From the NCBI GenBank assembly GCA_020186115.1, contig WSYJ01000009.1:124001-188000 (forward strand): a stretch of DNA of 64,000 nt, written 5' to 3'. Every line of letters starts with the position of its first letter. Position 1 is the stretch's first letter. A program made the position numbers and the translations under genes. Source of the stretch: Histomonas meleagridis. Taxonomy: Eukaryota > Parabasalia > Tritrichomonadida > Dientamoebidae. Shown here in pieces: positions 1-64,000 of this stretch. The notes beneath the pieces are model-generated. The model made no database searches, was not told the origin of the DNA, and worked only from the letters and a program-made list of their open reading frames with translations.

Positions 1-1180
1 ATCTTATGAAGGTCATACAGAAATAGTTAAATTACTTCTTGAACAAAAAGGAATTGATATTAATGCTAAAGATAAAATAAATTTAAATAATTTGAAATTT
101 CAAAATAATATTTGGAAATAATTTAAATTATTCAGAACAGCACTTATGTTTGCATCTAGAAATGGTTATACAGAAATAGTTAAATTACTTCTTGAACAAG
201 AAGGAATTGATATTAATGCTAAAGATATTTATTTGTTTTATTTGAAATTTATTTTAATAATTTGATATTTCAAAATAATATTTGGAAATTATTTAATACA
301 GCACTTATGAATGCATCTAGAGATGGACATATAGAAATAGTTAAATTACTTCTTGAACAAGAAGGAATTGATATTAATGCTAAAGATAATTTTTGCTTTC
401 ATAATTTGGTATTTCAAAATAATATTTGAAAATTATTTAAATTATTTGATACAGCACTTATGATAGCATCTTATGAAGGTCATACAGAAATAGTTAAATT
501 ACTTCTTGAACAAAAAGGAATTGATCTTAATGCTAAAGATAATTTTTGCTTTCATAATTTCTTATTTCAAAATAATATTTGGAAATTATTTAAATTATTT
601 AGAACAGCACTTTTTGAAGCATCTTATTATGGTTACACAGAAATAGTTAAATTACTTCTTGAACAAGAAGGAATTGATATTAATGCTAAAGATAATTTTT
701 GCTTTCATAATTTGGTATTTCAAAATAATATTTGAAAATTATTTAAATTATTTGATACAGCACTTATGATAGCATCTTATGAAGGTCATACAGAAATAGT
801 TAAATTACTTCTTGAACAAAAAGGAATTGATCTTAATGCTAAAGATAATTTTTGCTTTCATAATTTCTTATTTCAAAATAATATTTGGAAATTATTTAAA
901 TTATTTAGAACAGCACTTTTTGAAGCATCTTATTATGGTTACACAGAAATAGTTAAATTACTTCTTGAACAAGAAGGAATTGATATTAATAATAAAGATA
1001 TTTATTTGTTTTATTTGAAATTTATTTTAATAATTTAATATTTCAAAATAATATTTGGAAATTATTTAAATTATTTAATACACCACTTATGAATGCATCT
1101 GAAAATGGTAACACAGAAATAGTTAAATTACTTCTTGAAAAAAGATGGAATTGATATTAATGCTATAAATATTTATTTTT
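1..1180 (+). repeat. Ankyrin-module tandem array (left edge, continues outside window)
   Basis: Seen: modules beginning with the codons for T-A-L lie at 137, 298, 451, 604, 757, 910 and 1080, after a partial module at position 1. Spacings are 161, 153, 153, 153, 153 and 170 bp. Each module encodes about 30 residues of ankyrin type (T-A-L-x-x-A-S-x-x-G-H, then E-I-V-K-L-L-L-E-Q, then G-I-D-I-N-A-K-D). Between modules lies an AT-rich spacer sharing the core TTTCAAAATAATATTTG. In 153-bp units the spacer stays in frame except where TGA replaces TGG; in the 161- and 170-bp units the frame shifts. The last module (from 1080) has an extra A and is broken. The array therefore has no single open frame. 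It belongs to the same family as the loci at 4746, 39880 and 59986. Whether it is expressed is unknown. Confidence 0.85.
451..1062 (+). repeat. 306-bp tandem duplication inside the array (two 153-bp units each)
   Basis: The segments 451-756 and 757-1062 are direct repeats. They appear base-identical for roughly the first 230 bp, including variable codons of both modules, and diverge near 683 versus 989 (gct versus aat). Each copy carries two different modules (M-I-A-S-Y-E-G-H and F-E-A-S-Y-Y-G-Y). Such identity implies a recent duplication of a two-module block by unequal exchange or gene conversion. Confidence 0.85.
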
Positions 1181-1559
1181 CGTGTTAATTATTAAATGAA
1201 AAGATCCTTTCAAATATTGCATTAAAAAAAATTTAGTTAAATAAAAACATTCTCCACCACATTATAAATAAATTACATTAACTGATCTGCTCGGATTAAC
1301 CTGTTTTTGGACGAGCTGGGTTGTAATGAGTGAATTGAATGGTTGTAAAATAACATTTTGGTTTGAATTGTCAGATTTATACAACCATGTTACAACAGTG
1401 AACTGACAGACAACAATAGCTCTCAATTTGTTATTGACTTATTTTATGGTCATTATTTCATATGAAATGTCATGGATAGCGGTTAGTTTACATATCGTGT
1501 TATTCAAAAAGTTTTATCGTAAAATTTATAAAAATTAAAATATATTAATTTGTACATTA
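1181..1559. other. Unique spacer between ankyrin array and Maverick fragment
   Basis: No coding signal was recognised. The stretch 1240-1480 is somewhat less AT-rich than its surroundings. I looked for terminal inverted repeats or a target-site duplication marking the Maverick end and saw none. Confidence 0.5.
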
Positions 1560-2160
1560 TTTAATAATGCATTTAGTAGTTATGAACTATCTTATGCATA
1601 TGATGATACTGGTAAATTAATATTATCGTGTGCATATATAAAAACATTAAGTAGTCCTGATGAAATTACAGGTGATGTTATTTATAGTGAAAGCTGGACT
1701 AAAGACAATGCAAATATTACATATAGTATTTCAAGAGATGAAACAAAAGATGTTAATTTTGTTATGACTTCTACTTCTTATAATAATGATGCAACTACAT
1801 ATAGTATTTATGCTTATTATAACGCCTTTTATAGTATAAATGATATTAAACCAAGTGTTAATACTAATCTTATTGAATTCTTAAAGTTTTTAAATCAAAG
1901 TACTATAACTAATGATATAAAAATATTAACTGAACATACTAAAAATAAAACATTCTATAATGTTTGGAATAGAGAATATTTAGAATTCCATGCTTCATTC
2001 AGTGATAGTAAAAGAAGATTTATTGGTGTTAAAGGTGATTTTTATGAAAAACCAACTGTTATATATAATGCTCCTTCTGATGGTTCTACTTTTAATATTT
2101 AGTTTACTTCTGATGGAAAGAATCCTATATATCCTATTCATTGTAGATTTATTATTCAAT
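1560..2160 (+). pseudogene. Maverick/Polinton structural-type protein, C-terminal remnant
   Basis: One frame is open from about 1560 through 2100. It is interrupted by an in-frame TAG at 2101-2103, after which sensible coding (F-T-S-D-G-K, then P-I-H) continues to about 2160. There is no start codon at the left end, so the 5' part is missing. It runs head-on into the polymerase B gene on the other strand, a convergent layout expected inside such an element. Assigning it to a structural (capsid-type) protein is inference from that position and its beta-rich, Tyr/Asn/Thr-rich composition. No domain signature was recognised with certainty. It is broken and truncated, so a functional product is unlikely. 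Confidence 0.45.
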
Positions 2161-4257
2161 TAGTATTTATATATAATTACAAAATTTATATATATTTCTT
2201 TAAATATATGTTCAATCTTAAATTGTTCTAATTTATTTCCAATATATCCTAACTCATATAATTTGTTATAATCTTCTTCAGATATTAATAAAGAATCAAC
2301 TTTAGAATAATATACTTTGAAGATTAAACTTTTAATATGATTCATTTTATCATTTAAATTGTTTAATACTGATCTTGCTAATTGTGGATAAGTAAAGTGT
2401 TCTCTATAAGGTTTTACTGTATAAACATAATTATCTTTGTCATATTTAATAACATATGGTGCAAATTCTTCAATATATTTATCAACATTAGTCTTTAATT
2501 TCTTATTAAAATTAAATGGTTTTCTAATAGATATTCCCCAACAACTATTCATCATAAATTCTAATGTAGTAGCCAGCTTACTGTCACCAGATTTCTTAGC
2601 TTTCATCCTTAAATTATATAATAAATTTATAAGTTCTTTTATCTTAGTATTTTCACCTTTGAAATTGCCATTTTCATCAGGTTTACCTGCGGGTATTGAT
2701 ATTACAGATGACATATATACGCCATTAAGATCTATATAATAATACTTGCCTGTTAAATGTATTTGTTGCCATATAGTTTTAGGAAATATACATTCATTTC
2801 GTATTTTATTAGCAATATCACCTGATAATTCATATACACCATCAAAACACCCATATTCATAATCTTTAACATTAAGTCACTATATCTATAATATTTGACA
2901 ACATCTATTCTATGGGTGGTTTTAGCTATATTTCTATCTATTAAGTTTTGTAATATATTTAATCTAAATATTATATCTTTTTCACAATCAATATCATAAC
3001 CAAATAACTTCTTGCTGTGTTTCATTCTTTTAACAAATTTAGGTATATTCTTTTTATCTGGTATATGTATTAATCTATAGCTGTTATAAGGTTTATTTAC
3101 GGTTTTATAACTCCAACACAACTTATTATAAGTATTAATACCATAGGTTTTAATATATTATATTTTTTCATAGTATTAATTAAATGATATATAGAGGTTG
3201 GTTTGGCAGCATATTCTATAGTTCTGTTTTTATCATAGTTTTTAATACTTTCAATTGATAAATTAACAGTATCATTAAACATATAATGATTATCTATAAT
3301 GATTAACTTTATAAGTTTTTCATATTGTTTACCGTAATCTCTGTGAGTAAAACCTTCATTAGTCATATATCTAATATTAATATGTGCCTTTAATAAATCT
3401 GATATCTTGTTTAATTGTTCAGAAGGAACTGTTCTAATATTAATAAAAGATCTTAACATATTAATCTCATTATCTGTAAATAAATTACTAGCAATAAATG
3501 ATTGTATCAAACAAGACTCATTAATATGCTCATTGTTGATGTTGTTAAAGATACCGTATTTAGTAAGATCTAGATCAGTAATATTAATATATGGAAAGAA
3601 TCCTGGATTAACTCTCTTACCATTCTTTAAATCTTTGAATTCAAATTTAATGGATTTAATATTTTTATAAGTATCTAATGCTAAAGTTTTACTGTCACTA
3701 ATATTATCTTTTTCATTTATAATATCATATAATAAGTTAACTGTGTTCATATTTCCGTGATAGTAAGATATATTATTGTTATCATCTATTATTGTCATTC
3801 TAATATCTTTATTTATCTTAGAACCTATTGCCTTTATAGCATACATTAATGCATATAATATATCCTTTTTGTTGTTGTTGTTATAAGTAAAGTCTTGCTG
3901 AGTCATCAACTTCTTAATTAATTCTTTAGTTATATTATTAACAGTTTTATTATGTTTTATAGGTTTCTCTGCAGGTTCTTTATCTGATAATGAGATATCA
4001 AATATACTATTTTTGATTCTAGGTCCATCTTCAGATAATGCTATATTATAATAATCATCAAATGCATCATATTCTGATAAACCTTTCTTTATTTTATATT
4101 GTAATTGATTATAAGATAATTTGGTATACTTATTATTTCTTTCATCAAATACTTTATATTGAGTAGTAGTATTTATATGTTCAAAATTATCTGGTAAAGT
4201 ATAACCATATTTATTATATAGATTTTTAACTGTTTTGGAATCTAATTTCCTTGGCAT
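2160..4257 (-). pseudogene. Maverick/Polinton family-B DNA polymerase, frameshifted and 3'-truncated
   Basis: Three overlapping frames form one gene of about 700 codons starting at the ATG at 4257. Frame changes lie near 3150 and near 2867. Family-B polymerase motifs are visible. Motif A is D-L-N-G-V-Y-M-S-S just before 2714. A motif-B-like stretch ends in M-M-N-S-C-W-G at about 2540-2580. A motif-C-like Y-S-K-V-D-S lies near 2300. In motif C the usual first aspartate of Y-x-D-T-D-S is lysine here. An F-G-Y-D-I-D element near 2990 sits upstream. Protein-primed polymerases of this type replicate self-synthesising transposons. The C-terminal thumb looks cut off at 2160, where the frame runs into low-complexity codons. 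With two frameshifts it cannot be active as it stands. The family call is firm; the Maverick call rests on polymerase type and host. Confidence 0.8.
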
Positions 4258-4369
4258 GTATTTATTAAAATAAAAAAAAAAAAAAAAAGATTTTATAAAA
4301 TTTAATTTTAAAAAATTAAAATCATAATTTTTATAAGGTTAAAATAGCCAAACATATATATATATATAA
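4258..4369. promoter_or_regulatory. Divergent AT-only gap inside the Maverick fragment
   Basis: This 112-bp gap separates the polymerase start (minus strand) from the small gene at 4370 (plus strand). It holds a 17-base A run, an imperfect inverted repeat around ttttataaaa/ttttaaaaaatt, and an (AT)n run just before the ATG at 4370. It is the natural place for a two-way promoter in the intact element; that role is inference. Confidence 0.35.
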
Positions 4370-4745
4370 ATGTTTAATAAAATTATAGATTATACAATTG
4401 GTTCATATGATAGTAATAGTTATAATAAAATTAATATAAATGTACCAGGTCCATTTACACGAAGATGTAGTTTAATAGTAAATTCATTAACAACAAATTG
4501 TAATATTGTAGTTATTGATGAAAATGATTATATTGAAATTAATAATGAAATATATTATTCTAAAAAATCATATTCAGATTTAAATTCACAATCTTTTGCT
4601 ACGATATTAAATGAATTAATAATTGATAGTGGGATACAGGTTGAAGTTGATGAAACTAATAGATTATATTTTTTGCAATGAAAATTCTTTTTATATAAAT
4701 GGTAGTTATAATATATTGCAATTAACAGTTATTAACTTATATGAT
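4370..4745 (+). pseudogene. Small Maverick-associated protein, frameshifted at its end
   Basis: An ATG at 4370 opens 103 codons with an Asn/Ser/Ile-rich composition (I-N-V-P-G-P-F-T-R-R-C early, then N-C-N-I-V-V-I-D). The frame closes at 4679-4681. In the +1-shifted frame the coding continues with N-E-N-S-F-Y-I-N-G-S-Y-N to about 4745, suggesting a one-base change at the T run near 4672. It is divergent from the polymerase and so probably belongs to the same element. I do not recognise its function; a virion or assembly role is only a guess. The sequence passes into a DUF3447/ankyrin gene after about 4745. Confidence 0.45.
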
Positions 4746-6775
4746 GAAAAATATGTCTTCTCATTTAACTTAATTCTTAGTCAGATAATATATTCATACT
4801 TTGTTTCATCTCCCAATGTTTGTGATATATATTTTGCATTTATGAAAAACATTGAAGCCAATGAAGAAATGCATCAAAATAAAATAAAAATATTAAATGC
4901 ATTTCAAAATTTTATCATCAGTAAAAACGCAAGAAGCAACATATCTCAAAGATAGAATGATAGAACATAACTTACTTAATCCAATTCTAATTCAAGATGA
5001 AAACAATCCATATTTTGCACATTATATGAAATTAGAGCAAATTGAAAGTATTTATCATAATAAATTTATTGATCAAATCATAAAAAATCATGACGAATTA
5101 TCAAAGAATGATTGGGATCTTCATAAGAAATTCAGTAAAGAAGGACATAATCTGAATAAAATTGCGAAAATAAATCGAAATGACGAAATAGAAAAACTTC
5201 AAGAAATTTCATCACAAACTGATTTCGACTATAATCAAATAATTGAATTATCACTTTATGAAAGATATTCATTAGTTAATGGGGAAAATGTTTCATTAAT
5301 TGATTATGGAGCTTTTTTTGGATCAATTAAATGTTTTAAATATTTATTTATGAATGATGCAAATATAGAAAAAAACATTTAAATATGCAATTGCAGGTGG
5401 AAATTTTGAAATCATTCATTTATGTGAGCAAAATCATTCATCATTTGAAGGAGCATATGAAGTTTCAATTATATATCAGCGGAATGATATTTTTAAATAT
5501 CTTTATGATAAAAAAATACAAGATTTAACAGAATTAGGAAAAACGTGTATATTATGTCACAATTATGAAATTTTATCATTTGTAATTGATAAAGGAATGA
5601 AAATTAATGATTTTCTAATTATTGATATAGTGAAAAACTGGAATATATTTCTTCTTAAGCATTTTTTAAAAGAAAAAGAAAATTCAGTTCCAAAAGATAT
5701 ATTATTATAAACTTCAATATATAAAAATTTTGAACTTGTTGAATATCTTCTTGAACAAGAAGGAATTGATGTTAATGCCAGAGATCAAAGTAACTTTTTT
5801 ACAACATATTTAAAAAATCTTTGTAATATTTAATACATTACTTATCATTTTATCAGAAAAATGTTATCTTGAAATTGTTCAATTACTTCTTAAAAAAAGA
5901 AGGAATTAATGTTAATATTAAACATGATTAAATAATTTAATCAAAATTTGCTTTTTATATTTAATATTTTTATATAATAAATGGAATATATTTTAAATAT
6001 TTTTCACAGCGCTTATGATTGCATCACAGTTATGTAAAACTGAAGTTGTTTATATGCTTCTTAAATATCCAGGAATAGAACTTAATAGTTGTGATAAATT
6101 CCAAATTTGTTTTTTACAATTAATATTAAATATTTAATATTTTTATATAAAATACGGAGTTTTTTTCAATGTAAACGAACAGCACTTATTTGGGCATCAG
6201 AAAATGGTTATACATCAATCGTTAAATTACTTATTGAACAAAAAGGAATTAATTTTAATGCACATGATTATATTTATTTCAATAACATAACGTGTAATAA
6301 TATATTTTTGAGTTTCTAAAAAATATAAGGAATTTTTCTTTAATATTTGAGACAGCATATTGATATTGTTCAATTATTACTTCAATCAAAACCAATCGAT
6401 ATTAATTGTAAAAATATTTTAATATTTTATTATGGATTTCATTTAAATGTGTGATGTTTATATATAAAAAATGGGGATTTTTTTTAAGTTATTTACACAT
6501 CACTTATGTTAGGAAGTAAAACACATCCACAAGTTGTTCAATTTCTTAGCGAACAAAAAGGAATCAAAATTAATGCAGTAAATATTTAAACCATTTTTTT
6601 TTCCTCATAACATAATATTTAAGATTTTATCAAACTCAATGAAATAGCGCTTTTATTATCTAATATGATTATACGAATGAAATTAAAATACTTATTGAAG
6701 CATAAGGAATTGATATCCAAAAGAAAGGATCAAGAAATCATAACATTACTTCAAGAACATTAAGAGATTTAAAAA
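4746..6775 (+). pseudogene. DUF3447/ankyrin repeat gene, old decayed copy lacking its start
   Basis: From about 4750 the translation matches the head domain of the better copy at 59986. Shared landmarks are P-Y-F-A-H-Y (about 5010), H-D-E-L-S-K-N-D-W-D-L-H-K-K, E-K-L-Q-E-I-S, E-R-Y-S-L-V-N and S-L-I-D-Y. Frameshifts occur near 4912 and 5375, and a TAA interrupts near 5708. Downstream, worn ankyrin modules can be read near 5835, 6010, 6180, 6346 and 6495. They are separated by diverged AT-rich spacers with stops (for example 5930-6008 and 6095-6178). The 5' end is replaced by Maverick sequence, so insertion or recombination removed the start. The last recognisable coding ends near 6775. DUF3447 and ankyrin proteins form a very large family in trichomonads; roles of individual members are not known. 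Confidence 0.75.
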
Positions 6776-7023
6776 TAAATATACTATAGACAATAAAAAA
6801 TTTTGTCTAAATTAGATTGGATTAATAAATGGATTTAAATCAACATGTATAAAATATCATATTGAACTGATTTTTTGTTTGATGTTTTTTTAATTCAAAT
6901 ACATTATATTATTATCACACTAATGTATACTTCAGTTCAGCAAAAAATAATTGAAATTTTCTACATAACGACCTTTATACAAACAAATTCAAAGGTTTTC
7001 AAAGGGGCTGAGGCATTGGAGAA

Positions 7024-9129
7024 ATGTCTCATCTTCGAAGAGGAAGAACTAAATTAGCGCCACCTCCAAAGCTTGAAGACCTTGAGCTTCCCACAAAAAG
7101 GAATTCATTAACTTTGCAACTTTCTTCACCTACAAAATCTTCCGAAAATTTTAGTAATGATGTTGGTTTTGATGAGCAAGAAAAGAAAAAAATCGAGACA
7201 TTGGCAGAACCATACAAAGACAAACCGATTTCTCAGCTTCCACAAATTTTAGAGACTACTATTAATAATCATTATAACAATAATGCAACAAGCTTAATTG
7301 TGCATTCAAACCTATTAACAAAATCAATCAATGAACTAAGTGATGTTTTAGAAGTCATTAATGAAGCCAAAAGCACTGCCTTAAAGAATAGTGCTGAAGA
7401 ACATATCGTTTATGAATCACTCAAATCTCTTGACGTAACAAATGCAAAAGACACCGAAGATTATGTCACCCAAAACAAGAAAAAAGCTCTTGAAAAGCTT
7501 ACCAAGATATATGAAGCTGCTGCAATTCCACAAGAATGGATTCTCACTCTAACTAAACCAAAATTCAAAGACATTGCACAACTTGATGACCTCTACAAAA
7601 AGATAAATGATATCGATTCTGATTATCGATCAACTGATATTCCCAAAATCCTACAAAAGATGCCCAAATGCGTCATCCAAAGGAAGGAATCGCTTTCTAA
7701 ATATTTGTATAGTTTCTCTGTTAGTTTTACTGAATTTATGCAAAGTTTTTTATCAAATATTGATCGCGTCATATTATTTTCTTCTAACAAAGACCCCGTA
7801 AAATGTATACCGAATGAGTTACCTAGTAAAAAAGAAAAGTGTTTTAGTGAAGATGTCTCAGAACACACCATCCTAAAAGCGATTTTTCCATATTGGAAAT
7901 TTATATATTATGTTCGCGATAATTTTACCGAATGTTATAATGACATATCGACGAAGTATTACATTGGCTGCTTCCAAAACTATTTAGAAAAGATCTTAAT
8001 ACCAAAGATCAATGCAACATTAGAAGAAATTAAATCCAAGAAAAAAGAAGACCCGAATAAAAAATACGCGTTTTATACCAACGAACAAATCAAATCAGAA
8101 GATCGTGATTTTATATGCGATAGATTAGAGACATTAATCCAAACAATAACGAAAATGTTTTGTACTGAAAGTTCAGTTTTAAGTGATTTTTGGGAAATTA
8201 AAGACAACGAATTAATGAAATTAATTATTACTCCAAAAATTACACAAGCATTTGATAATTTCGTTAAGGCGATTTTCGGAATTGATCCATTTTTCGTTCT
8301 GAAAACTTATAGTTTATGTTCATATTATCTTGATTATTGTAAAATTGATGTTTCAAGTCTATATTTAATACCGAAGAATCTTTGGAATCAATTTATATCA
8401 TCGCAAATAAACTCATTAAATACATCGAAGCCAAAGCGGAAGAAGTCATACATTTTGGACGTATTTATATTGTTTCCGAAGTTTGCAATTAATTATGAAT
8501 CGTTTTGTACCAAAAAAGATAAACCAATTTTGGAGAAGACTTTCGGAATGATATCGAACGGCGTTGTCAGTTGGCTTGTGAACATTATTGCGCCGAAATA
8601 TACAAAAAGAAAAAGAACTGTTTTAATAATGTCGAACATATTTTGTTTGATTAATAACTTAAATAATAACGAAAAAGATAACGAATTAAACGAAACTTTT
8701 TCGACTATTAAAAATTATTTAAACGAAGAAATTAATAAGTTTATGAAATATTTAATAAATAAATCATTTACAAAACCTTCCGAATTCTTCGATACAATCG
8801 TTGAATGGAAAAAAAGAAATGGATTCTTCTTGGAAATGGTTCAGTTTCAGCCAACACACACTTCGGATAAGTTTAATGATTTAAACGAAAAGCTAAAAAA
8901 TACATTAAACGTCGGTATAAAGGAAAGTTTCTCAATACTAAAAAGGAAAATTAGTTACGAGGAACTGAGAAATGAATTAATTAACGAAATGATTATATAC
9001 ATAAAAAATAAAATCGAAGAATGGAATAAATTGGCTTTGGAGTGTTATCAAAAGGAATTAACTATAAGTGTAAATGACGTAGAAGAAGAGGTAAATATGA
9101 GGAAGTCTAAAGAAATGCATGAAAAATAA
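7024..9129 (+). CDS. Unrecognised 701-residue helical protein
   Basis: An intact ATG-to-TAA frame starts with M-S-H-L-R-R-G-R. The first 60 residues are basic, Ser/Pro-rich and probably disordered (L-A-P-P-P-K, S-S-P-T-K-S-S). The rest is almost entirely predicted helix, rich in Leu, Lys, Glu, Ile and Asn, with no clear signal peptide or membrane segment. Length, helical content and lack of catalytic motifs would suit a vesicle-tethering or scaffold subunit, but I cannot name a family. A one-base mistake in the start is unlikely because the ATG sits right after a short leader (ggcattggagaa). It is the first intact gene to the right of the accessory region, and its 3' end faces the convergent gene at 9695. 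Confidence 0.8.
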   Translation: MSHLRRGRTKLAPPPKLEDLELPTKRNSLTLQLSSPTKSSENFSNDVGFDEQEKKKIETLAEPYKDKPISQLPQILETTINNHYNNNATSLIVHSNLLTKSINELSDVLEVINEAKSTALKNSAEEHIVYESLKSLDVTNAKDTEDYVTQNKKKALEKLTKIYEAAAIPQEWILTLTKPKFKDIAQLDDLYKKINDIDSDYRSTDIPKILQKMPKCVIQRKESLSKYLYSFSVSFTEFMQSFLSNIDRVILFSSNKDPVKCIPNELPSKKEKCFSEDVSEHTILKAIFPYWKFIYYVRDNFTECYNDISTKYYIGCFQNYLEKILIPKINATLEEIKSKKKEDPNKKYAFYTNEQIKSEDRDFICDRLETLIQTITKMFCTESSVLSDFWEIKDNELMKLIITPKITQAFDNFVKAIFGIDPFFVLKTYSLCSYYLDYCKIDVSSLYLIPKNLWNQFISSQINSLNTSKPKRKKSYILDVFILFPKFAINYESFCTKKDKPILEKTFGMISNGVVSWLVNIIAPKYTKRKRTVLIMSNIFCLINNLNNNEKDNELNETFSTIKNYLNEEINKFMKYLINKSFTKPSEFFDTIVEWKKRNGFFLEMVQFQPTHTSDKFNDLNEKLKNTLNVGIKESFSILKRKISYEELRNELINEMIIYIKNKIEEWNKLALECYQKELTISVNDVEEEVNMRKSKEMHEK

Positions 9130-9694
9130 TTTATTATTAATAAATTATATGTTTTAGAAAAACTAACTGTACTTTGTTTGTTCATTGTACGTACGTTCTG
9201 TTTACTTATGTAAATTTAAAATTAGATTTAATTTTTGGTTTTTTATATTGATTTAAATCATTTCATTGATATTGCCAAAGTGAAACTTATTTCAAAGTTA
9301 TATCCATATAGACTGAGATGAAAAACCTGTAGACCGACAACAAAAATTTAAATAAATCATACATTTTTATATAGTTTGCTGGTAAATAGAAATATCATCC
9401 GTCCTAAAAAATTTAATAATTTAATTCATATTTGCAAAAATTTTTATTGTTAACGTTCTCCTAAGTGAAGTGGATGAAAAAGTTCCAACTAAAAGGTATC
9501 AGTATTGAGGAACCGACAAATTTAATTCGCAAAAATTATATTATATATATATAATTAAATATATTCTATATGATTAAATTATAATTTCAAATTTTTCTCT
9601 TCTTTGAGATAATAAAAACTATGTAATTCAAACAGACGGATATTTACAATAGGAGAAAAAGATATATATGTTATACATTTTACATAATAAACAA
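9130..9694. other. Convergent intergenic region, 565 bp
   Basis: AT-rich DNA between two converging genes. An (AT)n-like run lies at 9540-9562. No open frame, RNA gene or repeat was recognised. Confidence 0.5.
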
Positions 9695-18085: not shown

Positions 18086-20454
18086 TCATTCGCTGCTTTC
18101 AGAAGACGTTTTGTCTTTTTTAGATGTTGATGTTGACTTAGAACTTGATGATGTTTCGCTTTTTCCATTATTTTCTTCTTCGCTTTTATCACTTTTATCA
18201 CTTTCATCATCATTTTCCTTTTTATCGCTTTTGCTTTCACTTGATTCAGATGAAGATGATTCGCTATCTTCGGATGAACTTTTGGCACTTTCCTTTTCTT
18301 CCTTTTCTTTTCCATCTTCTTCTTCATTTTGCTTCATCAACTTCTCTTTCTCAGCCTGTTCTCGAGCTTTAGCTTCGGCTTCAGCCTTCTCCTTTTCTGC
18401 CTTCTCTCTTTCGGCTTTAGCTCTGGCAGCATCTTTTTGCACTGCTTGGACAGCTGTAGGAGGTCTTCTCTTCGGAAGCGCAGTTCTTCTAATGACGGGC
18501 GATGAGGTATTAGGTACATCATCTGTTGCGACAATTTCTTCGACTTTGTTCTTATCGACTTGTAATGGCGTACTTTCGGGCGGCTGTATCGATACAGTTT
18601 GAGGCTTGGATGGATTGCCATATTGATCGCGTGAAGGTGGCGCTGCTGCTGCTGCGATTCGTGTATTTTGAAAATCTTTGATCTTTTGCTTGACATTGGC
18701 ATTGGTTTTAATTGGAACTTCACGTCGTGGTGGTGGCTTTTGTTCTGGTTGAGGATTGTTAAACATAGCAACTCTATCAGTAAGTTTCTTAGGAGGTGGT
18801 TGCTGTGGTTGTTTGGGTTGTTCTTTATTTCCTTGTTGGAAGAATGCAAGGCGCGACTTAATCGAGTTCCCGGATTTCTTTGGCTTCCGGTGGCGATGGT
18901 GACGCCTGCGGTGCCTTCGGTGGACGCGATGATGCTTGCGAGGACCGCCAGGATATGCAGGCTTGTATTGGTCTTCGTCATCGTCCTTCTTCTGGCCGAA
19001 GGCGGCAGCTTTGCTCATAATGCTACTGTTCGCTGCAGGCTTTGGCGGATTTGATGCTGCCGCTGGAGGCGGTTTTGACGGGGCACCCTGCGGTTGATTG
19101 AATGCTGCCATGCGCTCGCTGAGCTTGGAGCCGCCTTGCGGCTTTGGTGGAGGAGCGGCAGGTGGCGGCGTGGGCGCGCTTGGCTGGGCAAACGCAGCCG
19201 CACGAGCTGTGATTGCTTTAGATTTAGGTTCGGATTGCGGCTTCGGTGGTGGCGTTGGCGATGGAGCTGGTGCTTGCTTCGATCGATCGAATGCTGCAAT
19301 GCGATCAGACATAGCACTGGACCTGCGCTCTTCCTTTGGAGGAGTTGATGATGAAGATGAGCTCGAAGATTCTTCTTTTTGAGGTGGAATCGTTTCTTCA
19401 GGAGCTTCGGATGGCTTTGGTTCTTTTAGTTCATTTGAGGATTTATCATCAGATGAAGATGAGCTCGAAGATTCTTCTTTTTGAGGTGGAATCGTTTCGA
19501 TGGGTTCTTCAGGTGGCTTTGTTTCTTTTGGCTCATTTGAAGATTTATTATCAGATGAGGATGAACTTGACTTTTCTTCTTGGGGTGTCGGGGCTGGTTC
19601 GTTTAGGGTTTCTTTTGGTTTTTCGTCTTCTGATTTAGAATCAGAAGATGAAGAATCTGATTGTTTTTCGGATGTTTCTTGAGTAACTTCTTCAGTAGTT
19701 TCTTGAGTAACTTCTTCGGTTGTTTCTTGAGTAACTTCTTGGGTGGTTTCTTGAGTGACATCATCAGTTGTTTGCTTATCGGAGTCAGATTTTGGCGTTA
19801 AATTTGCAGCTTTCTTCTTAGCTGGTGCTTTCTTGACGCCTTTCTTTGCAGTGACTGCTTGTGTTTTAACCTTTCTTACATTTTTGATTTTCTTGCCTTT
19901 AATAGGTTTCTTCTTGGGAGCCTTTTTGGGCTTTTTAGGTGATTCTTCAACTGGTTTATCATTTGAATCAGATGATACGCTTGGTTCTTCATTTTGTGGT
20001 GCTGATTTGGAAGACTTAGCCGAAGATGAAGATGATTCTGATGAAGATTGTTTAGATTCTTTCACGCCCTTTTGTGAAGAGCTCTTTTCGTTTGCCACTT
20101 TCTTAGCTTTCTTTATAGGGTTTTTACCCACTTTTCCTTTTGTCTGATTTTTTTCTTTTGATGGTTTATCCTTTGGAATTGGTTTCTTGTTATCACCTGA
20201 AGATGATGTTTCCGCTTCAGAGGAATTGTCAATTGTTGAGCTCTTGGAATGCTGTTCTTTGTTCTCCTCTTGATCCATCTGCTTTTCTGAGGAACCGGCG
20301 GCTACGCTCTCAACTTTGGAATTATTGGACACGTTTATTTCAATGTCATAACGGGGCAATTCGGGTCTGAAAAATATCAGTCTACGGTTATCTCGTCAAG
20401 CCTGAATTTTGAGTATTTTATTGGAAATTGAAAAGTTGTTGAGTCAATGGTCAT
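18086..20454 (-). CDS. Large disordered protein with seven copies of a short R-x-A-A-F-type motif
   Basis: The long frame (about 757 codons) lacks an ATG at its head; it begins at a TTG at 20359 or, by ATG, at Met28. An ATG at 20454 starts M-T-I-D-S-T-T-F-Q-F in another frame that would join the main one if one base were restored near 20380, so that is the likely true start. The protein is Ser/Glu/Lys/Pro-rich and disordered. It includes imperfect T-Q-E-T-T-E-E-V tandem repeats, an S/E/D-rich block repeated three times, and a His/Arg cluster (H-R-R-H-R-R-R-H-H-R-H-R). Seven spaced motifs stand out: D-R-I-A-A-F, A-R-A-A-A-F, E-R-M-A-A-F, S-K-A-A-A-F, S-R-L-A-F-F, D-R-V-A-M-F and Q-K-I-K-D-F, most followed by Pro-rich linkers. 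A repeated linear binding motif for a cytoskeletal partner is plausible; the partner is unknown. A Lys/Glu/Ala helix lies near the C-terminus. Confidence 0.7.
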
Positions 20455-20750
20455 TCAATCAATGTTAAAAAATCTGACAGCTTTTGGCCTTAAGCTTTTG
20501 AAGTCAAACGTGAAAAGTGATGTGTTTTTTTTTTGAAATCAATATTACATTAAGTCTCCTTTAGGTTTGTGTTTTTGAGTTTATTATAGAAATTATGATG
20601 AAAGTTAATGAATAAAACAAGCTTTAGGATTTAAAAAGAATTCTTGAAGTTTCAATTTTGAAATCGGAATCCGAATGTTAAGACATTATATCGATGATAA
20701 TACTTAAAATGATTAAGTTTGTTCATATAAAAGTTTTAGTTAACATAATA
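20455..20750. other. Intergenic, 296 bp
   Basis: AT-rich with a T9 run near 20528. No gene recognised. It would contain the promoter of the disordered-protein gene. Confidence 0.4.
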
Positions 20751-22025
20751 TTACATATTTCCATAAATTTGGTTCAATCGATTCTGCGCATTTTTCAACC
20801 TCAAATCTTTGATTTTCTTTTCTAATGTGCTCTCGTCGTCTTCATTTTTCTTTCCTTCTTTCTTTGTTTCATTGTTTCCTTTTGCCATCATTCTTTCTAT
20901 TGTTTGTTTTTTCTGTGCAATGAGTTTCATTTTCTTTGTGTTCTCATTTGCAAGCTGAGAAAGCTCTAGTCTTGGCGCTTGTACCTTTTCCCATAGTGTA
21001 TCTATGTTTCCTTTTGGCGTGCCACTTTTGCACTTTTTGCTCCACTTTTTGATAATGAATAGAAATTTCTCCCTTTCATCAGCGTTAAGTTGACCACTTT
21101 TTGCTGAGCCAACAGACTTCCTTTTCTCAAGGTGTTGTAATTGGTTCCTTAAAGACCTTAATTCTGCTTTAGCATCAATGTATGCTTTTGTTAACATTTC
21201 CTTTTCTTGTTTCCATGCAAGAGATTCTTCATTTGCATCAATTATTTCTTGCGATTTTTTTGTTTGTTCTTGTGAATATTGGCGTAATTCATCCATACGT
21301 TTTTGAGCTGCTTGAATACCTGCTTCGAGTTGCATCAATTCCCCTTCTTTAGACTTTATTATTCCAGCAATTTCACTGCGTTGTCCATTTTTGGAGCTAA
21401 TAATACCTTCACGCTCTGCAAGAACTTGAAGTGCGCGATTTGCTTCATCTTTAAGATTATGAAGTTGGATGACAGAATATTTCTTGTCTTGGAGTTGCAC
21501 GGAAAGGAATTCGAGAATTCTTGAGTTTTGAAGTGAAAGAATTTGTTGTTGTAAATATTCATTTTCAAGATTTAGTTGTTGCAATAAAAGGTCAGGTTCT
21601 TCATTATTTAGGAGATTTAGACGTTGCTCTAAAAGTGAAATTGGTTTATCAAGGTTTTGTACTTGAGATTTAAGACTATTAAGATCTTTTGCTTTACATT
21701 CGAGTTTACGAAGATGTTGTGGAAGAATTTTTGAGTTTGGTGATGAAGTAGGTGAAAATTGAGATGTAACAGGTAATGAACTGATGGTATCATTTGTTGA
21801 AAAAAGAATTTCATTTTTACTCTTGAGTTTTTGAATTTTAATAAGAGAGCTACTAATCCTTGTTTGTGCTAGCATTATTTCATTTGTTATCTCTTCAATT
21901 TTTTCTTTATATGAAGAAGACTCAGAATTTGAATCCGATTTTTCTGAGTTTGTTTTTTCTTCATTTTCTTCTACTTCTTTTGAAGCCTCATTAGAAGGAG
22001 ATGATTCATTTGCTGCCGTTTTCAT
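20751..22025 (-). CDS. Coiled-coil protein, 424 residues
   Basis: Start ATG 22025, intact to the stop at 20751. Residues 1-45 are acidic and Ser-rich (E-E-N-E-E-K, S-D-S-N-S-E-S-S-S). From about residue 45 to the end the sequence is almost all heptad-like helix with Leu, Gln, Lys and Glu, broken by a short Ser/Pro stretch near 85-97 (S-Q-F-S-P-T-S-S-P-N). No motor, kinase or membrane segments. Coiled-coil proteins of this type in flagellates often belong to axoneme, basal body or the parabasal fibres, but there is no specific signature here. The leader before the ATG lacks an obvious TCA initiator. Confidence 0.78.
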   Translation of the reverse strand: MKTAANESSPSNEASKEVEENEEKTNSEKSDSNSESSSYKEKIEEITNEIMLAQTRISSSLIKIQKLKSKNEILFSTNDTISSLPVTSQFSPTSSPNSKILPQHLRKLECKAKDLNSLKSQVQNLDKPISLLEQRLNLLNNEEPDLLLQQLNLENEYLQQQILSLQNSRILEFLSVQLQDKKYSVIQLHNLKDEANRALQVLAEREGIISSKNGQRSEIAGIIKSKEGELMQLEAGIQAAQKRMDELRQYSQEQTKKSQEIIDANEESLAWKQEKEMLTKAYIDAKAELRSLRNQLQHLEKRKSVGSAKSGQLNADEREKFLFIIKKWSKKCKSGTPKGNIDTLWEKVQAPRLELSQLANENTKKMKLIAQKKQTIERMMAKGNNETKKEGKKNEDDESTLEKKIKDLRLKNAQNRLNQIYGNM

Positions 22026-22444
22026 TTTTTCTTTATTTACCCTTCAACCGCATTATTTACCCTTATGGATTATGAATACTTTACACAATTTCCACTTAGC
22101 AAACAAAATAGTGATTAGAACAAATAATTACACTCTCTGCATTAAAGTTATTTTAAATTTATAGTTAGAAATAGAAATTTTACGTAAGGGCTGAAATTGC
22201 CAAAATCCGAAAAATCTACAAATTGTTACAGTCAAAATAAAAAGCCATACTTTGTGTTGATAATTAAAAACAGTCTATTTTCACCAAAATTAAAACATGG
22301 CAAGGAACTAATGATTTGTTCCGCCTTTTGGAAAACAATTGTTTCTGAATAAAAAAGTGTCAACAGTCAGTGCCACTTTTGATTTAGAAATTCACAGGCG
22401 CAAAGTGATGAAGAAAAACGATTTTTTTGACTGTATTTTAGTAA
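22026..22444. other. Intergenic, 419 bp
   Basis: Lies between the 3' end of valyl-tRNA synthetase and the start of the coiled-coil gene, both on the minus strand. No open frame or RNA gene recognised. Confidence 0.4.
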
Positions 22445-25444
22445 TTATTTTTTGGTTGATTCTATTGTTAACTTTAAGTTGTTAATGATTTCGTCCAGTG
22501 CCTTAATTTGTGCTCCATAATTTTCGAAGTTTGCTTTGTCTGCTGCTTTCACCTTTTCGGGCACCTTTGAGTACGAAGGCGACTGCATCTTCTTTTCGAA
22601 CTTTTGGTATAGCGCCAAAATCTTTTCCTTCTTTGCCAGCGAGTTCTTCAGTTCCTTTTCGAAGTCTATCAGACCGGTCAAGTTCAGCCTCACCTCCAAT
22701 GACTCGTTTACTACTTCTGCTGAGTAGCCAGGCTCAGCCGGTGTGCCGAGTTCTACTTTAGATACATCGCCAACGAGAGCGAGTGCTTTAACTGTTTCGA
22801 ATGTATTTTCTATGTTTGGAATGTTTGTTGCCACGTGCAAATCCATTTTGTTGCTTTTGATGTTATAAGTAGTCTTAATATGACGTGCTGCGTTTGCAAT
22901 AGCTATGGCTGTTTCCATTTCTTGTGTTTCGAATGAATCCCATTCAGCGTTAACTTCTGGATAAGGCGCGATCATTATTGATGGGACGTCAAATCTCTTT
23001 GGTAATCTTTGCCATAAATCTTCTGTAACGAATGGCATGAATGGATGTAATAACCTTAATGATGTTTCAATACATTCATAAAGTATTGATACAATTGTTT
23101 GCTTATATTCCTCGTCATTACCTAATAAAATTGGCTTAACGTTCTCCAAGTAAACCGAACAAAATTCGTCATGGAAAAAGTGGATCAAACCCGGAACCGT
23201 TTCGCCCATTGTAAAGTATTCAAATCCGTTATAAGCCAATTTGATGGCGTTTGTCAATTTCTTCAAAATCCATTTGTCAGCTATACCCAACTTACCTATC
23301 TTAGGTTCTTTAAAGTCCTTAAAGTTCGGCATAGCGTAACGAATTGCGTTCCAAATCTTATTACAGAAGTTACGATAAGAAACGATAACGTTCACATTCA
23401 AATTCGCTGTTCTCGTAGCGCCAGCAAATGAACACAACGCCATCCTCATAGCATCAGCACCGCATTGAGGTATTCCTTGTGGGAATGATGCCTTCATACC
23501 CTCTGACGCAGTCTTCATTTCTTTCGGATCTAAATGTGCTTCCTCCAAATTCTTGATCAAACTTTCCAAGTCAATTCCGTCGATAACGTGTAATGGGTTC
23601 ACGACGTTTCCGAGCGACTTCGACATCTTTCTTCCTTGTGCATCTCGAACTAATGGGTGTAACAAGACGGTCTTAAATGGAACAACACCATTAAGTTCCA
23701 AACTCATCATTACCATTCTCGAAACCCAAAATGTTAATATGTCCCAACCTGTCTCCAATATCGAGCCAGGATAATACCTCTTTAAGTCTTCTGTTTGTTC
23801 TGGCCAGCCGAATCCTGAGAATGGTAACAACGCAGAAGAGAACCACGTATCTAATACATCTTCATCTTGTATAACTTCGATATGTTCTTTTGTCACGTTA
23901 AATTTCTTCTCTGCGTTTTGGATTGCATCTTCATCATTATACCCAACGACCCAATCTTCATTCTTATCCTGTAAAACGCCATCGATCTTCACTTGGTACG
24001 CTGGAATACGATGTCCCCACCATAGCTGTCGTGAGATACACCACGGGCGAATGTTTTCATGCCAACGCTTCCAATCGATGACGAATTCATTTGGTACGAT
24101 TTTAAGTTCTCCTGTTTCGACTGCTTCAAGCGCTTTCTCTGCCATCGATTTCGTGTCGACGAACCATTGCTTCTTGATGATTTGTTCCACAATGTCGCCA
24201 CTACGTTGTGTGATTCCAAGGCGCATTTCATGATCTTGTTCATGATCATAAAGTCCTAATTCCTTGAGACGTTTTGCGATTTCAACACGTGCATCAAAAC
24301 GTGGTAATCCTGCAAACTCTGGACAAATGTCATTAATTTTTCCATCTTCAGTAAATATGTTTGTGAATTTAAGATTATGACGTAAGCCGCATTCGAAATC
24401 GTTTGGATCATGTGCTGGTGTAACTTTAACTACGCCAGTACCAAAGTCCATTTCAACTAATGTGTCATCACAGATAATTGGTATTGTGATCTTACGGAAT
24501 GGATGATAGACTGATTTGCCATGTAAATGCGTATAACGTGGATCTTTGCTGTTGATGGCAACTGCTTCATCGCCTAACATGGTCTCGAGTCGGGTGGTGG
24601 CGATAAGAACGGTTTCGGAGGTTGGTTGACCGTTATCGTCGGCAATTTGGTATTTGAAGTATGTGAAGACGCCGAATGGATATTTCTCGTATTTGTGATT
24701 GGGGACTGGTAATAGTGTACGTTTGGAGATTGTTTTGTATTCTACTTCGGCATCGGAAATTGCTGTTTGTAATGCACAGTCCCAATTAACTAAGCGCTCT
24801 GCACGATATATCTTGCCTTTGTTGAAGAGACGAATGAAGGTCTCTTTGACGGATTTGGATCGGGTTTCATCAAGTGTAAAGAAATATCGATCCCAATCAA
24901 GAGATGATCCTAACATCTTAAGTTGGTTGTTAATGTTACCGCCATATTTCTTAGTCCAAGCATGTGCATGTTCAAGGAATTCTTCACGTGAAATGTCATG
25001 GCGGGTAATGCCACGCTCTATTTGAAGCATTTTCTCAACACGTACTTGTGTTGCTATACCTGCATGATCCGTACCTGGAAGCCAAACAACATCTTCACCT
25101 TTCATACGATGAAAACGGATAATTGCATCTTCAATTGAAGCTGTAAGTGCATGGCCAAGGTGAAGTTCACCAGTGACATTGGGTGGTGGAAGAACCATTA
25201 CATATTTTTTATCAGATGTTTCATTTGGCTTAAAGAATCCTTGTTTTTGCCACCATGAATACCACGCTGCTTCGACACGTGGTGGACAATAAGTTGCTGG
25301 GAATTCATCAAGATTTGGCTTTTCGCCTGGTGGCGTCGGATTGTCATATGTCATCTTGTCAGCAGTCTTCTTAAGTGGAGCTGCTTTGTTTACTGGAGTC
25401 TTGAGTACTTTCTCCTTTCGTTGCGCTTTGTTTGTTACAGACAT
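22445..25444 (-). CDS. VARS: Valyl-tRNA synthetase (cytosolic)
   Basis: About 999 residues from ATG 25444; two upstream TTG codons are not plausible starts. The enzyme charges tRNA-Val with valine using ATP, with editing of mischarged threonine. Class I signatures are visible: the HIGH-type P-P-N-V-T-G-E-L-H-L-G-H-A near residue 90, and the K-M-S-K-S loop (G-R-K-M-S-K-S-L-G-N) near residue 605. The W-W-G-H-R-I-P-A-Y segment and the D-T-W-F-S-S-A-L-L-P-F-S segment are typical of ValRS. An editing (CP1) domain lies in between, and the tail has anticodon-binding helices followed by a Leu/Lys coiled arm (last about 80 residues). The N-terminal extension is short and Lys-rich, with no clear organelle signal. 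The gene is intact and somewhat richer in G and C than its neighbours, as expected for a well-expressed gene. Confidence 0.97.
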   Translation of the reverse strand: MSVTNKAQRKEKVLKTPVNKAAPLKKTADKMTYDNPTPPGEKPNLDEFPATYCPPRVEAAWYSWWQKQGFFKPNETSDKKYVMVLPPPNVTGELHLGHALTASIEDAIIRFHRMKGEDVVWLPGTDHAGIATQVRVEKMLQIERGITRHDISREEFLEHAHAWTKKYGGNINNQLKMLGSSLDWDRYFFTLDETRSKSVKETFIRLFNKGKIYRAERLVNWDCALQTAISDAEVEYKTISKRTLLPVPNHKYEKYPFGVFTYFKYQIADDNGQPTSETVLIATTRLETMLGDEAVAINSKDPRYTHLHGKSVYHPFRKITIPIICDDTLVEMDFGTGVVKVTPAHDPNDFECGLRHNLKFTNIFTEDGKINDICPEFAGLPRFDARVEIAKRLKELGLYDHEQDHEMRLGITQRSGDIVEQIIKKQWFVDTKSMAEKALEAVETGELKIVPNEFVIDWKRWHENIRPWCISRQLWWGHRIPAYQVKIDGVLQDKNEDWVVGYNDEDAIQNAEKKFNVTKEHIEVIQDEDVLDTWFSSALLPFSGFGWPEQTEDLKRYYPGSILETGWDILTFWVSRMVMMSLELNGVVPFKTVLLHPLVRDAQGRKMSKSLGNVVNPLHVIDGIDLESLIKNLEEAHLDPKEMKTASEGMKASFPQGIPQCGADAMRMALCSFAGATRTANLNVNVIVSYRNFCNKIWNAIRYAMPNFKDFKEPKIGKLGIADKWILKKLTNAIKLAYNGFEYFTMGETVPGLIHFFHDEFCSVYLENVKPILLGNDEEYKQTIVSILYECIETSLRLLHPFMPFVTEDLWQRLPKRFDVPSIMIAPYPEVNAEWDSFETQEMETAIAIANAARHIKTTYNIKSNKMDLHVATNIPNIENTFETVKALALVGDVSKVELGTPAEPGYSAEVVNESLEVRLNLTGLIDFEKELKNSLAKKEKILALYQKFEKKMQSPSYSKVPEKVKAADKANFENYGAQIKALDEIINNLKLTIESTKK

Positions 25445-26267
25445 CAACAAAATTGTTGGCTGACCAAAACTTACTGTATTGCGAACTTTACTTGGCAGGC
25501 AATATTTTCCCTCAATTTGTAAACATAATAAATTTTACTCAATTGAAATTCAAATGAAATATTTGCAAAATTAGAAAAGAAAAAGATGAAGTAACAGCGT
25601 AATAGGCTTTGCTAATATTATTTGAAAATGATTTTTGGAGTGAAGAAAAGTACGATGGAATTTTTTGGACAAAACGATCATTTCTTCTTCAAATATTTGG
25701 TGTAAATTTGTCTTTTGTGCATAAAAAATTCGGAAGCTCTTTTTCTAGTCAAGGAAATGGTTTATGGTAAGCATCTTGCAAATTGTGATTTCGGTTGTAA
25801 AAAAGTTTAGTTTAGTTATATTTTTTCAATTATTTTGTGTAAAACATCAGAAAGGCCAAACACATTATAGTACAATGAATATTTCGTGAAATTATTTGAA
25901 GAAAAGAGTTAATTCAAATGAGACCGAACACTTCAATTCTATCATTCATTTTGTTTCTTATATACACAAATGTTTTCATGAGTTAAACTTATCAAGCGCT
26001 CAGCCTTAAATATTTAATATTAAATATTTTTGAGTAATAATTCACTTTGGTAAAAAATCGTTTACGTTGAATAAATTATTTATAATTCACAAATTATCCA
26101 ATTTTTTTTAGCCTTACAATGTATTTAATAATTCATTTCTTGTTATTGAAATTGAAATTAATGATACACAAATATATCTAAAAGATATTTAATGTTTATT
26201 CTTAAAAAAAAAATGGTTTTAATATCGCATATATTTCTTTTGTTGCTTATTTTATATTCAAACAAAA
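25445..26267. other. Intergenic, 823 bp
   Basis: AT-rich region between the start of valyl-tRNA synthetase and the 3' end of the BspA-like gene. GGTCAGCCAACA on the minus strand lies about 25 bp before ATG 25444 and is the nearest initiator-like site. Otherwise no gene or repeat seen. Confidence 0.45.
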
Positions 26268-27496
26268 TTACATTTGCACAATAAATTTATCTTCTTTGAA
26301 ATCATCAGCGAAAGGGTCTTCTTCAATTGTCGACATAGAAATTCCTGTTACAAATGTATTTGTGGTTTCTTTTTTGTTTTCATTTTCTTCTGAACTTTCG
26401 TTTTTAATATTTTCTGATTTTTTGTTTCGAATTCGAATCAATAATACGACAAGTAGTGTTATAATGATTATAACTATAATAACAACGCAAACAATAATAA
26501 TAATTGTCGTTATATTATTATCATTACTTAGGAATTCATTTATATTAATATATGTATAGAAATTTGAATAATAATTATAATATGTCGTATAAATAACAAT
26601 TGTGTAATCATAATAAAAAAATTTGGTTTCAATATATGAAAACATTGAATTACTTAAAAATAATGAAAATGATTTTATTTGAGTTTCTAAAACAGTTAAC
26701 GAATGAGTAATAGATACTGAAATGGTCATTATATAAGAAAATGATAAAGTTAAATAACTTTGAAGTGATTTTATAAATGTATTCGACATAGTGAATGCAT
26801 TTGAATTTGTGAATGTGTTTGATTTAGTGAATGTATTCGATTGTGTATATGTGTTTGATTTACCGATTGTGTTTGATTGTGTATATGTATGAGATTTAGT
26901 GAATGTGTTCGAATTAGCAAATGTATTGGAACGTGAAAATGAATGAGTAAATAATGGTGTGCATTCTCCTTGTTTATAATCATTCACTGTAAATGGACCA
27001 AATCTTGTATCTTCATATGTTGGATATGTAAGAACTGTTGCATTAACTGAAGAAAAAGCACTTTCTCCAATCGATGGTGGTGAAATACCATAATAATAAA
27101 TGCATTGAAGGTTATAACATTGCGAAAATGCACCATATGATATGGTTTCTAATCCTGTGCCAAGTGTTAATATCTTTAACCCATAACAACCTGAAAATGC
27201 TGAGGACCCAATGAATTGAACTGAATTTGGAATTGTAATATTTATTAGTGATATACAATTTGCAGGTGCCTTCTCTCCAAAACTTGTTAATCCTGTGCCA
27301 AGTGCCAAAATTGTCAAATTATAACAATTTGAAAATGCTGAGTTTCCAATGCTTGTTACTGAATTACTAAAATTGACACAAACAACGAATGGCCATTCAA
27401 TAAAAGCGCCCTGAATTATAGTAATGTTTTCACCAATAAAATATTAGTATAATTATTAATATCAGCAAAATCATTAATATTTTCGATTAAAAGCAT
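26268..27496 (-). CDS. BspA-like leucine-rich-repeat surface protein, 5' end disrupted
   Basis: The frame is continuous from about 27441 to 26268 (some 390 codons). Upstream coding with family-typical sequence (M-L-L-I-E-N-I-N-D-F-A-D-I-N-N from ATG 27496) is in another frame, and a TAA lies between. A one-base shift near 27441 therefore breaks the gene, and the true start was not found. Visible parts: three or more BspA-type LRRs (S-V-T-S-I-G-N-S-A-F-S, then T-I-S-Y-G-A-F-S-Q-C-Y-N-L), a Ser/Asn/Thr/Phe linker made of S-N-T-F-T-K-type repeats, one strongly hydrophobic Ile/Val membrane segment, and a short charged cytoplasmic tail (N-K-K-S-E-N-I, E-E-D-P-F-A-D-D-F). BspA-like proteins are a major surface family of trichomonads linked with adhesion. 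A truncated relative of its tail lies at 33546. Confidence 0.8.
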
Positions 27497-27540
27497 TGAG
27501 TTATTATCATTGAAAATTATTTGAGCAAATTCTTATAAGA

Positions 27541-28847
27541 ATTCATGAAAAAAGAACAAAAATGAAATTGCTTTTGGTTTCTTTTGTTTTCAATTCATAT
27601 TTTTGAAAAACTTTTTTCTGAAGTAATTTGATATAAACCGCTATCAACAGCATTGAAAAAATTGTATTAATGTGAAGTAAACATTTGAATGCAACTGATT
27701 CAAAACTGTTGACGTTGTGCATCAAAGAAGAAAAAGAAAATTTCCAATGTAATAATAAGATACATAATCATAGCATTGATCCAAAGTTTGTAGAGGAGGT
27801 ATAGCTTGATCAAATGTAATGATTCCAATTGATTGTTTATGAGAAATTGTAAAATCTGATTCTAAAAGTTTTTTCTTGGGAGCTAAAACATGGTTCATTG
27901 GCATCGCACATATAATGTTTAAGATGAGTTTCGCATCGAAATGACATTTGGTGAATGCTGTTGAAAAATTGCAAAAAATTAATTTTTTTTTGGTTATAGT
28001 TTCAAAGATTGGAACATCCACGTCGTGAGCATGTGCAAGTTCTTATTTTTTTCTGCATTTTGGCATATGTAAAAATTTTATGTGTTTGAAAAATGGACAT
28101 TTAAGCTTCGATTGAGTTATAAGTTGCTTTGAGACCTGCAAAATGAGTATTAATTGAACCGTTTTCATTTTTTAAGATGAAATATAGTCGAAGCACTTTA
28201 CCAAATACACATCGGCCATACAAAAGTTAAAATTCACACGGTTAAATGATGAAGAGCCTATTGTTTTCTTGAAATTTTTCAATTCAATCAGAGAATCTTT
28301 CAATCGATATTTAAAGTGAACAAGTCAACCACATGAATAAAATGCTCTTACAGCCACTTTTAAATAATATAATGAAAGCTCATTTGAAAGCTGAAAAGAT
28401 TTGATGGAAAAAAAATTTTTTTTCGTTTGAAATTCAATGACTTTGGATAGAGAATTGTGTCAAATATGTTCAAATTTCACTTTTTCTCTATAAGTGATCA
28501 AAGTGTTTCTTTACGTAATAGGAATTTATACTTAATACAGATATTTTGTTTTGTTGTGTTGTGCCAACATCGACAGCATACATTGACTCTACTCCTCACT
28601 TCGAATTCTTTGTAATATTACATGTTCATATGATTATATCATTGTCTGAATAAATGATAAACACAAATGATATTAAAGATATTAAATAACTTTAATATTA
28701 ATTATCAACAAGAAACTTCGAAGTGAACAAACCTAAACGTTGATTGAATTCAAAGCTTTATGCTTGGGGAAAAAGATATCTTTTGTTATGAATTTCTTTG
28801 GTGTTGAATGATACCATTAAATGCTGTTACTTGAATATTATATAATT
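27541..28847. other. Intergenic, about 1.3 kb
   Basis: Between BspA-like and SMC3 genes. Small open frames of up to 99 codons (27722-28021, minus) have no recognisable domain and no conserved-looking composition. No tRNA, rRNA or repeat recognised. Confidence 0.45.
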
Positions 28848-31800
28848 TTAATCAAAAGCTTTCTCGCTAATGTCTTTTTCGTTTTGTTCAGTTACAATGT
28901 CGATCGCTTCAGCTTTCGTAATCTCTGAAGAGGTACTATGACCTTTTTCATATTTAACAGTGAAATATTTATCACATTCTTCGAGAAATTCCTTTTTGAA
29001 AGTAGTGAATATAATTTGCGATTTTTCATTTTCGTTATTTGAGATTTCCATAATTTTCGCCACATCTCTTCGGTATTTATCATCAAGTGCTGCGTCAACT
29101 TCATCAAACAAATAAAAAGGCGCAGGTAAATATTGCTGAATCGCAAATACTAAAGTTAAAGAAACTAATGCCTTTTGTCCGCCACTTAATTGTGAAAGAG
29201 AAGAAACTTCATGTTGACCATCGAATTGTATATTAATTGATATACCATTTTGTTCGAGTAATAATTTACCATTTCCTCTTGGCTCTAATATCGAAAATAT
29301 CTTTGTGAAATTCTCTGATATTTGTGCAAATGTTTTCCGAATTGCTTCGTCTTTTTTTTGATCCAAACTTTCGATTAATTTTAGAATTGAGTTTTCACTT
29401 TCTTTTAGTTCTATTCTTTTAATTTCTAAGTTTTCTCTTTGGGAACTAAATTGATTATATTGATCAATTGCTTTTTTGTTTATATATTTGAACTTTGATT
29501 GTGACTTTTTAATTTCATTAAGTTTTCGATGAAGTTTTTTAATGGATAAATTTTCCATTTCATTAATTTCATTTGTTGGTATCATTCCAATGTTTCTAAG
29601 TAAATTCATTGATTCATTTCTTCTTTGTTGTAATAATGAAATTGTCATTATAAGTTTCTCGAGTATTTTCTTTTCATTATTTATAATTTTATTAATTTCT
29701 TTTTCTTCATTTTGTAATTCATTAACATTTTGTTCAATAATGGAAATTTGATGATTTTTATCAGTAATTTTATCATCAATATCATTAATCATTAAAGTAA
29801 ATTCTTGAATTTTCTGTTCAATAATTCCATTTTCATTTTCTAATTTTGTTAATTCTGATTCAAATTGATTAATTTGTATCTTTTCGATTTCTTCAATTAT
29901 TCTTTTCTTTCGTGGCTGATAATTATTTTTAAGATTATTTGTCAATTCCGATATTTTTGTATATAAAATATTATATTGTTTTTGTATTTCTTCTTTTTGT
30001 TTTAATAAATCATTTAATTCTTTTATACTTTTTTCATCAAATTTATTATTTTGTTGATTCAAATATGATAATTTTTCATTTAAAGACAAAATGAATTTTG
30101 TTAAATTTTCGATTTTCTTATTCATTTCATTGATTTGATTTTGTTTCACTTCTATTTCTTTTCGTAGTAAATCAATTTCAATTCCTTTTTTCTCTTCATT
30201 AAGATAAGTTATATTTAATGATATTTCTTTTGATTGTTCATTTAAATTCTTTTGTTCTTCATTAGCATTATATAATTCATTTTTAATGTTTTGGATTTCG
30301 TTTTGAATATTTTCTTTTATTTGTTCATTGTTCATAATTTGTAATGATATTGCAAAAGGTGTTAATTTCTTTCGATATGATCCACCAGTTAATTCACCTC
30401 TAACACTTACATATTCACCTGCACGTGTTACGCAATTAACGTTATATTCCGTAGAAATTTTTGTTGCTTCTTCAAGTGTATTAGCTAATGCAACATTACC
30501 AAATATTTTAAGTATTATTGGTTCGAATTTTTTATCATATTTAAGTTGAGATATTAATGTTGGAACTTGATTTGGTATAAAAATTTTTTTATTTTTAATC
30601 CTATTTAATGATACAAATGCAATTCTTCCTAATTTATTTTCTAATAAATAATTAATTAACGTTTCCGCTATATCGTCATTATCAACTACATAATAAAATA
30701 ATTGTGATTTTGCTACAATACAAATCGCATTTGATAGTTCATATTCACATGATATTAAATCATATACAGGTGAATAAATTCCTTCTTTTTTGATTTGTTG
30801 GATTGAAAAAATTGCATCTCCAATATCATGTGGCATCATTTTAAATATTTTTGTTTTTAATTTATTAATTTCATTTTCGATTTTAGTTAATTCATTTAGA
30901 TGTTTATCTTCTTTTTTCCATAATTCTTTAATATGATTTGTTATAAAATTATTTCTTTCATCAATTAAATTTCGTTGATTATATAATTCATTTAATTTAC
31001 TTTCATTTTGATTTTGTTCTTCATTTAAATATCCTAATTCATTTAATTTGGTGTCAACTTCAATTTGAATTTGTTCTTTCTCTTTTTCGATCATTTCTAT
31101 TTTGTGTTGTGTATTTACTAATTCATCTTCGACTTCTTTTGGACTTTGTGTACATCCTCCAACAATTTGTTGTAATCCTTCAATTTTCCCTTCGATTAAA
31201 GCCTTTTGATCAGATATTTTATTATATTCTTCTTGAATTTGTTCTAATTCATTTTCACAATTTGTTATACTTGAATCAATTCTTGATAATTTATTATTTA
31301 ATGTATTTTGAATTCGCTTTTCACTTTTGATTTTTAATTGTATTTCTTGAATTTTGAATTCTGTCATTTTTTGATTGCATTTCATTTCATTATTTTGTTC
31401 TTCAATTTTTCCTTTTTCATTATTTAATTCTTTTTCTTCTTCAATTAATACTTTCATTTCATTTTGTTGACTTTTTATTTGTTGATGGATATTTTCATAT
31501 TCATATAATTTTTGTTCGATTTCTTCTTTTTTATTGTTTCTTTCGATATCTTTCATATTTAATTCGTTTTCTGTTGTTTCCATCTCTTTGTTACTAATTA
31601 AATAATCAATTGCCTTTTTATATTTTTCGATTCTTTCATATTCTTCAAGTTCTTCTTTTTCAACTTCTAATTGTGTAATTCTTTCAATGATATATTCGAA
31701 TGATTCTTGGATTTTATTAATTCTTTCATTCGATTCATTTAACATTTTTAATGCATTTTCTCTTTGTTTATCATAGTATTTTGTTCCTGCAATTTCCATT

Positions 31801-32276
31801 AGTAAATCAAGTCTATTTGAATCTTTCATTAATGTTAAGCCATTAATTTTTCCTTGGCGAACAATATAATAACCATTTGATGGAGAAAATCCACAACTTT
31901 CGAGTAAATTATGAACTTCTTTTAATGTTGAAATTTTGTTATTTATTTGATATTCATCTTTTTTGATTCCAATACTTCTTTTAATAGATACATAATCAGT
32001 ATCAATAGGTATTTGTCTTTTAGCATTATCAAAGATTATTTCAACAGATGCAAATTTTCCAGATCTTGTATGACCATCATGAATTAAAGCTTTTTTATCA
32101 GATACTCTTAAATGTGTATATTCATCCAATAAAACGAACCCAATGGCTGAATAAAAATTTGATTTACCTGATCCATTTAAACCGATAATTGCATTTCTTC
32201 CTGGTGTAAAAGGACCAAATGTTATTGTTTGGTCATACGATTTAAATCCATTAACAATAACTTTATGTATGAACAT
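28848..32276 (-). CDS. SMC3: SMC3 cohesin ATPase subunit
   Basis: 1142 residues from ATG 32276 (a GTG just upstream is not a plausible start). It forms the cohesin ring with SMC1 and a kleisin, holding sister chromatids together. Visible: N-terminal F-K-S-Y motif and Walker A G-L-N-G-S-G-K-S-N (residues about 33-41); SMC3-type S-N-G-Y-Y-I-V-R-Q-G-K-I-N (about 140); long coiled coil; hinge at about 500-640 with R-G-E-L-T-G-G-S; second coiled coil; ABC signature L-S-G-G-Q-K-A-L (about 1020); Walker B L-F-D-E-V-D-A-A-L-D (about 1055). The Y-x-I-V-R-Q-G-K-I motif separates SMC3 from SMC1, 2 and 4. Length is a little under the roughly 1200 usual for the family. Stop is TAA followed by A. It lies 77 bp downstream of eS7 on the same strand. 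Confidence 0.95.
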   Translation of the reverse strand: MFIHKVIVNGFKSYDQTITFGPFTPGRNAIIGLNGSGKSNFYSAIGFVLLDEYTHLRVSDKKALIHDGHTRSGKFASVEIIFDNAKRQIPIDTDYVSIKRSIGIKKDEYQINNKISTLKEVHNLLESCGFSPSNGYYIVRQGKINGLTLMKDSNRLDLLMEIAGTKYYDKQRENALKMLNESNERINKIQESFEYIIERITQLEVEKEELEEYERIEKYKKAIDYLISNKEMETTENELNMKDIERNNKKEEIEQKLYEYENIHQQIKSQQNEMKVLIEEEKELNNEKGKIEEQNNEMKCNQKMTEFKIQEIQLKIKSEKRIQNTLNNKLSRIDSSITNCENELEQIQEEYNKISDQKALIEGKIEGLQQIVGGCTQSPKEVEDELVNTQHKIEMIEKEKEQIQIEVDTKLNELGYLNEEQNQNESKLNELYNQRNLIDERNNFITNHIKELWKKEDKHLNELTKIENEINKLKTKIFKMMPHDIGDAIFSIQQIKKEGIYSPVYDLISCEYELSNAICIVAKSQLFYYVVDNDDIAETLINYLLENKLGRIAFVSLNRIKNKKIFIPNQVPTLISQLKYDKKFEPIILKIFGNVALANTLEEATKISTEYNVNCVTRAGEYVSVRGELTGGSYRKKLTPFAISLQIMNNEQIKENIQNEIQNIKNELYNANEEQKNLNEQSKEISLNITYLNEEKKGIEIDLLRKEIEVKQNQINEMNKKIENLTKFILSLNEKLSYLNQQNNKFDEKSIKELNDLLKQKEEIQKQYNILYTKISELTNNLKNNYQPRKKRIIEEIEKIQINQFESELTKLENENGIIEQKIQEFTLMINDIDDKITDKNHQISIIEQNVNELQNEEKEINKIINNEKKILEKLIMTISLLQQRRNESMNLLRNIGMIPTNEINEMENLSIKKLHRKLNEIKKSQSKFKYINKKAIDQYNQFSSQRENLEIKRIELKESENSILKLIESLDQKKDEAIRKTFAQISENFTKIFSILEPRGNGKLLLEQNGISINIQFDGQHEVSSLSQLSGGQKALVSLTLVFAIQQYLPAPFYLFDEVDAALDDKYRRDVAKIMEISNNENEKSQIIFTTFKKEFLEECDKYFTVKYEKGHSTSSEITKAEAIDIVTEQNEKDISEKAFD

Positions 32277-32353
32277 CACAAAAAAAAATGAAAATTTAAC
32301 ATCAAACTTTGATGTGATCTCAGTTTTTGAATAGTTTATATAAAACGGTTTAT

Positions 32354-32902
32354 TTAATGGGTTGCAACTTCAAAAACTGCATTAATTCCAGTTAATTTAT
32401 GATATGCAGCACTAAATGAACGAAGGCGATCTTCAACACGTGTCTTGTCATGTGCATCAAGTGTAACATATGTTGTGAGTTTTCCGTCAAGACCATAATG
32501 TGTGCGTTTTGCAACAATTGCTGTTGGGTAAACAACATCATCAAGAAGTCCTTCGTGGACTGCACGAAGAGTACGTCCAGCATTACGGATGGCCTTGTAA
32601 CGGCGTCCTGGTTCTGGAGTCTTTGGAAATGCACGACGTTTTGCAACAATAACGACTTGTGAATTCCCAAGTTTCTTCTCAAGCTCTGGGATGAGAGCTC
32701 CTTGGATTTGATGAAAAGCAGAGATTTGTTTGTATGGGACTTCAACAATGACAACTTTGATGCCATTTGTGGTAACTTCTTTAGCACCAGTGATCTTTAA
32801 GAGGTTCATGACCTTTTCGTTGGCGGCGCCTTTGATTTCGCTAAATGCTGTGTCAACTTGTTTTTCAAGAGCTGTAAGTTCGCCTCTTTTGACTGTGCTC
32901 AT
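32354..32902 (-). CDS. RPS7: 40S ribosomal protein eS7
   Basis: 182 residues from ATG 32902 (M-S-T-V-K-R-G-E). An upstream in-frame ATG at 32923 would add seven residues (M-H-G-L-S-I-F) not expected in the family, and the leader is read more naturally as untranslated. The family core is plain: V-V-I-V-A-K-R-R-A-F-P-K, then R-A-V-H-E-G-L-L-D-D-V-V-Y-P and I-V-A-K-R-T. eS7 sits on the small-subunit head/body side and takes part in rRNA processing. Length is close to the usual 190 residues. Codon use is richer in C-ending codons, in keeping with high expression. Stop is TAA followed by A. Confidence 0.95.
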   Translation of the reverse strand: MSTVKRGELTALEKQVDTAFSEIKGAANEKVMNLLKITGAKEVTTNGIKVVIVEVPYKQISAFHQIQGALIPELEKKLGNSQVVIVAKRRAFPKTPEPGRRYKAIRNAGRTLRAVHEGLLDDVVYPTAIVAKRTHYGLDGKLTTYVTLDAHDKTRVEDRLRSFSAAYHKLTGINAVFEVATH

Positions 32903-33545
32903 AAAGATCGAAAGGCCATGCATAACCGTCCAAACCGTTGCGTTTGCTTTTAAATGATTTACAAATAATAAACTTTTTGAATGAATTATTTGATGCTATT
33001 CAACATAAATGATTATAATTAATTACCTGGGCAAGACAAATCGAATTAAATGAAGTAATTTAATGCTTTTTACTTTTACTCACAGTTTTTATTGATCATA
33101 AAATTTCTTTTCTTAAGATTTTGGATAATTTAATTCATTACAATAATGAGAAATTCTTTCCTGTTTTTTTTTTTTAATGTCTTAACTACGCACGTGATAA
33201 CAATTTCCAATTCAGCCACACAAATTGGACGTAATGGATTTCATTCATGTACTAATTTAGAACCATTATCATTAGCAAAAATGTAGAAGCAATTGGACAT
33301 ATTGGAATTTCTGAGCAAAATTTTAAAATGTGTTTATTACAGGTTATGCACCACCAACTACTATAAGTTCAATAATTCAAAGTGATACAACAATATCGCT
33401 TACATATTCTTTGACCATTGTTATATACTCTTTATGAAACACAAACTAAATCATTTTCATTATTTAATAACAATTCAACTTTTTTTCTATTGAAACACAG
33501 TTTATTCATTATAATTGTGCATTTATTGTTGATTCAACGTATTAG
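32903..33545. other. Intergenic, 643 bp
   Basis: Contains the eS7 leader and promoter (no clear TCA initiator; the sequence before the ATG is TTTCGATCTTT on the minus strand), a T12 run at 33164-33175 and a few possible worn BspA-like fragments near 33280-33320 that are too weak to call. Confidence 0.4.
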
Positions 33546-33838
33546 AATATTATTCGAATTTCTTCACATATATTAATGGAAATGATATGCAAAAAGATGT
33601 TATAATAATTGTAATTATTGTTTGTATTGTTATTATTTTTATTATTGTAACATTACTTATATTGTTAATTTGAATTCGAAATCAAAAATTGGAAATTAAT
33701 GGAAATGAAACATAAGAACAAAATGAGACTATAAACACATTTGCAATAAGATTATCTAGTTCAAGCATTCAAGAAGATTATTTTGTTGTTGATTTTAATG
33801 AAGATAAATTTATCAAAAAATATAAATATCGCAAATAA
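33546..33838 (+). pseudogene. BspA-like protein C-terminal tail, relic
   Basis: Read in one frame, this stretch repeats the end of the BspA-like gene at 26268. The order is Y-Y-S-N-F-F-T-Y-I-N, an Ile/Val-rich membrane segment (I-I-V-I-I-V-C-I-V-I-I), L-L-I, I-R-N-Q-K, then an Asn/Glu stretch, I-Q-E-D and D-F-N-E-D-K-F-I. It is interrupted by in-frame TGA (33671-33673) and TAA codons and ends at TAA 33836-33838. The LRR part is missing. It marks a second, dead BspA locus just upstream of the Hsp70 frame. Confidence 0.75.
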
Positions 33839-34091
33839 TTGTTTTTTGGATATTTAAAACATTTTTGATAAATTAATGCTTTAATATGATTTCAATTGAC
33901 TATAACTTTAGAAAACTAGAATATATTTCAATATTTAAGTAAAAATATTTATATAGTTAATTAAACTTTTTATTTTGTTACCATCATCATAGGAACCGTT
34001 AATATTTCAATACTTTAAATGGTCGAATACTTAAATTGAATCATTAAATGCTCAACCAAAAAAAATGCCTTCATAAGATCATTTTTTTATT

Positions 34092-36041
34092 ATGTCAGCA
34101 ATTGGTATTGATCTTGGTCCCACATATCGTTGTGTCGGTGTCTTCAGACACCGTCGTGTCGATATTATAGCAACTGATACGGGTAATCGCACATCCCCAT
34201 CTTATATGTTGCATTCACCGAAGATGAAAGACTTGTTGGTGATGCCGCAAAGAACCAAGCAGCCATGAATCCAACAAACACAGTATTTGATGCGCAGCGT
34301 ATGATTGGTCGTAAGTTTAGTGATCCAGTTGTTCAAAAAAGATATGCAACATTGGCCATTCAAAGGTTGTTCGTGGTGATGCAGATCGTCCAAGGATTCA
34401 AGTTCAATGGAAGGGTGAAACCAAACAATTCTATCCAGAAGAAATCTCAGCTATGGTTTTAGGTAAAATGAAGGAAATCGCCGAAAGCCAACTTTCCAAC
34501 AAAGTTACTGATGCTGTTGTTACAGTTCCAGCATATTTCAACGATGGTCAACGTCAAGCCACAAAAGATGCAGGGTGTTATTGCCGGATTAAATGTTCTT
34601 CGTATCATCAACGAACCAACAGCCGCTGCTATTGCATTTGGTCTTAACGAAAAATCTGATAACGAACGTCATGTTCTTATCTTCGATCTTGGCGGCGGTA
34701 CATTTGATGTTTCATTACTTGATATCGATGGCGGCATGTTCGAAGTGCGTGCCACAGCAGGTGATACACATCTTGGCGGTGAAGATTTTGATAATCGTAT
34801 GGTTAATTACTTCGCAGATCGTTTCCAAAAGAAGTTCAAATGCGACTTAAGACAATCGATACGTGCACTCCGTACATTACGAACAGCATGCGAACGTGCT
34901 AAGCGAACATTATCCACAGCCACATCCGCATCAATTGTCTGCGATTCATTATATGAAGGCCACGACTTTATGGATAACATCTCACGTGCTATGTTCGAGA
35001 ACTTAAATGATGAACTTTTCAGGTCAACAATGAATCCAGTCGCACAAGTTTTTAAGAGATGCGAACATGTCGAAGTCCGATGTCACCGATATTGTTCTTG
35101 TTGGAGGTTCATCGCGTATTCCACGTGTCCAACAATTGTTGCAAGACTTCTTCAACGGTAAGCAGCCATGTCGTGGTGTTGATCCTGATGAAGCAGTTGC
35201 ATATGGTGCAGCAGTTCAAGCAGCAATTATCAAAGGCGATACACATGAAGAAATCAAAGATATCTTATTGTTAGATGTTGCACCGCTTTCATTAGGTATC
35301 GAAACAGCAGGTGAAATTATGACAGTGCTGATTCCACGTAACACAACAATCCCATGCAAGAAGTCAAATGTCTTCACAACATTCTCCGATAACCAGCCTG
35401 CAGTTACAATCAAAGTTTATGAAGGAGAACGTTCACGAACACGCGATAACAACTTGCTTGGTACATTCGATTTAACAGGCATTCCGCCAGCACCACGCGG
35501 CGTGCCACAGATTGAAGTTACATTCGATGTTAACGCAGATGGTATTATGAACGTTTCGGCACAAGATAAGTCGACAGGTAACGTGAAGAAGATTACGATT
35601 AAGAATGAGAAAGGACGTCTTTCACAAGCAGATATCGACAAAATGGTTGCAGACGCAGAGAAGTACAAAGCACAAGATGAAGAAGTGCGTAAGAAAGTGG
35701 AAGCGAAGAACGCACTCGAAGGATACTGCTTCGGCGTACGCAACTCATTAAATCAAGAGCAGTTCGCTAACGCATTGTCACAATCAGACAAGGACACAAT
35801 CAACAAGGAAATCAATGACGCGCTCGCATGGATCGACGCTAACCAAGACGCAGACGTCGCTACAATCGAAGCGAAGCAGAAGGAACTCGAAGGCAAACTG
35901 ATGCCAATTATGCAATCGGCTTATCAACATGCGGCAGGCGGCGCACAAGGCGGAATGCCAGGCGCGAACATGCAAGGAGGAAGTGGAGCATCAGCAAATA
36001 GTGGACACTCATCAGGACCACGTGTTGAAGAAGTCGATTAA
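34092..36041 (+). pseudogene. Cytosolic Hsp70, reading frame broken by five insertions in its first half
   Basis: From ATG 34092 the protein matches cytosolic Hsp70 over its whole length, ending in the E-E-V-D tail. Frame changes lie near 34206 (+2), 34340 (+1, A run), 34364 (+1), 34575 (+1, G run) and 35050 (+1, T run). All are insertions and sum to six. From about 35067 to 36041 the frame is intact (324 residues: end of the nucleotide-binding domain, substrate-binding domain, lid). Conserved landmarks: [23 protein letters not shown], and the [11 protein letters not shown] linker region. The first phosphate loop reads G-I-D-L-G-P-T-Y-R where G-T-T-Y-S is normal, a change at a nucleotide-contacting position. 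Either a recent pseudogene or an assembly with homopolymer errors. GATCATTTTTTT before the ATG resembles an initiator. Confidence 0.85.
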
Positions 36042-39000
36042 ATGAATAAATTATATATTTTATGTTGATTAAATGTTATTGAAATGAAATAAATCACAAA
36101 TTAAATTAAAATATTTTTCTTGTGATTTTATAAGAAACAGTGCAATCAATTTATATATATATTTATTTGAAATGTTTGTTTTGGATTTAGTCATCAGCTG
36201 AAATATATCATTAAGGATTTGACAATTATGATTTTGCACAAAATATTGTTTTATTTAATAATTATCAGATTTAAATGAAGAATATCATTTATGAATATGC
36301 TTTGAGATGTTACTTCAAGATGAAATCTTCTTTTGATTCCGTTCATTTGCTAATAAAATCAGTATATTTTAAAGATTTTTTGCTTAAAATATAAGGAATT
36401 TGGTGATAATATTATTATTTATACAAATTTTTAAACAAAATTCCAAATTCTGATGAGTTCGCATTTATTTTCTTCTTTTTCAGGTAAGTAACCAACGCGG
36501 AGTGTGTAATAAAACAAATGTATTATATAGAAAATCGATAAGTAAAACAAGCGCCAATTCTTTTGATTGTTGGTTATGATGGAAAATAATTTAACTGCAT
36601 GTAAGTAACTTTGTTTACGTGTTTTGATTTCTTTGTTTTTAGTGTCAGGTAAAAAGAAATAAATTATTATAAAAAAAAAAAAAAACATACATGTTGACAT
36701 CACAATGCAAATTTGAGAATTCTTGAAACCAAAATTTAAGTATATTTGATACATATGGACATTGAAATGCAAGTCCAAGAATAAAAGAATAGTAACAAAC
36801 AAAATAATGGATCTGGAAATTATTGAGTCAAGTTGATTTTTTGCCTTTTAGATTTGAACCACTTAACTAACTTCATGATAAATAAATTTTATTAATCCAG
36901 AAATAATCGTTTATGCTACTAAATTCATGAGTACTGGGTTATCTGACTTTACGCTTTCGTCTCTTTCTTTCTCAATTTCCTTTGGTCTTCGATATTATAA
37001 AAAACTTGCTAAAAATAATTAAAGCTATATGTAGTGCTCCAATGGTTACCACGTTGAGATCATTTACTTAAAAATTAATTTTCTATCACAATTTGAATTA
37101 AATGCAAATAATAAATTATCTAAATGTATTATTTTTTTTCAAAACTGTATTTCCTTTGTATCGTTCGCCGATGGCCTCATTCTGAAGTTTATCAAAAAAC
37201 ACAATTTTGGATTTTTTATGAGGCATTCTGTGCTATAGACAGAGAGATAACTTGGCGATTTGACATTGGAACCCGAAAAGAAGCAATCTCCAACATGTAC
37301 TGTGAACTCGAAACATACACTAGCAGTTTAAGCTTTGGCTCCACAATAAGTTATGTTTGCATAAGAAATACTTGAAGTATATGATGTTTCTTTTTGTGAT
37401 CCTGAAAATATTGCTCCAAATCTTTCATTAAAACTCCCAGTGATCGAAGAGAAAAAAAAAAAAAAAAGTTGTGAAAACTTGCGATAAAGAGATCCACCTT
37501 AGAGAGATGAATATTTTGTGGAAATACAAATATGGATTGTTATGTTTGCGGAAATTTGACCAACAATTTCTACTTTTTGTTGCTTCTTCAATTTTTTATA
37601 AATCAAAAATGTTAACTGAGAACAGAAGTAAATTAAATATCCTTCCTGTTTTAACTTTCCTATGAAAGAATTGAATTTTTTAAATTGTGTTATTTTAGAG
37701 GTACTCAAACTGGGAAAATTTACATATTCTGATGAATTTTTTGATTTTTATTAAGTCCTTATCATCACTTAAGTAAAAATCTGTCTTCAAATTGAGAAAA
37801 AAATTACAGATCGAAATGGAAATTTCGAAACCGATTTTTTCAAAATATATATTTTTTAAGACCAATCTTAATTATTTTTGATGTATATGATTTTTTTAAA
37901 AATGGTAGTTCTTGAAATCTTAAGAATGATTTTTTTCATTCAATTTTCTTCATTTTATTATCACTTTATTTTAAATCGTATCTAAAAAGCTCTGTGAAGT
38001 TGTGTTGGTCTTTTTTTTCTAGTTATAATATTAAAATAAAGTAGATATTAAAATATAAATATTATATTTTTCAATTTTAATGATTTACCAAGATATTTAT
38101 ATTTCGATGGTCAAAAAGTACTCAAAAATTGGTTTTTTATATATTTTTTGTTATGTGATTATTTTCAATCAAAATTTTTGTAATTAAAATAGTTTTATTT
38201 GGCTTCACAAATATATTGGTTGCAGAAAATGAGACTTTAATTTTTCGATATTATTATTTGATAAAAATTTAAGAGATGAATAAAACCTAACGTTTAAATG
38301 TGTCAAATAATATATAATCGATTAGTAATATTTTCATATATATGGTTATGCAAAATATGCATTTTTGATTGAAAAACATGAGATTTTTATTTGTTTGATA
38401 AAAAAAAATGAACATTTTGAACACATTTTTTGGCAATAAAAAAATATTGTGCAATAGTTTTTTAATGGGGCCCACCTAATTATAAAGTTTAATATTCATT
38501 TATATATGAGCCAGCCTGACTATATATTTGTACTGCTGAAATTTTTTTATGCTTCATTCTTTCAGAAATAAAAAAAAAAAAAAAATAAATTGAATAATTT
38601 ACAATTCATTGGTTAACTTTTTGAATTAAAATTCGTAATTTGAATATGTACGGTTTTTCTTAATTCAATGTTTCAATGCATATAGAAAATGATGTCGTTA
38701 ACCTCACAAATTGGCTTTTTCGATCGAAAAATTCAAAAATGACCATATAGTCATGATATAAAATATAAAAATCACCATTGACAGATGCCTCACTATTTAT
38801 ATCCGGTATTCCTGAATTTAAATATGATAAATCGATCATTTTTTATGAATAAAGATAATGGAGATAAAGATATCAACTCGAAATATATAAATTTAATAAT
38901 ACTATTCGATCGATGTCTGATTCATTAACGACTCAGAAAATTAAACAAGAAAATACATCAGATATTATTTTTTAATTTATTTATGATTGATATTTATCAA

Positions 39001-39879
39001 AATAAAATATGTAAAATATGATATAATTATGATAGATTTAACAAATAATATTGTAAAATATCATAAATTACTTCAAATTTCTCACATTCATGATGAAAAG
39101 ACAAAAATATATTTAAATTTAATAAAAAAACATTCGATAATGATAAAAATACGAAAACAAAAAATCACAAGCTATTCATAGAAATATTCAATATCAAGGA
39201 AAAAGAGAAAAAATATAATGAAGAACAAAAAACGGATTAAAAATAATCTTTTCCTATCTGCATTTTTCAATTCACCAGAATATTGATCATTCGTAATAAT
39301 TTAAATAAAAAATATTCTTAAAAAATAATCAAATTTTTTTATTCACAAATAAATAAAGAAGAGCGCCACTTCATATAAAAAGTTGCATTTGCATAAATCT
39401 TGGAGAAGTTGTTTTTTTCATGTATTTTCACTTTTTCTCAAAATTTCAATAAAAATGATCAAGGTAATAGTTTAGAAAATAAATATATCTACATACAATA
39501 TTACTATATAGGAAATATTCCAAAATTCCCGAAAAAGTATGGTCGAAATCATATCGCATTTGGAAAGATTGAACAGTCAAAATTTCATAACGAGGGTATT
39601 TTTGCAATCTACTGCCGATGCCATTATTAACATAAAATTATTGTTGAAAAGATATTGCAGAATTTGAAGTTTGAGGAACTCTCTAAGAACACTCATTAAT
39701 ACAATTGTTATTCTTCGTATTTTTATTGATTTCTTATCTGAAAATTCTTTTTTTATTATTTTGAAATGACTTTTTACAAGAGAAATGAATGAGATCTCAT
39801 TATCTTCTGAATTGTAGTATTTTTCAAAAAAAAAAAATCATATCATTTCAACAATAATAATAACAAAAATGATTTATTT
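36042..39879. other. Gene-poor AT-rich region, 3.8 kb
   Basis: No convincing gene. Frames of 60-123 codons occur by chance in such composition. The frame at 36431-36802 (minus) includes a hydrophobic stretch followed by F-L-P-D-T-K-N-K, faintly like the last membrane segment of a sugar transporter (F-L-P-E-T-K-G-K), but the rest does not support it. The frame at 37124-37375 (plus) has ordinary-looking composition and no recognised family. Poly(A) runs occur at 36671 and 37450, and long T-rich stretches throughout. Confidence 0.5.
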
Positions 39880-42116
39880 AATATCATTTCCTTTGTATTC
39901 ACGTAGTAATTTAACTATTTCTGTATAACCGTTCCAAGATGCTTTCATAAGTGCTGTATTAAATAATTTAAATAATTTCCAAATATTATTTTGAAATAGA
40001 AAATTATTAAAATAAATTTTAAATAAAACAAACAAACACCCCCAACACCAACATCATTTCCTTTGTATTCACGTAGTAATTTAACTATTTCTGTATGACC
40101 ATTCCAAGATGCTTTCATAAGTGCTGTATTAAATAATTTAAATAATTTCCAAATATTATTTTGAAATAGAAAATTATTAAAATAAATTTTAAATAAAACA
40201 AATAAATATCTTTAACATTAATATCAATTCCTTCTTGTTCAAGAAGTAATTTAACTATTTCTGTATAACCTTCATAAGATGCCCACATAAGTGCTGTATT
40301 AAATAATTTAAATAATTTCCGTATGTCGTTTTGAAATATAAAATTATTAAAATAAATAATATCTTTAGCATTAATATCAATTCCTTCTTGCTCAAGAAGT
40401 AATTTAACTATTTCTGTATGACCATTCCAAGATGCAAACATAAGTGCTGTATTAAATAATTTAAATAATTTCCAAATATTATTTTGAAATATCAAATTAT
40501 TAAAATAAACATCAAATAAAACAAATAAATATTTTTGATATTAATATCAATTCCTTCTTGTTCAAGAAGTAATTTAACTATTTCTGTATGACCAAAAAAA
40601 ATGCTTTCATAAGTGCTGTTTCAATTAATTTAAATAATTTCCAAATATTATTTTGAAATATGAAATAATAAAAATAAATATTATCTTTAGCATTAATATC
40701 AATTCCTTCTTGTTCAAGAAGTAATTTAACTATTTCTATATGACCATTATAAGATGCTAAAATAAGTGCTGTTAAAAATAATTTAAATAATTTCCAAATA
40801 TTATTTTGAAATATAAAATTATTAAAATAAATATTAAACAAAACAAATAAATATCTTTAACATTAATATCAATTCCATGTTTTAAAAAGTACTTAATTAA
40901 TTGTTCATGATTATACTTTGATGCCCATAAAAATGCTTTTTCAAAAAAATTAATGAAATTTTAAATAAATATTTATCACATAGAATTATGTAATTTAACA
41001 TCGTCATTCTCAATCTTAATTCCTTTTTGTTTGATGAGCCATTTCACTACCATAGGGTTTCCATATCCAAGAAATTGGGGTAAAAGAGTTCTTTTTGTAT
41101 GATTTTTCCTTCATAAAATATATGTATTAATGGAAGATTATGCAAACTTAATGCACCAGCTTGGAGTGAAAGATTTAATTTTGATAAACCTTCTTTCTCT
41201 AAAAAGATAAAATTTCATAATTAATGTGTTTTAAGCATTGTATTCCTAATTCATTTATATCTTTGTTAAAGATTAAGTTTTTTTCTTTCTTCAAATTTTT
41301 TGATTTCTTTCATCATAAAAATAATAAAAAAACGTCATTTCGATGAAATTGAATTGCTGTTTCTAATACATAGCTAATAGTCGAATTATTTTGTATGCAT
41401 AAATGAATAATTTCTAAATTTCCGCCTGCAATCGCATATTTTAATGTATTTTTAACATTTGATCCATTAATTAATAAAAACTTAAAACATTTAATTGACT
41501 TATAAAATGCACAAAAATCAATTAATGAAACATTTTTATGATTAACAAATGAATGTTTTTCATAAGGTGATGGTTCAATTGTTTGATTGAAGTCAAATTT
41601 ATTTTGCGTTGACATTTCTTGTAATTCTTCTAAATTATCATTTCGAAGAATCTCCAATATATGATTTTCTTTCTGATTTTCTTTGTCTTCTTTATTTATA
41701 ATTTTTTTTAAATAATAATAAAGATTTGAAGGTATCATTTTATGGTCGTTCATTTCGTTAAGAAGACATTCTGATTCACTTGTATTTTTTATGTAAAGAT
41801 AAATGGTTAATACCTTAAGTAGTTTTGAAAAACTTAAATTTTTTGTATTTAATAACAAGTTTAAAAATGAAATGTATAATTTTGCATCTTTATTTTGCGT
41901 AAAATAAGCCATATAAATACACTGAGTAATATAAAATTCATAGAGTAAAGGACAACTTGGTTGAACTTCTAATAATTTTGAAACTTTCTGAAAAAAATTA
42001 ATTCGAGATTATTTTTCATTTAATTCTAAAAACAACTTTTCAATTGCAAGAGCTTCATCAGGAACGAGTTGCAAAACTGATGGACTTGGTGGAGGAGGTG
42101 GAGGAGGAATGTCCAT
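39880..42116 (-). pseudogene. DUF3447/ankyrin repeat gene, decayed copy with proline-rich start
   Basis: On the minus strand ATG 42116 begins M-D-I followed by seven prolines, then 35 codons to an in-frame TAA (42009-42011). The same frame resumes directly and stays open to 41313. It contains the head-domain landmarks E-E-L-Q-E-M-S, N-V-S-L-I-D and G-G-N-L-E-I-I-H-L-C shared with the copy at 59986. Frame breaks follow near 41310, and from about 40940 down to 39880 come ankyrin modules. T-A-L module starts lie about 170, 170, 152, 170 and 153 bp apart, with the same AT-rich spacers as the other arrays. The last two modules (around 39890-40140) carry the same run of C-rich spacer sequence, a tandem duplicate. 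The proline-rich start differs from the copy at 59986. Confidence 0.8.
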
Positions 42117-43305
42117 AAAAATTATAGAAACGATCATAAGTCACTCAATTTATCAAAAAGTGAATTCAAAGTGTTGCTGGAATGAGGAAGAACTTCATCC
42201 CAGTAAATACACTGATCTCAATAAATCCAAAACCAAATATGATTCGCTATACTGTTATGTATGTTGCGAAGTTCACAAAGCCTCTGAGTAATTGGCATTT
42301 TCCGGACATACTGGAATATCATAACATTTATCACCGCACATAGTCTTATTCATAGGTGAAATAGCTACCGTAGATTCAGTCTCGAATGCTTCAAGTATTC
42401 TTTTTTTATTCATTGAAGGCATTCTTTATTAATAACTTAATTTCTTCTTCGATTTTATGTCATTTCCCATGCATGGCAGCTCCAGGGTTAAATACCTTGT
42501 AATACATAGAATGAACAGTGCACTGTTACGATTTTTGTTTATCCAAAGCCCATAATGTTCACCGATCCTACTTCTTTGGTGTATCATCTTTCTCACACAG
42601 CTAAAACACATGCTGGTATTTTTTTTTTAAGTCCATAATAAACAATTATAATCAGGAACGTGAAATTTATTAACTCAATTTAACATACTGATTTTTCAAG
42701 AAAAAATTCGGGTAGTTATTTTAGCAATCATTATTACACCTTATTTTATATGAATTGCACAACAAAGTTATCGAATACCAATTAGATTTTAATAGAATTT
42801 TTTATTTTTTCTATTAAAACACTGCACTTCCATAAGTTAGATAAAATTTTTAACTCAAAATTTGGATTATATAGAAGTTGATAATCTTTCTAAAAAAAAA
42901 AATTATTTTTTCACTTCACAATATTTTGAATGCTTTGATAACTTTACACCACCTTTTCAGGTTCGAACTAACTACTAATTGATTCAAAACGATAAATAAA
43001 ACAAAAAATTGAACGAAAAGTGTCGTTTTACACAAAACTGACAATTTTTTCTTCACTATAAAATCTTTTTCGTTTTTACTATCAATGATTAAGGAATCTA
43101 ATTATTTTAACAAGATATTGAATCAGTCCGAATATCTTTGGAAAATTCGGTACTTTTTGATGAACAATGTGACTTTAAACTCCACCGTCAGCCTCAAATT
43201 TGTGAACAATTGTTTCATCCGTCGAAGATTTCAATAAAAAGATAAATGACGCACATTTTTGAATGGAATACATTATGCTTAAAATCAATTTCAGAATTTT
43301 TACTA
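42117..43305. other. Intergenic, 1.2 kb
   Basis: Upstream side of the ankyrin pseudogene and downstream side of the LARP-like gene. A 49-codon minus frame at 42273-42422 (M-P-S-M-N-K-K-R, with C-G-D-K-C-Y-D-I-P-V-C) and a 60-codon minus frame at 42429-42611 have relatively high GC and could be worn remnants of a mobile or multicopy gene, but nothing was recognised. Confidence 0.35.
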
Positions 43306-44658
43306 TCATTTATTCGTTGCTCTTCTGATTGGGGAATCCTTTGGTACTGACGCTGGTTGTGGTTTTCCGAACACCCAACCGCCTCTTACCACCGTAGCTT
43401 GCGTCCGTTGCTGTTGTTGCTGTGGATGCTGCTGTTGCCTTCTTCCATTTCTTTGCTGCTTTCCGCCGCGTCCTGTTCCTTGCTGCTGCGCTGGTGGCGG
43501 TGGCTGCTGCTTTGCCGACGTCTGCAGCACTGGCGTCGCCTTCTTCGGCTGCTGCTGTTGTTGCCGCTGCTTCTGTTCTTGTCCGCCTCTTCGCGAGCGA
43601 CCTCTATTGCCCTTAGGCTGCGGCTGCTGCTTCTGTTTCTGTTGCTTTGGCATCTCCCGGAAGGACTTTGGCGTCGGGTATTTGTCAAGGATGGCTTGCA
43701 CCTCAGCAGTGACCGGAATTGGGAAATCATATTTCTGGTTGACAAGGAATGCCTTAAGCTTCTCCATACCATATAAGTCGTTGCGACGATATGTTCTTAA
43801 TGCCTCACTTTCGAAATCTTTGAATACATCCTCATTCCAAAATATTTCTAAGCCATACGAGGCAAAGCGGAAGAAGCATTCCATCCCATAATGCGAATTG
43901 GAACTATAATCTTCACGTGCAAACGTGAGAAATTCTTGATACATCTCGGCATCAAAATGTTCGCGGAGATAGAAACACCAGAAACAATAAAGAGAATTCA
44001 TCTCAGATGATTGCCCAATGCCTAAGCGTGCACGTTCAGCAACGGCTTTTTCCTTGAACTGGATGTATTTGGCTTCAACAAAGAAACCATCAGCCATGAG
44101 CTCATGTGATATATGATCGTAGTAATGATGAATATCATTATCAATTTCTTTGCTGATGATATCATCAGCAGTAATTTCACTATTCTTTTTAAGTGTGCCT
44201 TTCTTGACTTTGGTGATGTGGATGATCTTAGAACCGCCTCCTGCGACATAGTCTCTGCTACGACGACTAATGTTTGGAACTAAATCATCAATATTTGAAA
44301 ATTTAAGTTCCTGCATACGATCACTGTATGAGTGATAACCTTCATCATACAGCTCGAGTCCATCTCTGATTGTTCTGTCATTGCTCAAAAGAGGTTTTCT
44401 ATAACCCGCACCAGTCCTATGACGATAAGCAACTCTATCTTGCCTCTTTTGTTTGAACTGGACATGAGGTCTGTTGCTACTTTCGCCTTCTTCATCTCCT
44501 TGATAATATGCAGAATCAATCATATCATCATCTTCATCTTGGTCAAAATCATATGCATAGTCCTCTTCCTCTTCTAATTCGAAGTCATACTGTTCCTCTT
44601 CCTCTTCTACATTATCTGTATGCTGGGAAATTGGAGCAATAACATCCCAATCTGACAT
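43306..44658 (-). CDS. LARP1-type DM15-domain RNA-binding protein
   Basis: 450 residues from ATG 44658. Residues 1-60 are extremely acidic (E-E-E-E-E-Q-Y-D-F, D-E-D-D-D-M-I-D). Residues about 185-305 contain the DM15 helical repeats of LARP1: A-R-L-G-I-G-Q-S-S-E-M-N-S-L-Y, F-W-C-F-Y-L-R-E-H-F, then Y-G-M-E-C-F-F-R-F-A-S-Y-G-L-E and N-D-L-Y-G-M-E-K-L-K-A-F-L. In animals the LARP1 DM15 region binds the 5' cap and the adjacent first bases of terminal-oligopyrimidine mRNAs and links ribosomal-protein mRNA translation to growth signalling. The La module and RRM-like part of LARP1 are not present. The tail is Gln/Arg/Gly/Pro-rich low complexity (R-G-G-K-Q-Q-R-N-G-R-R-Q-Q-Q). The stop is TGA. TATCACATTTC upstream resembles an initiator. 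Confidence 0.88.
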   Translation of the reverse strand: MSDWDVIAPISQHTDNVEEEEEQYDFELEEEEDYAYDFDQDEDDDMIDSAYYQGDEEGESSNRPHVQFKQKRQDRVAYRHRTGAGYRKPLLSNDRTIRDGLELYDEGYHSYSDRMQELKFSNIDDLVPNISRRSRDYVAGGGSKIIHITKVKKGTLKKNSEITADDIISKEIDNDIHHYYDHISHELMADGFFVEAKYIQFKEKAVAERARLGIGQSSEMNSLYCFWCFYLREHFDAEMYQEFLTFAREDYSSNSHYGMECFFRFASYGLEIFWNEDVFKDFESEALRTYRRNDLYGMEKLKAFLVNQKYDFPIPVTAEVQAILDKYPTPKSFREMPKQQKQKQQPQPKGNRGRSRRGGQEQKQRQQQQQPKKATPVLQTSAKQQPPPPAQQQGTGRGGKQQRNGRRQQQHPQQQQQRTQATVVRGGWVFGKPQPASVPKDSPIRRATNK

Positions 44659-45528
44659 TTTTGAAATGTGATATAAAATAAACGTCTCAAGCAGTTCACC
44701 TTTGAAAAACTTAAGATAACTTTCAATTACTCAGTAAAAGAGATTTTAATTAATACAAAAAGTTTGTCTATTGAATTGAATTTCATCGTGATTTTTATTG
44801 TTTTTTTCGGTGTTTTGGAACTAAACGAAACAACTTTAATGTTCTAAAACTTGTAACCATCAAGTCCTTGACATGAACAATCTAAAAAATTTGGGAATTT
44901 GATGAATGAATAAAGTTTAACAGGAAATCATTTTTCCAATAATTTCTTCAAATCATATCTTCTCTACGTCAAGCTTTTTAATAAAATTGCTAAGTTTTGT
45001 AAATAAGCGCATGCTCCTTCAAAAGAAATCATAACAATAATTTTAAAAAAGGCTAAATATAGTCAGTAAAAATGCTTAGTTTAGTACAATTGACATTAAC
45101 AAATGGATATGAGAAAGTAAGTTTCATTTAGAAATTATAACGAGCAATTTGTAGAATTGATTTTTGAATTATGATTTTATAAAAATTTAAAAATTATAAT
45201 ATTTAGTAATAAGCAAGCACATGAAAGATATGTTTTTAAAAACTAAATATCAAAAATTAGATGTACAAATATTTACAAATTAAAATAAACAATCAAATTA
45301 GTACTTCTTTTGTTCTAACCCATATAAATAAAATATTAATTGTAATCATAAGTTTTTTGTTGATTTTTTCTTGGATGTAATATCATATTTTGGCGCATTA
45401 ACCAATTTCTCCAAATCACGGCTTGACATTTATACAATTACATGTAAAGCATTGAAACTAATAACGTTTTCTCCGCGCTGTTTTAGTAAATATCTCAATT
45501 TTGTACGTTACTATAAAAACATATCCAA
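44659..45528. other. Divergent intergenic region, 870 bp
   Basis: Between LARP-like (minus) and phosphodiesterase (plus) genes. ATCTCAATTTTG about 38 bp before ATG 45529 resembles a TCA initiator. No gene recognised inside. Confidence 0.4.
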
Positions 45529-48500
45529 ATGTTGCTTGCTGCTCGTTCATCTCCCAATCAAAGATTACCACAAATCAACCCTTATGCATCTCCATCAAGG
45601 ATTGCATATCAGAGAACTTTCCCAGTAAAACAAAAATTAAATCCATTAAATCCAATTCAAGATAACCAACCTAAAAATAAACATGAAATCTTTCAAGCAA
45701 TGCTGGTATCGTTAAGGACTGATCCTATTCATCTTGCAATTGAACGCGCTTTTTCAACTTTACTTGATACCAAAAATTGTCTTTTATGGATCTGCAATCA
45801 AAAAGCCGATGCCTTAGTATCTCCAACTCTTGGGAAGTCTATTGGGGTGAGCACAGGGATTGTAGGGGATACTTTTCAAACGAAAAAACTTCAAAATCTC
45901 ATGAAGCCCATAGAGCATCCACGTTATTGCCGTGCAATCGACCACGGTAAATGCCCATCCATGTACATTCCATTAATAACAAAAAATGATAAAATTTTTG
46001 GAATTGTTCAAGTATATCGTCTCTCTAGTTCTGTTCCTTTTTCATTTAATAACGAAGAAGAAGTCAAGTTCTTCATGCAAAGCTTTACACAACTTTCCCA
46101 TTTAATTCTTCGTCATCAATCAATTCCTATTTCAATAGAAATCAATGAAGTCATAGAAACATTTGATCAGGTCAAAGAGAAACTCAGAAATATGTTCAAG
46201 TGTCGTGATGTTCAATTTTGGGTCCATGATTTATCATCAGATGAAGTATCCCAAATCATTAAAAATGAAACAGTCAAATCCGAACATGAAGGGCCCATTG
46301 AACAAATCATTCGAAATCAAATGTCCAAAACATATATTCGTTCACCTCCATCAAATCTTCCAACTGAATCAAATGAATTCACTGAAACATTACTTAGTTC
46401 AATGATCGAAAATAAGCAACAAAAACTTTTTATTATCCTTTTAGGCAAACAAACGCGTCGTACATTTAGTAATACAGATTCATTACGACTTTCACACATT
46501 TCCCCATTAATATTATCAGCGTTAACCCATTCGAAATCGAGTGGGGAATCCCGAGACTTTGCCTTACGTCTTAAAGCGTTATTAGAAGTTGCCGAAATGA
46601 TCTCCGAACGCTTAGATATTGATACATTAATTCCTACCATTATGGATCGCGCATGTTCTTTAATGCATACTGAGCGATGTTCATTATTCTTATTAGATAA
46701 TAGCAAACAATCACTTGTCACTAACTTCCATGGTGGATTAGACCGATCTATCACTATCCCAATTAATATGGGTGTTGCAGGTGCTACAGCTACAACTGGC
46801 TCAATCATTAATATTAACGACGCATATTCTGATCCAAGGTTTAGTAACAAAGTTGATTTAGAAACAGGCTTTACTACAAAGACAATATTATCAGTACCAA
46901 TCTATAATAATCGTGGCGATATTACAGGCGTTACAGAGATGATCAATCGAATTGATGGCTCAGCATTTGATGAAGAAGATATTCGAATGATGATGGCGTT
47001 TAATGTCTTTTGTGGCATCTCATTAGATAATGCTAAGTTATATACAACATCATTAAATTTAACACGACAATTACGTGTGTTTGCACAAATGGGTACAGCT
47101 ATAACTAATTCGAAGACAATACAAAACATGTTAACAGAAGTATTAAATAATGCAATGAGTGTTATTCAAGCGGCACGTGCTACAATTTATTCACGTGATT
47201 TAGATACTGATACTATAACAGTATTACAAAACGTTGGCGAAAATGTTGATAATGGTATTGAATATGCGGAAGAAGTTATAAAGTTACAAAGGCCAAAAAT
47301 ATTTGGTAGACAACAAAACATTTTAAAAGTAGATGAAAGTAGACCAACATTATCTCGAGTTTCAAGTGTTTTATCATTTGATTCTAATGATGGGTCAATG
47401 GTGCCAAAGAATTCATCAAATACTAATTCTAATGAACCGAATATTTGTTGTTTCCCTTTAATGACTAATGATCAAAAAATCATCGGCGCAATGGAATTAA
47501 AATGTAATTGGGTATTCTTATCAGAAGATATGAAATTACTTGATTGCTTTGCTATATTCGCTGCAATATTATTAGAAAAAAGTCAACTCGAAGATATAGC
47601 TAAATATGGACAAATAGAAACTACAATGAAAAAATGGATATCAAAAGAAGAAAGAAATACTTATGAAATACCAAATAACTTGAAAATACCTGATGAAAGA
47701 AAGCCAATAATATTTACAATACAATTCGATGCTTCGCAATGGGATGGTATTGGCTTATTTAAAGTTTTATGGGCAATAATGGATAGCTATAATTTATTCG
47801 AAGAATTTGATATTACAAATGAAACATTTTATCATTTTGTTTATGAAATCTCAAATACTTATAATAAAGTGCCTTACCACAATTGGCGTCATGCAGTCGA
47901 TGTAACTCAGTTTGTGACATATCAGGTGAAAACGGCCGGTTTGGATAAAACTTTGACAAAATTCGACCTTTTGGGACTGACGATAGCTTCGATCTGTCAT
48001 GATGCTAATCATGAAGGATTTACGAATATATTTAATGAGAAAGCAGAAACACCATTAGGTATACTATTCAAAAATCAAAGCGTTATGGAAACACATCATT
48101 GTACAGTATCAATTCGAATTATCTCAAAAGAAGAATGTAACATATTCCATAAGTTAACACCTGAAGAATATAAGAAAATGTGGACATTAATAATACAATT
48201 GATTTTATATACTGATATGTCCAAACATTTTGAATTACTTAAAATTATTGGCGCTGAACTCGATAAAGGTCCACTTGATATTAATAATAATGAACACAAA
48301 CTAATGATAATGAAGATTATATTAAAATGCGCTGACATTTCAAACGTTTCAAGACCTTTCGAATTAGCTGATAAATGGTGCGATGTTTTATGCGAAGAAT
48401 TCTTTAGACAAGGTGACTTGGAAATCGAAAGTGGAATGGAATTAACTTCCCCTTTAAATGATAGAGAACATTCCGATAAGCCAAAAAGTCAAATTAATTT

Positions 48501-48648
48501 CTACAATTTCGTGTGTTTGCCATTGTTTAGGATCGCCGTTAGAGCTATGCCGAAATTGGACGTAAATGTTAAACAGATCGAGTCAAATTTGGCAATTTGG
48601 CAAAAGGAATCTCAACAAGAAGCTCAAAACAAACAAGAAAATCAATAA
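45529..48648 (+). CDS. GAF-domain 3',5'-cyclic-nucleotide phosphodiesterase
   Basis: 1039 residues, intact, from ATG 45529. The class I phosphodiesterase domain fills about residues 740-1020. H-N-W-R-H-A-V-D (about 784) holds the catalytic His. S-I-C-H-D-A-N-H-E-G (about 820) gives metal ligands; Asn in place of the second Asp also occurs in other PDEs. K-C-A-D-I-S-N (about 935) gives the last metal Asp, and S-Q-I-N-F-Y (about 985) the purine-contacting Gln. Upstream are two or more GAF-like modules: about residues 50-190 and, clearest, about 350-500 (R-C-S-L-F-L-L-D-N-S, then G-V-A-G), with another stretch near 530-690. This layout is that of PDE2/5/6/10/11-type enzymes, where GAF domains bind cyclic nucleotides. 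It should hydrolyse cAMP and/or cGMP in the cytosol; specificity cannot be read from the sequence. Stop TAA followed by A. Confidence 0.92.
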   Translation: MLLAARSSPNQRLPQINPYASPSRIAYQRTFPVKQKLNPLNPIQDNQPKNKHEIFQAMLVSLRTDPIHLAIERAFSTLLDTKNCLLWICNQKADALVSPTLGKSIGVSTGIVGDTFQTKKLQNLMKPIEHPRYCRAIDHGKCPSMYIPLITKNDKIFGIVQVYRLSSSVPFSFNNEEEVKFFMQSFTQLSHLILRHQSIPISIEINEVIETFDQVKEKLRNMFKCRDVQFWVHDLSSDEVSQIIKNETVKSEHEGPIEQIIRNQMSKTYIRSPPSNLPTESNEFTETLLSSMIENKQQKLFIILLGKQTRRTFSNTDSLRLSHISPLILSALTHSKSSGESRDFALRLKALLEVAEMISERLDIDTLIPTIMDRACSLMHTERCSLFLLDNSKQSLVTNFHGGLDRSITIPINMGVAGATATTGSIININDAYSDPRFSNKVDLETGFTTKTILSVPIYNNRGDITGVTEMINRIDGSAFDEEDIRMMMAFNVFCGISLDNAKLYTTSLNLTRQLRVFAQMGTAITNSKTIQNMLTEVLNNAMSVIQAARATIYSRDLDTDTITVLQNVGENVDNGIEYAEEVIKLQRPKIFGRQQNILKVDESRPTLSRVSSVLSFDSNDGSMVPKNSSNTNSNEPNICCFPLMTNDQKIIGAMELKCNWVFLSEDMKLLDCFAIFAAILLEKSQLEDIAKYGQIETTMKKWISKEERNTYEIPNNLKIPDERKPIIFTIQFDASQWDGIGLFKVLWAIMDSYNLFEEFDITNETFYHFVYEISNTYNKVPYHNWRHAVDVTQFVTYQVKTAGLDKTLTKFDLLGLTIASICHDANHEGFTNIFNEKAETPLGILFKNQSVMETHHCTVSIRIISKEECNIFHKLTPEEYKKMWTLIIQLILYTDMSKHFELLKIIGAELDKGPLDINNNEHKLMIMKIILKCADISNVSRPFELADKWCDVLCEEFFRQGDLEIESGMELTSPLNDREHSDKPKSQINFYNFVCLPLFRIAVRAMPKLDVNVKQIESNLAIWQKESQQEAQNKQENQ

Positions 48649-49071
48649 AAATGTTCTTTTTTCATTAATACATTTTGAAGGTGTATGTGCAGAAATGAAT
48701 TTCTCTTTTTTTAATTCTTTAGATTTAATTGCACAAATTAAAGCATTTTGTAAAGGCAAATAGATAAAGTAACAATGATGTTCAATAATATAAAGAACAA
48801 TTTTGTAAATTTATTAACATTTTTGCTATTATTATATTAATAGATCAACATAGTTTCAGGAAGACAATTACATTTAATTGTAATCGTAATAAGATTTTTA
48901 ATACCATTGAAGAATTCTTCGGTAATTACTGAGATCCAAAATTATTATTAATTTTTATATGATGTTAACATTTCAAAATGATTTTTTTTTCTCATTTCTC
49001 AACAAAATCAGAAAAAGGAATTTAAATTTTATTGATTTATACATATATGAAAAACACAAAACCATTAATTT
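48649..49071. other. Convergent intergenic region, 423 bp
   Basis: AT-rich DNA between the phosphodiesterase and exportin-like genes. No gene recognised. Confidence 0.45.
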
Positions 49072-51621
49072 CTATAAACCAATATTTTTACGAAGTTTTA
49101 TAAAGTTAAGGAAATATTGTCTTCCCTGCGCTTTGCGATCTCTTGGTCTTTGGTTCATTAACACCATAAAGTAATCATTTAACATTTGTTGTGTAGCGCC
49201 GAATTGTTGTAATGTTGCACAAATTAATTGTTTTGCATTTTCTTCGTTAATCTGTAACAATTTCAAATGGAAGTTCATAATTTTTTCGCAAATCTTAAAC
49301 CAATCGTTTGAATTTGGGTCGAATTTATTTGTATTAAAGAAATTAAGCATTAAAGGCGACAACATTGTTGCAATATTTATATCTATTTTCGCGATTGATG
49401 TCACAATGTTTACTGCGTATTGCATTAATTTCGGTATATCAAAACGTCTTTCGAAGATATCCTTAATAAATGCAATTAATACGTTAATTGTTTGTTGATT
49501 AAAACATTGTGGAGAAATATTTAATAATTTTGCACAGAATTGTAAGAATTTATAAATCATTTCCATAATTTCTTGATGTTCATCACTCATATATAATAAT
49601 TCACCAACATTATTAAAAGTAGAAATATTAACATTCATTAATAATTCCAAGCATTGACTAATCCATGTGTTATCACGTTGAGGATCAATTAAAGCAAATA
49701 ATGCTTCTGATATTGCAGTAATTGATTTAACGCCAATATTAGATATCGATGCAATTGCATTAGCTATAATTGGAATAGATAAATAACTTAATGATGAAAA
49801 TGAACTATGTATATATAATGAAAATAATTCATCTTCGTTTATACATATGTTAAACATATCTTGTAAATATTTAGCAATGACATTAATATATGGAGCGTTT
49901 TCTTCGAATTTTAAAAATTTAATAAATGATAATATGACAATAAATGATTGATATTGGTTTCCATTTTCGGATAAAAATTTATTTAAATATTGAAATGATT
50001 CAATAAAGATTTGTGTTTTGTTTTCATTATTTAAACTACTTATTAATATCGCTGCTGCTGATACAAGTGATTGATTACATGTCTGAATGAAATTATATAT
50101 ATGAACAGGTTCAAATGTAATTCGTTTTGATAATTTCTTTACAAACAAAACAATACTTTCTGATATGGATTCTTTAACAAGTGGATTTTCAGATCCAACT
50201 AATATTGTATTTAGATCAGAAAATATTTGTGTGATTTGTTGTTCATTAAAAGATTCATTTACAGCTACAAATAAACTGATTATATCTGTGATACAAAATA
50301 AATGAAGTGCTTCAATAGAATTAGGTGAAATTTTTAATATAGGATAAAACCCATTTATAAAAGTTCCAATAATCTCTTTAACAAATGGATCTTTGGTAAT
50401 CATCACATTAAATATAGTATGAATAATTGCTGCTGCTCGTGGCATATTAGAATAAAAGTCATTTTGTACAGCAATTTGTGATAATGATGTTGACGTAACT
50501 TTGATGTTTGTCATCATCGTGGAATGTAATATCATTGTTAACTTTTCACCATAATCAATAACTTTGATGACTTCATTCTTAGGAAGTTTCTGGAAATAGA
50601 GTTCAAAACGATTTAATGCTGAATCAAGTATTACTTGATCATACTTTGGATATGTTTTAATAGCTTCTAATATAAATGGTGTAACAGCTTCACTTACATC
50701 ATTACTTTCATAACCAAAAAAATTAAGCGCAAGCCATAGATAACTATCAAATAAAGGCGTTTGTATGATCTCTAATCCGGCGGTGTTAATTGCATTTGAT
50801 AATGAAAATAATAATGAATCTGAAATATCATAACGCTCATTAATAGCATTTACAATTGCTGGTAAATTAATGCTACTAAGAAGTTGTTGCTTGTTCTCTA
50901 TTGGCATGCCACGTGAGGCTAGAGAATTAAAGATATCAAGTGAATCTTTGATAAGTTCTAAATGATTAAAACCGTTCAAAAATGAATTCAAACCGTTCGG
51001 ATTCATAAGGTAATTGATGTTGATCCATTTACAAAAGTGTGCAAAGCAATGGAAAGCTACTTTATCACCAGTACTCATCTTGTTAATAAGGAAATTGGCT
51101 ACTATTTGTTCTGTGCCGGTTTGACGCATTTGATTTTTGATACGATTGTAAATATTGTTGTCTTCGCCTGTAAGAAAAGAGGCGTAATCACACAAGGCTT
51201 CAAGGAAGTAGAGAATATCTTGTTCTGGATTTTGGATTTCTTGTTCCCAAAAATTAGGCCAAAATTGAGGATATGAATTCCACATAAAGGCAACTTGAGC
51301 ATCGGCAAGAGATTTTACAAAAATTATGTTGTTTCTTTGGGCTTGTTGAACTTTTGGATCAAATAAAATGACTTGAAGAGATCGTAAAATCTCGCCTGGT
51401 AAGTTAGCAAAACGAACACGACACGCCGCACGAAAGATATTTAATGAGAACATTATAAGTTGAAAATTTGTTTGACTTGGATATTCTGATATTGCCCATT
51501 GAAGACCTTCTGGTGAATTTTGAAAGTCTGTTGCAAATTGACCTGCTTCGTTACGGACTTCATTTGGAATTCTTGGATCTTGACTATAAAGGATGAGGAT
51601 TTTTTCTGTTGGATCAGCCAT
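49072..51621 (-). CDS. Exportin-T-like karyopherin
   Basis: About 849 residues from ATG 51621 (M-A-D-P-T-E-K). The frame is open further upstream to a TTG at 51678 and beyond without an ATG, so a few N-terminal residues may be lost or the start shifted. The protein is a HEAT-repeat solenoid throughout. The N-terminal third has Y-P-Q-F-W-P-N-F-W-E (the Y-P-x-x-W-x-x-F signature of exportins), F-L-E-A-L-C-D-Y, F-C-K-W-I-N-I-N-Y-L and S-L-A-S-R-G-M-P-I-E-N-K. These align best in order with exportin-T/Los1, which carries mature tRNA from nucleus to cytoplasm with Ran-GTP. Length is somewhat below the usual 950-1000. Another exportin (for example Xpo5 or Xpo1 type) cannot be fully excluded. Confidence 0.75.
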   Translation of the reverse strand: MADPTEKILILYSQDPRIPNEVRNEAGQFATDFQNSPEGLQWAISEYPSQTNFQLIMFSLNIFRAACRVRFANLPGEILRSLQVILFDPKVQQAQRNNIIFVKSLADAQVAFMWNSYPQFWPNFWEQEIQNPEQDILYFLEALCDYASFLTGEDNNIYNRIKNQMRQTGTEQIVANFLINKMSTGDKVAFHCFAHFCKWININYLMNPNGLNSFLNGFNHLELIKDSLDIFNSLASRGMPIENKQQLLSSINLPAIVNAINERYDISDSLLFSLSNAINTAGLEIIQTPLFDSYLWLALNFFGYESNDVSEAVTPFILEAIKTYPKYDQVILDSALNRFELYFQKLPKNEVIKVIDYGEKLTMILHSTMMTNIKVTSTSLSQIAVQNDFYSNMPRAAAIIHTIFNVMITKDPFVKEIIGTFINGFYPILKISPNSIEALHLFCITDIISLFVAVNESFNEQQITQIFSDLNTILVGSENPLVKESISESIVLFVKKLSKRITFEPVHIYNFIQTCNQSLVSAAAILISSLNNENKTQIFIESFQYLNKFLSENGNQYQSFIVILSFIKFLKFEENAPYINVIAKYLQDMFNICINEDELFSLYIHSSFSSLSYLSIPIIANAIASISNIGVKSITAISEALFALIDPQRDNTWISQCLELLMNVNISTFNNVGELLYMSDEHQEIMEMIYKFLQFCAKLLNISPQCFNQQTINVLIAFIKDIFERRFDIPKLMQYAVNIVTSIAKIDINIATMLSPLMLNFFNTNKFDPNSNDWFKICEKIMNFHLKLLQINEENAKQLICATLQQFGATQQMLNDYFMVLMNQRPRDRKAQGRQYFLNFIKLRKNIGL

Positions 51622-51678
51622 ATGGGCATGAATAACGTTATCAAAAAGTGAATTTGAATTATTAAGTAAATCAATCAA

Positions 51679-52011
51679 ATTAAATCCGTTATATATGAAC
51701 CAAAAAAATCGAAGATTACATTTATATAAATATATATATATATAATCTTATACAAGAAAGACTGAGAAAGCGTCTACATTAGGTGTTTAATATGTAAGCA
51801 CATGCAATATTATATCACTGGATATCATTACGTGCTAAATTTTGTAATACATATAGCATTGACTAATTTTTGAAAATCATGTCAGCAATTCTAGAAAATT
51901 AAAAAATATGAATTAATTTATTAAAACATTTTAAAATTCAAATTCTCAAATTTGATTGTAATAGAACAATTTACAAGATAATCTCAAAATTTAAAAAAAC
52001 AAGTTGAACGT
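51679..52011. other. Divergent intergenic region, 333 bp
   Basis: Between exportin-like and WDR11-like genes. Contains an (AT)n run at 51724-51744 and ATCTCAAAAT about 25 bp before ATG 52012. No gene seen. Confidence 0.4.
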
Positions 52012-54888
52012 ATGTCATCTTTTTTTATGTTCGAGAGTTCATGTTTTGAAAGAAAGCGAAATAATGGCATTAGCCAAAACATTGAATTAAGTTGGACATT
52101 GTCAAAAAGTTTAACGGGGCGCCCCGATTCCACTTCGTCCAACTGGGCGCTTCGAATTTTAATGGAACCTGTTGAGGAAATACAATCCCAAATACAGCCA
52201 CATTTTACAACAGAATATCATAATGAAAATAGGAGATGTATTGATTGGGATTCTAGTGGATTAATTGCATATGCAACTGGAACATGTGTAAATCTTTCTT
52301 ATGCACAAAATAGCAAACTTACCCATATACATTCAATTGAAATAGCTCCTTATACAATTTCTTCTCTTCGTTTTCATCCTACAAATCGAACAATTGCAAT
52401 TGGAGATTCAAGCGGGAGACTTTTTTTATGGGAAATTGATAATCGCAGATTCATTGCATCAGCAAAGCCACTGCTTTCCAAAGCAGACATGATCACCTGT
52501 ATTCAATGGAAAGATGATTTAATTATTGCTTTATTAAGTTCCAAAAAATTAGTTTCTGTAAAGTATACAAGAGGCAGTAAAACTGATAAGTTAATTAATT
52601 TTTCCATTATTTGGAAAATTACTTTACCTCGAAATTTTACAGATTTTTCATTTGACCCATTTTTTGAAAATCGAATTCTTTTTTACGGGTATCAAAACAT
52701 TTTTTCAATATATTCAAGTAGTTCCATACAAGAAGCTCCTGTATCATTTCTTGAAGAAATTGAGCTAAATCAAAAATCACATATCAAAGACGCGCAATGG
52801 TCATTTCATCTCCCAAACTTCATATTAATTTTGGTTGAGCGAGACATGTTCTTTTTTAATATAGAAAGTCGATCACTTATTCCATTAATTGATCCCAAAT
52901 CAATCATTTCCGAATTTCTTTTTATAACACAATTCCAAGATGACCACACCAAATTCATTACTTTCCATAAACATAACGTAATATCAATATATGAAATGCG
53001 AAAGAACATGTACACAGTCAAAGCTAACATCCAATGTAAACTTTCGAATTCAACTCCGGTTTCAGCGGTTTTAAGTCCGTTAAACGATAGATACTTAACG
53101 GTCTTCTATGATCCTATCGGTCTTTCATTTTTTGATTTGAAAAAAACGCGTATTACATCAATTGATCCAACATTTCCATCTGAAATTACTTCGTATGATA
53201 GTGATGGCACATGGTATGTCTTAGGAACCAAGACAGGGTATCTTATTTTTGGCAATTTATATGATACTATTGATATGAAACGTTTTAAAGTTTCAACGGA
53301 ACCGATTACATTTCTCTTATATGATACACCTAAACTCCGTGTTTATTGGCAAACCAATAAAGACATTGGAATTGTTGATCTTGGCACGCGTAAAGTTACA
53401 ACATTTAAATCGCATGGTACAATCATTAAATGTTATGGTTCACATCATGGCGCAATTATAGTTCAACGTGACTCGCATGTATTAGGGATATTTATCGAGG
53501 GCAAAGAGCGTCCATTAATACTTAAATCGGAGATCATTGATTTATCAATTGATGAAATGTATTCTAATCAAAAATCGGGAAAATTTTATGTGTTACAACG
53601 AGATCATACAGTAATGTTTTACACATATTCATTAGATGGGATACAATTTGTTGGCGGCATTAGGCCACGTCAAATCGAAGGCGAAGTATTAAGTTTAGCG
53701 ACATTTAATGAGTTATTTGTAATAGGTTATAACGATGGTTCGATTAAGTTTTATAATTCTAATACACAAGAATCAAGTCATGAACATTTAAATTTGTTTG
53801 GACTTCAATCATTACAATTTGGTATATATAATAACATATTATTTGGTATATCGAATGGCCGCACATTATTTAAGTATGAAAACAAAACTATTAATATTTG
53901 CCCATATTTAATCCAAAGTTATAAAGTCATTAACAATTCATTGTTATTGATAAAAACTATCGATAGCATCGTTAAGTTTATACGTATTTCTGATTGGAAA
54001 CAAATCAGTAACAACTCTAAATATTTACCTGCGCCGACTGAAGATGAAAACATTATAAATTATATTAGAAATAGAAAAGAAAATCAATGCTATTCATCTT
54101 TGGCACGTGATTCATGGATATATCTGAACAAAAGAAATGAAACTATAATGAGATTACACACTAAATATTGCACAGGGAAAAATGGAGAATTCGAAAAATT
54201 ATATTTGCAATTCTATAGAAACATTATCGAAAATGATATAAACATAATCAAAAAATTGAAATTTTCATCCTTAATATTTCTGGGTGATTTTAAAGAAGCA
54301 GCGGAATTGTTATTCGATCCTGATCCTTCTAAAGAAAACTTTTTATACCTTTCGATATATTCCATAATGTTATTAATGATTAATAATAATAAAAATGAAT
54401 TGGACGAGAACGTTAAAATGCAATTGAAAACAACAGCGATGTCACTTTTCTCAATGAAAATGTATGAAGAAGGATCGTTCCTATTGAAGATTGCCGGTTA
54501 TGATAAGGAAGCGGCCGTTTATTTGATGGAAGATAATATGTATTCGATTAGTTATAAGTTTATTAGAAATATGAATAATGTTGAAGACCATAAAGAATTG
54601 TTGATAATTTTGGGATGCAAATGGTGGAAAGTTGGAAATGCTAAATTTGCTATTCCAATGTTTGCAGGTGCTGAACAATTTCATCCAGTTTTGTATATAA
54701 TGTTCGCAAGTGGAATGATAGTGGACGTGTATTTCTTAATGAAAAAAGTCAAAGAAAATGGTTTGCTGAAACCTTTAAATGAAAAGTTCAAAAAATTAAT
54801 ACCACAACTAACTGAACTTGACCAGCTTTGCATGATTATAGAGCAACAATTTAATATTCTGTTGAAAAAATTGGGAATTAATAAATAA
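52012..54888 (+). CDS. WD40-repeat protein, WDR11-like
   Basis: 958 residues, intact, from ATG 52012. WD40-type blades run through the first 650 residues. The opening blade has R-R-C-I-D-W-D-S-S-G-L-I-A-Y-A-T-G, like the W-G-W-Q-G-L-I-A-Y-G opening of WDR11; a later blade has L-R-F-H-P-T-N-R-T-I-A-I-G-D-S-S-G-R-L-F. The last 250 residues are helical (F-L-G-D-F-K-E-A-A-E-L-L-F-D), fitting the alpha-solenoid that follows the propellers in WDR11. WDR11 works with FAM91A1 in tethering endosome-derived vesicles at the trans-Golgi and has been linked to ciliary traffic. The first 60 residues are variable. The family call is from blade order and overall plan; other two-propeller trafficking proteins are possible. 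Confidence 0.7.
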   Translation: MSSFFMFESSCFERKRNNGISQNIELSWTLSKSLTGRPDSTSSNWALRILMEPVEEIQSQIQPHFTTEYHNENRRCIDWDSSGLIAYATGTCVNLSYAQNSKLTHIHSIEIAPYTISSLRFHPTNRTIAIGDSSGRLFLWEIDNRRFIASAKPLLSKADMITCIQWKDDLIIALLSSKKLVSVKYTRGSKTDKLINFSIIWKITLPRNFTDFSFDPFFENRILFYGYQNIFSIYSSSSIQEAPVSFLEEIELNQKSHIKDAQWSFHLPNFILILVERDMFFFNIESRSLIPLIDPKSIISEFLFITQFQDDHTKFITFHKHNVISIYEMRKNMYTVKANIQCKLSNSTPVSAVLSPLNDRYLTVFYDPIGLSFFDLKKTRITSIDPTFPSEITSYDSDGTWYVLGTKTGYLIFGNLYDTIDMKRFKVSTEPITFLLYDTPKLRVYWQTNKDIGIVDLGTRKVTTFKSHGTIIKCYGSHHGAIIVQRDSHVLGIFIEGKERPLILKSEIIDLSIDEMYSNQKSGKFYVLQRDHTVMFYTYSLDGIQFVGGIRPRQIEGEVLSLATFNELFVIGYNDGSIKFYNSNTQESSHEHLNLFGLQSLQFGIYNNILFGISNGRTLFKYENKTINICPYLIQSYKVINNSLLLIKTIDSIVKFIRISDWKQISNNSKYLPAPTEDENIINYIRNRKENQCYSSLARDSWIYLNKRNETIMRLHTKYCTGKNGEFEKLYLQFYRNIIENDINIIKKLKFSSLIFLGDFKEAAELLFDPDPSKENFLYLSIYSIMLLMINNNKNELDENVKMQLKTTAMSLFSMKMYEEGSFLLKIAGYDKEAAVYLMEDNMYSISYKFIRNMNNVEDHKELLIILGCKWWKVGNAKFAIPMFAGAEQFHPVLYIMFASGMIVDVYFLMKKVKENGLLKPLNEKFKKLIPQLTELDQLCMIIEQQFNILLKKLGINK

Positions 54889-55217
54889 AATATTTTATTT
54901 GTTAGAATTAATAAATATTTTATATAATTTATTTGATTTTAAAACTAAATTTTTAATAATGTTTTGTGTATGACAAATAAAGAGATAACAATCTGATTTA
55001 TTTAAATTATTTTTTGTAAGTAAAAAGCATATAGCAATATACCGAGCAATATAAAATATTAATGGAAAGATTTCAAATGGAATGACTGATAATCAGGTTT
55101 AATGATTATATGTTAGTCTTAAACAAGTTTTGTCTGCATAATTATCTTCCATCAATATAAACATCTCAAAAATTGTTACATGTAAAGACGTTTATGTGTA
55201 CGTTAATTTAATTTGTA
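54889..55217. other. Intergenic, 329 bp
   Basis: Between two plus-strand genes. ATCTCAAAAATTG at about 55165 may be the initiator of the LRRC56-like gene. No other feature seen. Confidence 0.4.
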
Positions 55218-56072
55218 ATGCTTACTCACGTTACTCTATTTTTTGATGATACCAAGGAAGAGATACATGCAGATGACCTTTTTTCTTTTAATTCAAGCCG
55301 TGATTTTACAAAATTATCATCCTTAGAAGCTATTGTAGATTTACGAGAGTTATCTCTTTCATTTCTTGGTGATACCTTCCCTAACATGAAAAAGCTTCGA
55401 TTGAGTAACTCCATTATTCCAAGTATCCGAGATATTGGCTGTACTTTAGTTAACTTGCGATATCTTTCTTTAGCTCGCTGTAATATCACATCTTTAGATG
55501 GAATTTCAACTCTTTCTCAAAATCTCGAAGAGCTTTATCTTGCTTTTAACAATATTTCAGATCTTTTTGAACTTATGGGCATGGAAAAACTTCGAATTTT
55601 AGATCTAGAAGATAACAAAATCACAAACATCAACAACATTGAAGTTCTTCAATTATGTAGTAGGCTAAAAGCAATTACGTTAGCAGGAAATCCAGCAGCA
55701 CAAATACCAGATTACAAAGAAACAGTATCAAAACTTCTTCCTCAGCTTATATATCTTGATGAAAAGCGAATAAAGCCCAGAGAGCATTCGCCAAGACCTT
55801 CTCGAGCTGAAAGGAAAGTGCAAATTGATTCACCGCTTAAAACTAAACAAAAGTCTGAACCTCTCTCGCCACATGTTTCATCTCATGTTAACTATGGTTC
55901 ACTTGCATTCAAAGACCCTATTGTATCCGAAATGATGAGAGATAAAATCGAAGAAAGACCAACAACTGCAAACCCACATTATGGGAGAGAGCTTCAACAG
56001 CCCAGCCCAAAGAAGAGCCAAAAATCTGTTCCAAAGATTATACGTCCGGTTTCTTCAAAAGCAAAACGATAA
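55218..56072 (+). CDS. LRRC56: LRRC56/ODA8-like leucine-rich-repeat protein
   Basis: 284 residues from ATG 55218. Five or so SDS22-type leucine-rich repeats fill residues about 45-185. F-P-N-M-K-K-L-R-L-S-N-S-I-I-P-S starts the block, followed by L-R-Y-L-S-L-A-R-C-N-I-T, L-D-G-I, L-E-E-L-Y-L-A-F-N-N-I-S-D-L, L-D-L-E-D-N-K-I, and L-Q-L-C-S-R-L closing with A-G-N-P. This order, especially I-P-S-I-R-D-I-G followed by L-A-R-C-N and L-Q-L-C, matches LRRC56, the counterpart of Chlamydomonas ODA8. That protein is needed for maturation or transport of outer dynein arms into flagella, so a role in the trichomonad flagella fits. The tail (190-284) is basic and Ser/Pro-rich and probably disordered. Confidence 0.85.
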   Translation: MLTHVTLFFDDTKEEIHADDLFSFNSSRDFTKLSSLEAIVDLRELSLSFLGDTFPNMKKLRLSNSIIPSIRDIGCTLVNLRYLSLARCNITSLDGISTLSQNLEELYLAFNNISDLFELMGMEKLRILDLEDNKITNINNIEVLQLCSRLKAITLAGNPAAQIPDYKETVSKLLPQLIYLDEKRIKPREHSPRPSRAERKVQIDSPLKTKQKSEPLSPHVSSHVNYGSLAFKDPIVSEMMRDKIEERPTTANPHYGRELQQPSPKKSQKSVPKIIRPVSSKAKR

Positions 56073-56701
56073 TATTCATAATGGTTATTCGTATTTAAAA
56101 TATTTGTTAATAAAACAATATTAAAACATTTTAAATATTTAAAAAATATTGATTGATTTTGTACAAGCATTTTTAATTCAAATATAAATACTAGCAGCTA
56201 TGTTCTTTCAAATAAACATATATCTTTTATATTTCTTTAATAATGGATAAATGAATAGTGAGTCAATGTTTAATCAATGGAAGGGTTACTACAATAACTT
56301 AGATAGAAAAATTTATCGTATTTAGGTCACATTACTTGAAATCACTTTTAATAACAGTTCTTTGATATAAGCAATATAATTTGTAAAAATTGGTATAATA
56401 ATTAATATTTTTGATTGCATAATATTGTCATCTTTGAACAAAGAATTCTCAATCTCACAAAACTATATAACCACTTTCAATGCAAATAATTATCCAATTA
56501 TAAGCAAATCACAACCAATACCCGCAACATCATTCCTTAAATTTTTCACGATAATGCTCTTGTTTTCAGCGCAAAGCAATTCAAACAAAAAGACATTTTA
56601 AGGTAAATTAGATGTAAAAGATCAGAACTATCTTAAGATAATTAATATTCGAAAACGGAATTCATTTCTTTACCAAAATCACATTTAATACGAACGTTTA
56701 T
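56073..56701. other. Convergent intergenic region, 629 bp
   Basis: AT-rich, no open frame of note, no RNA gene or repeat recognised. Confidence 0.45.
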
Positions 56702-58858
56702 TCAGTCTCTGCAAGTATCTGCGGAGAGTTTCTTTAATAGTCTCTTCAAGTCGTTAGAGAACGCGCTCCACTTTCCTGCTGTTTCCTTCAGCACCTCTAT
56801 TGACCCCCTCATTCTTGATCTTGACGAGGAGCCCGATCTGGAGTCAGACCTACTTCCTGAGCTTCTTCTTCTTCTGCTGCTTGTTGACGACGTTTTCCTT
56901 TGCTCCACTTGCCCGAGCGCGAGTGGCGTCACCTTATTATTTTGCAACTCTTTGCACACGCTTTCGCTCCACGCGGACATAGCGTCCAACTCTTTGATTG
57001 CCTTATTTAAGGCGATACTTTCGCATCCAATCGAAGACTTTGACAACAATGTAATTGCTTCTGATATTTGTCGTAAATGTTCTTTACCTTCGCCGGATAA
57101 CTTTTGCATGTTTTCATATGAAACTGGTAATGTGACTGATGACATCGCTGTACTTCGCATGTTCTTATCATTGGAATAATCATTGATCTCTCGGAAACGT
57201 GAAACTAATACTTCTTCACATTTGTTATAATATTGAAGACATATTTCACGTGTGTCATAACTCGATTGTTGTTGGAACTTATGAACTTTCCATAATTGAT
57301 CTTGATTAGAAAGTATTAACTTCTTTAAACTTGTATACATTTGAAGTTTTTGAGTGAGTTCAGTATTAAGTTCTTGGATTTGTTCTTTAAGTATTGTGAT
57401 CTTCTCTGATAATTGTTGTGATGCACACATCGTTTCATTTGTTTTGTTGACGTTAACTTCTTCGACATTACTATCAATCGATTGCTTTAAAAGTGTTAAT
57501 ATTTCAATGCGATTTGATAAACTTTCTGCTTCTTGAGTGGCTGTTTCTTCATATTCTTTAAGTTGTTTGCGTTGATCTAAGATTTGTAATATCGATTCAT
57601 GAACATTTGGTTCTTCAAAATTTGGTATTTCATATTTAATTTCAGTGATCTTCTTCTTAAGTGAGAAACAAAAGTTAGCAAGTTTCGTCATGGAATGATA
57701 ATTCTTTTCGATTTGTTCTATGGAATGAATCTTATCTTCTGTCCCAAGACCATTAGATGCTATAAGTTGACGAAGACGTTTCTTCATATCTTTGACTACT
57801 TTACGTTCTTTGGCTACTTGTAACAAAATTGGTGGTGTAAGACCTTTGAAGATATTCACCCCAGAACGTAAGTTTCGCTCTAAAAAGCGAATGTATTCAG
57901 GGTTATCACAAGAAAAGGTGTCAAATTTGTTTTGAAAGATTTTATAAACTATGATTTGTGAAAGATCAATACCAACCATTGAGAATGAACCAGGGTCTTT
58001 AGGGTTCTTAAAACAAAAGAATGGCTCAAAAGGATTAAGTTTTGGAGATGATAATGGAATCCATATCTTATGTCCGAAATGAAACATCATTAACTCTTTG
58101 ATGTTTTTCTCTGGACTTCGATTCCCGGAAACCATTAGAAGATCAAAACAATGTGTAACATTAACACAATCGACATCAGCGTTGTGATAATCTGTTTCCA
58201 CTTTTTCAATGCTTTTTGATTCAATGTCAACAAGAATTATGTCCGAATTTACTTTCTTTTGCTCGTTATAGCCACCTATGAGGCAAACTTTGTTGTCTGG
58301 TAATTGTGTAAGAGAATGATTATAGAATTTGAAGTTGAAATCAAAATCAATTTTGGTGACAACATTTGTTGTGCAATTGAGTACATAAAAATCATCAAAT
58401 ACTTGATCCTCATAACGCCCTCCACATATTACAAGATTCCCATTCGGATCACCTGTAGCTCCATGAAATGCTCTTTGTGAAATGGATGTTGTAATATATG
58501 TCCATCTCTCGCTTAACTTATCTTGTGTTGGGTGGAAAATCCATGCATCATTGAAGTAAATGCCATTTTCATCCAAACCCCCAAAAAATAAAATACTTTG
58601 TTTAACAACTGACATTGATTGGCCATAACGTCGCTTGAAAGGAAGAAGTGGATCTTGTTGCCATGAATATGTATGTCCAGGAGATGATAAATCAACATAA
58701 TAAAGAACTCCATTTGATGAATAAAAAAGAGTTTGATTAACAAAGCAAATATTATAAGAATATGGAATAAGAGGTGATTGTTCTGTGTTGTCTTCAGGAA
58801 TCTTTAGTTCGGGCTTGTTTTCGAGTGTAATAGTGGTGACTTGGGTGTCTGATGACAT
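56702..58858 (-). CDS. Kelch-repeat protein with coiled-coil tail
   Basis: 718 residues from ATG 58858. Kelch blades are visible at residues about 80-330: S-I-L-F-F-G-G-L-D-E-N-G, N-L-V-I-C-G-G-R-Y-E-D-Q-V-F-D-D-F-Y-V, and K-V-C-L-I-G-G-Y-N-E-Q, each with the double glycine. From about residue 345 to 620 the sequence is helical with heptad character (R-Q-L-K-E-Y-E-E-T-A, I-T-I-L-K-E-Q-I-Q-E-L). Near the C-terminus is a Ser/Arg-rich patch (S-S-R-R-R-R-S-S-G-S-R-S), then a short helix ending C-R-D. Kelch plus coiled-coil proteins of this type in protists are usually scaffolds. No BTB or catalytic domain is seen. TTGTCACTTTTC sits just before the start. Base composition rises in GC at the 3' end. 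Confidence 0.82.
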   Translation of the reverse strand: MSSDTQVTTITLENKPELKIPEDNTEQSPLIPYSYNICFVNQTLFYSSNGVLYYVDLSSPGHTYSWQQDPLLPFKRRYGQSMSVVKQSILFFGGLDENGIYFNDAWIFHPTQDKLSERWTYITTSISQRAFHGATGDPNGNLVICGGRYEDQVFDDFYVLNCTTNVVTKIDFDFNFKFYNHSLTQLPDNKVCLIGGYNEQKKVNSDIILVDIESKSIEKVETDYHNADVDCVNVTHCFDLLMVSGNRSPEKNIKELMMFHFGHKIWIPLSSPKLNPFEPFFCFKNPKDPGSFSMVGIDLSQIIVYKIFQNKFDTFSCDNPEYIRFLERNLRSGVNIFKGLTPPILLQVAKERKVVKDMKKRLRQLIASNGLGTEDKIHSIEQIEKNYHSMTKLANFCFSLKKKITEIKYEIPNFEEPNVHESILQILDQRKQLKEYEETATQEAESLSNRIEILTLLKQSIDSNVEEVNVNKTNETMCASQQLSEKITILKEQIQELNTELTQKLQMYTSLKKLILSNQDQLWKVHKFQQQSSYDTREICLQYYNKCEEVLVSRFREINDYSNDKNMRSTAMSSVTLPVSYENMQKLSGEGKEHLRQISEAITLLSKSSIGCESIALNKAIKELDAMSAWSESVCKELQNNKVTPLALGQVEQRKTSSTSSRRRRSSGSRSDSRSGSSSRSRMRGSIEVLKETAGKWSAFSNDLKRLLKKLSADTCRD

Positions 58859-59308
58859 TTCTGAAAAGTGACAAAATTTGTTTGGGTTGTTAACGGTCGT
58901 TTATATTTATTTATTCTTTGAGTAATTATCTAAAAGATAAATAAGTCTTTACTTGAAGAAAATGATCTTTCTAAAAGATAAATATTGGGATGTTTATGAA
59001 AGCATTAATAGGCGTTAGTAATCCAAAGATGATTTTTTTTTGATTTGGAATTTCAACTATTGAATTAAATTCTATTTTCAAAAATCATAAGATCATATTA
59101 GATATATTTAAGAAATCAGATAAGATAGTAAGAGCAATATGTTTCAAAGATAGGCATCGTATTAATTTGTCATTTTAATGAATATAATTCCATTTTTTGC
59201 TGTTTCCTCAACCGAGCGATAAAAAAATTTAATCGAATTTTGATCGGCATATTCAATTCTTATCATTCCAAATTCAATTGCAATTTGGTTGGTCTTGGTA
59301 GTTTTAAT
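58859..59308. other. Divergent intergenic region, 450 bp
   Basis: Between kelch (minus) and V-ATPase c (plus) genes. CTTATCATTCC at about 59255-59267 is the nearest initiator-like site for the plus gene. A repeated CTAAAAGATAAAT motif occurs at about 58930 and 58971. Confidence 0.4.
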
Positions 59309-59788
59309 ATGTCGAACGAAGATTGCCCAGTTGTTGCAACCTTTTTCTCCTTCTTAGGTGTTGCCATCGCCCTTGCATTCACAGCCATAGGTTCTGGTTA
59401 TGGAACTGCCAAATCAGCCATTGGTGTTTTTGCTGTTTGTTCAATGCATCCTGAATTCATTTATCGTGGTTTAATGCCAATCATTATGGCTGGTATCGTT
59501 GGTATTTATGGGTTAGTTACAGCAGTTATTATTGCACCAAGCGTTAGACCACCATATCCACTTTTCAGAGGATATGCAAATCTTGCAGGTGGTCTCTCCG
59601 TCGCTTTAACAGGTCTTGCTTCAGGCATGTGTATTGGTGTTGCCGGTGACGCTGCCGCTCGTGCTATGGCTGAACAACCACGTTTGATCATGGGAGCAAT
59701 GCTTATTCTCATTTTCGGTGAAGTTTTGGGTCTTTACGGATTCATTGTTTCAATCATTTTAAGCACAAAGACTGCACCATGTGAATAA
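59309..59788 (+). CDS. VMA3: V-type proton ATPase proteolipid subunit c
   Basis: 159 residues from ATG 59309 (M-S-N-E-D-C-P-V). The open frame runs 23 codons further upstream, but that part is leader-like and not expected in the family. Four membrane helices are visible, in two related halves. The first has G-V-A-I-A-L-A-F-T-A-I-G-S-G-Y-G-T-A-K, the second G-L-A-S-G-M-C-I-G-V-A-G-D. Helix four carries the proton-binding glutamate in F-G-E-V-L-G-L-Y-G (near residue 138). Subunits c form the rotating ring of the vacuolar ATPase, which acidifies lysosomes and other vesicles. Length matches the usual 155-165. Codon use is C-rich for this genome, fitting high expression. Stop TAA followed by A. 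Confidence 0.96.
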   Translation: MSNEDCPVVATFFSFLGVAIALAFTAIGSGYGTAKSAIGVFAVCSMHPEFIYRGLMPIIMAGIVGIYGLVTAVIIAPSVRPPYPLFRGYANLAGGLSVALTGLASGMCIGVAGDAAARAMAEQPRLIMGAMLILIFGEVLGLYGFIVSIILSTKTAPCE

Positions 59789-59985
59789 ATCACACCCATT
59801 AAATTAAACATAAAAACCAATTGATTTCTTTTTTATTAATTAGCTATCTGTGATTTTTTGTTTACAATTATTTTCGTTTAAAAAATACATTTTAATGGCT
59901 TGATTTTAAAAATTTGAGGAAAATTAGGCCTAATTTTCTGAACAATGGCCATGGAGTTATTGACGATAACATTTATAAATACAGA

Positions 59986-61212
59986 ATGTCTAATGGTGAT
60001 TCGAACACCAAAATAATTGAAAATTCTAAATCACAGTATGTTGAAATCAATCTTCTAGTTAAACTTGAACATATCATATTTAATTTAACTGAAGAAAATC
60101 TAAATTTATCAATTGAACAAACAATGAAATTATTTGACCCAAAATTTCCTTATTCATGTAACTTAACTATTTGTGCTTTAGTATGTCATGCATTTTGTTC
60201 GAAAGTCAATGTAAATGATTTGTATTTAAGATATTTAGAATTAATTCAAACGAAAGAAGAAATTCAAAAAATTGATCCTAAAATATTAACAGTTTTTAAA
60301 ACCCAAACTTTTATACCATATTATTTAATAGAAAAAATGATATCGCAAAATCTAATAGATAAAAATATCACTAAAAACATTTTTTCACCTTATTTTGCTC
60401 ATTACAAAACAGAAAGAAGAGAAATCATAAAAATGAATTATTACCATCCATTATATGGTTCTTTTTTTAAAAATTATGATGAGCTTTCAAAGAATAATTG
60501 GGAACTTCATAAGAAATTAATTAGAGAAGGACATAATCCAAATGAAATTGCAAAAATAATTCGAAATGATGAAATAGAAAAACTTCAAGAAATATCAACA
60601 CAAACAAATTTTGATTTTAATAAAACAATTGAACCATCAATTTATGAAAGATATTCATTAGTTAATCAAAAACATGTTTCATTAATTGATTATGCAGCAT
60701 TTTTTTCTTCTGTTAAATGTTTTAAATATTTACTTATGAATGGCGCTAAAGTCGAAAACACAGGTAAATATGCAGTTGCAGGTGGAAATGAAGAAATCAT
60801 TCATTTATGTGAACAAAATCATTCATCATTTGAAGATGCATACGAAACTGCAATTAAATTTCATCAAAATGATATCTTCATATATTTATACGAATACAAA
60901 ATAAAGAAAATTGATAATTTAGAAGAATTAGGAAGGAAATGTATTTTTTATCATAATTATGAAATTTTTGCTTTTTTATTGAAAGAAGGAATGAAAATAA
61001 ATGATGATATTATTAACGAAACTTCAAGAATCGGAAATATATTTCTCGTAAAATCTTTTCTTAAAAAAAATCAAACACCAAAAGATATTTTAGTTTTTTC
61101 GTCAGAATCAGGAAACTTTGAACTTTTTAAATATATCATGGAACAAAAAATTGACGTAAACATTAAAAATATAATTTGTTTTAATAATTTAATGTTTCAA
61201 TATAATATTTGA
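59986..61212 (+). CDS. DUF3447/ankyrin family protein, head domain (best-preserved copy)
   Basis: The frame is open from before 59914 (TTG) to a TGA at 61210-61212; the first in-frame ATG is 59986 (M-S-N-G-D-S-N). The product is about 408 residues. Residues 20-190 are helical (S-I-E-Q-T-M-K-L-F-D-P-K-F-P). Then comes the shared head block N-Y-D-E-L-S-K-N-N-W-E-L-H-K-K, E-K-L-Q-E-I-S, E-R-Y-S-L-V-N and H-V-S-L-I-D-Y, followed by DUF3447-type degenerate ankyrin repeats (G-G-N-E-E-I-I-H-L-C-E-Q-N). The TGA falls inside the first spacer of the array that follows. The protein therefore either ends here, with a truncated ankyrin part, or continues if the spacer is removed from the RNA. Function is unknown; ankyrin repeats bind proteins. 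Confidence 0.75.
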   Translation: MSNGDSNTKIIENSKSQYVEINLLVKLEHIIFNLTEENLNLSIEQTMKLFDPKFPYSCNLTICALVCHAFCSKVNVNDLYLRYLELIQTKEEIQKIDPKILTVFKTQTFIPYYLIEKMISQNLIDKNITKNIFSPYFAHYKTERREIIKMNYYHPLYGSFFKNYDELSKNNWELHKKLIREGHNPNEIAKIIRNDEIEKLQEISTQTNFDFNKTIEPSIYERYSLVNQKHVSLIDYAAFFSSVKCFKYLLMNGAKVENTGKYAVAGGNEEIIHLCEQNHSSFEDAYETAIKFHQNDIFIYLYEYKIKKIDNLEELGRKCIFYHNYEIFAFLLKEGMKINDDIINETSRIGNIFLVKSFLKKNQTPKDILVFSSESGNFELFKYIMEQKIDVNIKNIICFNNLMFQYNI

Positions 61213-63660
61213 GAATTATTTAATATGTTTGATACAGCACTTATTTGTGCATCTTTAAATGGTCATATCGAAATAGTTAAATTACTTCTTGGCCAAAAAG
61301 GAATTGATGTTAATGCTAAAAATATTTATTTATTTTATTTAATATTTGTTTTAATTATTTTATATTTCTAAATAATATTTGGAAATTATTTAAAATATTA
61401 TGGACAGCACTTATATATGCATCTAGAAATTGTTATATAGAAATAGTTAAATTACTTCTTGAACAAAAAGGAATTGATATTAATGCTAAAGGTATTTATT
61501 TATTTTATTTAATATTTGTTTTAATAATTTAATAATTTTAAATAATATTTGGAAATTATTTAAGTTATTTTATACAGCACTTAGAGAAGCATCTTGGTAT
61601 GGTCATATAGAAATAGTTAAATTACTTCTTGAACAAGAAGGAATTGATATTAATGCTAAAGATAAAATTTATTTGTTTTATTTGATGTTTATTTTAATAA
61701 TTTTATATTTCAAAATAATAATTGGAAATTATTTAAAATATTTTTTACAGCACTTATATCTGCATCTAGAAATGGTCATACAGAAATAGTTGAATTACTT
61801 CTTGAACAAGAAGGAATTGATATTAATGCTAAAGGTATTTATTTATTTTATTTAATATTTATTTTAGTAATTTAATAATTTTAAATAATATTTGGAAATT
61901 ATTTAAGTTATTTTATACAGCACTTTTTGAAGCATCATCAAAAGGTCATACAGAAATAGTTAAATTACTTCTTGAACAAGAAGGAATTGATATTAATGCT
62001 AAAGATATTTATTTGTTTTATTTGATGTTTATTTTAATAATTTTATATTTCAAAATAATAATTGGAAATTATTTAAATTATTTGAAACAGCACTTATTTA
62101 TGCATCTTCAGAAGGTCATACAGAAATAGTTAAATTACTTCTTGAACAAGAAGGAATTGATATAAATGCTAAAGATATTTATTTGTTTTATTTGATATTT
62201 GTTTTTATAATTTCGTATTTCAAAATAACAATTGGGAATTATTTAAATTATTATGGACAGCACTTATTTATGCATCTTCAAAAGGTCATACAGAAATAGT
62301 TAAATTACTTCTTGAACAAAAAGGAATTGATATTAATGCAAAAGATAAAATTTATTTGTTTTATTTGATGTTTATTTTAATAATTTTATATTTCAAAATA
62401 ATATTTGGAAATTATTTAAATTATTTGAAACAGCACTTATGAATGCATCATCAAAAGGTCATACAGAAATAGTTAAATTACTTCTTGAACAAGAAGGAAT
62501 TGATATTAATATCAAAAATATTTATTTGTTTTATTTAATATTTATTTTAATAATTTCATATTTCAAAATAACAATTGGGAATTATTTAAATTATTATGGA
62601 CAGCACCTATTTATGCATCTTCAAAAGGTTATACAGAAATAGTTAAATTACTTCTTGAACAAAAAGGAATTGATATTAATGCTAAAGGTATTTATTTATT
62701 TTATTTAATATTTATTTTAATAATTTAATAATTTTAAATAATATTTGGAAATTATTTAAGTTATTTTATACAGCACTTTTTGAAGCATCATCAAAAGGTC
62801 ATACAGAAATAGTTAAATTACTTCTTGAACAAGAAGGAATTGATATTAATGCTAAAAATATTTATTTGTTTTATTTAATATTTGTTTTTATAATTTCGTA
62901 TTTCAAAATAATAATTGGAAATTATTTAAATTATTTGAAACAGCACTTATTTATGCATCTTCAGAAGGTCATACAGAAATAGTTAAATTACTTCTTGAAC
63001 AAGAAGGAATTGATATTAATACTAAAAATATTTATTTGTTTTATTTAATATTTGTTTTTATAATTTCATATTTCAAAATAATAATTGGAAATTATTTAAA
63101 TTATTTAATACAGCACTTATGTCTGCATCTTCAGAAGGTCATACAGACTTATTTAAATTACTTCTTGAACAAGAAGGAATTGATATTAATGCAAAAGATA
63201 TTTATTTATTTTATTTATTATTTGTTTTAATAATTTTATATTTCAAAATAATAATTGGAAATTATTTAAATTATTTGGAACAGCACTTATTAGAGCATCT
63301 TTTTATGGTCAGATAGAAATAGTTAAATTACTTCTTGAACAAGAAGGAATTGATATAAATGCAAAAGATATTTATTTGTTTTATTTATTATTTGTTTTAA
63401 TAATTTAATATTTCAAAATAATATTTAGAAATTATTTAAATTATTTGACACAGCACTTATTTATGCATCTGAAAATGGCCATACAGAAATAGTTAAATTA
63501 CTTCTTGAACAAGAAGGAATTGATATTAATGTTAAAGATGTAATTTATTTTAATAATTTGATATTTCAAAATAATATTTGAAAATTATTTAAATTATTTT
63601 ATACAGCACTTATTTATGCATCTTCAGAAGGTCATACAGAAATAGTTAAATTACTTACTT
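61213..63660 (+). repeat. Array of 15 ankyrin modules separated by frame-breaking spacers
   Basis: T-A-L module starts lie at 61234, 61404, 61574, 61747, 61917, 62087, 62257, 62430, 62600, 62770, 62940, 63110, 63280, 63450 and 63603. Steps are 170 bp except two of 173 and the last of 153. Every complete module has an uninterrupted 30-codon block with no stop or indel. The roughly 80-bp spacers contain stops in the reading frame and change frame by two. Spacers share a 5' part (ATTTATTTGTTTTATTTGAT or close) and a 3' part around TTTCAAAATAATAATTGG followed by AAATTATTTAAATTATTT. Residues 4, 5, 8 and 9 of the module vary (for example I-Y/S-E, F-E/S-K, R-E/W-Y, I-R/F-Y) while the remainder is nearly constant. 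The array stops mid-module at about 63658. It follows the head domain at 59986 in the same orientation. Confidence 0.88.
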
Positions 63661-63680
63661 ACTCTATCAATTGATAGAGT
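63661..63680. repeat. Perfect 20-bp palindrome at the end of the ankyrin array
   Basis: ACTCTATCAATTGATAGAGT equals its own reverse complement. It lies a few bases after the point where the last ankyrin module is cut (after ...AAATTACTT). It may mark the end of a mobile element or a recombination point; only the palindrome itself is seen. Confidence 0.7.
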
Positions 63681-63734
63681 GGTTCCGACCAATTATTGTC
63701 ACAAAAAATAGCCAAGTAAAGTTAAGAATTTTAC

Positions 63735-63908
63735 TTAACGTTCATTCTTATTATTTTCTTTTTTTGACTCTGGAGAGCTATAAGAATAATATTTCATCAA
63801 TTTATCGAGATCACCGCCAAAGCCACTGCTTAGATCTTTAAGTTTATTATCTTCTTTCTTTGTCCAAGCACAATATTTTCTTCCAGATTGATATATTTTA
63901 TGTCTTCC
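63735..63908 (-). pseudogene. Myb/SANT-like protein C-terminal remnant
   Basis: The minus frame ends at TAA 63735-63737 and is open to a TGA at 63909-63911. It reads G-R-K-Y-C-A-W-T-K-K-E-D-N-K-L then G-G-D-L-D-K-L-M-K-Y-Y and a Lys/Glu/Asn tail. W-T-x-x-E-D followed by a second hydrophobic helix is the start of a Myb/SANT repeat, a family common in trichomonads, where some members bind core promoter elements. There is no ATG in the frame. Upstream sequence looks related but out of frame or stopped, so it is probably a remnant or belongs to a gene broken by indels. The window ends at 64000. Confidence 0.4.
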
Positions 63909-64000
63909 TCATATGTGAGATTGAGAAAATGGGTTCAACGTTATGCACTATGTGCTGCATACAGCACCATTACTTTTATTATGTTTTTTTCCAGAAATTC

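What the first reader, a model, noticed from the sequence alone, without database searches (positions are those of the whole stretch)
61213..63660. Ankyrin modules kept open while the spacers between them break the frame
Fourteen complete modules in a row, each a 90-bp block in one frame, carry no stop and no indel. Every one of the spacers between them contains stops, and all but the last shift the frame by two. A decaying pseudogene should lose modules and spacers alike. The pattern invites three explanations: the spacers are removed from the RNA (mini-introns of an unusual kind), the modules are donor cassettes for gene conversion into a complete ankyrin gene elsewhere, or the array is a very young satellite. 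No system of this kind is known to me for trichomonads.
Basis: partly seen in the sequence, partly recalled or inferred. Interest (0 to 1): 0.82.

Follow-up and report, generated by a model that had tools for sequence, protein, structure and literature searches.

The report
Tiny interruptions between single codons
In a poultry parasite, hundreds of ankyrin gene repeats are cut up by tiny 17-letter inserts that leave single codons standing between them, and the spared codons behave as one protein-coding frame, so the cell probably takes the inserts out by a route not yet described.

Summary
The window lies in the Histomonas meleagridis genome. Each spacer is a row of AT-rich 17-nt elements with one codon between neighbours: GAT-[17]-NNN-[17]-NNN-[17]-GGA-[17]-NNN-ACA GCA CTT. 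The spared codons restore the canonical ankyrin hairpin D-x-x-G-x-T and a 34-residue repeat. From ATG 59986 the window gene reads as one open frame with 58 elements to a stop at 63672. In 259 distinct 170-bp units the spared codons carry 0 stops in 1036 (56 expected from column frequencies), the modules 1 (137 expected). Between nearest copies the spared codons change about eight times faster than the elements, 225 of 229 changes altering the amino acid. An exact pattern found no spacer-free copy, against 1,214 with spacers. Eight of 12 related metagenome ORFs end at the same point. Best reading: working genes whose elements are removed, most likely from the RNA, by an unknown route. The elements lack GT-AG and CTAAC; ribosome bypassing or frameshifting gets no clear support. 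Donor-cassette and satellite readings do not explain the coding signal. There is no transcript evidence.

The parts
59986..63674 (+). whole gene as proposed: head, ankyrin modules, 58 elements of 17 nt, in-frame TGA at 63672-63674
   Evidence: parser from ATG 59986; layout [396,1,1,31,(1,1,1,31 or 32)...,14]+10 codons; a looser element model picks 61 elements
59986..61173 (+). head: 396 codons without interruption, DUF3447 and Ank_2
   Evidence: Pfam DUF3447 E 2e-11, Ank_2 E 3.7e-06 on 59986-61161
61174..61233 (+). first spacer: elements 61174-61190, 61194-61210, 61214-61230; spared codons AAT, GAG, GAT
61234..61323 (+). ankyrin module 1
   Evidence: no stop
61324..61403 (+). spacer: elements 61324-61340, 61344-61360, 61364-61380, 61384-61400, single codons between and after
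61404..61493 (+). ankyrin module 2
   Evidence: no stop
61494..61573 (+). spacer: elements 61494-61510, 61514-61530, 61534-61550, 61554-61570
61574..61663 (+). ankyrin module 3
   Evidence: no stop
61664..61746 (+). 83-bp spacer (one extra codon): elements 61667-61683, 61687-61703, 61707-61723, 61727-61743
61747..61836 (+). ankyrin module 4
   Evidence: no stop
61837..61916 (+). spacer: elements 61837-61853, 61857-61873, 61877-61893, 61897-61913
61917..62006 (+). ankyrin module 5
   Evidence: no stop
62007..62086 (+). spacer: elements 62007-62023, 62027-62043, 62047-62063, 62067-62083
62087..62176 (+). ankyrin module 6
   Evidence: no stop; its block 62084-62176 matches Pfam Ank E 2e-09
62177..62256 (+). 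spacer: elements 62177-62193, 62197-62213, 62217-62233, 62237-62253
62257..62346 (+). ankyrin module 7
   Evidence: no stop; block 62254-62349 Ank E 2.4e-10
62347..62429 (+). 83-bp spacer: elements 62350-62366, 62370-62386, 62390-62406, 62410-62426
62430..62519 (+). ankyrin module 8
   Evidence: no stop
62520..62599 (+). spacer: elements 62520-62536, 62540-62556, 62560-62576, 62580-62596
62600..62689 (+). ankyrin module 9
   Evidence: no stop
62690..62769 (+). spacer: elements 62690-62706, 62710-62726, 62730-62746, 62750-62766
62770..62859 (+). ankyrin module 10
   Evidence: no stop
62860..62939 (+). spacer: elements 62860-62876, 62880-62896, 62900-62916, 62920-62936
62940..63029 (+). ankyrin module 11
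   Evidence: no stop
63030..63109 (+). spacer: elements 63030-63046, 63050-63066, 63070-63086, 63090-63106
63110..63199 (+). ankyrin module 12
   Evidence: no stop
63200..63279 (+). spacer: elements 63200-63216, 63220-63236, 63240-63256, 63260-63276
63280..63369 (+). ankyrin module 13
   Evidence: no stop
63370..63449 (+). spacer: elements 63370-63386, 63390-63406, 63410-63426, 63430-63446
63450..63539 (+). ankyrin module 14
   Evidence: no stop
63540..63602 (+). 63-bp spacer with three elements: 63543-63559, 63563-63579, 63583-63599
63603..63674 (+). truncated module 15 ending at in-frame TGA 63672-63674

Best explanation
59986-63674 is one protein-coding gene: a DUF3447/ankyrin head followed by about 15 ankyrin repeats of 34 residues. 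At the hairpin of every repeat (D-x-x-G-x-T) the DNA is interrupted, here by three or four AT-rich elements of 17 nt, placed between whole codons, so that x, x, G and x stand as single codons. To make the protein the elements must be taken out or skipped. Most likely they are excised from the RNA as ultra-short intron-like pieces, usually with A at the 5' end and UU at the 3' end. Shown from sequence: element positions and length; coding selection on modules and on the isolated codons; the genome-wide spread. Suggested by relatives: the same break point in another species. Inferred: that removal happens, that it happens in RNA, and by what machinery. My split: elements are skipped or removed and the spared codons form one frame, about 0.9; at the RNA level in particular, about 0.65.
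For: Four spared codons in 259 distinct 170-bp units: 0 stops in 1036, 56 expected from column frequencies; module codons 1 stop, 137 expected; seven triplets shifted by one base have about as many stops as expected. Units wholly open in this reading 258 of 259, column-shuffled 117.5+-5.8; runs of four or more consecutive such units wholly open 27 of 28. Spared codons give [D/N]-[NKDE..]-[YDN..]-G (232 of 259)-x, then T-A-L, the residues missing at the start of the module pieces' match to Pfam Ank (profile positions 3 or 4 to 32 or 33 of 33, three pieces). Nearest-copy test, 152 pairs: conserved module codons N/S 0.26 of expectation, stops 0 against 55.8; spared codons 225 non-synonymous, 4 synonymous, 0 stops against 88.1, 6.9, 16.9; per-site change 0.179 there, 0.023 in elements, 0.026 at fourfold sites. 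Unit lengths fit 102+3m+17k in 334 of 364 with m of -1, 0 or 1. Window gene: 58 elements, no stop from ATG to 63672. 25 of 41 arrays are traversed to the last module with 17-nt elements: 8 of them from an ATG at least 600 nt upstream of the first module hit, 8 from the edge of the fetched piece, 9 from a nearer ATG. By the same criterion, read from the printed ends, 4 of 41 with 16 nt and 0 of 41 with 18 nt (those models are the 17-nt one with a middle position dropped or added). Relatives of the head in metagenomes: 8 of the 12 aligned ORFs end within two residues of the point where the first element begins. Two Tritrichomonas foetus relatives run on into ankyrin repeats.
Against: No transcript or peptide data were at hand, and neither protein search returned a long H. 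meleagridis protein with these repeats. GT...AG occurs in 1 of 1036 elements, CTAAC in 0 of 1036; U2 and U6 carry the usual recognition sequences. Element-like 17-mers outside the arrays are at chance level (6 against 3, 5, 6 in Markov controls, 118 kb), odd for a general splicing system. Elements are no more conserved than module silent sites, so their own function is not shown. 16 of 41 arrays were not traversed to the end (the window gene is counted there because its last module is truncated). One of 88 spared codons in the 22 distinct 153-bp units is a stop. Exceptions to 17 nt, by eye: an 18-nt variant and an 8-nt remnant in 171- and 161-bp units, a 14-nt one in L079. The held-out locus L077 fails after one element. 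The spacer frame that leads into the next module is wholly open in 195 of 259 units, more than the shuffled 171.6+-3.6. Shuffled columns ignore relatedness. Whether the metagenome ORFs end by a stop or by a contig end was not seen; only P0001 was tested against this genome (best 60%).
Confidence: 0.65

Rival explanations
1. The elements stay in the mRNA and the ribosome skips each one (bypassing, as with mitochondrial byps), or shifts frame by -1 once per element or once per unit.
For: Frame arithmetic allows it. One -1 slip per element would be readable in 248 of 259 units, one per unit in 219 of 259. The frame into the next module is wholly open in 195 of 259 units, against 171.6+-3.6 shuffled.
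Against: The two slip counts equal those of shuffled columns (248.1+-2.0; 220.6+-4.2). Stops in pseudo-codons of the elements are as frequent as expected (20 against 20.1). Takeoff and landing triplets match no more often than chance (1, 2, 5, 0 of 259 against 1.0, 2.5, 6.4, 0.0). With one slip per unit 14 of 28 runs are open, against 27 of 28 with removal. It would need about 58 near-perfect events per protein in the window gene.
Confidence: 0.12
2. Silent donor modules that are copied by gene conversion into a complete ankyrin gene elsewhere.
For: Units are strongly homogenised between loci, so exchange between arrays is likely.
Against: No spacer-free copy of this module junction was found (0 for gap 0-30 against 1,214 for gap 50-80; exact patterns only). 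Single codons between elements are kept stop-free, which a 90-bp donor tract would not require. ORFs with contiguous Ank_2 matches exist, but I did not test whether their modules match these.
Confidence: 0.05
3. A young satellite or dead array, open only because copies are recent.
For: Units are alike and tandem; arrays can be long (33 module hits in one) and 20-bp steps are multiplied in L079.
Against: Between nearest copies the modules show N/S of 0.26 of expectation and no stops where 55.8 are expected, and the spared codons show 225 amino acid changes and no stop. Heads of the family differ at 42% of residues (median) and 100 of 110 head matches have no stop. The worn copy at 4370-6800 looks quite different.
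Confidence: 0.06
4. The elements are removed at the DNA level, so that an element-free copy is expressed in some stage or nucleus.
For: Precise short AT-rich insertions inside codon runs recall the eliminated sequences of ciliates (recalled, not tested).
Against: No element-free form in the assembly by exact pattern. Parabasalids are not known to me to have such a stage (recalled).
Confidence: 0.04

Closest known systems
Mikrocytid spliceosomal introns (Mikrocytos mackini, Paramikrocytos canceri; PMC10245619, passages seen)
   Same: nearly fixed length of 16 or 17 nt; conserved sequence; parasite genome
   Different: those are called spliceosomal, 224 predicted introns in 179 genes; here A...TT ends, about 60 elements in one gene separated by single codons, and found in one gene family only
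Trichomonad type B spliceosomal introns (T. vaginalis, about 25 nt, shortest 23; PMC12316389, passages seen)
   Same: short, T-rich; the L079 form ATATGTTTTAATAATTT looks like a shortened GTATGT...CTAAC...ACAG with G to A and C to T (inference)
   Different: GT/AG is called universal there, with a branch site fused to the 3' end; both are missing here. T. vaginalis has 63 introns, one per gene
Mitochondrial byps and T4 gene 60 bypassing (byps: PMC4592705 passage; details recalled)
   Same: many short non-coding blocks inside reading frames
   Different: no takeoff/landing match; nuclear genes; fixed 17 nt
DUF3447-ankyrin proteins of Tritrichomonas foetus (P0017, P0019)
   Same: homologous head followed by ankyrin repeats
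   Different: annotated proteins run on without interruption

Membership tests
Spliceosomal introns (trichomonad type) | GT...AG ends | tested here: not met
   1 of 1036 elements has both; 35 of 1036 start with GT, 4 end with AG
Spliceosomal introns (trichomonad type) | branch site CTAAC fused to the 3' end | tested here: not met
   CTAAC in 0 and CTAA in 9 of 1036 elements; one diverged element in a 190-bp unit of C74 does hold CTAAC; the motif ACTAACACACAG has 3 matches in the genome against 2 control
Spliceosomal introns (trichomonad type) | a spliceosome in the organism | tested here: met
   Prp8 domain in an ORF of 2333 aa, two U2 genes and one U6 candidate just under the gathering score (43.7 of 44), with GUAGUA and ACAGAGA intact
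Spliceosomal introns (trichomonad type) | absence from mature mRNA | not testable with these tools
   no reads available
Translational bypassing elements (byps) | matching takeoff and landing codons | tested here: not met
Translational bypassing elements (byps) | element retained in mRNA | not testable with these tools
   no reads available
Ankyrin repeat proteins | repeat of about 33 residues with D-x-x-G-x-T-[AP]-L hairpin | tested here: met
Satellite or pseudogene array | no coding constraint | tested here: not met
Gene-conversion donor cassettes | complete recipient gene with the same modules | tested here: inconclusive
   0 spacer-free junctions by exact pattern; the contiguous ankyrin ORFs were not compared module by module

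The most novel reading that the evidence does not exclude
A new kind of RNA excision, or an extreme spliceosomal variant, removes tens of 17-nt A...UU elements per transcript and leaves single-codon exons, in perhaps more than 100 genes of one parasite family. The codons so isolated are the hypervariable hairpin positions of an ankyrin binding surface. The gene family would then be a natural, fast-diversifying repertoire of binders, in which each contact codon sits alone between near-identical 17-nt tracts that let it be exchanged or multiplied in 20-bp steps (as in L079).
Probability: 0.4. Interest if true: 0.95.

Novelty: categorically new. Interest (0 to 1): 0.86.

Why it matters
If the elements are removed, a eukaryotic cell handles dozens of 17-nt pieces per transcript without GT-AG or a recognisable branch site and keeps exons of three bases, beyond what I know of splicing. 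It would also mean that a large gene family of a poultry parasite is hard to see for ordinary gene prediction, and that its probable binding residues evolve under strong diversifying selection. The question can be tested with RNA reads that already exist.

Tried and rejected
One intron per spacer: an in-frame excision of 77 nt is possible, but it would discard x, x and G, whose codons lack stops. RNA secondary structure of four spacers: no clear signal (z -0.15, -1.22, -1.71, -0.78). Search for 17-nt junctions in other genes by coding potential alone: not informative, counts much the same at 11, 14, 17, 20 and so on. Trichomonad intron patterns: GTATGT-N4-34-CTAACACACAG 0; GTATGT...CTAAC...ACAG 5 against 10 control, three of the five looking by eye like T-rich type B introns of 23-25 nt. 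Hairpin residues of element-free ankyrin genes of the same genome as a yardstick: of five loci (L070-L074) only L072 gave repeats matching my strict motif, four of them, too few to compare. Hsp70 at 34.5-36.0 kb checked as a second interrupted gene: rejected, by eye it has single-base shifts, not 17-nt elements. Viral contigs: no relatives. Bacterial genome contigs: one contaminant contig with a head that is cut before any array. Linkage between spared codons: weak to moderate (z 0.4 to 3.2 among codons 108, 128, 168), up to 11.9 between neighbouring module codons. The first merging script stopped on a wrong assumption about locus orientation; redone. Literature: one search found no paper; some searches listed papers, none about such elements as far as titles and abstract starts tell.

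Full report
Where it is. The genome holding the window has 43,276,120 bases in 121 contigs; contig C120 has 3,384,422 bases. The genome paper of Histomonas meleagridis gives 3,384,422 as the largest contig of the virulent strain and 43.4 Mb in 187 contigs in total (PMC8529796, passages seen). A protein named Histomonas meleagridis in the databases lies on a contig of that length (P0012). I take the organism as settled. The same passages say that introns are scarce, 573 predicted, at most one per gene; the word ankyrin does not occur in that paper's main text.

The 14 modules, their lengths, their openness and the frame shifts are as described. The statement on stops needs a limit: 6 of 14 spacers hold a stop in the upstream frame, 2 of 14 in the frame two bases on, 14 of 14 in the third frame.

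How widespread. The exact junction pattern with a gap of 50-80 has 1,214 matches in the genome with no control match; a near-identical pattern with a gap of 0-30 has none. I analysed about 205 kb, the 64-kb window included, chosen mostly by DNA similarity to the window array or by the exact pattern, so biased towards similar arrays. nhmmer finds 413 module hits there, in 41 arrays of at least three units. Spacings are 170 (279), 153 (24), 173 (18), 150 (5), 190 (4) and 34 others between 146 and 174; eight spacings outside 140-195 were dropped.

The grid. Column by column, 259 distinct 170-bp units show four conserved 17-mers at 91-107, 111-127, 131-147 and 151-167, with triplets at 108-110, 128-130, 148-150 and 168-170 between and after them. 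Three of these triplets are hypervariable (20, 23 and 20 types); the third is GGA in 225 of 259. The module itself has hypervariable codons at 10-15 and 22-27. Placed after GAT, the spared codons read D-x-x-G-x-T-A-L. Unit lengths follow 102+3m+17k in 336 of 364 with m between -2 and 2 and in 334 with m between -1 and 1. The 153-bp units mostly lack the first element; the 190-bp units have five.

Is it coding? Expected stops were computed from independent columns and compared with the count. Spared codons: 0, 0, 0, 0 against 9.5, 16.9, 1.9, 27.6. Modules: 1 against 137.2. Triplets shifted by one base: about as expected. With columns shuffled, 117.5+-5.8 units would be open in this reading; 258 are. 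In the 22 distinct 153-bp units one of 88 spared codons is a stop, in five 150-bp units none of 15. This null ignores relatedness, so I also compared 152 nearest-neighbour pairs, with the mutation spectrum taken from the elements. Conserved module codons have N/S of 0.26 of expectation and 0 stops against 55.8. The variable module codons and the spared codons change at 0.173 and 0.179 per site, against 0.023 in the elements and 0.026 at fourfold sites, mostly to other amino acids (199 to 19 and 225 to 4), never to a stop. Pseudo-codons inside elements have 20 stops against 20.1 expected. So the codons are under selection as codons, also those that stand alone between two 17-mers. Their positions, D-x-x-G-x-T and A-S-x-x-G-H, are among those randomised in designed ankyrin repeat binders (recalled), which fits selection on a binding surface.

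Whole genes. A parser that allows only sense codons and 17-mers like the four consensus elements runs from ATG 59986 through 396 head codons and 58 elements to 63641, and the frame then stays open for ten codons to TGA at 63672. Other arrays do the same, for example C5:252000 with 59 elements and C1:850490 with 47, both to an in-frame stop. With a looser element model (which picks 61 elements in the window gene) 25 of 41 arrays are traversed to their last module: 8 from an ATG at least 600 nt upstream of the first module hit, 8 from the edge of the fetched piece, 9 from a nearer ATG. By the same criterion, read from the printed ends, 4 of 41 are with 16-nt and 0 of 41 with 18-nt elements. Of five loci chosen only by their head (L075-L079), L076, L078 and L079 run through 16, 30 and 18 elements (in L078 two blocks of three elements seem to be read as codons), L075 through 4 before its array is cut short, and L077 fails after one. 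In L079 the 17-mer plus one codon is multiplied in tandem, 6 and 12 elements in one hairpin, with codons such as GTA, GAA, GGA, AAA, AGA, TAT and no stop among those printed.

Age and exchange. The head gave 110 matches from 105 scored candidates of 2,401, a lower bound; most are 57-67% identical, one is 91%, and 100 of the 110 rows have no stop. Between 11 genes the heads share a median of 58% of residues and 75% of fourfold sites, while elements share 92% and module fourfold sites 93%. The repeat units are thus homogenised between loci, elements included; conservation of the elements does not by itself show that they do something. The metagenome relative P0001 has at best 60% identity to this genome and so comes from another species; the others were not tested that way. 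Of the 12 relatives that I aligned (of 40 hits), 8 end within two residues of the place where the first element begins (NAKDI and the like), three run on for a dozen or more residues, and one has a further uninterrupted repeat first. Whether they end by a stop or a contig end was not shown, but a shared end point makes contig ends unlikely. Their DNA was out of reach. The interruption is therefore probably older than the species. Two Tritrichomonas foetus relatives continue into ankyrin repeats.

How could it work? The elements must be removed or skipped. Skipping by the ribosome: the openness to a -1 slip per element or per unit equals that of shuffled columns, and takeoff and landing triplets do not match. 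One result leans the other way: the spacer frame into the next module is wholly open in 195 units against 171.6+-3.6 in shuffles, which I ascribe to related units but did not prove. Excision from RNA is left as the simplest route. Against ordinary splicing: GT-AG in 1 and CTAAC in 0 of 1036 elements, no clear RNA fold, while U2 and U6 look standard and the Prp8 ORF is intact. The trichomonad 3' motif is at background in the genome, and only about three type B-like introns turned up, in a search whose total was below its control. The L079 form ATATGTTTTAATAATTT resembles a shortened type B intron with G to A and C to T changes, so descent from such introns is possible (inference). Elements outside the arrays are at chance level in 118 kb.

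Within the window. Array 1 (1-1165) belongs to a gene whose head begins outside the window (L069). From that head the strict parser runs through 14 elements and stops near window position 307, where an element is shortened; starting at the window edge, the looser one passes the whole array. A decayed copy lies at 4370-6800. A third array, 41912-39880 on the minus strand, has a broken head, while its repeats are still traversed by the looser parser with 26 elements.

Limits. No reads, peptides or relatives' array DNA were available. Boundaries of the elements rest on the codons, not on cleavage data. 16 of 41 arrays did not parse to the end, from decay, diverged elements or the edge of the fetched piece; I did not sort these causes. 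I made no joined protein.

Noticed in passing
1-1165 (+): Second ankyrin array of the same kind, mostly 153-bp units with three elements; its head lies upstream of the window (L069). One unit has a shortened fourth element, where the strict parser stops.
   Followed up: partly
4370-6800 (+): Decayed copy of the same gene family by eye: frameshifted head, worn modules and spacers. A useful pseudogene control.
   Followed up: partly
41912-39880 (-): Third array; the head (DUF3447) is broken, while the repeat part still parses with 26 elements in the looser model.
   Followed up: partly
34450-36041 (+): Hsp70 gene split over two overlapping ORFs, by eye through single-base shifts in two places: pseudogene or assembly error.
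   Followed up: partly
63672-64000 and L075 after the array: The same non-repeat sequence follows two different truncated arrays whose heads are 91% identical (segmental duplication), joined at different points of the module.
   Followed up: no
L079 409-1900: 20-bp units (17-mer plus one codon) expanded in tandem inside single ankyrin hairpins.
   Followed up: partly
L080 (bacterial MAG contig CALUSQ010000040.1): A eukaryote-like contig binned into a Gastranaerophilales genome; it carries the same head as metagenome protein P0003 (by eye) and a transposase-like ORF.
   Followed up: partly
whole genome: The trichomonad 3' intron motif ACTAACACACAG is at background level; only about three type B-like introns of 23-25 nt were found, although U2, a U6 candidate and Prp8 are present.
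   Followed up: partly
whole genome: Of the many head ORFs only one named H. meleagridis protein (labelled caskin) came up in the protein search within its length limits; most of the family may be missing from the annotation.
   Followed up: no
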